Assembly: GCA_902538495.1 (NCBI GenBank)
Contig: CACBFJ010000002.1
Coordinates: forward strand, 62,001-126,000
Origin: an uncultured Pelagibacteraceae bacterium
GTDB lineage: Bacteria > Pseudomonadota > Alphaproteobacteria > Pelagibacterales > Pelagibacteraceae
Reading direction: 5' to 3'
DNA: 64,000 nucleotides
Shown here: piece after piece, positions 1-64,000 of the stretch
Layout of the letters: each line of letters starts with the position of its first letter
How positions within the stretch are numbered: position 1 is the first letter of the stretch
Program-made: the position numbers and the translations under genes
Notes under the pieces: generated by a model
The model's database searches: none
Told to the model about the DNA's origin: nothing
What the model saw: the letters and a program-made list of their open reading frames with translations, nothing else

Positions 1-1425
1 AAAAGTGTGTTGTCGTCTCCTTAGATCTTCACCATCAAAATTATGTTTCTCATTAGAAATGAATAATTTTTCATCTAAATCTATTATCTGAGAATTAAAA
101 TGTTTATATTCTTTCGCTAAATAGTCTTTAATTTGGTTATTCGTAAATAATTTACCTTTTTCAATTCTAACACCAATTATCTCACCAGGACCTAGTCTAC
201 CTTTTGATAAAATTCTTTTTTCATTTAATTCAATCATTCCAGTTTCAGATCCAGCAAAGAGAAACTTATCTTTTGTGATTGCGTATCTTAAGGGTCTTAA
301 ACCATTACGGTCATTTGCTGCAATAACCCATTCATTATCTGTTGCAGCAATTGCAGCAGGACCATCCCAAGGTTCCATAGTGCTATTTAAAAAATTAAAC
401 AGTTGTTGATGGTTTTTTGGTAGAGTTTTATTTCTTTTTGACCAAGCATCAGGTATCATCATTAATTTTGCTAAAGGAGCGGGTTGACCTGATTTATTTA
501 ATAACTCAAAAACATTATCTAGGGCTGCAGAGTCTGAAACTCCTTTTTGTATAACAGGCTTTAAATTTTCAATATTTTCAAAAAAAGGACTACTCATCTC
601 CTGTTCATGAACTCTCATCCAGTTTTTGTTTCCTTTATAGGTATTAATTTCACCATTATGGGCGACTGCTCTAAACGGTTGAGCCAAACTCCAGCTCGGA
701 GCGGTATTGGTTGAGAATCTCTGATGAAAAATTGCAAATCTTGAAATAAATCTCTCATCCTTTAAATCCAAGAAAAAATCTGAAATAGCCTCAGCTAAAA
801 ACATGCCTTTATAGATAATTGATTTAGCGCTTATTGAACAAATATAAAAATTATTTAATGATAAATTGAATGCTTTATTCTCAATTTTTTTTCTTGTTTC
901 ATAAATTTTTCTTTCAAGATCTTTATCAATTAAATTTTTATTATTTGCTTTGAAAAGCACTTGAATTATCTCTGGCATAGTTTGAAGAGCCTTTTCTCCT
1001 AAAACTTTCGGATTTACAGGCACCTGCCTCCAACCATAAATACTAAAATTGTTTTTGGTTAATTCACTTTCTACAATTGTTTTACAGCTTTCCTGTGAAG
1101 CATAATCATTCCTAGGTAAAAAAATCATCCCAACACAAATATCAGAACCATCGTGTGTGTGACCTGTAACTTCTATTTTTTCAACAAAAAAATCTTTAGG
1201 TATTTCTAAATGTATGCCTGCCCCATCACCCGTTTTTCCATCAGCATCAACGGCTCCTCGATGCCAAACAGCTTTTAAAGCTTCAATTCCATATTCTACA
1301 ACTTCTCTTGATTTTTTTCCCTCTGTCGATGCAATTAACCCTACTCCACATGCATCATGTTCCATTTCTTTAGAATAAACATTATTTTTTGTAAGTAATT
1401 CTAAATTTTTTTTATAAGTACTCAT
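1..1425 (-). CDS. gltB: Glutamate synthase large subunit, N-terminal part (runs off the left edge)
   Basis: Reverse translation from ATG at 1425 gives MSTYKKNLELL...EHDACGVGLIAS..., the GltB class-II amidotransferase N-terminus (mature Cys in ACGVG); directly downstream of gltD with overlapping stop/start. Confidence 0.95.
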   Translation of the reverse strand, partial: MSTYKKNLELLTKNNVYSKEMEHDACGVGLIASTEGKKSREVVEYGIEALKAVWHRGAVDADGKTGDGAGIHLEIPKDFFVEKIEVTGHTHDGSDICVGMIFLPRNDYASQESCKTIVESELTKNNFSIYGWRQVPVNPKVLGEKALQTMPEIIQVLFKANNKNLIDKDLERKIYETRKKIENKAFNLSLNNFYICSISAKSIIYKGMFLAEAISDFFLDLKDERFISRFAIFHQRFSTNTAPSWSLAQPFRAVAHNGEINTYKGNKNWMRVHEQEMSSPFFENIENLKPVIQKGVSDSAALDNVFELLNKSGQPAPLAKLMMIPDAWSKRNKTLPKNHQQLFNFLNSTMEPWDGPAAIAATDNEWVIAANDRNGLRPLRYAITKDKFLFAGSETGMIELNEKRILSKGRLGPGEIIGVRIEKGKLFTNNQIKDYLAKEYKHFNSQIIDLDEKLFISNEKHNFDGEDLRRRQHTF

Positions 1426-2864
1426 TATGCGACTTTTGAATTTTTTAATTCTATATTTTCAAGATAAGACTTGATTGACAACGCAGCATCCCTTCCATCT
1501 TTTATTGCCCATACCACTAAAGATGCACCTCTTACAATATCTCCAGCAGCAAAAACACCTTTGATATTTGTCTCCATGGTATCAAAATCAGCTTTTATTG
1601 TTCCCCATTTTGTAACTTGTAACTCTTGCGCTTCAAATAATAATGGCAAGTTTTCAGGATCAAATCCTAAAGCTTTTATTACCATATCTGCTTTAATTTC
1701 AAATTCAGATCCTTGTTTAACTTCTGGTCTTCTTCTACCTGAGTCATCTGGATCTCCAAGTTGGATTTGATCTACAATTAATTTTTCGATTTTATTTTTT
1801 CCTATAAATTCTTTTGGACTACACAACCAAACAAATTCAACACCTTCCTCTTCTGCGTTAGCTACTTCTCTTGAAGATCCAGGCATATTATCTTTATCTC
1901 TTCTATATAAGCATTTAACCGAGTTAGCTTTTTGTCTTACTGAGGTTCGAACACAATCCATTGCTGTGTCCCCACCTCCAATAACTACAACATCTTTACC
2001 TTCAGCATTCAATATACCTTTATCAAATAAATCAACTTTGTCTCCCAATCCTTTTTTATTTGATGCGGTTAAAAACTCCATAGCAGGAAAAATATTATCT
2101 AAGTCATTCCCTGGTAGATTAATCTCTCTTGGTTTATAAACCCCGGTAGCAATTAAAATTGCATCATGTCTTTTTCTCAGTTGCTCTAAAGTTGCATCCT
2201 TACCAACTTCAAAATTTTGTTCAAATTTAATTCCACCATCTTTCAACAATTTGGTTCTTCTCTCTACTACATGTTTTTCTAATTTAAAATTTGGTATACC
2301 ATAAATTAACAAGCCACCTGCTCTGTCATATCTATCATAAATAGTTATTTGATATCCATTTTTCCTAAGTTGTTCAGCAGCTGCAAGTCCAGCAGGTCCA
2401 GCACCAATTATTCCAACACTTTGATCTTTTTCATGTTTAACTGAAATTGGTTTTACCCATCCATTCTCCCAAGCACTATCTGTAATATATTTTTCGACTG
2501 ATCCAATTGTAACAGTACCGTGGCCTGACTGTTCAATAACGCAGTTACCCTCACACAATCTGTCTTGCGGGCATATTCTACCACAAACTTCGGGCATATT
2601 ATTTGTGCTTTGAGATAATTCATAAGCTTCCCTCAATCTGCCTTCAGCAGTCAATTTGAGCCAGTCTGGAATATTGTTACTTAACGGACAATGGACTTGG
2701 CAAAAGGGAACACCACATTGAGAGCATCTACTTGACTGCTCTTGTGCTTTTTGAGTTATAAATTCATCATAGATTTCATTAAAATCATCTTTTCTATTAT
2801 CTACTTCTCTTTTAGGTGGAGTTTGTTGACCTATTTTGACGAATTTTAGCATTTTATCAGTCAT
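1425..2864 (-). CDS. gltD: Glutamate synthase small subunit
   Basis: CSQCGVPFCQVHCPLSNNIPDW, GAGPAGLAAAEQLR and VIGGGDTAMDC motifs. Confidence 0.97.
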   Translation of the reverse strand: MTDKMLKFVKIGQQTPPKREVDNRKDDFNEIYDEFITQKAQEQSSRCSQCGVPFCQVHCPLSNNIPDWLKLTAEGRLREAYELSQSTNNMPEVCGRICPQDRLCEGNCVIEQSGHGTVTIGSVEKYITDSAWENGWVKPISVKHEKDQSVGIIGAGPAGLAAAEQLRKNGYQITIYDRYDRAGGLLIYGIPNFKLEKHVVERRTKLLKDGGIKFEQNFEVGKDATLEQLRKRHDAILIATGVYKPREINLPGNDLDNIFPAMEFLTASNKKGLGDKVDLFDKGILNAEGKDVVVIGGGDTAMDCVRTSVRQKANSVKCLYRRDKDNMPGSSREVANAEEEGVEFVWLCSPKEFIGKNKIEKLIVDQIQLGDPDDSGRRRPEVKQGSEFEIKADMVIKALGFDPENLPLLFEAQELQVTKWGTIKADFDTMETNIKGVFAAGDIVRGASLVVWAIKDGRDAALSIKSYLENIELKNSKVA

Positions 2865-2920
2865 ATTTTTTTTAAATTTATGGAAAGATATACATTGTTT
2901 TTATTAGTAAAAGAAATATA

Positions 2921-2941
2921 TAGGTCAGGTACTTTGACCTA
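2921..2941. promoter_or_regulatory. Inverted repeat TAGGTCA-N7-TGACCTA in the gltD/uppP divergent spacer
   Basis: Perfect 7-bp arms read directly; lies 57 bp upstream of the gltD ATG. Confidence 0.4.
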
Positions 2942-3047
2942 AATATAAGAATATTTAGCTTAAAACCTACTAAATCTAATTTTTGCATATCTAATATGAT
3001 TAAATCGAATTGTTTAAATTGAATATTTTTTAAGTTACGACACTCAT

Positions 3048-3815
3048 ATGTTTCGAGATTTTATAGAAATTTTAATTCTTTCTTCAGTTCAAGGAATCTC
3101 TGAATTTTTACCCATAAGCTCATCAGCTCATTTAATATTGGTATCAAATTTTTACGATTTAGAGACAAGTTCTTTGTTGATAGATATAAGTTTACATTTA
3201 GGCTCGTTAATTGCGGTAATTTTTTTTTTTAGAAAAGAACTATTTGATCTAAGAAATAATAATAGATTATTAAGTTTAATAATTATTGGCTCTTTGCCTT
3301 TAATACTATTCGGATATATTTTATACACTACTGAATTTATTAATCTTTTAAGAAACACAAAAGTAATTGCATCAACAACATTGTTTTTTGGATTTATACT
3401 TTTTTTTGCTGATCAAAGAAAAACTGATCGATCTATCTCATCACATTTGAATATTAAATCAGTTTTATTAATAGGTTTATTTCAAATTCTAGCATTAATA
3501 CCAGGAGTTAGTAGAGCTGGAATAACAATTACCGCAGCAAGATTTTTAAACTTTAATAGAATTGACTCTAGTAAAATTTCTTTTTTATTATCTATACCTG
3601 CTTTGTCAGGGGCAAGCTTTCTAGGTTTAAGAGAGGCTTTTGAACAATCAGTAGAAATAAATCATTTATTGTTAATCGCCACTTTCTTATCATTTATGTT
3701 TTCATTTTTTACAATTAAATATTTTCTTAAATTTATAAATAAAATTTCCTTCAATATATTTGTAGCATACCGAATTATTCTTGGCTTAATTTTATTTTTA
3801 ATAATATATACTTAA
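3048..3815 (+). CDS. uppP: Undecaprenyl-diphosphatase
   Basis: QGISEFLPISSSAHL and PGVSRAG motifs of UppP/BacA. Confidence 0.95.
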   Translation: MFRDFIEILILSSVQGISEFLPISSSAHLILVSNFYDLETSSLLIDISLHLGSLIAVIFFFRKELFDLRNNNRLLSLIIIGSLPLILFGYILYTTEFINLLRNTKVIASTTLFFGFILFFADQRKTDRSISSHLNIKSVLLIGLFQILALIPGVSRAGITITAARFLNFNRIDSSKISFLLSIPALSGASFLGLREAFEQSVEINHLLLIATFLSFMFSFFTIKYFLKFINKISFNIFVAYRIILGLILFLIIYT

Positions 3816-4702
3816 GTTGTTTTTTTAATCAATGGAACTAATTGTGATAATAGGACCCCACTTAATATGAGAAAACAACCAAGTAGATTATTAATTCCTA
3901 ATATTTGATTTAAAAGAAACCAAGCGGCAATCGTTGCAAATACACCTTCTAAGGAAAAAATTATTGCTGCTGGTGCTGGCGTTATATTTCTTTGGGCATA
4001 AATTTGTAAAACAAATGCAAAACCACCTGATAAAATTCCAGCGTATAAAATTGAGTCTATTTCATTCAAAATATTTTCAATTACAAATTCCTCAGAAAAT
4101 AAACCTATAATAAATGAAAATAGAGCAACTAGTAGAGTTTGAATTGCGCCAATCGTTAATGGTAAATTGTACTTTTTAATAATCATACCAGTAAAAATGA
4201 TATGTGTACTCCAAAATAAAGCTCCCAATATCACAAGAGTATCACCTAGTCTTACAGTTGCATCTTGAAAATTTGTTAATAAATACCCACCAATCAAACA
4301 TAAAATTACTGATGGCCATACACTCCAGTGTAAAAAATCTTTTTTAAAGATGAAAATAATTATTGGGACCATTGGCACATAAAAAATCGTAAAAAAAGCA
4401 GCATTTGCTACATCGGTGTAAAGTAACGCAACCTGTTGTAATGCTGAGCCTAGAAATAATGACACTCCAATTAAAAGGGACAGAATAATGAATGTTTTCG
4501 TATCAAATCTAAATTCCTTTTTGAGTTTTTTTGCTTCAAACAATAATGCTAAAGGAATAATTGCTAAAAAACCTACAAAAAATCTTACAGAGTTAAAAGT
4601 GAATGGACCAATGTCATCCATACCTGTATCCTGTGCTATGAATGTAGTCCCCCAAATGAAAGTGCACAGTAATGCACTAAATAATGATAGAGTTTTTGAC
4701 AT
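3812..4702 (-). CDS. EamA/DMT-family transporter
   Basis: Ten-TM pattern, FIWGTTFIAQ and two EamA repeats. Confidence 0.85.
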   Translation of the reverse strand: MSKTLSLFSALLCTFIWGTTFIAQDTGMDDIGPFTFNSVRFFVGFLAIIPLALLFEAKKLKKEFRFDTKTFIILSLLIGVSLFLGSALQQVALLYTDVANAAFFTIFYVPMVPIIIFIFKKDFLHWSVWPSVILCLIGGYLLTNFQDATVRLGDTLVILGALFWSTHIIFTGMIIKKYNLPLTIGAIQTLLVALFSFIIGLFSEEFVIENILNEIDSILYAGILSGGFAFVLQIYAQRNITPAPAAIIFSLEGVFATIAAWFLLNQILGINNLLGCFLILSGVLLSQLVPLIKKTT

Positions 4703-4707
4703 ATTTT

Positions 4708-5970
4708 TTATACAGCTAATTTGTAAGCAAAATTTTTTCCAAGATTATCTTTCAAATCGTTGTTAAATCGAGCAGCTTCAGCTCCATCAATTATTCTATG
4801 ATCATATGATAAAGATAAAGGTAGAATTGTTCGTGTTAAAAACTTTCCATCAATAAAAATTTGTTTTTTTTGAGATTTACCAACTCCTAAGATTGCGACT
4901 TCAGGATAATTAATAATAGGTGTAAAAAAAGAACCACCAATGCCTCCTAGACTCGTTATTGTCATGGAACCACCAAATAATTCTTTTTTATCAATTTTAA
5001 GATTTCTGCATTGATCACTTAATTTTTTGAGTTCAGTACTTATTAAAGTTATGTTCTTGTTATCAGCATTTCTTAGTTTTGGTACCATAAGCCCATGCTT
5101 CGTATCCACAGCTATTCCAATGTGATAATACTTTTTTAGAGTCATTGTTCCTTTATCAATTTCATCAATAGATGAATTAAAATTTGGGAATTTTTTAAGT
5201 GATGCAGTTAAAGCTTTGACAATAAAAGCTAAAGGAGTAATTTTTTTTTTTTCTCCAGTGTAAATATCTGTAAGAGAAGTTCTAAACTCCTCTAATTCAG
5301 TTATGTCTGCTTCATCATGATTGGTCACATGAGGAATATTGGACCAAGAATTCATTAGATATTTAGATGAAAGTCTTTTTACTCTTGGAATATCTTTTAT
5401 TTCCGTTTTTCCAAATTCAGAGTGAGGATACTCTAGCTTTATCATTTCGTCTTTTTTGAATTCTTTTTCAATATTTCTCTCAGGAGTTTTTGCAACAAAT
5501 GACTTAACATCACTTTCAGTTACTCTTCCTAATCTTTCACTACCTTCAACTTTACTAATATCAACACCAAGTTCTCTAGCAAATTTTCTGACTTTTGGTG
5601 AGGCTGAAGTTTTTTTTGAAAAATCTTTTACGATAATATTTTTTGGTCTAACTTCTTTTTCAATTTCTATTTTGTTTTCTTTGATGTTTTCTTTTTTAGT
5701 TGATTGTATTTCTTTAGTTTCTAAATTGTTGTCTTTTAATTCAATTTCTAAAATCTTACTACCCTCAGAAACCTTATCCCCAACTTTTAAGTTTAATTCT
5801 GTAACTAATCCATCATACAATGAGGGAATTTCAACACTCGATTTATCGCTTTCAATTGTGATTAAAGGATCATTTTTTTTAATCTCTTGACCTTTTTTAA
5901 TTAAAATTTCAATAACCTCTACATCTTTGAACTCACCAATATTTGGAACTTTTATGTCTTTTTTTGGCAT
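4708..5970 (-). CDS. aceF: Pyruvate dehydrogenase E2 (dihydrolipoyl acetyltransferase), single lipoyl domain
   Basis: Lipoyl motif ESDKSSVEIPS, peripheral subunit-binding domain (SPKVRKFARELGVDISKVEGS), catalytic DHRIIDGAEAARF. Start set at MPKKDIKVPNIG; the ORF-track start at 6048 overlaps aceE. Confidence 0.94.
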   Translation of the reverse strand: MPKKDIKVPNIGEFKDVEVIEILIKKGQEIKKNDPLITIESDKSSVEIPSLYDGLVTELNLKVGDKVSEGSKILEIELKDNNLETKEIQSTKKENIKENKIEIEKEVRPKNIIVKDFSKKTSASPKVRKFARELGVDISKVEGSERLGRVTESDVKSFVAKTPERNIEKEFKKDEMIKLEYPHSEFGKTEIKDIPRVKRLSSKYLMNSWSNIPHVTNHDEADITELEEFRTSLTDIYTGEKKKITPLAFIVKALTASLKKFPNFNSSIDEIDKGTMTLKKYYHIGIAVDTKHGLMVPKLRNADNKNITLISTELKKLSDQCRNLKIDKKELFGGSMTITSLGGIGGSFFTPIINYPEVAILGVGKSQKKQIFIDGKFLTRTILPLSLSYDHRIIDGAEAARFNNDLKDNLGKNFAYKLAV

Positions 5971-5971
5971 T

Positions 5972-8900
5972 CTATAGTTTTGTTGGCATAGGTTTATCAG
6001 TATCAATCTTATACTTTTTAATTGCTTCTTTAGCATATTTTGATGCAATAAGCTGTTCCTTAGCTAAAATACTTAACCCATATGTTGTGATGTGTTCCTT
6101 ATCAACCTCAAAAAATTTTCTTAACTCTTTTCTTGTATCACTTCGTCCAAATCCATCTGTTCCTAATGAATAAAAACTTTTATTTACATAAGGTCTTATC
6201 TGATCAGAGTTCATTCTCATATAATCAGAGGCTGCTAAAATTGGTCCCTCAGAATTACCCAAACAATTTTCTACATAGCTTTTTTTAGGTTCTTTATCAG
6301 GGTTTAGAAGATTATATCTCTCTACTTCAAGACCGTCCCTTCTTAATTCATTAAAGCTTGTTACACTCCAAATCTCACTATCGATTTGATACTCATTTTG
6401 TAATATTTCTGCACCAGCTATCATCTCTCTTAATATTGTACCAGATCCAAGAAACTGAATTTTAGTTTTTTTATACTTATTAAACTCCTTTATTTTGTAC
6501 ATTCCTTTTAAAATACCATCCTCACATGATTTATCTTTAGGCATTTCTGGATGAGGATAATTTTCATTCATGGTTGTAATATAATAGAAAATATTCTCTT
6601 TTTTCTCATGCATTCTTCTTAAACCTTCTCGAAATATAACTGCAAGCTCATAGTGAAATGTTGGATCATATGATCTGCAATTAGGAATAGTCGAAGCCAT
6701 TATGTGGCTATGACCATCTTGATGTTGTAAACCTTCTCCAGCAAGAGTTGTTCTTCCAGCAGTAGCTCCAATCAAAAATCCTCTGGACTGACTATCTGCA
6801 CCTGCCCAAGCAAAATCTCCTATTCTCTGAAAACCAAACATTGAGTAGAAAAGATAAATTGGGATCATTTCTATGTCATGATTTGTATATGAAGTTCCTG
6901 CAGCTATCCACGATGACATTGCTCCAGCTTCATTAATTCCTTCTTCTAAAACTTGACCGCTCTTTTCCTCTTTATACGAACTTAGTTGAGCCGAGTCCTC
7001 TGGCTCATATTTTTGACCTTCATGTGCATAAATTCCAATCTTTTGAAAAAATCCTTCCATCCCAAATGTTCTAGCTTCGTCAGGAATGATTGGGACCAGC
7101 CTAGGTGAAACATTTTTATCTCTTAAAAGATTTGTCAACATTCTGACTAATGCCATTGTGGTCGACATTTCTTTTTCACCTGTAGAAACTTTCATATTAT
7201 CAAAAATATCTTTTGGAGGTGCTTTAATAGGTTTTGCGTAAGTAGTTCTCTCAGGAATAAAGCCACCCAACTGAAGTCTTCTTTCTTTGATGTATTTTAT
7301 TTCAGGTGAGTTTTGATCTGGCTTATAATATTCAATATTTCTGACCTGCTGATCTGTTAATGGGACATCAAATCTATCTCTATAATACATTAAATCGTCA
7401 ACATCTAATTTTTTAGTCTGATGAGTCGTATTTACACTTTCACCGCTTTTACCCATGCCATAACCCTTTATAGTCTTAGCAATTACTACAGTTGGACTAC
7501 CGACATTTTTAGATGCTTTATCATATGCTGCAAAAACTTTATGGGGATCATGTCCACCTCTATTTAATCTCCAAATATCTTTGTCAGAAAGACTTGAGAC
7601 TAGTTCCGAAGTTTGTGGATATTTTCCAAAAAATTTTTCTCTAACATAAGCTCCATCTCTTGCTTTCATTGCTTGATATTCTCCATCAACTGTTTCATTC
7701 ATTGTCTTAATAAGATGACCTGTTTTGTCATTAGCTAACAATGAATCCCAATAAGAGCCCCAAATTACTTTAATAACATTCCATCCTGCCCCCCTAAAAA
7801 TTCCCTCTAATTCTTGTATAATTTTCCCATTACCTCGCACTGGACCGTCTAATCTTTGAAGGTTACAATTTATAACAAATATTAGATTATCTAAATTTTC
7901 CCTAGCTGCTAAACCAATTGCTCCTAAAGACTCTGGCTCATCCATTTCGCCATCACCTAAAAATGACCAAACTTTTCTACCCTCATCCTTAATTAGACCT
8001 CTATTAATCAAGTATTTCATATATCTTGCTTGATAAATCGCTAACATTGGTCCTAAACCCATAGAGACTGTTGGAAATTGCCAAAAGTTTGGCATTAACC
8101 AAGGATGTGGATATGAAGATAAACCGCCAGGCTTAACTTCCTGTCTAAAACTATCCAATTGTTTTTCATTAAGTCTTCCTTCAAGGAATGCTCTAGCATA
8201 CATACCAGGTGCACTATGACCTTGAAAATAAATAAGATCTCCACCAAATTTATTATTTTTAGCTCTCCAAAAATGATTCATTCCGACATCATATAAAGTT
8301 GCTGCAGATGCAAAAGTTCCAATATGACCTCCGAGTTCAGGAAATTTTTTATTTGCTCTTACTACCATTGCAGCAGCATTCCATCTAATTAATGACCTAA
8401 TCCTTCTTTCTATATTCTGATCACCATTTGATTTCTTCTCCTCACTCACAGGAATCGTATTTATATAAGGGGTATTTTGCGTGTATGGAATATTGGCGCC
8501 TTCCATATAAGCTTTATTAATTAATTCCTTGATCAAATAGTGAGCTCTCTGATTACCATCTTTTTCAATAACATCTGATAGAGACTCTATCCATTCACGT
8601 GTCTCTAAAGGATCGATATCACCCTCATTTACAACTTCAATTTTGCTAGGTTTTTCTTTCTCTAATTCCGGAATTTGCTTTTCTTGTTCTTTATTTTTCT
8701 TTAAAGAGTTTTCCGCCTCTAAAATTAAATTTTCAGTATTTTTTGGAACCTCTTCTAATTTAGGCAATTTTTCGCTAGGGCTTGATATATTGAGAAGCAA
8801 ATCTCCTTTTGAAACTTTATCACCAACTTTTACCTCAATGTTTTCAACTTTCCCTGAAAAAGTTGATGGAATTTCAACACTTGATTTATCACTTTCAATG

Positions 8901-9010
8901 GTGACCACAGGATCATTTATTTTAATCTCTTGACCTTCTGCAACAAGTAATTCAATTACCTCAACATTTTCAAAATCGCCAATATCAGGAACTAATAATT
9001 TTTCAGTCAT
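5972..9010 (-). CDS. aceE: Pyruvate dehydrogenase E1 (homodimeric AceE type) with N-terminal lipoyl domain
   Basis: Lipoyl domain (VPDIGDFENVEVIELLV...TIESDKSSVEIPS) followed by full AceE sequence (GDGEMDEPES, NCNLQRLDGPVRGNGKIIQELE, GLQHQDGHSH). Confidence 0.95.
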   Translation of the reverse strand: MTEKLLVPDIGDFENVEVIELLVAEGQEIKINDPVVTIESDKSSVEIPSTFSGKVENIEVKVGDKVSKGDLLLNISSPSEKLPKLEEVPKNTENLILEAENSLKKNKEQEKQIPELEKEKPSKIEVVNEGDIDPLETREWIESLSDVIEKDGNQRAHYLIKELINKAYMEGANIPYTQNTPYINTIPVSEEKKSNGDQNIERRIRSLIRWNAAAMVVRANKKFPELGGHIGTFASAATLYDVGMNHFWRAKNNKFGGDLIYFQGHSAPGMYARAFLEGRLNEKQLDSFRQEVKPGGLSSYPHPWLMPNFWQFPTVSMGLGPMLAIYQARYMKYLINRGLIKDEGRKVWSFLGDGEMDEPESLGAIGLAARENLDNLIFVINCNLQRLDGPVRGNGKIIQELEGIFRGAGWNVIKVIWGSYWDSLLANDKTGHLIKTMNETVDGEYQAMKARDGAYVREKFFGKYPQTSELVSSLSDKDIWRLNRGGHDPHKVFAAYDKASKNVGSPTVVIAKTIKGYGMGKSGESVNTTHQTKKLDVDDLMYYRDRFDVPLTDQQVRNIEYYKPDQNSPEIKYIKERRLQLGGFIPERTTYAKPIKAPPKDIFDNMKVSTGEKEMSTTMALVRMLTNLLRDKNVSPRLVPIIPDEARTFGMEGFFQKIGIYAHEGQKYEPEDSAQLSSYKEEKSGQVLEEGINEAGAMSSWIAAGTSYTNHDIEMIPIYLFYSMFGFQRIGDFAWAGADSQSRGFLIGATAGRTTLAGEGLQHQDGHSHIMASTIPNCRSYDPTFHYELAVIFREGLRRMHEKKENIFYYITTMNENYPHPEMPKDKSCEDGILKGMYKIKEFNKYKKTKIQFLGSGTILREMIAGAEILQNEYQIDSEIWSVTSFNELRRDGLEVERYNLLNPDKEPKKSYVENCLGNSEGPILAASDYMRMNSDQIRPYVNKSFYSLGTDGFGRSDTRKELRKFFEVDKEHITTYGLSILAKEQLIASKYAKEAIKKYKIDTDKPMPTKL

Positions 9011-9104
9011 TTTTATGTTTTATACACTATAAAAATATAGTTAATTGCAAATTTTAACACATTCTGTCCTATTTTATGACAATCTTTTACTCTTAAATGC
9101 AAGA

Positions 9105-9221
9105 ATGATTAAAAAGTTATTGAAATTTCTTATTCATTCTAATGATAATACACACATAGATGCTAAAATGTGGATACAAAAAATATTACTAGAAGGGAAG
9201 TACGGAAAGAGAAATTTCTAA
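9105..9221 (+). CDS. Small unlisted ORF, 38 aa (MIKKLLKFLIHSNDNTHIDAKMWIQKILLEGKYGKRNF)
   Basis: Read by eye in the aceE-thiolase gap; its TAA interlocks with the opposite-strand thiolase stop over 4 nt (CTAA, 9218-9221), like other genuine convergent pairs here. Confidence 0.5.
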   Translation: MIKKLLKFLIHSNDNTHIDAKMWIQKILLEGKYGKRNF

Positions 9222-10393
9222 ATTTTTTCAATACATAAGGCTATACCCATTCCACCTCCAATACAGAGAGTCGCACAACCCTTACTTTTTTTTTGTCTCT
9301 TCATTTCATGTACTAAAGTTACAAGTATTCTTGCTCCTGATGCACCAATAGGATGACCAAGCGCGATTGCACCACCATTTACATTAACTTTATGTGGGTC
9401 AACACCCAACTCACGGATTACAGCTATACTTTGAGCTGCAAAAGCTTCATTAATTTCAAATAAGTCAATCTCATCTAAATTCCATCCAGCTTTATTAATA
9501 GCCTTACGAACAGCTTCTATTGGCCCTAGACCCATTAAAGTTGGATCTACTCCAACTGATGCCCATGACACTATTTTTGCAAGCGGATTGATAGATTTTT
9601 TTTCTGCTTCTTTAATAGTAGTTAAAAATAAAGCTGCAGCCCCATCATTTATACCAGAAGAATTTCCAGGTGTGACTGTTCCATTTTCTTTAAAAACTGT
9701 TTTAAGTTTTTCTAGATCAGAAATTTTTAGACCTATTCGTGGATGCTCATCTAAATTTAGCATGTTATTTCCTTGATTAATCTTAACTAACTCATCGTCA
9801 AATTTGCTATTTTTAATTGCTTCTTCTGTTTTTTTTTGAGAATTTAGAGCAAACTCATCTTGTTCCTTTTTAGATATTTCAAATTTTTTTGCAATATTTT
9901 CTGCTGTAACTCCCATGTGATAATTATTAAAAGCATCCATTAATCCATCATTAATCATTGTATCTGTTAGTTTATCTTCTGAAATTTTTCTTTCATCTCT
10001 AAAAAAAATTGAATGTGGTGCTATTGACATATTCTCTTGTCCCCCAGAAATAACATTTAATGACTCACCTAATTTGATTGATTGATATCCTGATATTACT
10101 GCTCTTAATCCGGACCCACAAACTTGATTAATTATATGGGCTGGTTTTGAAACTGGTATTCCAGCATTTATTGCAGCTTGTCTAGCAGGGTTCTGTCCAG
10201 CCCCAGCAGTCAATACTTGGCCCATAATTACTTCATCCACCTCATCTGGACTAAATTTAGTCAATCTTAAAGCTTCTTTGATCACTAAAGATCCTAGCTG
10301 ATCTGATCTCATTTCTTTTAATGAACCTCTATAAGATCCTATTGGTGTCCTAACAGCACTAGCAATCACCACTTCTTTTGATTTATCTGTCAT
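9218..10393 (-). CDS. Acetyl-CoA C-acetyltransferase (thiolase)
   Basis: NQVCGSGLRAV, NEAFAAQ, GGAIALGHPIGASGAR and CIGGGMGIA thiolase motifs. Confidence 0.95.
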   Translation of the reverse strand: MTDKSKEVVIASAVRTPIGSYRGSLKEMRSDQLGSLVIKEALRLTKFSPDEVDEVIMGQVLTAGAGQNPARQAAINAGIPVSKPAHIINQVCGSGLRAVISGYQSIKLGESLNVISGGQENMSIAPHSIFFRDERKISEDKLTDTMINDGLMDAFNNYHMGVTAENIAKKFEISKKEQDEFALNSQKKTEEAIKNSKFDDELVKINQGNNMLNLDEHPRIGLKISDLEKLKTVFKENGTVTPGNSSGINDGAAALFLTTIKEAEKKSINPLAKIVSWASVGVDPTLMGLGPIEAVRKAINKAGWNLDEIDLFEINEAFAAQSIAVIRELGVDPHKVNVNGGAIALGHPIGASGARILVTLVHEMKRQKKSKGCATLCIGGGMGIALCIEKI

Positions 10394-10465
10394 TAATTTT
10401 TAAATTTATCTTATAATTAAAATATACTAAAAATTAATATATTGTATTTAAATAAAATTATAAAT

Positions 10466-10542
10466 GCGCCTGTAGCTCAACTGGATAGAGCGCTTGGCTA
10501 CGGACCAGGAGGTTCTGGGTTCGACTCCTAGCAGGCGCACCA
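10466..10542 (+). tRNA. tRNA-Arg(ACG), CCA encoded
   Basis: GCGCCTG/CAGGCGC acceptor stem, anticodon stem-loop CTTGG-CTACGGA-CCAGG, GGTTCGACTCC T-arm, ACCA end. Confidence 0.97.
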
Positions 10543-10552
10543 AAAAATATAA

Positions 10553-10651
10553 ATGTTTGATTGGCTCCTTAAATCTTCCTTGCAAATGTCTGTAATTTAT
10601 TTTTTCGTAATAATCTTTATTATTTTATTAATTTTAACTTTTATATTATAA
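10553..10651 (+). CDS. Putative single-TM micropeptide, 32 aa (MFDWLLKSSLQMSVIYFFVIIFIILLILTFIL)
   Basis: Open frame filling the gap between tRNA-Arg and the thioesterase; ends 7 nt before the next ATG; strongly hydrophobic. Confidence 0.35.
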   Translation: MFDWLLKSSLQMSVIYFFVIIFIILLILTFIL

Positions 10652-10658
10652 AAATTCT

Positions 10659-11072
10659 ATGACAGATAAATTTGAGCAAATTAGTCTAAAAACAGGATTT
10701 ATGAAACATAATGGTGGAGTCTTATTTAGACAAATTTCTGAAAATCATTATGAGTTTAAATCAACAATAACAAAAAACCATCTAAATTCAGCTGGTATCA
10801 CTCACGGTGGTTACCTTGCGGCTTTAATTGATGCTGGCTCTGGTTCAGCAGCTCACAGATCAGCTAAACCTTCACCATGTGTAACAATTTCATTAGATTT
10901 AAAATTTATTGGTACATCTAAAGTTGGAGATGAAATTATAGGTCATGTTAGAATTTTAAAAAAAACCAAAACACTTGTGTTTTTATTTTGTGAGCTTAAG
11001 TGTAACGATGAAATAATTACTACCGCAAACGGTATTTGGAAAATTCTAAAGAATAAACCCATTAATATCTAG
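10659..11072 (+). CDS. PaaI-family (hotdog) thioesterase
   Basis: GITHGGYLAALIDAGSGSAA hotdog motif. Confidence 0.85.
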   Translation: MTDKFEQISLKTGFMKHNGGVLFRQISENHYEFKSTITKNHLNSAGITHGGYLAALIDAGSGSAAHRSAKPSPCVTISLDLKFIGTSKVGDEIIGHVRILKKTKTLVFLFCELKCNDEIITTANGIWKILKNKPINI

Positions 11073-11280
11073 TATGTATTTGGCTAATAAGTTTAAGATG
11101 AAATACACCTGAAGAATAAATATTAATTGTTATATAAATTTTATATATGTGCTAAAATAAATCTGTTTATTTTTTAAATGAGAACTTTTTAACTTCCGAT
11201 TCGGTCTTGTTTTAGTCTATTTTTGTTCTTTAGTACTAACAATATCTGGTAGGGTAAGAAAAAAGCATACCAAACATAGA

Positions 11281-13764
11281 ATGTCTAAAAATAAAATATC
11301 TGCAATTCTTGGTCCAACTAATACTGGAAAAACCCATCTTGCAATAGAGACAATGTTGTCTTTTGAAAGTGGTATGATTGGTTTTCCTTTAAGACTATTA
11401 GCTCGTGAGGTCTACGACAAAGTACTAAAAAGGCTAAATACAGACAGTGTAGCATTAATAACCGGCGAGGAAAAAATTATTCCGTCGAATGCTAAATATT
11501 TCCTATGTACTGTTGAGTCTATGCCAATTGATAAACGATTAGATTTTGTTGCTGTTGATGAAATTCAAATGTGCTCGGATCATGAAAGAGGTCATATTTT
11601 TACGGATAGACTTTTGAATATGAGGGGTGAAAAATTAACAATGTTTATGGGTTCAAATACAATTAGGAATATTGTTGCCAAACTAGACGACGATGTTGAA
11701 TTTATAAATAGAAATCGTTTGTCAAAACTCTCTTATTCTGGCCACAAGAAAATTTCAAGAATAGATCGAAAAACTGCTATAATTGCATTTTCTGCGGAAG
11801 AAGTATACGCAATAGCTGAACTTATCAGAAGACAGAAAGGGGGAGCCTCAATCGTAATGGGGTCTCTCAGTCCAAAGACTAGAAATGCTCAAGTTGAATT
11901 ATATCAATCTGGCGATGTTGATTTTTTAGTAGCAACAGATGCAATTGGGATGGGTATAAATATGGATCTCAATCACGTGTATTTTTCGAATTTAAAAAAA
12001 TTTGATGGAAAAAAATTAAGACGATTAAACTTATCCGAAATTGGTCAAATTGCTGGTAGAGCAGGAAGATATATGAATGATGGAAGTTTTGGTATAACTG
12101 GTCAATGTGGAATAATTAGTCCTGAGAATGTTGAATTACTCGAAAACCATAAATTTGAGGAGATTAGCTGTTTATTTTGGAGAAATTCAAATTTGAATTT
12201 TAATAACTCCACTTCATTAATAAAATCACTAGATGAAAAACCCCACAAAGACTGGTTGAGAAAAATATACGAATGTGAAGATGAAAAAGCCTTAAAGTTT
12301 TTTTTAAAAGACAAAAACTTTGAAAATATCGTATTCAATCAAGAAAAATTAAGACTTTTGTGGGAATGTTGTCAAATACCAGATTTTGTTAAAAAAACAT
12401 ACGGTAATCATTATGAGGTAATTAGAAACGTATTCAAATATTTAAACAGTAAAAAAGGCAAAATCCCTAACGATTATTTGCGATTACAGCTGATGAAACT
12501 TGATAAATTAGATGGAAATGTAGATTCTTTGTCAAATAGAATTGCAAATGTAAGAACTTGGTCATATGTTTCAAATAAAAATAATTGGGTAGAAGATCAT
12601 AACTATTGGATAGAAAAAACTAAGTTATTAGAGGACAGACTTTCAGACAGATTGCATGAGGAACTTACAAAAACTTTTATTGATAAACGTGCAAGTATTC
12701 TTGCAAGAGGTTTAAAGCAAGATATGGAATTTGACACAAAAATTTTAGAAAATAATGATGTAATAATCGACAGTCAGTTTATCGGTAAAATAAATGGTCT
12801 CAAACTAGAATTAGATTTAAAAAAAGGAGCCTTAGAAACTGACATTAAATCTTTGAAAAAAGCCGCCAGACAATCTGTTGGCCCTGAACTCGAAAAAAGA
12901 GTAAAAATTATAATTGATACTGGTCTTGTTGAACTTAGGGATGATTCTAAAATTTATTGGAATAACTCAGCGATCGTAAGGTTAACTGCTGGTAAAGATT
13001 ATTTAAATCCTAATTTAGAATTAATAGTTGACGATATTTTAGATCAAGATCAAAAACTAAAATTATCAGATTTTATTAGTAAATGGTTAAAAAACAAAAT
13101 TAGTTCAGTTTTAAAAAGTCTAATTGATTTAAAGAATATCAAAGAAAAAAATCCATCAACAAAAGCTTTAGCATATCAACTTTATGAAAATAACGGTGTA
13201 ATTAAAAGAGAACAAGTTTCAGAATATTTAGAAAAGTTAGATCAAAATGAGAGAAAAACTTTACGCAACATAGGAGTGAAATTTGGAAGGTATCACGTGT
13301 TTTTGTATAAATTAATAAAACCTGATGCTGTTTCCTTAAGGACACTATTATGGAAAAATTATCACCAAAAATATTTCAATTTAAGACCTCCAACATTCGG
13401 TTTGAACTTTTTAAATGATAAGAATTTTAAAAATAAAAATTTCATGCTGTTATGTGGATTTGAAAAATTTGACACCTTTTTTGTTAGAATTGATATTCTC
13501 GAGAGATTGTTTATTCAAATATTAAATTCGGATAATAAAGAGAAAAAAAAGATGATCAAAATGGTCCCAGAGATGATTAATCTACTAGGCTGTAGTAAAG
13601 AAAATTTTAAAAAGTTAATTAGTATGATGAATTATAAAATTTTTGAAAAAAATAACGAACTTTTTTTTAAATATAATCCCCCTAAGAAGAACAAAAAGAT
13701 TTTTTTAAAAAAACCTAATAAAGAAAGCCCCTTTATGGTTCTTAAAAATCTTAATTTAAATTGA
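11281..13764 (+). CDS. SUV3-like ATP-dependent RNA helicase
   Basis: LGPTNTGKTHLA Walker A, DEIQM box, QIAGRAGRY motif VI. Confidence 0.9.
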   Translation: MSKNKISAILGPTNTGKTHLAIETMLSFESGMIGFPLRLLAREVYDKVLKRLNTDSVALITGEEKIIPSNAKYFLCTVESMPIDKRLDFVAVDEIQMCSDHERGHIFTDRLLNMRGEKLTMFMGSNTIRNIVAKLDDDVEFINRNRLSKLSYSGHKKISRIDRKTAIIAFSAEEVYAIAELIRRQKGGASIVMGSLSPKTRNAQVELYQSGDVDFLVATDAIGMGINMDLNHVYFSNLKKFDGKKLRRLNLSEIGQIAGRAGRYMNDGSFGITGQCGIISPENVELLENHKFEEISCLFWRNSNLNFNNSTSLIKSLDEKPHKDWLRKIYECEDEKALKFFLKDKNFENIVFNQEKLRLLWECCQIPDFVKKTYGNHYEVIRNVFKYLNSKKGKIPNDYLRLQLMKLDKLDGNVDSLSNRIANVRTWSYVSNKNNWVEDHNYWIEKTKLLEDRLSDRLHEELTKTFIDKRASILARGLKQDMEFDTKILENNDVIIDSQFIGKINGLKLELDLKKGALETDIKSLKKAARQSVGPELEKRVKIIIDTGLVELRDDSKIYWNNSAIVRLTAGKDYLNPNLELIVDDILDQDQKLKLSDFISKWLKNKISSVLKSLIDLKNIKEKNPSTKALAYQLYENNGVIKREQVSEYLEKLDQNERKTLRNIGVKFGRYHVFLYKLIKPDAVSLRTLLWKNYHQKYFNLRPPTFGLNFLNDKNFKNKNFMLLCGFEKFDTFFVRIDILERLFIQILNSDNKEKKKMIKMVPEMINLLGCSKENFKKLISMMNYKIFEKNNELFFKYNPPKKNKKIFLKKPNKESPFMVLKNLNLN

Positions 13765-13767
13765 TTG

Positions 13768-14181
13768 ATGTTTTTTAAAAAAAAAGAAAAAATAGAAATT
13801 AATAGTAATTTAATTGAAATATGTGCTCTTTTAATTCATGCAGCAAAAATTGATGAACACTTCTCTGAAAAAGAAGAGAAAATTATTAAACAAACAATGC
13901 TAAAAATTGGAGTAAAAGAAGACCATTTAGACAAGTTATTTCACGAAGCGATAAAAATTGAGGATAACTCTAATCAAATTCTTAATTTTACAAAAGAGGT
14001 CAAAAATATGAATGAACAAAATAAAATTCAAATTATTGAAGCATTGTGGAGAATTATTTATTCTAATAAAGAGGCGGATATCTACGAAACAAGTTTAATG
14101 AGAAGGCTTGGAGGATTATTGTATGTAGACAATAAAGTAATGGGAGACATTAAAGAAAAGATAAAAAGTGAGAATTTATAA
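13768..14181 (+). CDS. TerB-family protein
   Basis: [21 protein letters not shown]...[28 protein letters not shown] resembles the TerB-like fold. ATG at 13768 preferred over TTG at 13765. Confidence 0.75.
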
Positions 14182-14507
14182 TGACATACTTAGTTAATGA
14201 TAAATGTATTAAATGTAAACTTACTGATTGTGTTGATGTTTGCCCGGTTGATTGCTTTTATGAAGGTAAAAATATGCTTGTAATTAAACCCGATGAGTGT
14301 ATAGATTGTGGCGTTTGTGAACCTGAATGTCCAGTGGATGCAATTCAAGCAGATACAGAGCCAGGGAGCGACAAATGGTTAGAGATCAACAAAAAATATT
14401 CTGAAATCTGGCCGAATATAAGCGAAAAAAAAGATCCACCTTCGGATCATGAAAAATATAAAGATGAGCAAGATAAGTTTGAAAAATATTTTAAAGAGAA
14501 CATTTAA
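14181..14507 (+). CDS. fdxA: Ferredoxin (7Fe-8S type)
   Basis: [21 protein letters not shown] and [16 protein letters not shown]. Confidence 0.95.
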
Positions 14508-15333
14508 AAATAAATCCAAAAAAACAAAAAAGGTGACTAAAGCAAAAGTTACCAAAAGTATAAAAAAACCAGTCAAAAAGATTAAAAAATTAGTAAAACC
14601 AAAATCTAAAAAAATTATTCAAAAAAAACAAAATAAAAGTAATCAAAAAAATATAGAGTTAAAACAAGACAACTTAAGAATTTCCAAGGGGACAGAAATC
14701 AAACCTGAGATAAAAAAGGTAAATAAACAAGCGACTGAAAAAAGAGAGTATAAAATAAAAGATTATGTTGTTTATCCTAAACATGGTGTTGGACAAATAT
14801 CTGAATTTAAAAAAATTAGTATTGGCGGAATTGATGTTGAAACATATGTAATTAAATTTGAGAAAGATAAAGCTAATGGCATGGTTCCAGTCAATAAACA
14901 ATCTCACCTTCGTCCATTAGCTACAATCAACCAAGTTAACAAATGTATTTCGATTTTGAAAAGTAAACCCAAAATTAAAAGATCAATGTGGAGTAGGAGA
15001 GCACAAGAATATGAGGCTAAAATTTCCTCAGGTAAAATTTATGAATTAGCAGAAGTGGTAAGAGATCTGAATAAAGGAGACGATTTAATGGTCGACCAAT
15101 CCTACAGTGAAAGACAACTTTTTGAAAAAGCTTATGAAAGGATTTTATCTGAATTTAAAATAATATTGAATGTATCTTTGGAAGATACCCAAAAAAAAAT
15201 GGATAAAGCATTAAAAAGAAACTTAGATGGCCAAAATAAACAAGAGACTACAGCAATTAAAAGTTCAGCACCTGAAATACAAGATGAAGAGCCAATTTCA
15301 GAAAGCGACAATGACGAACCTGTTGAAGACTAA
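14449..15333 (+). CDS. CarD/CdnL-type RNA polymerase-interacting regulator with Lys-rich N-terminal extension and acidic C-terminus
   Basis: [21 protein letters not shown]...[12 protein letters not shown] is the CarD RNAP-interacting domain, preceded by about 95 Lys-rich residues. Exact start uncertain (14449 or 14464); N-terminus overlaps fdxA out of frame. Confidence 0.88.
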
Positions 15334-15336
15334 AAA

Positions 15337-15375
15337 AAAACGCCTCTCACACATAACGTTATGAGAAGCGTTTTT
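15337..15375. terminator. Bidirectional intrinsic terminator between carD and the K/R-rich peptide gene
   Basis: AAAACGC-C-TCTCA ... TGAGA-A-GCGTTTTT stem with a palindromic inner segment CATAACGTTATG; T-rich on both strands. Confidence 0.8.
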
Positions 15376-15394
15376 AATAAAGAATACTAAGTTA

Positions 15395-15472
15395 TTATCT
15401 TCTTCTTCTTTTCTTAGCTTTTTTCTTAGCTTTTTTCTTAGCCTTCTTTGCTTTTTTTCTTCTTTTAGCCAT
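15395..15472 (-). CDS. 25-aa extremely basic peptide (MAKRRKKAKKAKKKAKKKAKKRRRR)
   Basis: Read by eye, absent from ORF track. AGGGAG Shine-Dalgarno upstream of ATG, sigma70-like promoter, 5' hairpin and downstream terminator. Confidence 0.75.
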   Translation of the reverse strand: MAKRRKKAKKAKKKAKKKAKKRRRR

Positions 15473-15494
15473 CTTTAGCTCCCTTTTTAGTTAA

Positions 15495-15514
15495 ACGAAT
15501 CAAAATTGATTCGT
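15495..15514. promoter_or_regulatory. Inverted repeat ACGAATCA-AAAT-TGATTCGT in the 5' leader of the K/R-rich peptide gene
   Basis: Perfect 8-bp arms; just downstream of the predicted -10. Confidence 0.6.
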
Positions 15515-15523
15515 AATTACTTA

Positions 15524-15552
15524 TTTTTATTTTTTTATACACGTTATGTCAA
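15524..15552 (-). promoter_or_regulatory. Sigma70-like promoter for the K/R-rich peptide gene
   Basis: Minus strand TTGACA (15552-15547), 17-bp spacer, TAAAAA (15529-15524). Confidence 0.55.
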
Positions 15553-15670
15553 TTCTTTAATTGAAGTTAAAATTTTTAAAGAAAAAGAATTTAATAAAAA
15601 AAAATTTTCAAATTTTAATGTATAAAAAAGTTAATGTTTATGCGCTTAATAATCAAATATTTTACTTTAA

Positions 15671-17416
15671 TTAATAAAGTTTTTCTAAATCTTCTTTATA
15701 TTTTTCTAAAATTTTTTTTCTTTTTAATTTTAAAGTTGGTGTTAACATTCCATTTTCAATTGTAAATTCTTCATTTATTAATTTATATTTTTTTATTTTT
15801 TCTATTAAAGACAAAGTTTTATTTAAATCTTCCAAATAAATTTCAATTTCTTTATTATTTTCATTGCTTTCACTCACGATCAATGCAACCAGATATGTTT
15901 TTTTGTCTCCGTATACAAAGCTCTGTTTAATTTTTTCATTTAAACATAATAAATTTTCAATTTTAGAAGGTGAAATATTGTCTCCACCAAGATTTACAAT
16001 TATTTCTTTTTTTCTATCTGTTATTTTTAAATTTCCCTCTTTTGTAATTTCACCTATATCTCCTGTGTGTAGCCAGCCGTTTTTAATAACTTCATCAGTT
16101 TCTTTCTTTTTATTCCAGTAACCTAGCATAATGTTTTCCCCTTTAACTAGGATCTCACCATCTTCAGCAATTTTTACTTGGTTTGTCTTGAAAGGGGGCC
16201 CCACTGTTTCAATCTTAATTTTTCCAGGAATATTACAACTAACAACAGGAGAGGCTTCAGTTAATCCATATCCTTGCAGAGTTGGTAATCCTATAGAATT
16301 CAAAAATTCACCAATTTTTTGATCTAAAGCACCCCCTCCAGAAACAAAAGCCTTTAATTTACCCCCAAATTGATTCTTAATTTTTCTTCTTACCAATATT
16401 TCACAGAAAAAATTAATAAAACTTTCTCGTAAGCTTAATTTATTTTTATTTAGTTTTTTAATCCCAAGTGAAATAGTAGATGAAATCAGCTTCTTCTTAA
16501 AACCTTTTTGTTTTGTGAAATTCATAGAAATTTTACTGTATAAATTTTGATAGAATCTAGGGACTGCTGTCATTATTGTTGGTTTTGCAATTGACATATT
16601 AGATAATAATTTTTCCAGACTTTCAGCATAATAAACTTTTGCTCCGAGTGAAATTTGAACAAATTGAACTGCATGTTCATATGAATGAGATAATGGTAAC
16701 CACGTTAGAAAGACTGGTTTTTCATTTTTAAATAAAGGTACTAAAATATCTAATGCTCCCTCGCAATTGGATAGAATTCCTCCATGACTCAACATTACTC
16801 CTTTTGGGTTTCCAGTCGTTCCAGATGTATAGATAATACATGCAAGATCATTTCGTTTTAAATCAGAATTAAAAGGATGTAGAATTTTAAAGTTTTCATC
16901 AATCAAATTATTTTGATAATTAGTAAAGATATTATGAAAAAGATCTGCCTCTTCATTAATTCCATCTATTGATATAAGTTTTATGTCTTTAGTAATATAT
17001 TTCTTGATCTTATCAAATTGTTCTTGATTAGAAACAATACAAACTTTTGGCGAACAGTCTTTAATTATATATTCATAATCTTTATCAGAGTAAGTAGTAA
17101 ATAAAGGTACTGTTACTCCACCCGCATTCATAATTGATAAATCAGAAACTAACCATTCTGGTCTATTTTCTGAAAGCAATATACATCTATCACCTTTAGA
17201 AATTTTTTTTTTTAGATAATTAGATAATATTCTTGTATACCCGTCTATCAATCTCCAAGAATACGAAGTTGGTTTTTTTAATTTAACTAATTCATGATCT
17301 TTAGGTTTGAGATTTATTAAAAACGCTGGCTCGTTTAAACTGTATTTTTTTGGAATATTTTCCTCTGATTTTCTAAAAAAAAGTTCTACTAAACTATTTA
17401 TGTGTTTTAGTTCCAT
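15671..17416 (-). CDS. Long-chain acyl-CoA synthetase (AMP-binding)
   Basis: IIYTSGTTGNPKGVMLSH, GYGLTEASPVV, WLHTGDIGE, DRKKEIIV motifs. Confidence 0.93.
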   Translation of the reverse strand: MELKHINSLVELFFRKSEENIPKKYSLNEPAFLINLKPKDHELVKLKKPTSYSWRLIDGYTRILSNYLKKKISKGDRCILLSENRPEWLVSDLSIMNAGGVTVPLFTTYSDKDYEYIIKDCSPKVCIVSNQEQFDKIKKYITKDIKLISIDGINEEADLFHNIFTNYQNNLIDENFKILHPFNSDLKRNDLACIIYTSGTTGNPKGVMLSHGGILSNCEGALDILVPLFKNEKPVFLTWLPLSHSYEHAVQFVQISLGAKVYYAESLEKLLSNMSIAKPTIMTAVPRFYQNLYSKISMNFTKQKGFKKKLISSTISLGIKKLNKNKLSLRESFINFFCEILVRRKIKNQFGGKLKAFVSGGGALDQKIGEFLNSIGLPTLQGYGLTEASPVVSCNIPGKIKIETVGPPFKTNQVKIAEDGEILVKGENIMLGYWNKKKETDEVIKNGWLHTGDIGEITKEGNLKITDRKKEIIVNLGGDNISPSKIENLLCLNEKIKQSFVYGDKKTYLVALIVSESNENNKEIEIYLEDLNKTLSLIEKIKKYKLINEEFTIENGMLTPTLKLKRKKILEKYKEDLEKLY

Positions 17417-17420
17417 AACA

Positions 17421-17505
17421 TGGTGGGCGAAGAGAGAATCGAACTCTCACTTCTTGCGAAACACGATTTTGAGTCGTGCGCGTCTACCAGTTCCGCCATT
17501 CGCCC
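17421..17505 (-). tRNA. tRNA-Leu(CAA), CCA encoded
   Basis: Reverse complement GGGCGAATGGCGGAACTGGTAGACGCGCACGACTCAAAATCGTG...GTTCGATTCTCTCTTCGCCCACCA; class II variable arm; anticodon CAA. Confidence 0.96.
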
Positions 17506-17564
17506 ATAATTGTTTAATAATTTATTAAATAGTATAAGAACTAAAATTATATTAAAACCAAAAA

Positions 17565-18170
17565 ATGTTTAATAATCTTTATAAAAAGTGTTTAGATTTA
17601 GCGGCACACAAAAGTTCAAAATATTACTTAGCAATTGTATCTTTTGTTGAAAGTTCTTTTTTTCCAATTCCTCCTGACGTTATGGTCATACCGATGGTGA
17701 TCTCAAAAAAGAATGATTTTATCAAAATCTTTCTTATAACAACGATTTTTTCTGTTATGGGCGGTATGTTGGGTTATTTAATAGGTGCTTTCTTTTTCGA
17801 TTTTGGATCACAAATTATGAGTTTTTATGGATATGAAAATAAATTATCTAATATCAAAGAAAATTTAGTTAATAGTGATGGTTTTTATGCCTGGCTAGGT
17901 ATACTTTTTTTAGCAGGATTTACACCTCTTCCCTATAAAGTTTTTACCATTGCAAGTGGCCTAATAAGTTTTAATTTTTTTATATTCATCTTTATTAGTT
18001 TGGTTTCAAGAGGGTTAAGATTTTTTATAGTCTCATACCTCTCTTATAAGTTTGGGAATTTATTTACTGAGTTTATGGAAAAGCACGGGTCAAAATGGTT
18101 TACAATAATTGGATTATTAATTGTTATAATTGCCTTTTTTATTTACCTAATTATAAAATTTTATGTTTGA
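17565..18170 (+). CDS. YqaA/DedA-like membrane protein
   Basis: FVESSFFPIPPDVMVIPM and LFLAGFTPLPYKVFTIASG motifs. Confidence 0.8.
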   Translation: MFNNLYKKCLDLAAHKSSKYYLAIVSFVESSFFPIPPDVMVIPMVISKKNDFIKIFLITTIFSVMGGMLGYLIGAFFFDFGSQIMSFYGYENKLSNIKENLVNSDGFYAWLGILFLAGFTPLPYKVFTIASGLISFNFFIFIFISLVSRGLRFFIVSYLSYKFGNLFTEFMEKHGSKWFTIIGLLIVIIAFFIYLIIKFYV

Positions 18171-18648
18171 TTTAAAAAATGAATTCTATCTAAAAATTAT
18201 TTTAATTATTAGCTTTACTGCATTAATATTTGCGTATTTCATAGAACATATTTTAGGTCATCAACCATGTAATTTATGTATTATTGAAAGAATTCCTTAT
18301 TGGATAAGTATAATCTTAATTGCAATAATTTTTATCATAAAGAAAAATCAAAAATTTTTAACTTTGTTGTTAATTCTTACCTTTGTCTTTTCGTTTACAA
18401 TTTCTATTTACCATTATGGGATTGAGCAAGGTTTTTTTGAGGAGTCAACCGTATGTAGCGCCAGGAATTTTACAGAAAATATAACTAAAGAAGATTTACT
18501 TAAAGAGTTAAGTAAAAAAACTATAAGCTGTAAGGATGTGACATTTAGGTTTTTTGGATTTTCACTAACAAGTATTAATGTTGTATTAAGTTTATTATTT
18601 ATTATAACCCTCATAAAAATTTTTATAAAATATGAAAAAAACAAGTAA
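18163..18648 (+). CDS. dsbB: DsbB-family disulfide bond formation protein
   Basis: GHQPCNLCIIERIPYW plus a second Cys pair (VCSARN...ISCKD), four TMs. Confidence 0.85.
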   Translation: MFDLKNEFYLKIILIISFTALIFAYFIEHILGHQPCNLCIIERIPYWISIILIAIIFIIKKNQKFLTLLLILTFVFSFTISIYHYGIEQGFFEESTVCSARNFTENITKEDLLKELSKKTISCKDVTFRFFGFSLTSINVVLSLLFIITLIKIFIKYEKNK

Positions 18649-19162
18649 CAAAGTTGAAGAATTTATAAGAGTTGATCATGCAGGTGAAAGAGGGGCTGTC
18701 AAAATTTATGAAGGCCAGCTGCTAGCTCTAAATACAATTGTTAAGAATGAGGATCTAAAAAAGACAATTGAAGACATGAAAGAGCATGAGGTAGAACATT
18801 GTCAATTTTTTGAAAATGAAATAAAAAAAAGAAATATCAAACCTACAAAATTTTTACCTTTATGGGACTTAATGGGTATAGGTTTAGGGTTTGGATCAAC
18901 ATTATTAGGAAAAAAAGCAGCGATGTTGTGTACTGCATCAGTTGAAGAAGTGATAGACAAACATTATTTAGATCAAATTAATCAGTTAGGTCCAGAAGAA
19001 AAAGAATTAAGAAAAAAAATAACTAAATTTAGACAAGATGAGCTAGATCACAAAGATATAGCCTATGAGGAGGGTGCATCAAAAAAAGGTTTTTACTCAA
19101 TTATGGACAAAATAATTAAAACAGGTTCAAAAATAGCTATTCGTATTTCAGAAAAAATTTAG
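18632..19162 (+). CDS. coq7: Demethoxyubiquinone hydroxylase
   Basis: VDHAGERGAVKIYEGQL, MKEHEVEHCQFFE, DELDHKDIAYEEGA di-iron motifs. Confidence 0.94.
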   Translation: MKKTSNKVEEFIRVDHAGERGAVKIYEGQLLALNTIVKNEDLKKTIEDMKEHEVEHCQFFENEIKKRNIKPTKFLPLWDLMGIGLGFGSTLLGKKAAMLCTASVEEVIDKHYLDQINQLGPEEKELRKKITKFRQDELDHKDIAYEEGASKKGFYSIMDKIIKTGSKIAIRISEKI

Positions 19163-19165
19163 AGA

Positions 19166-19735
19166 TTAAGCCTCAAGCTCAACATCCCAATACAAATAAT
19201 CCATCCAACTTTTATGTAAATAATTTGGAGGAAAATTTTTTCCGTTACGATGTAGATCTTCTGTTGAAGGTTGATAAGGGTACTGACTTAACTTCATCCC
19301 TGATGTTTTTAAAAGTTTACCACCTTTTTTAACATTACATTCAGAACAAGCTGTTACAACGTTATCCCAATTAGTTTCTCCCCCTTTAGATCTTGGCAAC
19401 AAGTGGTCAAAAGTTAGCTCTTCACCACTACCACAATATTGACAAGAAAATTTATCTCTTAAAAAAACGTTAAATCTTGTAAAACTTGGTTTAGTTTGAG
19501 GGACAATATAATTTTTTAATGCAATAACGCTTGGTAGCTGCATATTAAAAGATGGACTCCTAATTATTCTGTCATAACTACTTACTATAATAACTCTATC
19601 TAAGAATACCGACTTGACAGTATCTTGCCAAGACCACAAGGACAAAGGATAATAGCTTAGCGGTCTGTAATCTGCATTTAAAACTAATGCAGGACATTTT
19701 TCTAAGGAAACATTTTGTTCAACAAAATTATTCAT
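19166..19735 (-). CDS. HNH endonuclease family protein
   Basis: CQYCGSGEELTFDHLLPRSKGGETNWDNVVTACSECNVKKGGK. Confidence 0.88.
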   Translation of the reverse strand: MNNFVEQNVSLEKCPALVLNADYRPLSYYPLSLWSWQDTVKSVFLDRVIIVSSYDRIIRSPSFNMQLPSVIALKNYIVPQTKPSFTRFNVFLRDKFSCQYCGSGEELTFDHLLPRSKGGETNWDNVVTACSECNVKKGGKLLKTSGMKLSQYPYQPSTEDLHRNGKNFPPNYLHKSWMDYLYWDVELEA

Positions 19736-19772
19736 AAATAATAGTAGCTTAATTAAAAAATTATTTCAATAA

Positions 19773-20432
19773 TTAGCGGTTATTAAATTTTTTTAAAATA
19801 TAATTTAATCCTATGCTTGAAGCCTCTACTGGGATATGATGTCCGCAATTTTTTATGAGTTGTGTTTCAACATTAACACCATTCCTAATAAAAAAATCCT
19901 TAGCTTCAAGCAAAAAATTAGGTGAAACTATTTCATCTGCGTCACCATGAATCATTAAGATATCTGCATCCACGCTCTTTTTTTTCGTTAAATATTCTTG
20001 ATTAATTATTTTTCCTGAAAAACCTACTATACAATTATAACTTTGATCAGAGATTAAACCTATGTTTAATGACATCATGCAGCCTTGGCTAAAACCAGAT
20101 AAACAAATTTTATTATTCTCTAATTTAAATTCATTTTTTATTTCGTTTATAAATTTGTTTAGTTTGGTTTCTGCTTTTTTTGATTCATTTAGAATATATT
20201 CTGGGTCATCCTTTGATAAATCAAACCACTGATAACCTGTAGGATTTATTGAACATTTCTCATGACCGTTCGGACAAATAAAAATTGTGTTAGGCAAATG
20301 ACGTCTCCAGCCTAAAGATAGCGTACTAATATCTTGACCATCACCCCCATACCCATGAAGTAAGATTATTGCATTCTCAATTTTTAAACCCTTCTCAGGT
20401 TTTAATATTATTGCATCAAGACAAAATGTCAT
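19773..20432 (-). CDS. Phospholipase/carboxylesterase family hydrolase
   Basis: LLHGYGGDGQD, GFSQGCMMSL nucleophile elbow, HGDADEIVS, GHHIP. Confidence 0.88.
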   Translation of the reverse strand: MTFCLDAIILKPEKGLKIENAIILLHGYGGDGQDISTLSLGWRRHLPNTIFICPNGHEKCSINPTGYQWFDLSKDDPEYILNESKKAETKLNKFINEIKNEFKLENNKICLSGFSQGCMMSLNIGLISDQSYNCIVGFSGKIINQEYLTKKKSVDADILMIHGDADEIVSPNFLLEAKDFFIRNGVNVETQLIKNCGHHIPVEASSIGLNYILKKFNNR

Positions 20433-20481
20433 AGTTTATAATTAATGTTTTTTTATTTTAAAAACACCCTACAATAAGTAA

Positions 20482-20685
20482 ATGATTTCTGGAATAATTT
20501 TAAAAGTGCTATCAATATCACTATTAATTGTCGTAGGAATAGTCCTTATACTTGGAATTGGAACTTTGTTTAAAGGAGGAGAGACTAGTAAAAAATACTC
20601 AAATAAATTAATGCAGTTGAGAGTAATATTGCAATTTATTGCTATTATCGTATTAGTGGGATTTGCATATTTTTTTAAGAACTAA
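20482..20685 (+). CDS. HIG1-like twin-TM protein
   Basis: GIGTLFKGGETSKKYSNKLMQLRVILQFIAIIVL resembles the HIG1 signature. Confidence 0.75.
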   Translation: MISGIILKVLSISLLIVVGIVLILGIGTLFKGGETSKKYSNKLMQLRVILQFIAIIVLVGFAYFFKN

Positions 20686-21191
20686 TTATAAAGTTTTAGC
20701 CACTCAATAAAATTTTCTTCATTAAAATCTAATGAACCAATAACTCTAGCGAATTCTTTTCCATTTTTATTTAGTAAAATTGAAGTCGGAATTCCTCTTA
20801 AAGCAAACTTTTTTGTTAAATTTATATTTTCATCGAAATATAAATTTAAATTTTTAATGTTCATGTCATCAAAAAATTTTTTAGCTTTTTTAATATTTTC
20901 CTGTCCAACATTTACAGGAAATATTTTGAGGTTATTCAAATCTTTGTTTGATTTCAATAAATCTAACGATGGCATTTCTTCTTTGCATGGAGCACACCAA
21001 GTTGCCCAAAAATTTAGCAATAAAATGTTTCCTTTATAATCACTTAAATTTAGTTGATTATTTTGATCATCTAAGATGATTAAATTTGTGTATTCTTTTA
21101 ATTCTTTATTAATTATAAGGTTTTTAATATTCGGGGTTTCATTTGCAAACGTATTTGAAATTAAAAATATAAATATTACTAAAAATCTCAT
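20682..21191 (-). CDS. TlpA-like thioredoxin-fold protein with signal peptide
   Basis: LLLNFWATWCAPCKEEMPSL and RGIPTSILLNKNG. Confidence 0.88.
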   Translation of the reverse strand: MRFLVIFIFLISNTFANETPNIKNLIINKELKEYTNLIILDDQNNQLNLSDYKGNILLLNFWATWCAPCKEEMPSLDLLKSNKDLNNLKIFPVNVGQENIKKAKKFFDDMNIKNLNLYFDENINLTKKFALRGIPTSILLNKNGKEFARVIGSLDFNEENFIEWLKLYN

Positions 21192-21215
21192 ATTAAAAAG
21201 GTATAAATAATTAGC

Positions 21216-22607
21216 ATGGTAAAAAATAAAAACAATAAGGCAATTTGGAATAGCCGAATAAAAACAAAGACATCTGCTCTCTATAAAAGATATGGGAGCT
21301 CAATTATCATTGATAAAAAACTTTTTAAAGAAGATATAATCGGATCTATCGCTCACGTAGAAATGCTTTTTAAACAAAAAATTATTTCTTTTAAAATTAA
21401 AAATAAAATTATCTATGGTCTTAATAGAATTGAAAAAGAAATACTAAATAATAAATTTGAATTTAATAAAGAATTTGAGGATATTCATATGAACATAGAA
21501 AAAAGACTCACACAATTAATAGGTGACGATGCAGGCTACATTCATACGGCCAGATCAAGAAATGATCAAGTTATTACAGATTTAAAGATGTGGATGAAAT
21601 CAGCAACTCAAAATATAGACTTAAATTTAAAAAAATTGATTAAAACCAATCTTAAGATTGCAGAAAAAAATATTAAAACTATTATGCCTGGTTTCACTCA
21701 CCTAAAAAACGCTCAAGCTTTATCTTTAGGTCATTACTTAATGTCTTATGTTGAAATGTTTACTAGGGATAGAAAAAGATTTTTAAATAATTTAGAAAGT
21801 CTTAATGAAAACCCTCTGGGTGTATGCGCATTGACTGGAACCTCCTTTAATATAGATAGAAAACTTACGACGACAAAATTAGGTTTTAAAAACCCTACTA
21901 ACAATTCAGTAGATACAGTATCAGACCGAGATTTTGTTTTAGATTTTTTATATTGTTGTTCAGTATGTGCAATGCATATATCTAGAATAGCTGAGGAATT
22001 AATAATTTGGAACTCCGATGGTTTTAACCTGATAAATTTATCAGATAAAGTTGTAACAGGATCTTCCATAATGCCTCAGAAAAAAAATCCAGATATGTTA
22101 GAATTTTTGAGAGGAAAGACAGGAGGGATGTACGGCAATTTATTTTCAATGCTAACTGTGCTTAAAGGTTTACCTCTATCTTATTATAAAGATCTTCAAG
22201 AAGATAAAGAGATAATCTTTAAAACTAATGATACTTTGAATAGTTGTTTAAAAATTCTTGACGAAATATTGAATAATTTTAGTCCAAATAAAAAAAAAAT
22301 GTTAGAGTTGGCCAATAATGGGTATATTACTGCAACTGATTTAGCTGACTATATTGTTAAAAATCATTCTAAATCTTTTAGAGAAGCTTATCAAAAAACA
22401 GCTGCAATCATAAATATGGCTGAGAAAAGAAAAAAAAAATTATATGAGTTAACATTATATGATTTGAAAAAAATTGAACCGAATTTGACAGAAGATGTTT
22501 TAAAAGTATTCGATTTAAAAAATTCTGTAAATTCAAAGAAATCTTATGGAGGAACTGCTTTTGATAATATAAAAAAAATGATAATAAAATATAAGAAACG
22601 ATTATGA
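21216..22607 (+). CDS. argH: Argininosuccinate lyase
   Basis: TARSRNDQV, GSSIMPQKKNPD signature. Confidence 0.96.
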   Translation: MVKNKNNKAIWNSRIKTKTSALYKRYGSSIIIDKKLFKEDIIGSIAHVEMLFKQKIISFKIKNKIIYGLNRIEKEILNNKFEFNKEFEDIHMNIEKRLTQLIGDDAGYIHTARSRNDQVITDLKMWMKSATQNIDLNLKKLIKTNLKIAEKNIKTIMPGFTHLKNAQALSLGHYLMSYVEMFTRDRKRFLNNLESLNENPLGVCALTGTSFNIDRKLTTTKLGFKNPTNNSVDTVSDRDFVLDFLYCCSVCAMHISRIAEELIIWNSDGFNLINLSDKVVTGSSIMPQKKNPDMLEFLRGKTGGMYGNLFSMLTVLKGLPLSYYKDLQEDKEIIFKTNDTLNSCLKILDEILNNFSPNKKKMLELANNGYITATDLADYIVKNHSKSFREAYQKTAAIINMAEKRKKKLYELTLYDLKKIEPNLTEDVLKVFDLKNSVNSKKSYGGTAFDNIKKMIIKYKKRL

Positions 22608-22729
22608 TGAAAAAATTTTATCTTTTATTGATAATTTGCCTACTAGTAATGTCTTGTGGAAAAAGAGGAGATCCTACCTATAAAGAACCAAATTCCAAAA
22701 TACCTTATTATGTTACAAAATATTCATGA
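22604..22729 (+). CDS. Small lipoprotein, 41 aa (MMKKFYLLLIICLLVMSCGKRGDPTYKEPNSKIPYYVTKYS), LptM-like
   Basis: Read by eye, absent from ORF track; lipobox LLVMSC followed by GKRGDP; ATGA overlaps with argH and lysA. Confidence 0.8.
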   Translation: MMKKFYLLLIICLLVMSCGKRGDPTYKEPNSKIPYYVTKYS

Positions 22730-23940
22730 AATATGTAAATAAAAATTTTTTTGTAGAGGATATTAAAGCATCTTATTTAGCAAAAAAATTTGGAACTCCG
22801 CTTTATTGTTATTCATCAAAAAAGCTAAAAAATAACATAAGTAATTTGAAGAATAATTTTAGAAAAATTGATCCAATTATATGCTTTTCTGTAAAATCAA
22901 ATCCCAATACATATCTGTTACGGGAAATTAGCAAACAAGGTTTGGGTGCTGATGTTGTTTCAATTGGTGAGCTAATGAAAGCCCTTAAAGCAGGAATAAA
23001 GCCAAAAAATATTGTTTTTTCAGGAGTTGGTAAAACTGAAGTTGAAATTGAATACGCCGTTAAAAAAAAAATATTACTTATAAATGCAGAGTCTAAAAAT
23101 GAAATTTTGCAAATAGAAAAAATTGCTAGAAAGCACAAAACTAGAGTTAATGTAGGAATTAGATTAAATCCAAATACTGATGCAAAGACTTTGAGCCAAA
23201 TATCAACAGGGAAAAAAGAAAACAAATTTGGGGTTTCCGATAAAGTATTCCTGACACTTGTCAACTATGTGAAAAAATCAAAAAATTTAAAATTGAAGTG
23301 TTTAAGTGTTCATATAGGAAGTCAAATCTTAGACTCAAAACCATATGAAAAAATGCTCAAGATACTTGATAAAATTATAAAAAAAACCAAGTTCAATTTT
23401 GAATATATTGATTTAGGCGGTGGAATGGGAATTAGTTACAATGATGATAAGAAAACTTTAAATCTAGATAAATATTCCAATAGTATAAAAAAATTTATAA
23501 AAAAAAATAAGTCTAAAATCATACTAGAACCTGGTAGATCTATAATTGGTAATACAGGTATTTTAATATCAAAAGTAATTTACAATAAAGAAGGATATAA
23601 AAAAAATTTCATAATATTAGACGCAGCCATGAATGATCTTATGCGTCCAGCCTTGTATAATGCAAAACATCAAATTAAACCAGCTATAAAGAATAATAGC
23701 TATACAAATAAAGTTTATGAATTTGTTGGTCCAATTTGTGAGAGCACTGATAAATTTGGATCATACAAAAAGTTTCAAAAATTGAAGGAGAATGATTTAA
23801 TAATTATTTGTGATGTTGGAGCTTATGGGATATCCTTAAGTTCAAATTATAATTTAAGACCCAAACCAGCAGAAATATTAATTAAAAAATCAAAAGCTAG
23901 TGTGATCTCAAAAAGACAGAAACTTATTGAAATAATATAA
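22726..23940 (+). CDS. lysA: Diaminopimelate decarboxylase
   Basis: PLYCYSSKKL, CFSVKSNPN PLP-lysine motif, HIGSQI, GPICESTD. Confidence 0.95.
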   Translation: MKYVNKNFFVEDIKASYLAKKFGTPLYCYSSKKLKNNISNLKNNFRKIDPIICFSVKSNPNTYLLREISKQGLGADVVSIGELMKALKAGIKPKNIVFSGVGKTEVEIEYAVKKKILLINAESKNEILQIEKIARKHKTRVNVGIRLNPNTDAKTLSQISTGKKENKFGVSDKVFLTLVNYVKKSKNLKLKCLSVHIGSQILDSKPYEKMLKILDKIIKKTKFNFEYIDLGGGMGISYNDDKKTLNLDKYSNSIKKFIKKNKSKIILEPGRSIIGNTGILISKVIYNKEGYKKNFIILDAAMNDLMRPALYNAKHQIKPAIKNNSYTNKVYEFVGPICESTDKFGSYKKFQKLKENDLIIICDVGAYGISLSSNYNLRPKPAEILIKKSKASVISKRQKLIEII

Positions 23941-23952
23941 AGTTATCTAAAT

Positions 23953-24654
23953 ATGATAAGAAACTTTTTATTTTCATTTTCCTTTTTTTCAGGAATTGTA
24001 TTTATATCATTAATTTTTTTACCCTCACTTTTGTTGCCACAAAAAATTACTTTGTTTGGTGGGAAACTTATGGGTTATTGGTCTCAATTTTGTCTGAAAA
24101 TCATTCTGTCAACCAAGATAATTATCAAAGGAAAAGATAATATGATAAGTAACGAAAAGTTCTTCATCGCTTCTTCACATCAATCAATGTTTGAAACTTT
24201 TTTTCTTCAAACCATTTTTAATTCACCAGTGTTTATTTTGAAAAATGAACTCATGAGAATTCCTATTTTCGGATGGTATTTAAAAAAAATAGGCTCTATC
24301 TCAATAAAACGAGATAAGATTACTAAAGATAATATCAATTTTTTTGAAGATATTTCAGAAACAATTCAAAATTCTAAAAGACCGATAGTTATTTTTCCCC
24401 AGGCCACAAGAGTATTACCAGAAGATCGGCCACCCTTTAAAAAAGGAGCATCACGAATTTACGAAAAATTAAATATTCTCTGCCAACCGGTTGCAATCAA
24501 TTCAGGTTATGTATGGCCTAAAGACGGTATCAAAAAAACTAATAAGGTAATTACTATATCAATACTTAAGCCAATTAGTCCTGGATTACAAAAAGAGGAA
24601 TTTTTACAAGTCCTCCAAAAAAAAATTTATGACGAACTAGACATAATTTGCTAG
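23953..24654 (+). CDS. 1-acyl-sn-glycerol-3-phosphate acyltransferase family
   Basis: SSHQSMFET (HX4D-like with E), FPQATRVLPEDRPPFKKGA. Confidence 0.82.
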   Translation: MIRNFLFSFSFFSGIVFISLIFLPSLLLPQKITLFGGKLMGYWSQFCLKIILSTKIIIKGKDNMISNEKFFIASSHQSMFETFFLQTIFNSPVFILKNELMRIPIFGWYLKKIGSISIKRDKITKDNINFFEDISETIQNSKRPIVIFPQATRVLPEDRPPFKKGASRIYEKLNILCQPVAINSGYVWPKDGIKKTNKVITISILKPISPGLQKEEFLQVLQKKIYDELDIIC

Positions 24655-25763
24655 CCTTTCATTGGCATTACAATAAAAATACTATCAAAATCACTTGGAT
24701 CTTTAATTAGTACAGGTGAACCGGTATCATTAAAGTGCAATTCAATTTTCTCACCATCTAACTGAGAGGCTACATCAATCAAATACCTTGAATTGAAACT
24801 AATTTCTAGATCATGCTCAAATTTTGTTGCAATAGTCTCATTACCATCTCCACTGTTTGTATTGTTAACAGAAAGATTTAAGGTATCTTTTTTTAGACTA
24901 AATTTTACACCATCCTTTTTGTCTAAAGAAACTGATGCAACTCTATCCACTGAATTTAAAAATAATTTTAAATCGATCTCTAATTTTTTTTGATTATTTT
25001 TAGGTATCACTTGTATATAATTTGGGAATTTTCCATCAATAAGTTTTGAAATAAGAATGCTATTACTTAGTTCAAATTTTATTTTTGACTTCATATTTGA
25101 AATTTTTACTTCACCATCATAGTTATCTAAAATAGCACATAATTGAAAAATAGTTTTTTTTGGTAAAATTATAGGTTCAAAATCAATTTGTTTTTCTAGT
25201 CTTATTTTTGAAATTGACATTCTGTGGCTATCGGTTGCTACAGCTGTCAAATATTTTTTTTCATCAACCTCGGTTTGGTGTAAGTATATGCCACTTAAAT
25301 AATGCCTTGTTTCATCATTTGAAATTGAAAACTTACACTTATTTAATAATTTTAAGAATTTTTTAGATTTAATCGAAAATTCGTTTTGATTAAAATTTTC
25401 ATCAGTTACAGGAAACTCCGAATGACTTATACAATTAAGGTTGAAAATGGATTTGTCTGACTCAAGATGTAACTTATTCTTGTCATTTAAAGTTAAATTA
25501 ATTTTTTTTCCAGAAGAAATTTTTCTTACTATGTCATACATTATAGAAGAAGTTGTAGTAGTTTTACCCTCCTCGAACACTTCGATATTGTTAATTTGGT
25601 GAATAAAAATAATGTCTAGATCAGTTGCGGTTAAAATTAGTTTTGAATTATTAGCATTCAAAAGAATATTTGATAAGATTGGTAATGTTCCTCTTTTTTC
25701 TATAACTCCCTGACAGTAATTTAATGCTTGCTGTAAATCCTGTTGGTTTACACTAAACTTCAT
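24651..25763 (-). CDS. dnaN: DNA polymerase III beta clamp
   Basis: MKFSVNQQDLQQALNYCQGVIEKRGTLPILSNILL; C-terminal FIVMPMKG. Confidence 0.95.
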   Translation of the reverse strand: MKFSVNQQDLQQALNYCQGVIEKRGTLPILSNILLNANNSKLILTATDLDIIFIHQINNIEVFEEGKTTTTSSIMYDIVRKISSGKKINLTLNDKNKLHLESDKSIFNLNCISHSEFPVTDENFNQNEFSIKSKKFLKLLNKCKFSISNDETRHYLSGIYLHQTEVDEKKYLTAVATDSHRMSISKIRLEKQIDFEPIILPKKTIFQLCAILDNYDGEVKISNMKSKIKFELSNSILISKLIDGKFPNYIQVIPKNNQKKLEIDLKLFLNSVDRVASVSLDKKDGVKFSLKKDTLNLSVNNTNSGDGNETIATKFEHDLEISFNSRYLIDVASQLDGEKIELHFNDTGSPVLIKDPSDFDSIFIVMPMKG

Positions 25764-27177
25764 TTTCTTTTGTATTATATAATATTTGGTTCTTTAAATT
25801 ATTTATATTTTCTACCATATCCTTGTCATTCTCTTTTAATCTCTCTATAGTTTTAACTGAATGAATTATAGTTGTATGATCTCTATTTGAAAATTCTCGA
25901 CCTATTTCTGGTAAAGATTTTGATGTAAGAATTTTAGTGAGATATATGGCGGTTTGTCTAGGTCTTACCAGATACCTTGATCTTCTTGAAGACAACATCT
26001 CATTCTTGCTAATTTTGAAAAATTTGCACACCAAAGTCTGTATTAAATCAATAGTAACTTTATTTTCATTAATATTCAGTAAGTCTTTTAAGACTACCTT
26101 AGTTTCAGCCAAATTAGGTAATTTATTATAAATTCTTGAGAAAGATATTAAACGGTTAATAGCACCAACTAATTCTCTTATACTGTTAGAAATTTCAAGG
26201 CTTATAAAATCTTTAATTTCCTTTGAAATTTCAATCTTATCTGCATAAAGCTTATTTAATTCGTTAATTTTTTTTTCAATTATATTCCTTCTTAATTCTA
26301 GATCAGGTTTTTGTATATCAACAACTAATCCTCCAGAGAATCTAGATTTTATTCTTTCTTGAATTCTAGATAATTTATTTGGAGATCTATCTGCAGATAC
26401 TATAATTTGACTCCCTTTATCAAGTAAAGCATTAAAGGTATGAAAAAATTCCTCCTGCATAGCTTCTTTTCCGTTCATAAATTGGATATCATCTATCAAT
26501 AATATATCAGTGTTTCGAAAATATTCTTTAAATCTTACCATGTCGTTTGATTTTATTGATTTAATAAATTGATACATAAAACGTTCTGCTGGAATAAACA
26601 TTACTTTTTTTCTTTTTTTTAATTCAAAACCTATAGAATTTAAAAGATGTGTTTTACCCATTCCAACACCTCCATAAATATACAAAGGATTATATTGGGA
26701 TAGATTTTCGGTGACTTTTAATGAAGCCTCATACGCAAGCTTATTACTGCTACCAGTTACAAAATTTTCAAATCTTTTATTATGATCAACTCGATTGTAT
26801 TGTAAAAAAGAGTCCTTTAAAAATGAAATATTTTCATTTTTTTTTAATAAACTTTCACTATTTTTTTGATTTTCTAAATTGATACTATTTTCTACAATTT
26901 TAAATTCTATCCTAATTAGATCTTTTTTAAAAATTTTTACGATTTGTAAGATTTGATCCAAATATCTTGATGTTATCCAATCTCTAATAAATCTGGTTGG
27001 CACTGATATCAGTATATAGTTATTGAATTCCTCAATAAAATTAATTTTTTTTAACCAACTTTCATAAACTTCCGATCCCAATTTTTTTTTCATATCGTTT
27101 TGAATTAATTGCCAATCTAATTTATTTGAAATAGATTTATTTATGTCTGGATTCTTGTAGCTATTTTCCATATTCAT
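25753..27177 (-). CDS. dnaA: Chromosomal replication initiator
   Basis: YGGVGMGKTHLLNSIG Walker A, DILLIDDIQF, FSNRDHTTIIHSVKTIE box-binding motif. Confidence 0.97.
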   Translation of the reverse strand: MNMENSYKNPDINKSISNKLDWQLIQNDMKKKLGSEVYESWLKKINFIEEFNNYILISVPTRFIRDWITSRYLDQILQIVKIFKKDLIRIEFKIVENSINLENQKNSESLLKKNENISFLKDSFLQYNRVDHNKRFENFVTGSSNKLAYEASLKVTENLSQYNPLYIYGGVGMGKTHLLNSIGFELKKRKKVMFIPAERFMYQFIKSIKSNDMVRFKEYFRNTDILLIDDIQFMNGKEAMQEEFFHTFNALLDKGSQIIVSADRSPNKLSRIQERIKSRFSGGLVVDIQKPDLELRRNIIEKKINELNKLYADKIEISKEIKDFISLEISNSIRELVGAINRLISFSRIYNKLPNLAETKVVLKDLLNINENKVTIDLIQTLVCKFFKISKNEMLSSRRSRYLVRPRQTAIYLTKILTSKSLPEIGREFSNRDHTTIIHSVKTIERLKENDKDMVENINNLKNQILYNTKENEV

Positions 27178-27245
27178 GAAGAGAGTTCAGTAAGAGCTAT
27201 AATAAAAATTTTTGCAAGAAAATATTTTATAAATTCAAAAAAAAA

Positions 27246-27263
27246 TAAAATCTAGGATTGTGT
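27246..27263 (+). repeat. 18-bp direct repeat TAAAATCTAGGATTGTGT, copy 1
   Basis: Exact copy at 27290-27307. Confidence 0.9.
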
Positions 27264-27289
27264 AATACAAACAAGTTTAAAAAAAAAAT

Positions 27290-27307
27290 TAAAATCTAGG
27301 ATTGTGT
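27290..27307 (+). repeat. 18-bp direct repeat TAAAATCTAGGATTGTGT, copy 2
   Basis: Exact copy, 44 bp start-to-start spacing. Confidence 0.9.
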
Positions 27308-27487
27308 GAATTTTTTTAATAGAAATTTTTTCGTATCTTTTTTTATTTATAAATTAGTTAATAAAATTTTTAATTGAATCAAAAGAGTTCGGGTTATTTA
27401 CTAAATCTAAATATTGTATAACAATTTCTTTTAATTACAGATTTTGTAGATCCTGAGGTTGTATCTCTTAACAACCGTTAATATGGA

Positions 27488-27748
27488 TTAAATAGATGAA
27501 ATTTTTTTCGTTATTCTGGAAATATTTCTAGAAGCGTTTTGTTTTTTGATTACCCCAGTTTTAGCAATCTTCATCAATTCAGAATTCAACTTAGGTAAGA
27601 ATTTTAAAGCCTCTGATTTATCTTTTTTCTCCAATAGCACATTCATTTTTTTTATTGCGTTTTTATATCTACTCTTTCTGATTTTGTTTACAGAAGTTTG
27701 TTTTGATATTCTTCTTATTCTTTTGATTGCTGATTTTGTATTAGCCAT
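27488..27748 (-). CDS. rpsT: 30S ribosomal protein S20
   Basis: MANTKSAIKRIRRISKQTSVNKIRKSRYKNAIKKM. Confidence 0.95.
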   Translation of the reverse strand: MANTKSAIKRIRRISKQTSVNKIRKSRYKNAIKKMNVLLEKKDKSEALKFLPKLNSELMKIAKTGVIKKQNASRNISRITKKISSI

Positions 27749-27799
27749 TTGCGCAGGGGTATAGCTTGATAAATACTATCGGTCAATCAAATAATTATT

Positions 27800-28663
27800 T
27801 TATTTTTGGCAGAATGCACAAAAGAATGTTGATCTATTTAAAATATTTTTTTTCTGAATAATACCTTTACAATTTGTTCTTTTACATTTTAGTCCTTCTC
27901 TTTGATAAACCTTGAAATTTTTTTGAAATGATCCTTTTTTTCCTGAGAGGTCTTTGAAGTCTCTTATTGATGACCCTCCTCTTTTTATAGCATTTAGTAG
28001 CACCAACTTTGTGTTTTTAAAAATTTTTTTACACTCTATTTTATTGATAGATTTTCCCTTTTTAACAGGATTTATCTTGCTTAGATAAAGAATTTCACTA
28101 GCGTAAATATTTCCAATTCCTGATATAAAATTCTGATCTAATAGAAAATTTTTAATATTTTTTTTTTTATTTTTTAAATTATTGTAAATATAATCTGTAC
28201 TAAACTTTGAGTTAAAAGGTTCAGGTCCAAGTTTTTCAAATCTTTTTTTAAAAGACTTTTTATCTTTAATGATTTCAAAAAAACCAAATCTTCTAGGGTC
28301 GTTATATACTAATTTAAAATTTTCAAAAAAAATTTCAATGTGATTATGGTTGCTAGGTAATTCTAAAGAATTATAGAAACTTGTATTTGTCAAAATATTT
28401 TTTTTATTTTGTTCCAAAATGTGTATTGTGCCACTCATACCAAGATGAATTAATAATATATTCCTACCAGATAAAAAAAGGATTAGATATTTTGAAAATC
28501 TATCTACATTTAAAATTTTTTGGTTTTCTAAAAATTTTTTGAAATTTAGAGGTATCTTAACCCTTAAATTTCTATTCCTTACTATTACTTTTTTTATAGT
28601 TTTTCTTATAATTTTTTTACTCAGTGATTGTCTTACAATTTCTACTTCTGGTAATTCTGGCAT
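27800..28663 (-). CDS. mutM: Formamidopyrimidine-DNA glycosylase
   Basis: MPELPEVEIVRQSL N-terminus, GIGNIYASEILY, zinc finger CKRTNCKG...TFFCAFCQK. Confidence 0.95.
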   Translation of the reverse strand: MPELPEVEIVRQSLSKKIIRKTIKKVIVRNRNLRVKIPLNFKKFLENQKILNVDRFSKYLILFLSGRNILLIHLGMSGTIHILEQNKKNILTNTSFYNSLELPSNHNHIEIFFENFKLVYNDPRRFGFFEIIKDKKSFKKRFEKLGPEPFNSKFSTDYIYNNLKNKKKNIKNFLLDQNFISGIGNIYASEILYLSKINPVKKGKSINKIECKKIFKNTKLVLLNAIKRGGSSIRDFKDLSGKKGSFQKNFKVYQREGLKCKRTNCKGIIQKKNILNRSTFFCAFCQK

Positions 28664-28695
28664 TTCCTACTATATTATTTGTATAATTAAATTTT

Positions 28696-29400
28696 ATGCA
28701 ACAGTATCTTCAAAATAAAAAAGGACTGGTACAAAATGTCTTTAACCAGGTTTACAATCAATACGACCTAATGAACGATTTAATGTCACTAGGTGTGCAT
28801 AGAATATGGAAAAAAAACCTTTTAAATATGATGAACCCTTCTACAAACCAAAAGTTAATAGATGTTGCTTGTGGAACAGGAGATATAGCTAAAATTTACT
28901 TAAAAAGTGTAGGTAAAAATTCTGAGGTAACTTGTGTCGATCCAAATAAAGGAATGATAAATATTGCTAAAAAAAAATTGGCTAATTATAAAAATCTAAA
29001 ATGGTATATATCCTCAGCTGAAAGTTTGCCTGTTTCAAGTAATATATTTGATTTTTATACAATTAGTTTTGGATTAAGAAATACAAAAAATATAAAAAAA
29101 TCCTTGAATGAAGCATACAGAGTTTTAAAACCAGGAGGTCGCTTTTTATGTCTTGAATTTTCAAAAATTCAAAACACTAATTTAAATAATCTTTATAAAA
29201 AATATACTAGACTAATACCAGAAATTGGTAAAATTGTTGTTGGAAAAAAAGAGCCTTACCAATATTTGATTAAAAGTATAGAAAATTTTGTTAATCAACA
29301 TGAGCTCATAGAATTAATGCATGAAAGTAAATTTGATAAATGTGATTATACAAATTTATCTGGTGGTATAGTTTCAATTCATAGTGGTTGGAAAATATAA
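28696..29400 (+). CDS. ubiE: Ubiquinone biosynthesis C-methyltransferase
   Basis: YDLMNDLMSLGVHRIWK, DVACGTGDIA, RVLKPGGRFLCLEFS. Confidence 0.95.
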   Translation: MQQYLQNKKGLVQNVFNQVYNQYDLMNDLMSLGVHRIWKKNLLNMMNPSTNQKLIDVACGTGDIAKIYLKSVGKNSEVTCVDPNKGMINIAKKKLANYKNLKWYISSAESLPVSSNIFDFYTISFGLRNTKNIKKSLNEAYRVLKPGGRFLCLEFSKIQNTNLNNLYKKYTRLIPEIGKIVVGKKEPYQYLIKSIENFVNQHELIELMHESKFDKCDYTNLSGGIVSIHSGWKI

Positions 29401-30968
29401 TGATCAAAAAATTAGTAACATTATTTAAACTTGGAAGAAAAATCGCAAAATCAGATATTTTGGATATAACCTCTAAATTTCAAGAACCACCTCTATCAAT
29501 TAAAATTTTATTTAAAATTTTATCTTTCTCTTTTTCCTCAAAAAACAACAGAGAGGTAACCAATAATGAAGGAGAAAGGTTATCTAAAACGTTAGAATCA
29601 ATGGGTACAACTTTTATAAAACTAGGTCAATTCTTAGCAACAAGACCAGATATTATTGGAGAAAGTTTATCAAAGGAACTTGAAAATCTTCAAGATAAAT
29701 TGCCCCCTTTTTCCCAAAATCAAGCCAAAAAAATTATTGAGGCTGATTTGGGAATTAATACCTACAACTCAATTATTGATTTAAGCGAGCCTGTTGCAGC
29801 TGCATCTATAGCTCAAGTTCATAAAGCTAAAATAGACGATAATGGAATGATAAAAGATGTTGCCATAAAAATTTTACGGCCTGATATTAAAAAAATTTTC
29901 AATGATGAAATTGATGCTATTATGTTATTTGCATTCTTAATTGAGTCTTTAATAAAAAAAACAAAAAGATTGAAACTTGTAGAGGTAGTTTTTTTACTCA
30001 AAGAAATTACTAATCTTGAAATGGACCTGAGATTTGAGGCAGCTGCTGCAAATGAATACGCAGAAAACACAAAAAATGATATTGGTTTTAATGTTCCAAA
30101 AATTTACTGGAATTATACTAGTGAAAATGTAATGACACTAGACTGGGTAGAGGGTATCTCAATTAGAGAAACTGAAAAGTTAAAAAAAAGGGAAGTAAAT
30201 ACAAAAAAATTAGCAGAAGATATTATTCAAAATTTTCTCAGACATGCTGTTAGGGACGGTTTTTTTCATGCTGATATGCACCAAGGAAATATTTTGATAG
30301 ACAATGATGGCCATATTGTTCCTATTGATTTTGGAATTATGGGCAGGCTGGATAAAATGAGTAAAAGATTTTTAGCTGAAATACTCTTTGGTTTTATTCA
30401 AAGAGACTACAAAAAAGTTGCTGAAGTCCATTTAATTGCAGGTTTAGTGCCAAAAGATGTACCCATAAATGATCTTGCTCAAGCTTTAAGATCTATAGGT
30501 GAACCAATTTTTGGTCAAGCAGTTAAAGATATATCTGGTGGAAAATTATTAAAACAACTTTTTGATGTTACAGAAAAATTTAATATGCAAACACAACCAC
30601 AATTATTAATGTTACAAAAAACAATGGTAGTAGTTGAAGGAGTAGCAAGAAAATTAAATCCTGAAACAAACATTTGGACTACATCTAAACCTATTCTTGA
30701 AAACTGGTTGAAAGAGACAAAAAACCCTATGACCACAATTAATGAAACAATTAATAGCACGTCAGAAGTAATAAAAAGATTACCAGAATTTCCAGAAATA
30801 ATGGATAAAGCTAATCAGGCTCTTACCTTTTTAGCTAGTGGACAAATTCCTCAAAACTCAAATTCTTATAATGCATTGAGTGACAAAAGATCTGAAATGG
30901 TGGCTTTCAGAAATCAATCTATAATAGGTTTTTTATTGCTTGTAATTCTTGGTCTTCTAGTATTTTAA
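29400..30968 (+). CDS. ubiB: Ubiquinone biosynthesis kinase-like protein
   Basis: GTTFIKLGQFLATRPD, AAASIAQVHKA, HADMHQGNILI, DFGIMGRL; start ATG at 29400 preferred. Confidence 0.93.
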   Translation: MIKKLVTLFKLGRKIAKSDILDITSKFQEPPLSIKILFKILSFSFSSKNNREVTNNEGERLSKTLESMGTTFIKLGQFLATRPDIIGESLSKELENLQDKLPPFSQNQAKKIIEADLGINTYNSIIDLSEPVAAASIAQVHKAKIDDNGMIKDVAIKILRPDIKKIFNDEIDAIMLFAFLIESLIKKTKRLKLVEVVFLLKEITNLEMDLRFEAAAANEYAENTKNDIGFNVPKIYWNYTSENVMTLDWVEGISIRETEKLKKREVNTKKLAEDIIQNFLRHAVRDGFFHADMHQGNILIDNDGHIVPIDFGIMGRLDKMSKRFLAEILFGFIQRDYKKVAEVHLIAGLVPKDVPINDLAQALRSIGEPIFGQAVKDISGGKLLKQLFDVTEKFNMQTQPQLLMLQKTMVVVEGVARKLNPETNIWTTSKPILENWLKETKNPMTTINETINSTSEVIKRLPEFPEIMDKANQALTFLASGQIPQNSNSYNALSDKRSEMVAFRNQSIIGFLLLVILGLLVF

Positions 30969-30976
30969 TTCACAAA

Positions 30977-32182
30977 ATGAAAAATTTAGCTAACAAAAAA
31001 ATTTTATTTGTAATTTGTGGAGGAATTTCTGCATATAAAAGTTTAGAATTAATAAGATTATTTAGGAAAAATAAAGCCGATATAAAAACAATTTTAACAA
31101 AGAGTGCTAAAAAATTTGTAACTCCCTTATCTGTCGCTTCATTATCACAAGGAAAAGTTTACGAAGACTTATTCAATATAGAAAATGAGTTAGAAATGGA
31201 CCATATTGCTTTATCAAGATGGGCTGATGTAATTATTGTTGCTCCTGTAACTGCAAATACTATTTCAAAACTTGCCACTGGAAACGCTGAAGATTTAGCT
31301 TCAACTGTTATCCTAGCATCTAATAAGCAAGTTTACTTGGCTCCTGCAATGAATGTTAGAATGTGGGAGCATCAATCTACTAAAAATAATTTAAAAAATT
31401 TAACAAGTTATGGTTATAAAGTTATAGGTCCTATTACCGGTGATATGGCATGTGGAGAGTATGGTGAGGGCAAAATGTCTGAACCACTCGAAATATTTAA
31501 TGAAATCCAAAATTTTCTTGAAAATAGAAAAGAAAATAAAAAAATGAAAGCTTTGGTTACCGCAGGACCAACAAATGAATATATTGATCCAGTAAGATTT
31601 ATTTCGAATAAATCAAGTGGTAAGCAAGGTTATGAAATTGCAAAATCTCTGCATAAAAGAGGATTCGACACAACTTTAATATCAGGTCCAACTAATCTTG
31701 ACTTAGATCAAGAAATTAAACTTATAAAAGTTGAAACAGCTGACGAAATGTTTAAAGCTACTCAAAAAAATTTACCAGCTGATATTGCAGTATTTTCAGC
31801 TGCAGTTTCAGATTTTAAGATTAAAGTCAAAAGTAAAGATAAAATAAAAAAAAAAGAAAGCCTAAATATCAAATTAGAAAGAAATGTTGATATCTTAAAT
31901 TATATTTCAAATCATAATTCAATGAGACCAAAACTAGTTATTGGTTTTGCAGCTGAAACAAAAAATTTAGACTCGAATGCCATGAAAAAACTTAAAAATA
32001 AAAATTGTGATTGGGTCGTTGCAAATGATGTGTCTAAAGAAAATATTGGTTTTGATAGTGATTATAACGAGGTTACAATTCATTATAATAATCTTAAAAA
32101 GAATAAAGAGACACTTTCATACAAAAAGAAATCTGAAATCTCAGAAGAGATTGTTGATAGAATTGTCACTCACATGAATTAA
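30977..32182 (+). CDS. coaBC: Bifunctional phosphopantothenoylcysteine decarboxylase/phosphopantothenate-cysteine ligase
   Basis: GGISAYKSLELIR, APAMNVRMW, TAGPTNEYIDPVRFISNKSSGKQG. Confidence 0.95.
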   Translation: MKNLANKKILFVICGGISAYKSLELIRLFRKNKADIKTILTKSAKKFVTPLSVASLSQGKVYEDLFNIENELEMDHIALSRWADVIIVAPVTANTISKLATGNAEDLASTVILASNKQVYLAPAMNVRMWEHQSTKNNLKNLTSYGYKVIGPITGDMACGEYGEGKMSEPLEIFNEIQNFLENRKENKKMKALVTAGPTNEYIDPVRFISNKSSGKQGYEIAKSLHKRGFDTTLISGPTNLDLDQEIKLIKVETADEMFKATQKNLPADIAVFSAAVSDFKIKVKSKDKIKKKESLNIKLERNVDILNYISNHNSMRPKLVIGFAAETKNLDSNAMKKLKNKNCDWVVANDVSKENIGFDSDYNEVTIHYNNLKKNKETLSYKKKSEISEEIVDRIVTHMN

Positions 32183-32619
32183 TGGTCAGAGTATTAATTA
32201 AAAAACTTGATCCTAAGGTTACTCTTCCATCTTATAAGACTAAAGGAGCTTCGGGTATGGATCTAATGGCTTTTGTGAAGGAAAAAATTGTAATTAAACC
32301 ACAAACCTCAGCTTTAATTCCAACAGGATTGTCTGTCGCTTTCTCTGAAGAATATGAGATACAAATAAGGCCGCGTTCTGGCTTAGCAGCTAAAAATAAT
32401 ATTAGTGTTTTAAATACTCCTGGAACTATAGATAGTGATTATAGAGGTGAGTTAAAAATTATCATATTTAATCATAGTAATCATGACTTTATTGTTAATA
32501 ATGATGATAGAGTCGCACAAATGGTTTTAACCCCTATTGCAAAGATGGAATTAGAGGAAGCAAATGAACTGCCCAAGACTTTAAGAGGAGAGGGTGGATT
32601 TGGCTCAACAGGTAAATGA
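32182..32619 (+). CDS. dut: dUTPase
   Basis: ASGMDLMA, RPRSGLAAKNNISVLNTPGTIDSDYRGE, GEGGFGSTG. Confidence 0.96.
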   Translation: MVRVLIKKLDPKVTLPSYKTKGASGMDLMAFVKEKIVIKPQTSALIPTGLSVAFSEEYEIQIRPRSGLAAKNNISVLNTPGTIDSDYRGELKIIIFNHSNHDFIVNNDDRVAQMVLTPIAKMELEEANELPKTLRGEGGFGSTGK

Positions 32620-33365
32620 GTCAAAATTTAAATAAAAGCCAGGTTGTAAGATACTCAAGACAAATAATCTTAAAGAATATTGGTGTATTAGGTCAAAAAA
32701 AAATAATTAAATCTAAAGTTCTTATCATTGGAATAGGTGGTTTAGGTTGTTCTGTTGCAGAATTTCTTACTAGAGCAGGTGTAGGTAACCTTGGGATAAT
32801 TGACTTCGATAATGTTGATATAACCAATATTCATCGACAAAGCCTTTATGATATAAAAGATATCAAAAAGTCAAAAGTTATAGCGGCAAAAAAAAAATTA
32901 CGTAAAATTAATTCAAATACAAAAATTAATTGTTACAAAGTTAAACTTAATAAGGGTAATATTAAAAATATAATAAGTAAATATGATTATATCATAGATG
33001 GATCAGATAACTTTAAAACTAAATTCTTAGTAAATGATTATTGTAAAAAATCAAAAAAATTTCTTGTTGTAGGAGCTATAAGTAAATTTGATGGACATAT
33101 CTTTACTTTTAATTTTAAAAGTAAAAACACGCCATGTATAAGATCCTTTTTTCAAGAAAAAGAAATCTCAGATGATATTTTAAATTGTGAGTATGGAGGT
33201 GTTTTAGGAACTGTTGCTGGTATAATTGGTACAATTCAAGCTAATGAGATATTAAAAAAAATTTTAAACATTGGTAAAAATTTAAATGGATATATTCTAA
33301 TACTTGATTTACTAAATCTAAGTTTTAGAAAGGTTAAATTAAAAAAATTTAAAATATCTAAATAA
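32616..33365 (+). CDS. ThiF/MoeB-family E1-like adenylyltransferase
   Basis: YSRQIIL, GIGGLGCSVAEFLTRAGVGNLGIIDFDNVDITNIHRQ. Confidence 0.9.
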   Translation: MSQNLNKSQVVRYSRQIILKNIGVLGQKKIIKSKVLIIGIGGLGCSVAEFLTRAGVGNLGIIDFDNVDITNIHRQSLYDIKDIKKSKVIAAKKKLRKINSNTKINCYKVKLNKGNIKNIISKYDYIIDGSDNFKTKFLVNDYCKKSKKFLVVGAISKFDGHIFTFNFKSKNTPCIRSFFQEKEISDDILNCEYGGVLGTVAGIIGTIQANEILKKILNIGKNLNGYILILDLLNLSFRKVKLKKFKISK

Positions 33366-33811
33366 TGTTACAAAAAATAATATTATTACTTATTTTAACA
33401 TTTTTTTATTTATCCAATTCTTTTGCGAATGAAATTTTTCTATCTTTAAAAAAGAGTAAGGTTAATGTCAGATATGGACCCAGCTTAGAATCCCCTATAA
33501 AATATGTATATAAGAAAATAAATCTCCCAATAAAACAAATTGATAAAAATGAAAATTTTAGAAGGATTATTGATTTAAAAAATAATAGCGGTTGGATACA
33601 TGTTTCGCAATTAAAACAGATAAATTCAATTATACCACTTAAGGATAAAATTTTATTTCAAAAACCATCTAATTTTTCAAAACCCCTGGCAAAAATTAAA
33701 AAAGGTAGAATATTAATTGTTAAAAGATGTAATGAAAATTGGTGTCAAATTAAAACATCTAAATTTAAAGGATGGATTAAAAACACCAATATTTGGGGAA
33801 AAATTAAATAA
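33365..33811 (+). CDS. Secreted SH3-domain protein
   Basis: Signal peptide; KKSKVNVRYGPSLESPIKYVYKK and WCQIKTSKFKGWIKN bacterial SH3 repeats. Confidence 0.8.
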   Translation: MLQKIILLLILTFFYLSNSFANEIFLSLKKSKVNVRYGPSLESPIKYVYKKINLPIKQIDKNENFRRIIDLKNNSGWIHVSQLKQINSIIPLKDKILFQKPSNFSKPLAKIKKGRILIVKRCNENWCQIKTSKFKGWIKNTNIWGKIK

Positions 33812-33825
33812 CTTTTAATATCCAG

Positions 33826-34005
33826 TTATTTTTGTTGCGCGCAAACGTCTCTGATTACTGGTGTATTTGCACAATCACCGCATTTTGTTTTCTGCACAAT
33901 ACAACCATCATCAAGAACTTCAACATCAACTACTTTATCACATTTAGAACAAGTTGAAGAAATTGTAAGCCCGCATTTTTTACAATTATAGTTTTCAATT
34001 TGCAT
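33826..34005 (-). CDS. Small Cys-rich (zinc-ribbon-like) protein, 59 aa
   Basis: Absent from ORF track. MQIENYNCKKCGLTISSTCSKCDKVVDVEVLDDGCIVQKTKCGDCANTPVIRDVCAQQK; three CxxC pairs plus two Cys; Fur boxes upstream. Confidence 0.75.
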   Translation of the reverse strand: MQIENYNCKKCGLTISSTCSKCDKVVDVEVLDDGCIVQKTKCGDCANTPVIRDVCAQQK

Positions 34006-34050
34006 ATAATTAAAATAATATTATGAAAAACGCTTTCAAGAAAAATCTGT

Positions 34051-34069
34051 GATAATAATTATCATTAGC
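34051..34069 (-). promoter_or_regulatory. Fur-box-like site GCTAATGATAATTATTATC
   Basis: 17 of 19 positions match the classical Fur consensus GATAATGATAATCATTATC. Confidence 0.75.
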
Positions 34070-34080
34070 ACATTTTTTTT

Positions 34081-34099
34081 GATAATGATAATTATTATC
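34081..34099 (+). promoter_or_regulatory. Fur-box-like site GATAATGATAATTATTATC
   Basis: 18 of 19 positions match the classical Fur consensus. Confidence 0.82.
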
Positions 34100-34147
34100 A
34101 AGAATTATCTCGAAAAAAAAGAATTATGGTTTGATTAAAAATTTTTT

Positions 34148-34387
34148 TTAATTTTTCGACTTACTGGCCCACCATTTGTCTAAAATAAAATACCAAACGG
34201 AGTTAGCGATTGGTTCAACAATCGCGTCAGTCAATGCAATCATGAAAGAAACGTCGGCAACTAACATTAGAACAGTTATGGCTATTGCAAAGTGTCCGAT
34301 TGTATAGATTATTGTCCTAAGGATAGAACCTTTATTATTTTGGTAGATATTACCTGCTGCTTTAAATATTCCGCTAGTTATTTCCAT
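34148..34387 (-). CDS. DUF2061-like small membrane protein
   Basis: RTIIYTIGHFAIAITVLMLVADVSFMIALTDAIVEPIANSVWYFILDKWW; family recalled, not searched. Confidence 0.7.
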   Translation of the reverse strand: MEITSGIFKAAGNIYQNNKGSILRTIIYTIGHFAIAITVLMLVADVSFMIALTDAIVEPIANSVWYFILDKWWASKSKN

Positions 34388-34985
34388 TTTGTTCCTTAAA
34401 AGGGCTTTCTAGAACGCAAGCTACTAAGTGAATTCTAGCCTGTTCCCCACCATTAAAGAAATTATGATATTTTGTGTTGTTGGTTATCCAAACTTTACCA
34501 TTAGCAGGGAGATGTTTTGCAACATTCTCGATTACCATCGAGCAACCCTTGTTAGTAATAATTGGTACATGCAGCCTACACTCTGGGTCTTTATGCCAGC
34601 TGAGTGTTGACCTTGGCTCTTTTAACAAAAGTCTTACTCTACCCAGTTTAAATCTTTTACTTAACGTGTCATAAACTTCTTTAAAATAAGTATTCTCAAA
34701 TTCAGGGATTAATTGAGTATATTTAGACTCATCTATATCAACATCTCTACAAACTTCTTTTCCAGTTTCATCTGCTATAGTCCAATATTTACCTCGAATA
34801 TTATTTCCTTCAATAGAGCTTTTGTCATTTGGAATTTGGTTTAATGATATTGCACCAAAGTGTGTTACTCCAGGAGAGTTAAATTTTTTAGCTTTTAAAA
34901 TTTTATCTAAATCTTCCCTTAATCTTGTGATATCAAAATTAAGGTCTGGGACCTCATAAAAATCATCGAAGGTTACTGATGGCAT
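34374..34985 (-). CDS. Aspartyl/asparaginyl beta-hydroxylase-like 2OG-Fe(II) oxygenase
   Basis: HxD in TLSWHKDPECRLHVPI and distal His/Arg in YHNFFNGGEQARIHLV. Confidence 0.75.
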   Translation of the reverse strand: MPSVTFDDFYEVPDLNFDITRLREDLDKILKAKKFNSPGVTHFGAISLNQIPNDKSSIEGNNIRGKYWTIADETGKEVCRDVDIDESKYTQLIPEFENTYFKEVYDTLSKRFKLGRVRLLLKEPRSTLSWHKDPECRLHVPIITNKGCSMVIENVAKHLPANGKVWITNNTKYHNFFNGGEQARIHLVACVLESPFKEQNGNN

Positions 34986-35006
34986 AAAATAATCATTTAG
35001 TTTTTG

Positions 35007-37244
35007 TTAATTCAATTTTAAGTCAAATCTGTCCGAATTCATTACTTTAACCCACGCTGCGATAAAATCGTTAATAAATTTATCTCCTGAGTCCTCACAT
35101 GCGTAAACCTCTGCTAATGCTCTTAATTGAGAATTTGACCCAAAAATCAAATCAACTCTTGTCGCTTTCCATTTAATTTTTTGAGTTTTTCTGTCTTTAC
35201 CGACAAAAGTCTGCTCTGATTTATCTTCTTCTTTCCAAGTGGTATTCATATCTAGTAAGTTTATGAAATAATCATTTGTCAGATAACCAGGTCTTTTTGT
35301 AAAAACACCATGTTCTGAATTGTCATAATTAGTATCTAAAACTCTCATTCCACCTATTAGAGCTGTCATTTCAGGCGCTGTTAAACCCATCAACTGAGCC
35401 TTATCTACTAATTTTTCTTCTGCAGAAACATTTGAAGCTCCACCATTCAAGTAATTTCTAAAACCATCTGCTTGTGGTTCTAGAAGGCCAAACGAATTAA
35501 TATCAGTTTGGTCTTGTCTCGCATCTCCTCTTCCTGCTGAAAATGGAACTTTAACTTTATAACCAGCTTTTTTTGCGGCCATTTCGACTCCAACACCACC
35601 TGCTAGTACAATTAAGTCAGCCATTGAAACACTTTTTTTATTACTGTCAAATTTACTTTTGATTTTACTCAAGGCTTTAATCACATTTGATAACTTCTTA
35701 GGATTATTAACTTTCCAATTTTTTTGGGGCTCTAACATTATCCTTGCACCATTAGCACCACCTCTTTTGTCTGATCCTCTAAAAGTTGATGCTGACGCCC
35801 AAGCAGTTGATACTAAATCTGAAACCGATATTTTTGATTTAGAAATTTTATTTTTCAAATCTTTAATATCTTTTGACTTGAGTTTATATTTTGGTTTATC
35901 TATTGGATCTTGCCAAATTAACTGTTCTTTTGGAACTTCACTACCAAGATAACAAACTCTAGGACCCATATCTCTGTGAGTTAATTTAAACCAAGCTCTT
36001 GCAAAAGCATCATGAAACTCTTTTGGATTTTGATGAAAATGTTTTGTAATAGGGCCATAACTTGGATCAACTTTCATTGAGATATCAGTTGTTTGCATCA
36101 TTGGTGGGTGTAGCACACCTTTCTTATGTGCATCAGGAACCATTTTAATTTCTTGACCATTTTTCTTAGGCGTCCATTGGTGAGCACCAGCAGGGCTTTT
36201 TGTAAGCTCCCATTCATGTCCATATAAACAATCTAAATAGCCCATGTCCCATCTAATGGGATTTTGAGTCCAGGCGCCCTCAATACCACTGCTTATTGTA
36301 TCAACACCTTTTCCAGATTTGTAACCACTATTCCATCCAGTAGACTGGTCTTGAAGTTTTGAGGCCTCAGGATCAGGACCCTTAAATGATTCAGATGCTG
36401 CACCATGCGATTTTCCAAACGTATGTCCTCCAGCAACTAATGCAGCTGTCTCATAATCATTCATAGCCATTCTGCCAAATGTCTCTCTAATATCATGTGC
36501 TGCAAGTTTTGGATCTGGATTAGCATCAGGACCTTGGGGGTTAACATAAATTAAACCCATATGTGAAGCACCTAATGGTTGTTCTAAATCTCTTTTTCCA
36601 CTATACCTCTCAACACCTAACATTTCTTTTTCCGAGCCCCAATAGATATCATCTTCTGGCTCCCAAATGTCTGTTCTACCAGCTCCAAAACCAAAAGTTT
36701 TGAAACCCATTGAGTCTAACGCAACATTACCAACAAGTATAAATAAATCAGCCCATGAAATTTTTCTTCCATACTTCTTTTTGATCGGCCATAAAAGCAA
36801 TCTAGCTTTATCCAAATTCACATTATCTGGCCAAGAATTAAGAGGAGCAAATCTTTGATTACCTGTTCCAGCTCCACCTCTACCATCACCAGTTCTGTAA
36901 GTTCCAGCAGCGTGCCAAGCAAGCCTAATAAAGAGTGGTCCATAATGACCATAATCAGCTGGCCACCACTCTTGTGAGTCAGTCATTAATTTTTTTAAAT
37001 CTTTTTTCAGTGCTTTATAATTGAGTTTTTTAAACTCTTTAGCGTAACTAAATTTTTTATCCATAGGGTTAGATAAATTTGAGTGCTGACTAAGAATTTT
37101 AAGATTTAGGCTATTAGGCCAAAAATCTCTCACCGTTTGTCCCCGCCCTGCAGAAAACTTTGCAGGTGTTCCTGTCCCCGTAAAAGGACATTTGCTCATT
37201 TGATTTGCTTTAAAAGATTTATCTTTAAAATTTTCAGTACTCAT
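35007..37244 (-). CDS. katG: Catalase-peroxidase
   Basis: [33 protein letters not shown], two-domain KatG length. Confidence 0.97.
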
Positions 37245-37279
37245 TATTTTCCTTTAGATTAATTCGTTATAGAGTGTAG

Positions 37280-37296
37280 TTTATAATGATTCTAAA
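37280..37296 (-). promoter_or_regulatory. ICE-like operator TTTAGAATCATTATAAA upstream of katG
   Basis: 13 of 14 defined positions match TTTAGAAnnnTTCTAAA; 35 bp upstream of the katG ATG. Confidence 0.6.
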
Positions 37297-37339
37297 AAGC
37301 TGTCAATTGGTTTAAAATGACGCTAAAGAAAACAAATAA

Positions 37340-37738
37340 TTAGTCTTCTAGCTTAACAAGAACTTCTACAGATTTAATCTTTTTACCGTTTATTTTTTTT
37401 AAGATGTTTATTGGGCCTACATCAGAATTTTCTAAATCGATTAACTTTTCATCTTTTAAATCATAAAAATGATGGTGATCGGTAACATTTGTATCAAAAT
37501 AAGTTTGGTTTGAATTAATCGGGATCTGTTTAAGATATCCTTTTTTTTCAAAAGCATGAACAGTATTATAAATTGTTGCTAATGAAATTTTGTTATTTTT
37601 TTGTCTCTTAATTTTCTGATCTAGCTCATTAATCGTGAAATGAAATGTCTTTTCTGTATCAAATAAAACCTCACATATTTGAAGTCTTTGTTTAGTTGGT
37701 CGTAATCCAGAATTTCTTAATTTATCGATATATTTCAC
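37340..37738 (-). CDS. irr: Fur-superfamily regulator, Irr-like
   Basis: Fur-type winged helix (LRPTKQRLQICEVLF...ISLATIYNTVHAFEKKGYL), FDTNVTDHHHFYD with the Irr-like HHH motif, no C-terminal CxxC. Confidence 0.8.
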   Translation of the reverse strand: MKYIDKLRNSGLRPTKQRLQICEVLFDTEKTFHFTINELDQKIKRQKNNKISLATIYNTVHAFEKKGYLKQIPINSNQTYFDTNVTDHHHFYDLKDEKLIDLENSDVGPINILKKINGKKIKSVEVLVKLED

Positions 37739-37756
37739 TATTTAACCGTATTGTTA

Positions 37757-37773
37757 TTTAAAATTATTCTAAA
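37757..37773 (-). promoter_or_regulatory. ICE-like operator TTTAGAATAATTTTAAA upstream of the Irr-like gene
   Basis: 13 of 14 defined positions match TTTAGAAnnnTTCTAAA; in the divergent irr/fabA spacer. Confidence 0.6.
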
Positions 37774-37832
37774 CTGAGATTAAATTTATATTATATAATG
37801 GTAAAATCAAGTAAATAAGGATACTCAATTCT

Positions 37833-38333
37833 ATGAAAAAAAACTCATACTCCTATGATGAACTTATAAATTGTGGAGAAGGAAAATTATTTGGCCCAGG
37901 TAATGCTAAATTACCACTTCCACCAATGCTGATGTTTGATAGAATTACAGAAATTAATGATGACAAAGGAGCATTTAAAAAAGGTTCTTTAAAAGCTGAA
38001 TTAGATATTAAAAAAAATCTTTGGTTTTTTGATTGTCACTTTAAAGAAGATCCTGTTATGCCTGGCTGTCTTGGTCTTGATGCTATGTGGCAGCTGGTAG
38101 GTTTTTTTTTAGGTTGGATTGGAAATCCAGGAAAAGGAAGGGCTTTGGGTGTAGGTACAGTGAAATTTACAGGAGAAGTTTTGCAAAATATAAAATTAGT
38201 AAAATATGAAATTGATATGAAAAAAATCATGTCTCCTGGAGGTACTACAGTAGGTCTTGCTAATGGTATGGTTTTAGCCGATGATAAAAAAATTTATTCA
38301 GCAGACAATTTAAAAGTAGGATTATTTAAATAA
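37833..38333 (+). CDS. fabA: 3-hydroxydecanoyl-ACP dehydratase/isomerase
   Basis: [27 protein letters not shown]. Confidence 0.95.
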
Positions 38334-39544
38334 TGAAAAGAGTCGTAATTACAGGTTTAGGAGTTGTTTCGTGTTTAGGAAATAACCAAGATGAAGTATA
38401 CAATTCTCTTTTAAACTCAAAGTCTGGAATATCTTTCAGTCCAGAATATAAAGAACATAATCTTAAAAGTCATATTCACGGTAAACCAAATATAAAACTT
38501 GAGGATTTTATTGATAGAAAAACAATAAGGTTTATGGGATCAGGTTCAGCATATAATTATGTTGCAATGAAAGAAGCTATCGAGGACTCTGGGCTTGAGG
38601 AGAAAGAGGTAAGCAATTTTAAAACTGGAATAGTAATGGGCTCAGGTGGCCCGTCGATTGAAAATGTGATTTTGGCTGCAGATAAAACTAGAGCTAAAAC
38701 TCCTAAACTTATGGGACCATTTATTGTTCCAAGAACAATGGCAAGCACTGCTTCGGCAACTTTGGCCGTACCTTTTAAAATAAAAGGGACTAATTATACA
38801 ATGAGCTCAGCATGTGCAACTAGTGGGCATTGTATAGGAAACTCTATGGAGTTAATTCAAATGGGAAAACAAGATATTGTCTTTGCTGGTGGAAGTGAGG
38901 AAATTCATTGGGCCATGACAGCTATGTTTGATGCAATGACTGCTTTGTCCTCAAAATATAATGATACACCTGAAACTGCTTCAAGAGCTTATGATAAAAC
39001 AAGAGATGGTTTTGTTATTGCTGGTGGGGGTGGAGTATTGGTGCTTGAAGAATATGAGCATGCTAAAGCAAGAGGTGCCAAAATATATGCTGAACTCACT
39101 GGATATGGAGCAACTTCAGATGGTTATGACATGGTAGCTCCATCTGGCGAAGGAGCTGTAAGATGTATGAAGATGGCAATGGCAACAGCAAAAAATAAAA
39201 TTGATTATATTAATACTCATGGAACATCTACTCCTGTTGGAGACATAACAGAACTAAACGCTGTAAAAGAAACTTTTGGTGAACAAATTCCGAAAATTAG
39301 CTCAACAAAATCTTTATCAGGTCATCCTTTAGGAGCAGCGTCGGTACACGAGGCGATATATTGTTTAATTATGATGAAAAATAATTTTATTGCTGGTTCA
39401 GCTAATATCAAAGAAATGGACGAGGAAGCTAAAAAATTTCCAATTGTTGCAAAATCAGAGAAAAATGTTTCTTTAAATGCGGTTATGTCAAACAGTTTTG
39501 GCTTTGGTGGAACCAATGCTGCACTTATTTTTGAAAAGGTTTAA
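38333..39544 (+). CDS. fabB: Beta-ketoacyl-ACP synthase I
   Basis: [12 protein letters not shown] active site, [22 protein letters not shown]. Confidence 0.95.
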
Positions 39545-39546
39545 TC

Positions 39547-40332
39547 ATGAGCTTGATGAAAGGTAAAAAAGGATTAATCATGGGAGTTGCTAATGAAAGA
39601 TCTATTGCTTGGGGTATCTCTCAGAAACTTTCAGAGGCTGGCGCTGAATTAGCTTTTACGTATTTAGGTGATGCTCTTAAGAAAAGAGTGGTCCCTCTAG
39701 CAGAAAAATTAAATTCAAAATCAACTTTTAGCTGTGATGTTGAAAAAAAAGAAGAGGTTGTAAAATTATTTGAGAATATCAAATCTCAATGGGGAGAAAT
39801 TGATTTTGTAGTTCATGCAGTTGCATTTTCAGATAAATCAGAATTATCAGGCGAATATTTAAATACAACTAGAGAAAACTTTTTAAGAAGTATGTTAATT
39901 TCATGTTTTTCATTTACTGAAGTAGCAAAAGAAGCGTCAAAGGTAATTAAACAAGGTGGAAGTTTATTAACTTTAACTTACGAGTCTACTAAAGCTATTC
40001 CAAATTATAACGTAATGGGTGTTTGTAAATCAGCTTTAGAAGCTAGTGTTAAGTATCTAGCTCGAGATTTGGGTGCCAAAGGCATGAGAGTAAATGCAAT
40101 AAGTGCGGGCCCTATTAAAACATTGGCAGCTTCTGCGATTGGAGATGCAAAATTCCTATATAAATGGAACGAAGACCATTCTTTTCTCAAAAGAAACGTA
40201 GATATCCATGATGTTGGAAATTCAGCATTATATCTATTAAGTGATCTCGCAAACGGAGTTACTGGTGAAATTCACTATGTAGATGCAGGCTACAATAAAG
40301 TAGGAATGCCTGATCCAAAAAATATAACTTAA
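39547..40332 (+). CDS. fabI: Enoyl-ACP reductase
   Basis: KGLIMGVANERSIAWGIS, YNVMGVCKSALEASVKYLARDLG, SAGPIKTLAA. Confidence 0.95.
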   Translation: MSLMKGKKGLIMGVANERSIAWGISQKLSEAGAELAFTYLGDALKKRVVPLAEKLNSKSTFSCDVEKKEEVVKLFENIKSQWGEIDFVVHAVAFSDKSELSGEYLNTTRENFLRSMLISCFSFTEVAKEASKVIKQGGSLLTLTYESTKAIPNYNVMGVCKSALEASVKYLARDLGAKGMRVNAISAGPIKTLAASAIGDAKFLYKWNEDHSFLKRNVDIHDVGNSALYLLSDLANGVTGEIHYVDAGYNKVGMPDPKNIT

Positions 40333-40334
40333 TT

Positions 40335-42575
40335 TTAATATAAGTTTTGTCTTGATTTAACAGCTCTTAACTCTATTAAGTTTTCGTGTCCAACACCATC
40401 TTTATCAATTCTACTAAATACAGATTTAATATTCCACCCATTATCTAAAAACCAATCAAATCCAGTTTCCAAAATAATCATTGAGCTAAAGTTTTTATCA
40501 ATAGTAGTGTTATATATGGTTGTGTTTCCAACATAGTTGGCTAGTATATCTGATCCATCTGTAAGGTCTTTATTAAAATCTAACTTAAAATAAGGTATAA
40601 ATAATGAGTCGGTAAGATAAATTTCTTTCTCAACAGCAGATCCTAAAGAAATTGATGATGTTTCAAGTTCTCTTTTATCAAATTTTAGCTTTGAACTACT
40701 GCTACCTGTTTCAGAATATCCATCAAAATTTACAAAACCAAAATCAAATTTGGAATAATTGTGAAATTTATAATTTTTATGGACATTCTTTAAATTATAT
40801 TTAACCGAACCAAAAATTTGATTTGCTTTAAATTTACCTTTAACAACGTTAGAAGGATTTGAGGTATCAACAACACGTGTTGTAGCGTAAGTAGTTTTTC
40901 CTATTCCCAAGAAAGAATCAATATAATTTTTTTCAGATCCTTGCCAGGTATTGTATAATGAAAAATTATCAGATCTTGCTAAAAACTTAGTACTATTCTT
41001 AGTGCCTATATTAGATCGATCATCTTCATGCCTTAAAACAAGTCCAAATAAAGAACCTTTATCATAGTTAACGTCTGCACCTACTAAAAAACTTTCAGTT
41101 CTATTAATTATTCCTAAATCACCACCTGAGGTAAGATTAAGTCTACCTTTATTAATTGATCCAGCTGTCCAAAACGCCCAATCTTTTGGCGTCATATTAT
41201 AATTTTCTTTTAAATATTTTGTTAATGGTAGTTCACTAATTAAATCATCAATATTTTTTGCAGATAAATTCTTATATTTATCAATGTAATAATCAAAGAA
41301 TTCTGGAGGTATTTGTTCTTTGTAATTATTTTGATTAGAAAGAGTCAATTTCATATCTTTAATTCGAGTTGATTTATTAATTCCAACTCTTCTAAACTGT
41401 TCCATTCTTCGCATAACTTGATTGGTAGTATTAAACATAAATCTCTTAGCATGTTCTGTTTGTGCGTTTACCATTCCACTTACTTGTTTATCATTGAACG
41501 CAGTGTAAGTACTGCCGCTAGCTTCAGTTGAATTAATTGTTAATGTTGTTTGACCGCTTACTGTTGCACTTTCACCAGCTGTTCCACCATATTCAATTAC
41601 ATACGCTCCAGTTGTATCATTTGTGCAATGTAAGTCATTCCATTTACCTTTTCTGCCTGATGGAGAACCGTACATATGAGCACAATTTTCATCCCCGTCA
41701 TATGCAGATGGGTGATCGTTAGGTTCATCAGTTAACCAATTTGCATAAGAATAACCTGATGCAACTGTGCAATCCTCATGTGCAGGATCTGCCTTATTAA
41801 CTCCTGGTGTTGTACTCTCAATTGCTACTTGACAAAAAAAAGTCTTTCCGTTTTCAGGTCCTGAAACCCATTCCCATGTACCTTCTCCTGCTCGAGCATT
41901 ACCTTGTCCTAAATCAAGACTTATAGCTGGATGGGTATTAGATGTATGTGTTGCATCATCAGATCCACCAATCCAAGTATTGGTACCAATTTTATTTTTA
42001 ATAAAATTATTCTCAGCTTCACTTGTAATTGTTACGAGATAACCTGTAAGACCTAAGTAAGTTGAAGCTTCTGCAGCAGTTTTTGCGTCTTCCCAATTAA
42101 TAGTTCCAGTTACAAGTTCATAGTAATGACCATTTCCTGAAAAATAATTAGTACCAGCTGGAGTTACAGCAACAGTAATAGTAGGAGATCCAGCAACGCC
42201 ATCGCCTTTAAATGATAATGTTGCAAGTGCATTATTAATATCATCTTGTGTTCCTCTAAAACCTATTTCTGTAAGAGAATTACCTGTACACTGAGAAGGT
42301 ACACTTGAATTATCACTTGGATAATTACAATAGCCCTGTGCCTGCATTAGATTTGTAACAGAAGTTACCTTTATATTTCCATCCGATGCTACTGCTGAAA
42401 CGAGGAGAGTTCCTGTATAACCGCTAATACTAGGTGTTGTTCCTGAGCTTGATAGTAAAACGAAATCAGTTGTATCAGTTGTTAAAGTTGAAGGCATAGT
42501 AACTGTGCCTGAATAAACTTTATTACTGTTAAAGAAAAATAATAAAATAATCAAACTTAAGACAGCAACTCTCAT
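40335..42575 (-). CDS. Autotransporter-like surface protein with C-type lectin domain and C-terminal beta-barrel
   Basis: Signal peptide; CTLD with WIGGSDD, WLTDEPNDHP (EPN), GKWNDLHC (WND); C-terminal half with alternating beta-strand pattern typical of autotransporter barrels. Confidence 0.85.
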   Translation of the reverse strand: MRVAVLSLIILLFFFNSNKVYSGTVTMPSTLTTDTTDFVLLSSSGTTPSISGYTGTLLVSAVASDGNIKVTSVTNLMQAQGYCNYPSDNSSVPSQCTGNSLTEIGFRGTQDDINNALATLSFKGDGVAGSPTITVAVTPAGTNYFSGNGHYYELVTGTINWEDAKTAAEASTYLGLTGYLVTITSEAENNFIKNKIGTNTWIGGSDDATHTSNTHPAISLDLGQGNARAGEGTWEWVSGPENGKTFFCQVAIESTTPGVNKADPAHEDCTVASGYSYANWLTDEPNDHPSAYDGDENCAHMYGSPSGRKGKWNDLHCTNDTTGAYVIEYGGTAGESATVSGQTTLTINSTEASGSTYTAFNDKQVSGMVNAQTEHAKRFMFNTTNQVMRRMEQFRRVGINKSTRIKDMKLTLSNQNNYKEQIPPEFFDYYIDKYKNLSAKNIDDLISELPLTKYLKENYNMTPKDWAFWTAGSINKGRLNLTSGGDLGIINRTESFLVGADVNYDKGSLFGLVLRHEDDRSNIGTKNSTKFLARSDNFSLYNTWQGSEKNYIDSFLGIGKTTYATTRVVDTSNPSNVVKGKFKANQIFGSVKYNLKNVHKNYKFHNYSKFDFGFVNFDGYSETGSSSSKLKFDKRELETSSISLGSAVEKEIYLTDSLFIPYFKLDFNKDLTDGSDILANYVGNTTIYNTTIDKNFSSMIILETGFDWFLDNGWNIKSVFSRIDKDGVGHENLIELRAVKSRQNLY

Positions 42576-42617
42576 AAAATAATTTTAATTATTTTAATAA
42601 TTTTTCAATTTTACATA

Positions 42618-44690
42618 TTAAACCAAAGCTTGTTTGATAGAAAGTTTTACCTTTCCTCTATCAAATCCAATTACTTTAACTTTTACTTCATCGCCTTCTT
42701 TGACAACATCAGTTACCTTAGCAACTCTTTTATCTGCAAGTTCTGATATATGAACAAGTCCGTCTTGTTTTCCTAGGAAATTAACAAATGCACCAAACTC
42801 CATAATCTTCATAACTTTTCCAGAATAAATTTTATTCAATTCAGCTTTGGCAGTGATATCTTTGATCATTTGCATAGCAATGTTTCTAGACTCTTCATCT
42901 GGAGCAGCAACTGTTACTATACCCTCATCATTTACATCAACTTTAGCACCTGATTTTTCAACTATCTCTCTTATGGTTGCTCCACCTTTTCCAATCACAG
43001 CAGCAATGTCTTTTTTATCAACATTAATTTTTTCCATTTTTGGAGTGTGTTTTCCAACATCAGCTCTTGAGGCTGATAATGCTTTATTCATCTCTCCTAA
43101 AATATGAACTCTTCCATCTTTAGCTTGGCTTAATGCCTGCTCCATTATTTCAAATGTAATACCTGTAATTTTGATATCCATTTGAAGAGAAGTAATTCCA
43201 TCTTTAGTTCCGGCAACTTTAAAGTCCATATCACCTAAATGATCTTCATCACCTAAGATATCTGATAAGACACTAAAATCATCACCTTCTTTGATCAAAC
43301 CCATTGCTATACCTGCAACTGGTTCTTTAATGGGTACACCCGCATCCATTAGTGCTAATGATGTTCCACAAACAGTAGCCATTGAAGATGAGCCATTAGA
43401 CTCAGTAATCTCCGAAACTACTCTAAAAGTATAAGGGAATGCTTCTTTTGATGGCAATGAGGAATGTATTGCTCTCCACGCTAATTTACCATGTCCTATT
43501 TCTCTTCTACCAGTTCCGATTCTTCCTGTTTCTCCAACTGAAAAAGGTGGAAAATTATAGTGAAGCATGAATCTTTCTCTTTGTAATCCATCTAAACTTT
43601 CAATTCTTTGCTCATCATCCGATGTGCCTAAAGTAGCTGTCACAATTGCCTGTGTTTCGCCTCTGGTAAATAATGCAGAACCATGGGTTCGTGGTAAAAC
43701 ACCAACTTCACAAGATATAGGCCTTACATCAGATAATCCTCTACCATCAATTCTGTTTTTATTTTTTAAAATGTCTGTTCGAACTATTGATTTTTCTATT
43801 TTTTTAAGTTCAGAATTAACATCAAGATCTGTAAAATTTTCATCCTCCTCATAAAGTTTTTTAGCTTTATCAGTAATTTCTGAAATTTGATTTGATCTAT
43901 CTTGTTTATCTCTTGTTGCAAAAGCTTTTTTAAGATCTTCTGTGAAAGTTCCCTCAAGTTTTTTCTTAACTTCTGATAGGTCTTTCTTTTCAACAGTCCA
44001 TTCAGGTTTTCTACATTCTTTTGCAAGTTCCTCGATCATTTCAATCACAGGAACAAAACCTTCATGACCAAATTTAACTGCATTTAACATCTCTTCCTCT
44101 GTTAAACCGCTCGCTTCAGACTCAACCATAAGCACTGCATCTTTAGTACCCGCTACAACTAAGTCTAATTTTGATTTTTCAAGCTCATCTTTTGATGGAT
44201 TTAAAACATATTTTCCATCAATATAACCAACTCTAGAGGCTCCAACAGGGCCCATAAACGGCATTCCTGATATAGCCAAAGCTGCTGATGAAGCTGTAAT
44301 TGATAAAATATCTGCCTCATTTTCTTTATCGTAAGAAATGACAGTTGGTAACAACTGAACTTCATTTTTAAATTCATCAGGAAATAACGGTCTGATTGGT
44401 CTATCAATTAATCTGGAGATTAATGTTTCACTCTCGGTTGGTCTTGCCTCTCTTTTGAAATACCCACCTGGAATTTTTCCTGCAGCATAGTATTTTTCCT
44501 GATAATTTACAGATAGTGGAAAATAATCAACATCAGGATTTACTTTTTTTGCTCCCACCACTGTTGCTAAAACAACTGTTTCTCCACATGACGCAATTAT
44601 TGCACCGTCTGCTTGTCTTGCTACTTTTCCTGTTTCTAAACTTATCTTCTTTCCTGCTACTTCAATTTCCTTCTTATATACTTTAAACAT
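42618..44690 (-). CDS. pnp: Polyribonucleotide nucleotidyltransferase
   Basis: Two RNase PH domains, [12 protein letters not shown] domain, C-terminal S1 domain. Confidence 0.97.
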
Positions 44691-44747
44691 TTCATTTCCA
44701 TTTCGTTTCGTTCGTTTCGTTTCATTCAGTTCTATCTATTTTGATTT

Positions 44748-44996
44748 TTACTTTCTCAATTTCAATTTCGACAGTACATTTTTGTAAGAATCAACCTTAT
44801 TTTTTTTAAGGTAATCTAACAATTTTTTTCTCTTATTAACTGCTTTCAGCAAGCCAACTGAGGAGTGTTTATCTTTTTTAAACTGTTTAATATGTTTGGA
44901 TAAATTCTCAATTTTTTCTGTTAATAAAGCTATTTGAATCTCAGATGATCCTGTATCCTTATCATGAATAGCTAATTCTGATGATTTTTTGCTCAT
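44748..44996 (-). CDS. rpsO: 30S ribosomal protein S15
   Basis: DTGSSEIQIALLTEKIENLSKHIKQFKKDKHSSVGLL...RKKLLDYL. Confidence 0.95.
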   Translation of the reverse strand: MSKKSSELAIHDKDTGSSEIQIALLTEKIENLSKHIKQFKKDKHSSVGLLKAVNKRKKLLDYLKKNKVDSYKNVLSKLKLRK

Positions 44997-45006
44997 ATTT
45001 ATTTTC

Positions 45007-45375
45007 CTACTTATTTGTTTGTTTAATTAAATATTCAATTTTTTCTGCATATTCAAAAGACTCATCTTTGCGAAAAAGAATTTTTGGTAAAAACTTTGCA
45101 ATAATTTTTTGAGACAAAATTTTTCTTATTAAAAAAGAATACTCTTTTAATTTTTCAATTGTTTTATCAGCATCCTTACCACCTAATGGTAATACATATG
45201 CTTTAGCTATTTTCAAATCTTGACTCATTCTAACTTCTGTTACTGTTATATTATTTGTTTCTAAATTAGGGATTTTCGCCTCATTCCTTATAAAAATCAT
45301 ACTCAAAGACTGCTTAATCATTTCACCAACTCTAAGCTGCCTTTGGGTAAATTGTTTTCCTATTCTATCAGCCAT
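45007..45375 (-). CDS. rbfA: Ribosome-binding factor A
   Basis: RQLRVGEMIKQSLSMIF, VRMSQDLKIAKAYV; syntenic position. Confidence 0.92.
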   Translation of the reverse strand: MADRIGKQFTQRQLRVGEMIKQSLSMIFIRNEAKIPNLETNNITVTEVRMSQDLKIAKAYVLPLGGKDADKTIEKLKEYSFLIRKILSQKIIAKFLPKILFRKDESFEYAEKIEYLIKQTNK

Positions 45376-47594
45376 TATATTGACCTTTCTGTAGATGTAA
45401 CATTAAAAGCTTCAATTGTATCATTTTTTTGAAAGTCCATGTAATCTTTGAGAGCGATACCACACTCCTGGCCAATATCCACCTGTTTTACTTGATTTTT
45501 TTCTCTAAATATGGTCGCTATTTTACCGGTATAAATAATCGTACCATCTCTAATAATCCTTACGCTGGAATTAGCAAGAATTTCACCTTCGGTTACTTTA
45601 GAACCCGCAACTTTGCCTGCACCGGATACTTTAAATATTTCTAAAATTTGAGCTGTGCCCGTTATACTTTCTTGTACTTCTGGGGCCAATAGTCCTGACA
45701 TACTTTTCTTAACAAAATCCAGCACCTCATAAATTATATTATATGTTGATATCTTTATATTTTCATCTTCTGCCAGTTTTTTTGCTTCTTTACTTGGTTT
45801 AACATTAAAAGCTATTAAAACAGCTTCTGATGCTTTAGCTAAAGTAACGTCAGTCTCTGTAATCATTCCTATATCTGCTAAAATAATTTTTGGTTTCACT
45901 TCATCATGTTTAATTTGATTGATTGCATTTTTGATAGCTTCTGAGGAACCGTGGACGTCTGATTTGATAATTAAATTTAAATCCTGAGATGATTTGTTTG
46001 AAAATGCTGATTCTTGTGTTGCAAAAGACAACGGATTTTTAATATCTTTATTTTCCTCTGTTCTATTCTCACTAAGAATTTTTGCTTCTTTTTCACTATC
46101 AAGAACAATAAAATCATCTCCCGATTTTGCAGCGCCGTTTATACCCAAGATTTCTACTGGAGTTGACGGAATTGCTTCTACAACATTTTCGCCTTTATCG
46201 TTTATTATAGCTCTTATTTTACCCCATTTTATCCCACTAACAAAAAAGTCTCCTTTTCTTAGAGTACCGCTTGTTACAATAATATTTGCGACAGGACCTC
46301 TTCCAACATCAATTTTCGATTCTAGAACTACTCCAGTAGCTTTTGAGTCAAAATCAGTTTTTAGATCTAAAATTTCTGCTTGCAAAGTTATCGCTTCAAG
46401 CAATTTGTCTAAATTCATTTTTGTTTTAGCAGAGATTTCAACCATTAATGTATCTCCTGATAAATCCTCAGCGATTAACTCATGTTCTAATAATTGATTT
46501 TTTATTTTTTGAGGATCAGCATCTGATAAATCACATTTATTTATTGCCACTACTATAGGAACCTTTGCAGCTTTTGCATGTCTTATTGATTCTACTGTTT
46601 GAGGTTTAACTCCATCATCTGCTGCAACTACTAAAACAACAATATCAGTTAATTTTGATCCTCTTGCGCGCATTTCAGTAAAAGCAGCATGTCCAGGAGT
46701 ATCAATGAAAGTTAAATTATTATCACCACTTTTAATTTGATAAGCTCCAATATGTTGTGTAATTCCACCAAATTCTCCTGACACCACATTGGCACTTCTT
46801 AGAACATCCAAAACAGATGTTTTTCCGTGATCAACATGACCCATTACAGTTATTATCGGTGCTCTATTTTTTAAATTTTCAGTTCGAGAGTCTTTTATTT
46901 TCTTTATTATCTCCTCTGCTTTTTCTTCCCGAATAGGATTATGTCCAAATTCTTTTACTAAATACTCAGCGGTATCAGCAGCTAATGTTTGATTTATTGT
47001 TACGGTAACCCCCATTCCAAACAAATGTTTAATTACATTACTAGACTGTTCAGCCATTCTATTGGCTAACTCTCTTACGGTTATAGCTTCTGGAATATTT
47101 ACATTCCTTTTAATGGGTTTTTGATTTTCTTTACTATCCTCTTTATTTATATTTTTAAGTTCTTTTTGTCTTGCTCTTTTTACAGACGCTAAACTTCTTT
47201 CTCTTGTTTCTATTTCATCGCTTAACGCTCTAGAAACTGTCAATTTTACATCTCTTTTTTTTAAGCCACTTGCTTTAGATTTTTTGTCTTTATCATCCTC
47301 TCCTTTAAATCTTTTTGTTGCCCTTTGCTCTGCCAGTTTACGTTTTTCAAAATCACTTATTGCTGTATTAGGATTATTTATTTTAAAATTTATTTTATAG
47401 TTATCAGCTTTTTTAAAGTTCGTTGAAGTGGATTTATAGCCACTTCCTTTTGAAAACTTCGCTTTCCCTGGAAATTTAGATGATTGTCTATTAATTATGA
47501 CTGTTTTTTTTCCCTGATTATTTACACTATCAATATTTTTAAATGACTTTTTAGGACCACCAGAAATTGTTAATTTTGTTTTTTTGTTTTCCAT
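45375..47594 (-). CDS. infB: Translation initiation factor IF-2
   Basis: [27 protein letters not shown] motifs. Confidence 0.97.
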
Positions 47595-47604
47595 TACTCA
47601 TCTC

Positions 47605-49158
47605 TCAATCTTTGTAAACTATGTTTCTAGCTGACATAATTAGTTCATCAGCCTCAACTTTTGACAATGCAAAATCTTCTAAATATCCTTGAATTCTGAT
47701 TTTTTCACCTTTTACAACATCAAAGCCTCCTGTTAGTTCATCTGATGCTAGATCAGCAAAATCCTCGAGATTCAAAATTTTTTGCTCACCCAAAGTTAAC
47801 AGCATGCCTGGTGTTAAGCCTTTCAAGTTAATCAAATCATCTGAAATTCCCAAATCTTTAATTCTTTGTGAAATATCTTCTTGATCTTTTTTATAAAATT
47901 CTTTTGCTCTCTCAATCAAAGCTTTAGCTGTATCTTCTTCGATCCCCTCTATATTTTTAAAATTATCTAAAGAACTATCTTTGATATCATCGATAGTTGA
48001 AAAACCCTCTGCTACAAGCAATTGGCCGAGAGTTTCATCCAATTCTAAATTTTTAACGAAATTTTCTGTCTTTTCTTTGAACTCTTGTTGTCTTCTTTCA
48101 GAGTCCTCTTGATCTGTCATTATATTGATTTCATAGTTTAATAACTTAGTAGCAAGTCTAACATTTTGACCTCTACGACCAATCGCTTTACTAAGATTTT
48201 CCTCAGTTAAAATTACATCTAACTTTTTTCTCTCAATATCAACATTTACGCGCTGGACTTCAGCAGGAGATAGTGCATTAGAAACTAAAATTGCAGGATC
48301 CTCTGACCAGTTGACTATATCAATTTTCTCACCCTGTAATTCATTAACAACTGCTTGAACTCTTGAGCCTCTCATTCCAACACAAGCACCAACAGGATCT
48401 AGTGAGGTATCTATTGCTTTAACACAAATCTTTGCTCTACTTCCAGGATCTCTAGAAGATGACTTAATTTCAATCAATCCATCATAAATTTCAGGCACCT
48501 CTTGTACAAAAAGCTTTTCCATAAACTTTGGATGAGCTCTAGATAAAAAAATTTGTTGCCCCTTATTTTCTCTTCTAACGTCATAACAATAAGCTTTGAC
48601 TCTATCACCAGCTTTTATATTTTCTCTCGGAATAAGTTCATTTTTTTGTATTATTGCCTCTGTTCTTCCAAGATCAACTATGACATTTCCAAATTCAAGC
48701 CTTTTTACTATTCCACTTAAAATTGTATCTTGTTTATCTTTAAAATCGTTAAATTGTCTTTCTCTTTCGGCTTCTCGAACATTAAAACTTATTACTTGTT
48801 TAGCAGTTTGCGCAGCTATTCGTCCAAAATCAAAAGCTGGAAGTGGTTGTAAAATTTCGTCTCCAATTTTTTTATCTTTATTTTGTTGATTTAAAACTAT
48901 GGCGTCTTTTAATTTTATTTCAGTGTTGGAATTCTCTGGATTTTCAGTAATTATCAGTTTCCTAAAAATCTCAATATCTCCATTATCTCTATTAATTGAG
49001 ACTTTAATCTCATTGTCTTGACCAAACTTTGATTTAGCAGCTTTCGCAATTCCAGATTCCATTGAATGGATAATTAACTCTTTATCAATTGCCTTTTCTA
49101 AAGCTACAGCTTCGGCAATTCTTAATAGTTCCAGTTTATCAGCTCTTTTATTTAACAT
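47605..49158 (-). CDS. nusA: Transcription termination/antitermination factor NusA
   Basis: S1 and KH domains (VGACVGMRGSRVQAVVNELQGEKIDIV), C-terminal helix-hairpin repeats. Start set at ATG 49158 with GGAG; the ORF-track TTG at 49188 lies in a hairpin. Confidence 0.95.
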   Translation of the reverse strand: MLNKRADKLELLRIAEAVALEKAIDKELIIHSMESGIAKAAKSKFGQDNEIKVSINRDNGDIEIFRKLIITENPENSNTEIKLKDAIVLNQQNKDKKIGDEILQPLPAFDFGRIAAQTAKQVISFNVREAERERQFNDFKDKQDTILSGIVKRLEFGNVIVDLGRTEAIIQKNELIPRENIKAGDRVKAYCYDVRRENKGQQIFLSRAHPKFMEKLFVQEVPEIYDGLIEIKSSSRDPGSRAKICVKAIDTSLDPVGACVGMRGSRVQAVVNELQGEKIDIVNWSEDPAILVSNALSPAEVQRVNVDIERKKLDVILTEENLSKAIGRRGQNVRLATKLLNYEINIMTDQEDSERRQQEFKEKTENFVKNLELDETLGQLLVAEGFSTIDDIKDSSLDNFKNIEGIEEDTAKALIERAKEFYKKDQEDISQRIKDLGISDDLINLKGLTPGMLLTLGEQKILNLEDFADLASDELTGGFDVVKGEKIRIQGYLEDFALSKVEADELIMSARNIVYKD

Positions 49159-49171
49159 TTTAGTAATCTCC

Positions 49172-49196
49172 AAAAAAAAATGGGCCAAAGCCCATT
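49172..49196 (-). terminator. Intrinsic terminator between metK and nusA
   Basis: Minus strand AATGGGC-TTTG-GCCCATT followed by further T residues (9 in total); overlaps a TATAAT (49199-49194). Confidence 0.85.
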
Positions 49197-49253
49197 ATAG
49201 AAATCGAGAATGTAACTGAAATATAATAAAGTTTTTTAATTATTCAATAAAAA

Positions 49254-50423
49254 CTATTTCATAAATAGACTAATTTTATCCGTTTTTTCCCAAGAAAAAG
49301 CGCCATCTTTCTCAGGTTTTCTTCCAAAATGACCATAAGCAGCTGTTTTTTCATAGATAGCTTTATTTAAACCCAACATCTCTCTGATCCCTCTAGGGCT
49401 TAAGTCAAAATTTTCTTTAATTTTATCTGTAACAAACTTGTTCTTTTCTAAATCATTATCAAAAAGGTTTACATATATTGATAAAGGTTTTGATACTCCA
49501 ATAGCATATGCTAACTGAATTAAACATTTTTCAGAAATCTTTGAAGCTACAATATTTTTTGCAATATACCTTGCAGCATAAGCGGCTGATCTATCAACCT
49601 TGGTTGGATCCTTTCCTGAAAACGCTCCACCTCCATGGGGAGCAGCACCACCATATGTATCTACAATAATTTTTCTTCCTGTTAGTCCACAATCCCCATC
49701 AGGACCTCCAATTACAAAATTCCCAGTTGGATTTACATAAAATTCATCATCATTAAAATCTTCCATAAATTCTTTTGGAATTGACTTTAACAAATATGGC
49801 CTGAGTATTTCTCTGACCTCTTTTTGACTCACGTTGGCTGAATGCTGGGAAGATATAACCACTGACTTCACTTTTGCTGGTTTTCCATTTATATATTCAA
49901 ATGTGACCTGGCTTTTAGAGTCGGGTTCAATATTTTTCAATTTTCCAGATTTTCTATCCTCAGCCATTAGTCTTAAAATTTTATGTGAATGATGAATTGG
50001 TGCTGGCATTAAAACATCAGTTTCATCACATGCATATCCAAACATTATTCCTTGATCTCCAGCTCCTTCATCTTTATTTCCTTTGGAATCTACTCCCATC
50101 GCAATATCTGAAGATTGTGAGTGAAGATGAGATTCTATTTTTGTAGATTCTTTCCAAGTAAAACCTTCTTGATCATAACCAATATCCTTAATACAATTTC
50201 TTACTTTTTTTATAAGATCATCTTTGTTGATTTCTGGTCCTCTCACCTCTCCAGCTAAGACAACTTTATTAGTAGTGGTAAGAGTTTCACAAGCAACTCT
50301 AGCATAAGGATCTTTAGATAAATAAGTATCTACAACCATATCAGATATTCTATCGGAAACTTTGTCTGGATGTCCCTCAGAAACCGACTCACTTGTAAAA
50401 AGAAAATTTTTTAAATTACTCAT
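49254..50423 (-). CDS. metK: S-adenosylmethionine synthetase
   Basis: [42 protein letters not shown]. Confidence 0.97.
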
Positions 50424-51960
50424 CTTTGATCCTATTAAATGAAAAAATTAATAAAATATACAACAAAATTAATAAGAAAAATATTTTGTTTCCATATAAA
50501 GAAAATATAGTTGGATTGAAGTCTCTTCTTTTTTCAAAATCAATAAAACCATCTTTGTTATAATCAATTTTTTTTTCGATCTCTCCAAGTGGATTAATTA
50601 TTGCAGTCATTCCATTATTCGCTGACCTTAAGACATATTTTCCAGTTTCAATAGCTCTAAATATACTGTGAGAGAAGTGTTGCTTTGGCCCAACAGATTT
50701 ACCAAACCATCCATCTTCGGATATATTTATTATAAAATCGTAATCATTATCTTTTGTCAGATTACCACTATAAATTATCTCATAACAAATTAATGGTAAA
50801 AATTTGAACTCATTAAAGTTATTTTTTATATGGATAATCTTTCTTTCACCGCCCTTAGTAAAAGATCCAATATTATTTGTGATTGTCTTTAAACCAATTT
50901 TGTTAAGCAAATTTTCAAATGGAAGAAATTCACCAAAAGGAACTAAATTTATTTTATTGTAATTTTGAATTAAATTTAATTTATTATCAATAAGCGAGAA
51001 TGAATTAAAATACTTATAATTTTCGTTTATTAATGATCTACTAGAAATACCAAGTCCTATTAAATGATTTTGATTAAAGTTTTCAGCAAATAAACTCTCA
51101 TATATTTTTAATTCATCTAAATATGTATTTGGTATGATTCCTTCAGGCCATAAAAAAAAAGTTTTTTTATAAGGTTCGGGTGAACTTAACTTTATCAACT
51201 CATTAATGATGTTTTTAGCTTGATTATCAGTGTAAAATCTATCTAAACTTATATTTGATCCAATTATCCTTATCAAGTAAGGATTTTTTACAATTTTTTC
51301 ATTTAAAAAACTTTGCTTATATAATTTTCCATAAAATAAAAATAACATTGGAATTGATATAATTAAAATAGAAATAAAACCTTCAACTTTTGATTTTCTT
51401 AAAATGTAAATTGCAGGTGCAGAAAAAAAACTAATTATTAAAAGATTTAATCCGTATGTTCCGCTAATAGACGCAAAACTTATAAAACTTAGGTTCTCCG
51501 AAAGACTATAAATAAATAAGTTCCAAGGAAAGCCTGTTAAAATATTTCCTCTTAAAAATTCGACTAATCCAAAAAGAAGACAAAATAGAAAAAAAGAGCT
51601 TAATAATTTCTTTAATCCAAATTTATAAAAAATAAATGTTGCCAATCCATAGAATAGGCCCAAAAAAGATGGGATAAGAATTAAAGAAACTGGTATTAAA
51701 AATTTAAAATTTGGATCAAAAGTAAGTGATATGGTTATCCAATATAAATTGCTTAAAAAATAACTTAAACCAAATAGCCAACCATAAAGAAAAAAAAATT
51801 TCCCATTCTTTTGATCATTAAGTTTCTTAAATAAAAAAATAAAGAGAAAACTCAATGTAAAAAAATTTACAAAAAAGTAATTTAAAGGTGGAAGACTTAT
51901 AGAAGTTAATCCTCCTAGGATTAATAAAAGTAATATTTCTATTAAAAATTTTTTATTCAA
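50416..51960 (-). CDS. lnt: Apolipoprotein N-acyltransferase
   Basis: [36 protein letters not shown] nitrilase-type motifs after an N-terminal TM region. Confidence 0.93.
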
Positions 51961-51961
51961 C

Positions 51962-52429
51962 TTAAATTAAAATTTTTTTAACTGACCTAAATATTTTTTG
52001 TTCTTCACGAAACATTATCTGATATTCCTTTTCTTTGATATGATTAAAATTTAGTAAGTGTAAAAAACCATGAATAAAAATTTTTGTAACTTTTTCTCTA
52101 AAATCATAATTATTTATATTTTTAGGTTTATTCATATAATTAAAACTAATAATAACATCTCCTAAATATACTTCTTTGAAATTCTTTATTTTTTTTTGTA
52201 ATGGAAAAGATAACACGTCTGTATGTTTATCTTTTTTCCTAAATTTTTTATTTAATCTTTTAATATTTCTATTGTTAGAAAGTAATAAAGTTAAATAAAC
52301 TCTTTTATTTATAAATTTAAATTTTTTTGGAAAATGTCTGCATAGTTGGTTAAAAAAAAATTCTTTTTTCTTAATTTTTTTTGACCAAGATTTTTCCTCA
52401 GTGAGGACATTAACTTTGATCATTGTCAC
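51962..52429 (-). CDS. ybeY: Endoribonuclease YbeY
   Basis: KKDKHTDVLSFPL, IHGFLHLLNFNH (HGxLHLxGxDH-like). Confidence 0.93.
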   Translation of the reverse strand: MTMIKVNVLTEEKSWSKKIKKKEFFFNQLCRHFPKKFKFINKRVYLTLLLSNNRNIKRLNKKFRKKDKHTDVLSFPLQKKIKNFKEVYLGDVIISFNYMNKPKNINNYDFREKVTKIFIHGFLHLLNFNHIKEKEYQIMFREEQKIFRSVKKILI

Positions 52430-53414
52430 TAGAATATGCTTTTACAATTTTTGATACTAAAGGGTGTCTTACAACATCTGAATGATCAAAATCTATAACT
52501 TTAATTTCATCTAAATGGGATAATAATTTCTTAGCTCTGTCCAAACCTGACATATGTTTATTTGGAAGGTCTATCTGTGAAGGATCACCATTAACTACTA
52601 TTTTTGAGTTTTCGCCAATTCTTGTTAAGAACATTTTAATCTGAGTATCTGTTGCATTTTGAGCTTCATCAAGTATCGCAAAAGAATTTTTAAGAGTTCT
52701 TCCTCTCATAAATGCTAATGGAGCAATCTCAATATCTCCTATTTCAATCATCCTTTGAATTTTTTCAAAATGAAATAAATCGTAAAGTGAGTCGTACAGA
52801 GGTCTTAGATATGGATCTACTTTTTCTTTCATATCTCCTGGTAAAAAGCCCAATCTTTCACCCGCCTCAACAGCTGGTCTTGATAGAATTATTCTTTCAA
52901 TCTTTTTTTCTAAAAGCATGGTAAGGCCAACAGCGACAGCAAGAAAAGTTTTTCCTGTTCCTGCTGGACCAGCAGAAATAACTATTTCGCTTTCCCTTAA
53001 AGCTCTAACATATCTTTTTTGTTTTTCAGATCTTGGAATAATAGATTTTTTTGGTGTTTTAATAATATCAGTGATATTTGAGTTTTTAACTTTTTCATTA
53101 ATCATAAATTGGTCGACAGATGATAAGATATCTTTGTTTTCAATATTTCCATTATTCAAAAATTGGTTTACTAAAAATTGAATAGCATTTTTAACAATTT
53201 CATTTTTTTCATCAGAAGACTTAATAAGTATTGAATTTCCTCTGGAATACAAGCTTGCTCCAGTAATTTTCTCTAATTCTTTTAAATTTTTATTAAATTC
53301 ACCTACAATGCCCATTAGAAGTTTATTATCACTAAATATCACACTTAATGAGTTATTATCTGAGTAAACAAATTTTAAAAGCGCTTGAGTGTCTTTTTTA
53401 ATTGAATTATTCAA
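52410..53414 (-). CDS. PhoH-like ATPase
   Basis: GPAGTGKTFLAVAVG, RPAVEAGERLGFLPGDMKEKVDPYLRPLYD, DEAQNAT. Confidence 0.93.
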   Translation of the reverse strand: MNNSIKKDTQALLKFVYSDNNSLSVIFSDNKLLMGIVGEFNKNLKELEKITGASLYSRGNSILIKSSDEKNEIVKNAIQFLVNQFLNNGNIENKDILSSVDQFMINEKVKNSNITDIIKTPKKSIIPRSEKQKRYVRALRESEIVISAGPAGTGKTFLAVAVGLTMLLEKKIERIILSRPAVEAGERLGFLPGDMKEKVDPYLRPLYDSLYDLFHFEKIQRMIEIGDIEIAPLAFMRGRTLKNSFAILDEAQNATDTQIKMFLTRIGENSKIVVNGDPSQIDLPNKHMSGLDRAKKLLSHLDEIKVIDFDHSDVVRHPLVSKIVKAYSSDNDQS

Positions 53415-53416
53415 AT

Positions 53417-54745
53417 TTATGCAACTCTCAATTTTGAAATTTCTAAAGTTTCACCAAAAAGTGTATTTTGATTACTACTGTTAATTTTAACTTTTACAAG
53501 CTTTCCTACATCCTCATCTTTACCATCAAATATTACTGAAGTCATATAACCAGTTCTGCCAAAATACTTTGCACTTTCAGACACTCTATTTTCTACTAAC
53601 ACCTCTATTACGTTACCCTCCAAAGATATATTCATTTTCTTTTGAAAATTAAATAATTCTTTTTGGACGATTTTTAGTCTTTCATTACTTAACTTTCGAT
53701 CAATTAATGGTAGATGTGAGGCTTTTGTACCTGGTCTTGGGCTAAATACAAAAGAAAAAGAATTTATAAATTTTATCTTTTTTATAAGATCAAGTGTCGA
53801 ATTAAAATCACTCTCTTCCTCACCTGGATAACCAATTATAAAATCACTAGAAAATTTAGCAAAGGAATTTTTTTTAATTATTTTTTCGTAAATTTGAAGA
53901 TAATATTCAATATTGTGATTTCTATTCATTAACTTTAAAATTTTATTTGAACCGCTTTGGACTGGTAAATGAACAAGAGGCATTAATTTTTTCGAGATCC
54001 CATATAAGTCAATTAAATCATCACTCATGTCAATTGGATGTGAAGTTGTATATCTAATTCTTAAAATTTCAGGAATTTTTTCTATTTCTAAAATCAAATT
54101 AGACAACTTATAATTTTCATTATTGTAAGCGTTAACATTCTGTCCTAATAAAGTAATCTCTCTAACTCCATTTCCTGCAAGGATTTTGGCCTCATTAACT
54201 ATTTCATTAAATGGTCTGGAATATTCAGGACCTCTTGTATAAGGAACAACACAAAAGTGACAAAACTTATCACAGCCTTCTTGTATGGTTAAAAAAGAAG
54301 ATATTTTTGTGGATGAGTTTTTTATTTTATCCAAATAATTGAACTTTGAAACAGCATCAAAATCAGTTTCATCCAACCTCTTCTGATTATCTAGGTATTC
54401 CTCAATCTTGTCATTAATTTTATGGTATGCTTGTGGACCAATAACTAGATCAATAAAAGGTTCTCTTTTTAGCATCTCCTCGTTTTCCGCTTGAGCAACG
54501 CATCCGGCAACAATGACAAAAGGTTTTTTTTTTAATCTAAATCTTTTTTTTACTCTACCTATCTCATGATAAACTTTTTCTTTTGCCTTATCTCTTATGT
54601 GACAAGTGTTTAGTAAAAAACAATTCGTATCGTCGAGATTTTCGGTTTTTGTAAATCCTATCTTTTTTACAGTATCAATTATTCGATTAGTGTCATACTC
54701 GTTCATTTGGCAACCAAATGTTTTAGCGAATATTTTTTTATTCAT
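53417..54745 (-). CDS. miaB: tRNA-2-methylthio-N6-dimethylallyladenosine synthase
   Basis: KTFGCQMNEYDT, EGCDKFCHFCVVPYTRG radical-SAM motif, TRAM-like C-terminus. Confidence 0.95.
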   Translation of the reverse strand: MNKKIFAKTFGCQMNEYDTNRIIDTVKKIGFTKTENLDDTNCFLLNTCHIRDKAKEKVYHEIGRVKKRFRLKKKPFVIVAGCVAQAENEEMLKREPFIDLVIGPQAYHKINDKIEEYLDNQKRLDETDFDAVSKFNYLDKIKNSSTKISSFLTIQEGCDKFCHFCVVPYTRGPEYSRPFNEIVNEAKILAGNGVREITLLGQNVNAYNNENYKLSNLILEIEKIPEILRIRYTTSHPIDMSDDLIDLYGISKKLMPLVHLPVQSGSNKILKLMNRNHNIEYYLQIYEKIIKKNSFAKFSSDFIIGYPGEEESDFNSTLDLIKKIKFINSFSFVFSPRPGTKASHLPLIDRKLSNERLKIVQKELFNFQKKMNISLEGNVIEVLVENRVSESAKYFGRTGYMTSVIFDGKDEDVGKLVKVKINSSNQNTLFGETLEISKLRVA

Positions 54746-55169
54746 TTTTTTTATCTACTTTGACACCATAAAGTTCCAGCTTGTGGTCAACTAATTTATA
54801 TCCATATTTGTTTGCAATTTTTTTTTGGAGTTCTTCTATCTCTTCATCAACAAACTCTATAATATCACCAGTTTTAATATCAATTAAATGATTATGATCA
54901 TCATTTATTTCATATCTTGCCTTACCACCCTTAAAATCGTGTTTTGTTAGAATCCCAGCTTCTTCGAAAAGTTTTACAGTTCTATATACTGTTGCGATGC
55001 TAATTTTAGGATCAATTTTTGAAACTCTATTATACAGCTCATCAACATCCGGATGATCAGACTCACCATAGGCTTTTTTTGACTCAGAAATAACCTTGGC
55101 AATAATTCGTCTTTGATCAGTGAGTTTTACCCCTTGAGATTGACATTTTTGTTCAATTGTTTCTGACAT
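54738..55169 (-). CDS. fur: Fur-family regulator (Fur/Mur type)
   Basis: LTDQRRIIAKVI, ISIATVYRTVKLFEEAGIL, DDHNHLIDIKTGDIIEF. Confidence 0.9.
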   Translation of the reverse strand: MSETIEQKCQSQGVKLTDQRRIIAKVISESKKAYGESDHPDVDELYNRVSKIDPKISIATVYRTVKLFEEAGILTKHDFKGGKARYEINDDHNHLIDIKTGDIIEFVDEEIEELQKKIANKYGYKLVDHKLELYGVKVDKKNE

Positions 55170-55177
55170 ACGTATTT

Positions 55178-55564
55178 TTAACCCGAATAGATAGGATTAA
55201 TCAAATTTTTTTCAACTTTAAATTTTTTACATAAATCTGGGATAAATTCATATTTTATGAGTTTTTCTCCATTAAAATCTCTAAAACTAAAACAATAATA
55301 ATCAATTTTATTAACCAAATGAATAGCTTTAACGACTGATAATGAATTTCTGATGCCTGCAAAACTACCAGGACCTCTATTTATATATATATCTGAAATT
55401 TTTTTTAAATCTAAATTTTTTGACATTAAAAAATCGTTTAAAAGTATTATTAATCTCTCATAATTTTTTTTGCTATTTTCATAGCTAACATTATAATTAT
55501 TACCGTTTACAATGATCATGAAAAAAACTCTATCATTAGCCGCATCTATTATTAGCTTTGTCAT
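55178..55564 (-). CDS. tsaB: Short TsaB-like protein (128 aa)
   Basis: MTKLIIDAAND..., NRGPGSFAGIRNSLSVVKAIHL TsaB motif; lacks most of the usual C-terminal lobe. Confidence 0.82.
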   Translation of the reverse strand: MTKLIIDAANDRVFFMIIVNGNNYNVSYENSKKNYERLIILLNDFLMSKNLDLKKISDIYINRGPGSFAGIRNSLSVVKAIHLVNKIDYYCFSFRDFNGEKLIKYEFIPDLCKKFKVEKNLINPIYSG

Positions 55565-56573
55565 AATTCAATTATTTATTTTTACCAATTCTAATTCAGA
55601 AGAAAACAATACCAAATATTATGCAAAAGATAATGGTATTTTATCGATAATGTACCATAGATTTAACGAAAATAAGTATCCTTCAACAAATATCAAAATG
55701 GATATTTTTCAAAAACACATAAAAATAATTAAGGAACTTGATTATGAATTTTATAATCCAAAATTTTTTGTAAAAGAATTTAAAAAACCAAAAAATAAGA
55801 AGAAAATTTTGATAACAATAGATGATGGTTTCAAGTCTTTCTATAATAATGCTTGGCCATATTTAAAGGAAAATAACATTCCATTTATTTTATTCGTATC
55901 TACAGAACCGGTCGGTAAAAATGGTTATATGACTTGGGATGAAATAATTGAGATTGACAAATCTGAATTTGGTTATATTGGCCATCATTCTCATTCACAT
56001 GACTACTTAATTGATAAAAGTGAGGAAGAATTTATTAATGATATAGAGCTTGCATCAAAAATTTTCAAAAATAAATTAGGATATGTTCCCGAAATATTTT
56101 CATATCCATTTGGCGAATATTCTCTTTTTATGAAACAATACATAGCTAAAAATTTTAAAATAGCTTTTGGGCAACATTCCGGAATTATTGATGTGAATAA
56201 AGATAAATTTGAATTACCAAGGTTTCCAATAAATGAAAAATATGGTGAATTAAAAAGGTTTAAGTCTATAATTAATTATTTACCACTTGAGTATAGATCT
56301 CTAGAACCAGAGGAAAAAAAGGTAAATAAAAAGAACAACCCCCCACAAATGGTAGTTGAATTTTTTAATGAACAAAAAAATATAAAGAATATTAATTGTT
56401 ATTCTAATGATGGTGGTAAGTGGAAAAAACCAAATTTAAAATTTGATATCAATAAACTTATCGTAAATTTTGAAGATCCATTTATACCAAGAAGAGGAAG
56501 AATTAATTGTTCACTAATGGATAATGGTAAGTGGCGATGGTTTGGAACTCAATTTATTGTAAGCGAGAACTAG
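55518..56573 (+). CDS. Polysaccharide deacetylase family protein with signal peptide
   Basis: ILITIDDGFKSFYNNAWPYLKE (NodB motif), HHSHSH, FSYPFGEY. Confidence 0.88.
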   Translation: MKKTLSLAASIISFVIIQLFIFTNSNSEENNTKYYAKDNGILSIMYHRFNENKYPSTNIKMDIFQKHIKIIKELDYEFYNPKFFVKEFKKPKNKKKILITIDDGFKSFYNNAWPYLKENNIPFILFVSTEPVGKNGYMTWDEIIEIDKSEFGYIGHHSHSHDYLIDKSEEEFINDIELASKIFKNKLGYVPEIFSYPFGEYSLFMKQYIAKNFKIAFGQHSGIIDVNKDKFELPRFPINEKYGELKRFKSIINYLPLEYRSLEPEEKKVNKKNNPPQMVVEFFNEQKNIKNINCYSNDGGKWKKPNLKFDINKLIVNFEDPFIPRRGRINCSLMDNGKWRWFGTQFIVSEN

Positions 56574-57649
56574 ATTAGGCTTTCCAATTCTATACTTGAA
56601 GGGAGCAATTTAGCATCGTCAAAATCCTGGAGATTGTTTTGTTTTATAATTTTTTGTAAAACTTCAACATATTGATCGCCTGTTTCTGCATATTTGTTCA
56701 AAAATTTGGAAAGTATCATGCTATCCAAAGGTTCTCCTTTATCTCTTAATTTAGCTCTCTCTTGTCTAAAATCTTTGTAAGTTGAATGTGTGTTAAGATT
56801 TCTTTGATATGCTCTAACAGATGCTTGAAGAACATTGAACTTCATTACTTTATGTCCCTCACTTTTGTCAGCATCTTTTGGTTTTAACCCCTCACCTGAC
56901 CAAGTCCACTGGCCAAACAATGCATTACCTTCTTGGGCAAATCTTGATGTTCCCCAACCTGTCTCCTTAGCAGCTTGTGCTAATGCTAATGAAACAGGAA
57001 CTTCATCCATTCTAATTTTAAGAGTTGATAAATCTCTTGAGGGAACTCCGTACTGTTTATATTTTTTTTCAAGCCACTTCTTTTCTAAGACTGTATTGTT
57101 ACTTTTATTTATAATGCTAAAAAGTCTTTTCCTATCAATCTTTATGTTACTATTTTCTTTCAAGATTAATGGAAGGACAATCTGAATAAAAAATTCTTTT
57201 CTTTTAGAAGTGTTTTCAATCATTTTTATTTCATTTGGTAATAACGTTAAAGCAACTGGTTTTACTAGTTTAGTTTTTCTGACGTCTTTAAGGGTGTAAT
57301 TTGTGTCTTCAAATAATTGTTTTATGGTAGAAGCGTTTAATCTTACTGTGTCAGTTTCCAACTCATTTAGACTAAAAATGTCAACTAACAAATCTTGTTC
57401 ATTTAAAATCTTGTCATTGATTTCATTTCCACTGGCACCATTCTTAAGAGTATAAGCTAAAACCGCTTTTGATTTATTTTGAAAAGCCATATTCTTATTG
57501 TTGGCAAAGTTCACCACTATTGGCATTGCATAAAAAAGAGTGATTAACAATATGGATGATATAAAAATTCTAGGTAATGAACCAATATTTCTTCTTCTGT
57601 TAAAAAAATTTATTGATTTTACTCTTTTAGTAAAATTTCTTTTATACAT
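56570..57649 (-). CDS. Bax-like glucosaminidase (putative peptidoglycan hydrolase)
   Basis: ALAQAAKETGWGTSRFAQEGNALFGQWTW, N-terminal TM. Confidence 0.85.
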   Translation of the reverse strand: MYKRNFTKRVKSINFFNRRRNIGSLPRIFISSILLITLFYAMPIVVNFANNKNMAFQNKSKAVLAYTLKNGASGNEINDKILNEQDLLVDIFSLNELETDTVRLNASTIKQLFEDTNYTLKDVRKTKLVKPVALTLLPNEIKMIENTSKRKEFFIQIVLPLILKENSNIKIDRKRLFSIINKSNNTVLEKKWLEKKYKQYGVPSRDLSTLKIRMDEVPVSLALAQAAKETGWGTSRFAQEGNALFGQWTWSGEGLKPKDADKSEGHKVMKFNVLQASVRAYQRNLNTHSTYKDFRQERAKLRDKGEPLDSMILSKFLNKYAETGDQYVEVLQKIIKQNNLQDFDDAKLLPSSIELESLI

Positions 57650-57652
57650 AGT

Positions 57653-58192
57653 TTATATTGCCTCAACTTGTTTTACCTCAGGTATATAGTGACATAGAAG
57701 GTTTTGAACACCTTGTTTTAATGTCATTGTAGAACTTGGGCACCCCGAGCAACTTCCTTGTAATTGAACTTTAACTATACCATCTTTAAATTCCTTAAAT
57801 TTAATATCCCCTCCATCTTTTGCAACAGCAGGTCTAATTTTTTGGTCTAGGATTTTAATAATTTTTAATTCTATTTCCTCTAGATTTTCAGATTTCTCAT
57901 TTAAGTCTTTTTCCACGACGTATTCTTTACCTGTCGAATAAAAATCATTTATTAATGATATAATAATATGTTTTATTTCCTCCCACTCAACTTCATCATG
58001 TTTATTTACTGAAATAAAATCTTTTCCTAAAAAAATACTTTCTACACCATTAACAGAAAACAAATTTTTAATTAGTTCATTATTGGTCTCATCTTTTTTT
58101 GTAACTTCGAAAGAACCACTTTTAGAAACAGTCTTGCCAGGCAAAAACTTGATCGAGTTTGGATTGGGTGTAAATTCTGACTGCACAAACAT
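57653..58192 (-). CDS. NfuA-type iron-sulfur scaffold
   Basis: N-terminal domain (EFTPNPNSIKFLPG), C-terminal KDGGDIKF...GSCSGCPSSTMTLKQGVQNLL. Confidence 0.92.
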   Translation of the reverse strand: MFVQSEFTPNPNSIKFLPGKTVSKSGSFEVTKKDETNNELIKNLFSVNGVESIFLGKDFISVNKHDEVEWEEIKHIIISLINDFYSTGKEYVVEKDLNEKSENLEEIELKIIKILDQKIRPAVAKDGGDIKFKEFKDGIVKVQLQGSCSGCPSSTMTLKQGVQNLLCHYIPEVKQVEAI

Positions 58193-58244
58193 AATTTATA
58201 TATAGTCAATAATTTTTAAAATGAAACTTGTTTGTATTTTATAT

Positions 58245-59246
58245 TTAAAAACCCATGATTTCTTGAATTTTTTTGACCTTTTCTGATGCAATCTTATCAG
58301 CTTTTTTACGTCCACTATCTAATATTTGGTCTAAAAAACTTTTTTCTTTTAAAAGTTTTTTAATTTCATTCGATATAGGGATAATTTTATCAACTAAAAC
58401 TTGTGATAAATTTTCTTTAAATTCTGAAAAATTTTTTCCAGAAAATTTATTAATTGTATCATCTAGATTTACGTCAGTTATACTAGAATAAATACTCATC
58501 AAATTTTTAGCCTCAGGTCTTTTTTCTAAATCTGCGCTTGTGGCTGGTAATGGCAAAGTATCAGTTTTTGCTTTTTTGATTTTATTAATTATTTGATCTT
58601 TATCATCAGTTAAATTTATTCTACTCAGATCTGATAATTCAGATTTGCTCATTTTTTTTGTTCCGTCTCTTAAACTCATTATTCTAGAAAACTTTTTTTG
58701 AATTAATGGCTCAGGTATTTTGAAAAACTCATCAACATTGAAATCATTATTAAATTTTTGTGCGATATCTCGACAAAGTTCTAAATGTTGCTTTTGGTCG
58801 TCTCCAACAGGCACGTGAGTAGTGTCATATAGAAGGATATCTGCTGCCATTAAAACAGGATATGAGTAGAGACCAATACTTGCTTTTTCTTTATCTTTGC
58901 CAGCTTTCTCCTTAAATTGTGTCATTCTGTTAAGCCATCCCATCCTAGCCACACAGCTTAGTATCCAAGCAGTCTCTGAATGAGCGCTCACGCTTGATTG
59001 ATTAAATATAATACTTTTTTTGGGATCTATACCGCTTGCAATAAAAGTTGCAGCAGTTTCATAGATATTATCTTTCAATTTTTTTGGATCTTGGGCAACT
59101 GTGATAGCATGAAGATCGACAATACAAAATATACACTCATTTTGGTCTTCGTTATTTAGCTTAACAAAATTTTTAATCGCGCCCAAATAATTTCCAAGAT
59201 GGAGATTTCCGGTAGGCTGGACACCTGAAAAAATTTTTTTTCCCAT
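58245..59246 (-). CDS. trpS: Tryptophanyl-tRNA synthetase
   Basis: [22 protein letters not shown]. Confidence 0.96.
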
Positions 59247-59248
59247 AG

Positions 59249-60778
59249 CTAATACTTTAGTTTAATATCACCATATTTAAAAGCTTTGATAAATAACGAA
59301 AAACTCAAATAAAATACAAGACTTAAAAAAGATGATAATATTAAATAAATAGATTTTAAATTATATTGATAAATCAATTTATTTTCAAAAAACAAAATTA
59401 AATAATTAAAAAATATTCCCATAAGGATAGAAGCCAGAAGTATCTTTAAAAATTTAATAAAGAATAAATCATTGAAATTAAATAAATTATTATTTTTTAA
59501 ATAAACAAATAATACAATTGAATTAAACCAAGATGAGATTGTCGTAGCTATAGGAATTATTATGAAACCAATGTCTCTGAAAAAATAAATACTTATTAAT
59601 ATATTTAAAACTACAGAAATTAATGAAATATAAAAAGGTGTTTTAGTATCCTGATTTGCGAAAAAAAATGTCGAGAATACTTTGATTAATGCGAATGCTG
59701 GCAGTCCTAAACCAAAATAGTAAAGTGCATTTGCTGATTTAGTTACTGAAAGTTCGTCAAAAGAACCATAACCAAATAATGCAGAAATAATTTGTTCTGA
59801 TCCTATAATTAAAGCGACTGAGGCAGGTAAACTTAAAAACATACTAAGCTCAAGTGCTTTATTTTGGAGTAAACGTATTTTGTTTTTTTTTTTTAAAAAA
59901 ACATGTTTAGAGAGTTGTGGTAAAACAACAACTCCAATTGCTATTCCAGCTATTGCTAGGTTTATTTGATAAATTCTATCAGCATAGTATAGATAAGATA
60001 CGGCACTGGCTTGAAAAGATGCAATTATAGTGCCTACTAAAATATTAATTTGCGTGACACCAGATGAGAAAATACTAGGTAAAAGTTTTTTAAAAAAAAA
60101 TCTAACCTTATTATTAATTTTGAAATTAAAACTAAATTGAATAGAATAAAATTTTTTTGTAAATTGATATAAAAAAACAAGCTGTAATATCCCTGCTCCT
60201 GAAACTCCATATGATAGATAATAAACCAGTTCATCGTTGAGAAATTTACCAAAAAATAAAATAGATATTAAAACAATATTAAGAATTATTGGTGCTGCAG
60301 ATGCAGCAGCAAATTTATTATGTGAGTTAAGAATTGCTGCAAAAAAAGAAGATAGGCTTACAAACATTAAAAATGGAAGAGTTATCCTTGTTAAATTTAC
60401 AGCTAACTGAATTTTTTCTGGATTATCAACAAAACCTGGTGCTATTAATCTCACAAAAGCTGGCATGAAAACTTCAATAATTAAAACTAAAAACAATAGA
60501 CCTAAAAATAATAAATTAAAAATTTCGCTTGCAAATTTTTGTGATCCAGATTTTTTTTTTACTAATTCTGAAGTATAGCTTGGTATAAAAGCTGCATTAA
60601 AAGTTCCCTCTGAAAATAATCTCCTAAAAGTATTAGGTATTCTAAATGCTACAAAAAAAACATCTGCTAAAAAACCTGTTCCGAGAAAAATTGCTATCAA
60701 AACATCTCTTAAATAACCAAGTAATCTACTGATAATAGTATAAAAACTAAAAGTCCCTGTTGACTTAACTATATTCAT
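59249..60778 (-). CDS. murJ: Lipid II flippase MurJ
   Basis: [46 protein letters not shown]. Confidence 0.95.
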
Positions 60779-60828
60779 AAATCATATTTGTCTTAATTTT
60801 ACCCTATTTGTACACCTAATTGACATAA

Positions 60829-63111
60829 ATGAAAAAAACAAAAATTGATCATTACACTGATAAAGAAGCTTTAGATTTTCATAAAGAAAAAAAGCCAGGC
60901 AAGATTGAGATATCTTCCTCAAAAAATATGACCACAAAAAGAGATTTGGCTTTAGCATATTCTCCTGGGGTAGCAGCTCCTGTAAGGGCGATAAGTGAAA
61001 ATCCAGAGGCAGCATTTGATTATACTAGTAAAGGAAACCTCGTTGCAGTTATTAGTAACGGCTCTGCAATTTTAGGCATGGGAAATTTAGGTGCATTAGC
61101 ATCGAAACCAGTTATGGAAGGAAAGGCTGTTTTATTTAAAAGGTTTGCCGATATAGATTCTATTGATTTAGAGATAGATTCAGATGACACAGAAGAGATC
61201 ATAAATAGCATAAAAAATTTTGCTCCCAGCTTTGGTGGTATCAATCTTGAAGATATTGCGGCGCCTGATTGTTTTATTATAGAGGATAAGCTGAAAGAAA
61301 TTCTTGATATACCTGTATTTCACGATGATCAACACGGTACAGCAATTATCACAACCGCAGCATTAATTAATGCGTTAGATATTAGTAAAAAAAAAATTGA
61401 TAAAGTAAAAATAGTTGTAAATGGTGCTGGAGCTTCAGCAATGGCTTGTGCAAATTTATTTAAAAAATCTGGTGTGCCAAATGAAAACATCACGATGGTA
61501 GATAGAAAAGGGGTTATTTATAAAGGTAGAGAAAATTTGAACAAATGGAAATCAAATCATGCAATTGAGACAAACGACAGAAATTTAAGCGACGCAATTA
61601 ATAATGCTGATGTTTTTTTAGGATTATCTGCAAAAGGAACATTAACTAAAGCGATGGTAAAAAAGATGGCAAAAAATCCAATAATATTTGCCTGTGCAAA
61701 TCCTGACCCTGAAATTACACCTGAGGAAGTTGAGGAGGTTAGAAATGATGCGATTATAGCTACGGGAAGATCGGATTACGCTAACCAGGTAAATAATCTG
61801 ATAGGTTTTCCCTATATTTTTAGAGGAGCATTAGATGTAAGGGCAAAAACAATAAATGAGGAAATGAAAGTTGCCGCTGCACATGCAATCGCTAATTTAG
61901 CAAAGGAAGATGTGCCAGATGAAGTTGTTGCAGCAATGGGAGGTGAAAGACCTCATTATGGAAAAGATTATATAATACCATCAACATTTGATCCAAGATT
62001 AATTAGCGTTATTCCAGCAGCTGTAGCTAAAGCTGCAATGGAAACCGGAGTTGCTAGAATTGATATTAAAGATTTTGATATCTACAAAGATCAACTTAAG
62101 CAAAGGCTAGATCCAACTGTTACAATTCTTCAAGGTGTTAATAACTATATTAAGAAAAAACAAAAAAAGGTTGTATTTGCTGACGGTGAAGATGAAAATA
62201 TGTTAAAGGCTGCAATTGCGTTTAAAAATTCAAAATTAGGAATTCCAATTTTAGTGGGGAAAGAGGATTTAATTAAGAATCAAATAAAAAAAATTGGTTA
62301 TAATGAGGATTTTGATATTGAAATCGTAAATTCTAAAGATAAGAAGAAAAGGGAGAGATATGTTCAATATCTTTTTAAAAAACTTCAAAGACAAAAGGGA
62401 ATGCTTGAAAGAGACTGTGATAGACTTATCAGAAATGATAGGGTAATTTGGGCATCGTGTATGGTTGCTTGCAGTGATGCAGATGCCATGGTCACTGGTA
62501 ATACTAGAAGATATTCCTCATCACTCGAAAAAGTAATCCAGGTTGTAGATCCTAGACCTGGGGAAATCATGTTTGGTTTAAATTTAGTCGTAAACAGAGG
62601 TAAAACAATTTTTATTTGTGATACATCAGTTATTGAATATCCCGATTCAAAACAATTAGCTGAAATGGCAAAATCTGCAGCAAGAGTTGTGAGACTTTTC
62701 GGATTTGACCCTAAAGTCGCTTTTTTATCTCACTCTACTTTCGGTGAACCAGCTACAGATAGAACAAAGAGATTAAGCGATGCAGTTGAAATTCTGAAAA
62801 AAGACAAAGTAGATTTCAAATTTGATGGGGAAATGCAACCAGATGTGGCTCTAGATGAAATTTATAAAGAATTATATCCATTCTCTGAAATTGTTGGAAA
62901 CTCAAATGTCTTAGTAATGCCTAGTCAACATAGCGCAGCTATTTCATATAAAATGATTAAATCTATGAGTAGAGCTAAAGTAATTGGACCACTGCTAATT
63001 GGTCTAGGATTACCAATTGAGATAGCACCACTGAGATCATCTACGTCTGAAATTTTAAATTTAGCATCTATAGCTGCATATTCTGCAGATGTAATTAAGT
63101 ATGATAAATAA
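60829..63111 (+). CDS. maeB: NADP-dependent malic enzyme with C-terminal phosphotransacetylase-like domain
   Basis: LALAYSPGVAAPVRAI, FHDDQHGTAIITTAALINAL, C-terminal Pta-like domain (LFGFDPKVAFLSHSTFGEP). Confidence 0.95.
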   Translation: MKKTKIDHYTDKEALDFHKEKKPGKIEISSSKNMTTKRDLALAYSPGVAAPVRAISENPEAAFDYTSKGNLVAVISNGSAILGMGNLGALASKPVMEGKAVLFKRFADIDSIDLEIDSDDTEEIINSIKNFAPSFGGINLEDIAAPDCFIIEDKLKEILDIPVFHDDQHGTAIITTAALINALDISKKKIDKVKIVVNGAGASAMACANLFKKSGVPNENITMVDRKGVIYKGRENLNKWKSNHAIETNDRNLSDAINNADVFLGLSAKGTLTKAMVKKMAKNPIIFACANPDPEITPEEVEEVRNDAIIATGRSDYANQVNNLIGFPYIFRGALDVRAKTINEEMKVAAAHAIANLAKEDVPDEVVAAMGGERPHYGKDYIIPSTFDPRLISVIPAAVAKAAMETGVARIDIKDFDIYKDQLKQRLDPTVTILQGVNNYIKKKQKKVVFADGEDENMLKAAIAFKNSKLGIPILVGKEDLIKNQIKKIGYNEDFDIEIVNSKDKKKRERYVQYLFKKLQRQKGMLERDCDRLIRNDRVIWASCMVACSDADAMVTGNTRRYSSSLEKVIQVVDPRPGEIMFGLNLVVNRGKTIFICDTSVIEYPDSKQLAEMAKSAARVVRLFGFDPKVAFLSHSTFGEPATDRTKRLSDAVEILKKDKVDFKFDGEMQPDVALDEIYKELYPFSEIVGNSNVLVMPSQHSAAISYKMIKSMSRAKVIGPLLIGLGLPIEIAPLRSSTSEILNLASIAAYSADVIKYDK

Positions 63112-63112
63112 T

Positions 63113-63706
63113 CTAATTTTTTTGAATTCTTAAATTATCGACTAATAATATACTTGCAATCACATTTTCTACATCTAAAATTTCATTTGCTTCTTCGATA
63201 ACTGCATCTTTTTCATCTGGTGTTGTTGCTATACCATAAATATAAATTTTTTTCTTGTATGTATCTATTTGATAATTGGTTGCTTTTATTGTGTCGTTAA
63301 AAATTAATGCTGTTCTTAATTGCGAGGTAATAAGTAAATCTTTTGCAGATTGTTTAAAATTAAAATCTTCTTTGATTTTTAAATCATTTTTTACAGACCT
63401 TACCCCTTGAGTTTCCCATGCAAGCTTTGTTAATTTAAGCTTTTCCTCCGGATCTTCAACTTTACCTGTTATAAATATTCTACCATCAATAACTTTTGTT
63501 TTTACAGATAAAAAATAATTTTTATCCAACAATAAAATTCTTGCACTTAAATTTTTTTGCATTATCGAATCATCTATTTGTGTGCCTAGAGACCTTGGGT
63601 CTATCGCTACGCTAACTCCAGTTCCAAATATACCTGATGACGATACTCCAACACATCCGTTGAAAACTAGTCCAATTAAAAAAATTAATATAATCTTAGC
63701 TTTCAT
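63113..63706 (-). CDS. BON-domain lipoprotein
   Basis: Lipobox-like GLVFNGC; two BON repeats (GRIFITGKVEDPEEK, KKIYIYGIATTPDEK). Confidence 0.85.
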   Translation of the reverse strand: MKAKIILIFLIGLVFNGCVGVSSSGIFGTGVSVAIDPRSLGTQIDDSIMQKNLSARILLLDKNYFLSVKTKVIDGRIFITGKVEDPEEKLKLTKLAWETQGVRSVKNDLKIKEDFNFKQSAKDLLITSQLRTALIFNDTIKATNYQIDTYKKKIYIYGIATTPDEKDAVIEEANEILDVENVIASILLVDNLRIQKN

Positions 63707-64000
63707 TCTTAATATCGACGCAATATTTATAAATTATTTTTTTTGAAACTGGATTATTTTGATGGATAAGGCTTGTAATTTCTTTTATGCTCAGTTTGTA
63801 AATCATTTTTTTAATAGTTCTTTTATCTGATTCACTTAATTCAAGCGAATTTTTTTTATTTAATCTCTCTGAAATTACGATTGTTAATTCACCCTTTAAG
63901 TTTTTTTCAAAGGGTTTTAATTCTTCAATATCTAATCTAATGAATTCTTCATATAATTTTGACATTTCTCTACAAATTAAAATTTTTCTACCTGAAAATT
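63696..64000 (-). CDS. rsmI: 16S rRNA 2'-O-methyltransferase RsmI, C-terminal part (runs off the right edge)
   Basis: The frame continues past the listed Met: ...FSGRKILICREMSKLYEEFIRLDIEEL...LKGELTIVIS, matching the RsmI C-terminal region. Confidence 0.85.
   Translation of the reverse strand, partial: FSGRKILICREMSKLYEEFIRLDIEELKPFEKNLKGELTIVISERLNKKNSLELSESDKRTIKKMIYKLSIKEITSLIHQNNPVSKKIIYKYCVDIKNES

Follow-up and report, generated by a model that had tools for sequence, protein, structure and literature searches.

The window analysed here, a 64,000-nucleotide stretch of Pelagibacteraceae DNA, carries on its minus strand a short ORF (15395..15472) that reads MAKRRKKAKKAKKKAKKKAKKRRRR and encodes a 25-aa K/R/A peptide. 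The gene, referred to as KRA, was delimited from its ORF, its homologues and codon-level selection. Its promoter comprises a −35 hexamer TTGACA (15547..15552, minus strand), kept as TTGACAT in the aligned same-genus leaders, and, after a 17-nt spacer, a weak predicted −10 TAAAAA (15524..15529, minus strand) whose position is deduced. The leader holds the palindrome ACGAATCAATTTTGATTCGT at 15495..15514 (minus strand), which would fold as the hairpin ACGAATC-AATTTT-GATTCGT, followed by the Shine-Dalgarno sequence AGGGAG at 15479..15484 (minus strand). The original prediction of a minus-strand ORF with promoter, 5′ hairpin and Shine-Dalgarno was confirmed in every one of these elements. The intrinsic terminator that it also described is real and lies just outside the interval then reported, extending to 15332 (15332..15370, minus strand; stem 15370-15341, T-run 15340-15332). 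The hairpin is near-symmetric and near-palindromic, has T-runs on both sides and keeps its stem in relatives; as it can also serve the convergent carD, whose ORF ends at 15333, it is probably common to both genes.

The core of KRA contains, as described earlier, a 12-nt tandem repeat, GCTAAGAAAAAA. Among ORFs of 20-60 aa in the 64-kb window, KRA alone reaches 70% Lys+Arg, and 30 windows simulated with the same dinucleotide composition contained no such ORF. The gene is present in one copy in its own genome. A role as an attenuation leader peptide was considered and rejected, as no same-strand gene lies downstream and the terminator and the convergent carD come next.

Orthologous KRA sites in SAR11 relatives were located through CarD homologues. 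Almost every same-genus locus inspected, including one (L016) that the first composition filter had passed over, has a KRA-type ORF on the 3′ side of carD and in convergent orientation, and a KRA-type gene is likewise convergent to carD in other genera of the family. The same-genus consensus consists of the peptide M(A/P)KRRKKA...RRRR and the leader AGGGAGCTAAAG; frame, Shine-Dalgarno and promoter are conserved in close relatives, so the feature withstood the refuting condition that had been set for it on these three points. The 77 same-genus KRA genes represented 51 different coding sequences, which encode 36 different peptides 20-35 aa long, with an amino acid composition of 53% Lys, 21.5% Arg and 18% Ala, Pro being almost absent. 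Apart from gains or losses of whole codons, the 51 coding sequences differed only in synonymous changes and in K/R or A/P exchanges; between near-copies, 171 codons showed synonymous changes, 75 K/R swaps and 12 A/P swaps. Such changes, together with the whole-codon shifts in length, are typical of a translated gene in which composition is constrained rather than exact sequence, and the expectation that the length would vary between strains was borne out. In other genera of the family the peptide measures 21-58 aa and is longest in genus g7. In genus g12 (L120/L142, G429), the peptide ORF MAKRRKGGKKKKKAKKKKKK is followed by 27 hydrophobic residues, a run-on that is probably due to a frameshift in an A-rich tract, either real or an assembly error. 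Phage-borne KRA was also considered; eight viral contigs matched the core pattern, all of them with neither the hairpin nor a peptide gene, and these matches fit chance. The genomic evidence indicates that KRA is a real, conserved and selected gene, kept by essentially every SAR11 bacterium checked. The proposal of a dedicated unit with a selected function is supported to this extent, by the conserved gene and by the coding-level pattern within the genus.

The 5′ half of the leader palindrome contains the GANTC site CGAATCA (15507..15513, minus strand), which was found unchanged in 75 of the 77 same-genus genomes, in all 18 genomes of other genera and at all three sister-family loci. Its partner arm is GATTCG in the genus and GATTTG, giving a G.U pair in the RNA, in eight other-genera genomes, so that pairing is kept through G.U in two genera; in g5-g7 and g11 another hairpin is in place and CGAAT is unpaired. 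The outermost pair of the leader hairpin varies across the genus between A-U, G.U and G-C. With CGAATCA fixed and the partner arm varied, the 5′ half is conserved as sequence and the 5′ hairpin as structure. The earlier suggestion of a hairpin/operator is hence right only in part, the 5′ half being fixed over two families and the 3′ half varied or replaced. The combination TTGACAT-N25-40-CGAATCA occurred at most once per genome, only at KRA where it was found, and once in the own genome of the window. CGAATCA agrees with the extended GcrA motif YGAKTCG (PMC7987155) taken as its reverse complement, and a GcrA gene was found in 11 of 12 genomes tested, the exception being the incomplete own genome. 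The KRA promoter resembles GcrA/CcrM-controlled promoters (PMC7987155) in that the site fits YGAKTCG on the other strand and GcrA is encoded, and differs from them in that the candidate site is situated immediately downstream of the predicted transcription start. Cell-cycle control of KRA by GcrA/CcrM through CGAATCA may be proposed on this specific basis.

In the sister family, the slot convergent to carD is occupied by histone-H1-like proteins of 85-89 aa with KAAPKKK repeats (L049-L051), and these genes are preceded by TTGACA and ACGAATCA, i.e., by the same TTGACA...CGAATCA promoter/leader element. Owing to the synteny and the common promoter/leader element, common descent of KRA and the H1-like gene is the simplest account, although sequences of such low complexity do not allow homology to be tested directly. 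An H1-like gene would thus have been placed convergent to carD throughout the Pelagibacterales, its product having shrunk to 20-35 aa in the genus, compared with ∼85-89 aa in the sister family. As a side observation, the CarD of the window (14449-15333, plus strand) bears a Lys-rich N-terminal extension of ∼95 aa, and sister-family CarD matches also start near residue 2 of this protein; the basic extension therefore seems to be conserved beside the H1-like gene.

Hc1 and Hc2 are bacterial histone-H1-like proteins rich in Lys, Ala and Pro. Searches against Pfam and NCBIfam returned no meaningful match to any KRA or sister-family H1-like form, and none at all to KRA even at an E-value of 10; PDB sequences likewise contained no match to the KRA peptide. 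The sister-family forms are repetitive Lys/Ala/Pro-rich polycations and the genus form is a K/R/A polycation. As they match no curated H1-like, Hc1 or Hc2 model, KRA is filed as H1-tail-like and not as a member. Like bacterial H1-like Lys/Ala/Pro-rich proteins such as AlgP, KRA is repetitive (K/A/P or K/R/A) and has no folded domain, whereas unlike them the genus form has only 20-35 aa, is almost free of Pro and is unmatched by any model. The most fitting reading of KRA is that of an H1-tail-like polycation that has shrunk. The peptide is most likely a charge-driven binder of nucleic acid (DNA and/or RNA) of the H1-tail type without a folded domain, and a nucleoid or nucleic-acid-binding role is likely. 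Nucleoid compaction, one of the functions originally suggested, ranks among the best readings, KRA being the syntenic counterpart of the 85-89-aa H1-like gene of the sister family.

The Shine-Dalgarno and start region of KRA, AGGGAGCTAAAGATGGCTAAA (15464..15484, minus strand), is the predicted target of an RNA encoded elsewhere in the genome. When the Shine-Dalgarno/start sequence was scanned against 397 genomes of the order, a second site besides KRA was found in most same-genus genomes, and in every same-genus genome set this second GGGAGCTAAAGATGG site was the reverse strand of Rfam family RF01814 (“rhtB” RNA). In the own genome of the window the RNA lies outside the window, on contig C9 of G000 (23563-23645, plus strand). 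Its score there was 78.6 bits against a covariance-model gathering cut-off of 55 bits, with 82.1 bits in G012, 73.4 bits in G108 and 65-84 bits in most same-genus genomes; matches above the cut-off were obtained in 28 of 60 and 30 of 40 further genomes. No match above the cut-off was found in other genera of the family, and the RNA went undetected in certain incomplete genomes with a retained leader (e.g., G009, G348 and G395). Candidate antisense partners in other genera (G148, G116 and G327) were discarded, these pattern matches lying in coding sequence or having no hairpin. The KRA region itself gave no Rfam RNA above the cut-off, and a weak rhtB match at 15445-15511 (plus strand) is the complementary stretch on the opposite strand.

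In its own direction the RF01814 hairpin reads GAUAGUCCUU-CUUAGCCAUCUUUAGCUCCCGG-UUUUUAAGGACUAUC. Its 10-bp stem is paired in 99.6% of alignment cells, three pairs show changes on both sides, and the support for the stem exceeds that of all or nearly all shuffles and of every slid version. U.G or G.U stem pairs (L299, L188, L189, L194 and L263) would turn into A.C mismatches if the opposite strand were read, and a recurrent promoter-like AATGCA-17/18-TGATATTAT, ending ∼7 nt before GATAGTCC, lies upstream of the hairpin. The U.G pairs, valid one way only, and the upstream promoter fix the transcribed strand. Among 111 distinct loci, rhtB (LysE/RhtB) starts 4-14 nt after the stem in 88, the NPEP-motif neighbour (a TIGR03643/DUF2805 protein) is kept in 99, and a clear T-run follows the stem in 34. 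The hairpin and loop are kept with no rhtB after them in the remaining 23 of the 111, which argues that the main job of RF01814 is not the control of rhtB; the hairpins standing 4-14 nt before rhtB may nonetheless have a role in its 5′ UTR. Meyer et al. (2009; PMC2704228) described RF01814 as a bulged hairpin near rhtB, left its target unassigned and suggested a terminator or regulatory role; in the literature searched, the family is mentioned by no other paper. The partner RNA found here is a member of the family, and the present account departs from that of Meyer et al. (2009) in assigning to it a specific, co-varying target at another locus.

The RF01814 hairpin is complementary to AGGGAGCUAAAGAUGGCUAA of the KRA mRNA, the leader through the start codon being the exact complement of the loop, so that complementarity covers both the Shine-Dalgarno and the start codon. 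Only ∼6e-6 exact copies of such a 19-mer would be expected by chance in the own genome. Uniqueness of the target was judged from pattern scans of the genomes and from 62 start regions of the window. The predicted duplex of −42.2 kcal/mol compares with −21.7 kcal/mol for the best of the 62 other window start regions and with −33.8 kcal/mol for the best of 2000 dinucleotide shuffles. Positions −12 to −2 of the KRA leader are 100% invariant in 76 genomes of the genus, as against 39-78% per site in 18 genomes of other genera, where no RF01814 was found above the cut-off. Clades with a Pro codon after the start (ATGCCT) have one internal mismatch to RF01814. In six genomes (G037, G214, G280, G286, G316 and G415) the leader carries an A (GGGAGCTAAAAATGG) and the RF01814 loop the matching U. 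Leader and RNA co-varied in six A/A and 33 G/G cases (leader G, RNA C), with none discordant. Fisher's test on a smaller count gave 5e-7 and ignores relatedness; the claim of co-variation was hence rested on one or two events together with the extended complementarity. The A genomes fall into two supported clades on a tree of CarD; at least two changes are needed on the best tree, yet a single origin is still allowed. The leader G-to-A change may thus be one event, and the compensatory change rests on few events (one or two).

Two further observations concern this pairing. At one locus (L316, AG-404-C04), the RF01814 copy carries the U variant in a background that is otherwise of the C type. 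In G182 (L201 and L097), the peptide is MAAKRKAAKKSKKKAKKRSR, the leader reads ...ATGGCCGCA and the RNA carries CUCUCGG and ACC changes; in this divergent pair the pairing may have decayed in part or been re-matched locally. The pairing of RF01814 with KRA is a new element, visible through other genomes and not from the window alone.

On this evidence we consider it rather probable that KRA is a selected minimal polycation gene, derived from an H1-like gene and repressed within the genus, Pelagibacter, by RF01814 acting as a trans antisense RNA. RF01814 would be transcribed from its own promoter and fold as one hairpin, the 5′ arm edge and loop of which carry CUUAGCCAUCUUUAGCUCCC. This stretch would pair with the Shine-Dalgarno and start codon of the KRA mRNA and exclude the ribosome, so that KRA translation would be held down in trans in the genus; the peptide itself would coat nucleic acid (DNA and/or RNA) by charge. 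From the sequences we infer that KRA is transcribed and translated in cells, that RF01814 represses rather than activates, and that the peptide binds nucleic acid. A search of 12 Pelagibacterales genomes (G000, G012, G101 and others, single-contig ones included) detected no Hfq (PF17209), while five control genomes matched; the pairing therefore probably relies on the long perfect duplex. IstR-1/tisB is a known case of a trans-encoded antisense RNA that blocks translation start. RF01814 resembles IstR-1 in being short, structured, encoded at an unlinked locus and perfectly paired at the leader of its target; unlike that system, its target is a near-universal polycation gene and not a hydrophobic toxin, and Hfq was not detected. 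Tentatively, RF01814 could even be pictured as an Hfq-independent antisense switch for a replication-timed (GcrA/CcrM-controlled) histone-like peptide, one 47-nt RNA and one 25-aa peptide together setting the charge compaction of the nucleoid.

Other readings were weighed against repression of an H1-derived polycation. KRA could act as a polyphosphate- or RNA-condensing peptide instead of a nucleoid protein, or as an RNA-annealing helper in cells without Hfq, and the lack of Hfq matches in those 12 genomes accords with the latter; the peptide might even help its own RNA partners to anneal. A precedent is the H1-like AlgP of Pseudomonas, which is reported to act on polyphosphate granule spacing (PMC9239181). 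As such a polycation would bind any polyanion, this possibility, which we hold to be a minor one, is compatible with the main reading.

A reversal of roles, in which the KRA mRNA is a dual-function RNA that opens the hairpin in the rhtB 5′ UTR and frees the AGGA of its 3′ arm while its Lys/Arg/Ala codons sense amino acids, appears unlikely. The position of rhtB in 88 of the 111 loci would suit it, as would an AGGA or AGGG in the RF01814 3′ arm at a plausible Shine-Dalgarno distance and the identity of RhtB as a LysE-type translocator (PF01810). However, the exporter beside RF01814 scores much higher against homoserine/threonine exporter models than against the lysine exporter model, the hairpin and loop are kept with no rhtB after them in 23 loci, and KRA is older than RF01814 and is kept in genera where the RNA was not found. 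Most type I toxins are hydrophobic and have a patchy distribution. A type I toxin-antitoxin system, with a cationic peptide toxic at high level and RF01814 as its trans-encoded RNA antitoxin, is accordingly improbable for KRA, which occurs almost universally as a single copy at the same syntenic position in two families, genera without detected RF01814 included, even though a small ORF, a stable 5′ hairpin and an antisense RNA over the Shine-Dalgarno and start codon recall such systems and an overproduced, highly basic peptide could be harmful.

Least probable of all is a small ribosome-bound basic protein in kind like bTHX, bS22 or eL41, which the length, charge and single copy of KRA and its MAKR start, common to many ribosomal proteins, might suggest, but which finds no bTHX/bS22 model or PDB sequence match and is at odds with a peptide that spans 20-35 aa in the genus, reaches 89 aa elsewhere and has no aromatic or other anchoring residue, such variable length and pure K/R/A make-up being unfit for one ribosomal pocket. 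The bTHX-like option of the original prediction is thereby left unsupported, so that, overall, that prediction holds in part: for the selected unit and the nucleoid option, and partially for the operator.

While H1-like polycations and trans antisense RNAs are known, the reduction to peptide size and the newly identified target of RF01814 are new. Pelagibacter ranks with the most abundant marine organisms and possesses only a small number of regulators. With the pairing described here, RF01814, an unexplained RNA family, gains a concrete and testable target, and SAR11 gains a near-universal unannotated gene. KRA would document an H1-like protein cut to ∼25 residues while its promoter element stayed fixed, and RF01814 and KRA may be a clear-cut example of sRNA-mRNA pairing in bacteria without detected Hfq.

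Follow-up and report, generated by a model that had tools for sequence, protein, structure and literature searches.

A C-type lectin domain on a predicted SAR11 autotransporter, with an invariant putative calcium site and signs of replacement in several lineages

SAR11 bacteria are the commonest cells in the sea and are regarded as non-attaching organisms that scavenge dissolved nutrients. Among the outer-membrane adhesins of other bacteria, the type Ve proteins intimin, invasin and YeeJ can end in a C-type-lectin-like domain; their barrel is N-terminal, whereas that of the SAR11 lectin protein described here is C-terminal. In SAR11 itself, autotransporters were reported in 2007 in hypervariable region 1 (HVR1, PMC2217521), and a large autotransporter adhesin encoded beside type IV pilus genes in coastal SAR11 was published in 2025 (PMC12636525). 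The gene for this coastal adhesin is about 5-9.5 kb long, compared with 2.2 kb for the lectin autotransporter gene, and the word "lectin" occurs in neither of the two papers. A non-exhaustive search of the literature combining SAR11 or Pelagibacter with lectin returned titles and abstracts without a description of a lectin autotransporter.

The gene studied here lies in a stretch of 64,000 nucleotides, hereafter the window, from a SAR11 genome of the Pelagibacter genus (966 kb in 26 contigs, 86.5% complete), whose near relatives are Pelagibacteraceae single-cell genomes and metagenome-assembled genomes. Its features are collected in Table 1. The lectin gene follows pnp on the same strand after 42 bases, in which no terminator-like site was found, and ends 2 bases from the convergent fabI. 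Elsewhere in the window, a catalase-peroxidase-like protein (35007-37244) adjoins a Fur/PerR-like regulator (37340-37738), both named by sequence reading; to our knowledge, catalase is often said to be absent from SAR11.

Table 1 Features of the lectin autotransporter gene and its neighbors in the window (aa, amino acids; CTLD, C-type lectin domain).
Feature	Position	Strand	Basis
Lectin autotransporter, complete gene, 746 aa	40335..42575	-	ORF list, Pfam, sequence
Predicted signal peptide, aa 1-22	42510..42575	-	Sequence MRVAVLSLIILLFFFNSNKVYSG; modelled helix 2-15
N-terminal beta-rich domain, aa 23-142, including C83/C96	42150..42509	-	Model, alignment
CTLD, aa 143-333	41577..42149	-	PF00059 aa 176-320; profile match to solved C-type lectins
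Insertion with additional Cys pair C248/C269	41769..41840	-	Sequence, alignment
EPN, aa 284-286; predicted Ca2+ site-2 ligands E284, N286	41718..41726	-	Alignment, 57/57
E296, presumed counterpart of MBP-A E193	41688..41690	-	Alignment, 57/57
WND, aa 312-314; predicted Ca2+ site-2 ligands N313, D314	41634..41642	-	Alignment, 57/57
Linker, aa 334-460: long helix aa 363-397, then short helices up to the barrel	41196..41576	-	Model
Autotransporter beta-barrel, aa 461-746	40338..41195	-	PF03797 aa 468-715; Foldseek
pnp	42618..44690	-	ORF list; name by sequence reading
fabI, convergent	39547..40332	+	ORF list; name by sequence reading

An earlier note, made from the letters alone, had read this gene as an autotransporter displaying a C-type lectin domain, and this observation was borne out. 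In the window protein, Pfam recovers both Lectin_C (PF00059, 28.9 bits against a cut-off of 22.6) and Autotransporter (PF03797, 84.4 bits against a cut-off of 26, covering positions 1-249 of the 255 in the family), and both families match all nine orthologues searched. The predicted signal peptide at the N-terminus (sequence and model), the passenger that follows it and the C-terminal position of the barrel are those of a type Va autotransporter; an assignment to type Ve, the inverse autotransporters, was rejected, as the barrel is not N-terminal. The N-terminal beta-rich domain has no Pfam match. A weak match to a phage single-stranded DNA-binding domain (15.2 bits against a cut-off of 27) was dismissed.

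A structure model built from 44 sequences (pLDDT 77), superseding one built from nine (pLDDT 56), contains a signal helix, a beta domain, CTLD-like elements, the long linker helix and the barrel. The strands and helices of CTLD type mostly have block means of 70-93; loop 210-230 reaches only 46-66, and the stretch aa 402-452 is of low confidence. Foldseek placed EstA first among its best matches, followed by AaaA, NalP and EspP, and also matched BrkA; all 50 matches listed for the full-protein model are barrels, and none represents the CTLD. The profile of the 44 homologues matches solved C-type lectins (CD23 first at 6e-9, then ASGPR, MBP-A at 3e-6 and DC-SIGN) and also the EstA autotransporter (8e-8). 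The earlier note would have given up its reading had the predicted structure lacked a CTLD fold or a barrel, or had EPN and WND varied among orthologues; Pfam domains, CTLD-type model elements and barrel were all recovered, and both motifs are kept in 57 of 57 SAR11 homologues.

The coordinates that it gave for EPN and WND are exact, and every motif that it quoted (WIGGSDD, WLTDEPNDHP, DENCAHMYG, GKWNDLHC, FFCQ, HEDC and AYVIEY) is found in the reading frame. Its account of the cysteines needs an addition. The only cysteines in the protein are at positions 83, 96, 248, 269, 298 and 317. The fourth canonical CTLD cysteine is missing, as claimed, and so is the first, which the note overlooked: the DAKTAAEAS helix aligned with its position has no cysteine. 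Because both are missing, the outer disulfide (C1-C4) is entirely absent, and of the two canonical disulfides the window protein has C2-C3 (C298/C317), PF00059 membership not calling for both. The extra pair in the insertion is real, C248 and C269 being conserved in 50 and 47 of the 57 homologues, respectively.

The putative Ca2+ site was followed through an alignment of these 57 SAR11 homologues, which span identities down to about 37%. E284, P285, N286, E296, W312, N313 and D314 are each invariant (57/57), and the entropy at the five site-2 ligands (E, N, E, N, D) is 0. By alignment, we take these five to be the equivalents of E185, N187, E193, N205 and D206 in site 2 of MBP-A, with P285 presumably the cis-proline and W312 the WND tryptophan of such a site. 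The loops beside the ligands vary more than the barrel, with a mean entropy of 2.16 bits at 287-295 and 2.13 bits at 315-324, compared with 1.66 bits. C83/C96 of the N-terminal domain is also found in 57/57, and the inner CTLD pair C298/C317, which lies near the Ca2+ site, is kept in only 28/57. Both search patterns used (ATLSFKGD and [AY]Y[IV]IEYGG) lie outside the site, so its invariance was not produced by the selection of the set.

EPN and WND also occur in distant CTLDs from Actinobacteria and from giant SAR11 proteins. A relative in Enterorhabdus (L124:3389-8179) has QPD, which in animal lectins goes with galactose, in place of EPN; the wider family is thus not confined to EPN. On the strength of the invariant site and of what is known of animal lectins, Ca2+-dependent sugar binding is predicted for the SAR11 domain, with EPN pointing to sugars of the mannose, GlcNAc or glucose type. 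Conservation of the ligands can also reflect stability. Overall, the SAR11 protein probably holds a Ca2+-dependent sugar-binding domain out from the outer membrane.

The lectin autotransporter is carried by a minority of SAR11. An alignment search found a passenger-region match in 34 of 399 genomes of the Pelagibacter genus, a set in which many genomes are incomplete and a few of the matches are CTLDs within other proteins. Prevalence was taken from this search because a genome-wide search with PF00059 failed to detect even the window's own gene. One genome per species (GTDB) was also scanned, which yielded 68 loci (58 in SAR11); viral contigs, when scanned, gave no relatives.

The gene occupies several unrelated chromosomal sites. 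The pnp/fabI site holds the window gene and about 20 other loci, and homologues are also found between lpxB and gltX. Others lie between a pilY1-like gene and a gene for prepilin peptidase, with a pilin gene close by (L093, L094, L096, L097, L099 and L100), between genes for a transporter permease and an Asp/Glu racemase-family protein (L095, L098, L111 and L113), or in arrays adjoining other autotransporters (L080, L081 and L108). At the pnp/fabI site of G036 only 56 C-terminal codons are left, 91% identical (L012:1501-1668), a remnant that reads as loss through deletion. In L098 (3908-6074) the gene is broken into two overlapping frames within the CTLD, apparently by a frameshift or an assembly error.

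Other proteins carry similar lectin stretches. Four proteins from SAR11, 1730-1912 aa long and pilin/PilX-like at the N-terminus (KGFVLVFVIAVVSALS), contain two EPN...WND stretches apiece (L130:3008-8725, L131:2922-8657, L132:2839-8550 and L133:2375-7564); in L130, the one tested, Laminin_G_3 and CBM_5_12 matched and Lectin_C stayed below its cut-off. They hint at lectin display by a second system, linked to pili. In Burkholderiales LSUCC0115, a flagellin (L126:3053-5782, with Flagellin_N and Flagellin_C) has a central EPN...WND stretch. The passenger-search match in G371 coincides with a SAR11 protein of 628 aa that has a prepilin methylation motif (L129:2373-4256).

Domain-by-domain identities conflict between the CTLD or passenger and the barrel. 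L097 and L100, both at the pilY1 site, have barrels that are 98% identical and CTLDs that are 48% identical; their DNA is 97-100% identical across 2.4 kb upstream and 98-100% over most of the barrel, compared with 46-64% in the CTLD. The reverse holds for L093 and L097, which have the passenger in common (synonymous difference 0.02-0.03) and unlike barrels (0.24). Similarly, the barrel is common to L095 and L111 (95%) and the CTLD is not (49%); in L111 and L113 it is the passenger that agrees (synonymous difference 0.05-0.06) and the barrel that differs (0.63). L086, at the pnp/fabI site, has a barrel 93% identical to that of L075 and a CTLD 88% identical to that of L090, an lpxB/gltX-type protein whose own contig is too short to reveal its site. 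L088, L092 and L114 differ chiefly in the CTLD, the synonymous difference between L088 and L092 being 0.38 there and 0.10 elsewhere (p = 3e-12).

The window gene takes part in the same pattern. Compared with L065 and L073, its CTLD has no synonymous differences (0/180-184) and the remaining gene has 11%. Against L071, the synonymous difference is 0.31 in the CTLD and 0.13 in the remainder, and DNA identity falls from mostly 95-100% in the flanks to a valley of 73-76% over the CTLD. When synonymous codons alone were scanned, the altered segment coincided with the CTLD or the passenger, and for the main pairs none of 200 shuffles attained the observed value. AU tests rejected barrel-based pairings on CTLD data, and vice versa, with p-values that are optimistic because the pairings were picked after the identities had been seen; for the CTLD placement of L080/L081, p was 0.225. 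These sequence comparisons show that diverged versions have repeatedly taken the place of the CTLD or of the whole passenger in several lineages.

SAR11 recombines widely, and the flanking genes served as a control. At the pnp/fabI site, across pnp, the lectin gene and fabI, pnp itself contained the segment with the most synonymous differences for 99 of the 135 pairs, which means that this neighborhood often recombines or diverges to a variable degree; the CTLD had the widest spread relative to its mean (0.90, s.d. 0.55). Among lpxB/gltX loci, the CTLD had the highest mean excess in group A (1.59) and no excess in group B (0.73). The idea that the CTLD is always a recombination hotspot was therefore rejected, and the claim is restricted to several lineages in which the CTLD is an outlier. 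The hypervariability that the earlier note proposed to look for between strains was accordingly seen in several lineages and was missing from one lpxB/gltX lineage.

We consider it likely that the gene product is an adhesin of the type Va autotransporter class whose Ca2+ glycan site is functional and whose lectin head can be exchanged. A fast-evolving CTLD under relaxed or positive selection, with no exchange of cassettes, would account for the lineage without CTLD excess and for the slightly raised dN/dS of the CTLD, relative to the barrel, in many pairs; synonymous sites change abruptly along with the others, in both directions, and the domain trees conflict, with rejection by AU tests, which makes this explanation very improbable. 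Error-prone reverse transcription by a diversity-generating retroelement (DGR), a kind of element that regularly has a C-type lectin fold as its variable region (PMC8144416), deserves hardly any credence: no reverse transcriptase (PF00078) was found in the 86.5%-complete genome by a search that was positive in control genomes, and the changes, which form shared blocks, include synonymous ones besides replacements.

Replacement might also be driven by escape from phages, with the passenger a phage receptor or a phage-exposed decoy, and not by a change of ligand. An exposed domain replaced between nearly unchanged flanks fits predator-driven diversification, and pelagiphage proteins with lectin domains are themselves hypervariable (PMC10504331). 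Pure escape does not predict five invariant metal ligands, and the scan of viral contigs brought up no relative; we know of no link between a lectin autotransporter and a phage receptor role, and regard this reading as rather unlikely. That the CTLD is a structural or protein-binding tip, as in intimin and invasin, with a Ca2+ site that contributes to stability and recognizes no sugar, is likewise unlikely. Many CTLDs are generally known to bind proteins, and a beta domain followed by a CTLD resembles adhesin tips; here, the full sugar-type site (EPN...E...WND) is invariant and the scaffold disulfides are not, the opposite of what a purely structural role would lead one to expect.

Under the preferred reading, that of a lectin adhesin, the signal peptide would carry the protein across the inner membrane, the C-terminal barrel of 12 strands would insert into the outer membrane, and the passenger (N-terminal beta domain, then CTLD) would be kept outside the cell; the architecture suggests that the protein is exported by the autotransporter route and displays its CTLD. 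The CTLD would bind Ca2+ through E284, N286, E296, N313 and D314, and a sugar, most likely of the type given above, would be held through its vicinal hydroxyls by the bound ion. The loops around the invariant ion vary by lineage, and recombination with a diverged copy would replace the CTLD or the whole passenger, altering the ligand and retaining the export machinery and the chromosomal site. The ecological role may be to attach the cell to glycans, whether on particles, on algae or on other cells; the earlier note had suggested possible contact with particles, phages or glycans. More tentatively, and with somewhat less than even confidence, SAR11 may share a pool of lectin heads that pass between species by recombination and enter an unchanging autotransporter frame at a small number of fixed sites, their diversity being maintained by selection on ligand choice.

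If so, a supposedly free-living oligotroph would possess an exchangeable glycan-recognition system. Near-identical cells may recognize different sugars, owing to a swapped CTLD around an unchanging Ca2+ site. The search for glycan contact gains a specific and testable motive from the predicted, conserved Ca2+ sugar site of a protein presumably displayed on the outer membrane, and the replaced versions are natural variants for mapping ligand to sequence.

Like DGR-diversified proteins (PMC8144416), the SAR11 protein has a diversified recognition domain, of predicted CLec fold; unlike DGR targets, it varies by block replacement, with no reverse transcriptase found. With the type Va autotransporters EstA, AaaA, NalP, EspP, BrkA and AIDA-I it shares a signal peptide, an N-terminal passenger, a helical linker and a C-terminal barrel, and it differs from them in a passenger made of a globular beta domain and a CTLD instead of a beta-helix or an esterase. 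With animal C-type lectins (the collectin/ASGPR/DC-SIGN group; MBP-A, CD23) it shares the CTLD and the site-2 ligands in EPN, E and WND; in contrast to them, it has no outer disulfide, a cysteine-bearing insertion and a bacterial outer-membrane barrel as its mount. New in comparison with these systems are the invariant site-2 ligands, the several unrelated chromosomal sites and the repeated replacement of the lectin domain or passenger.
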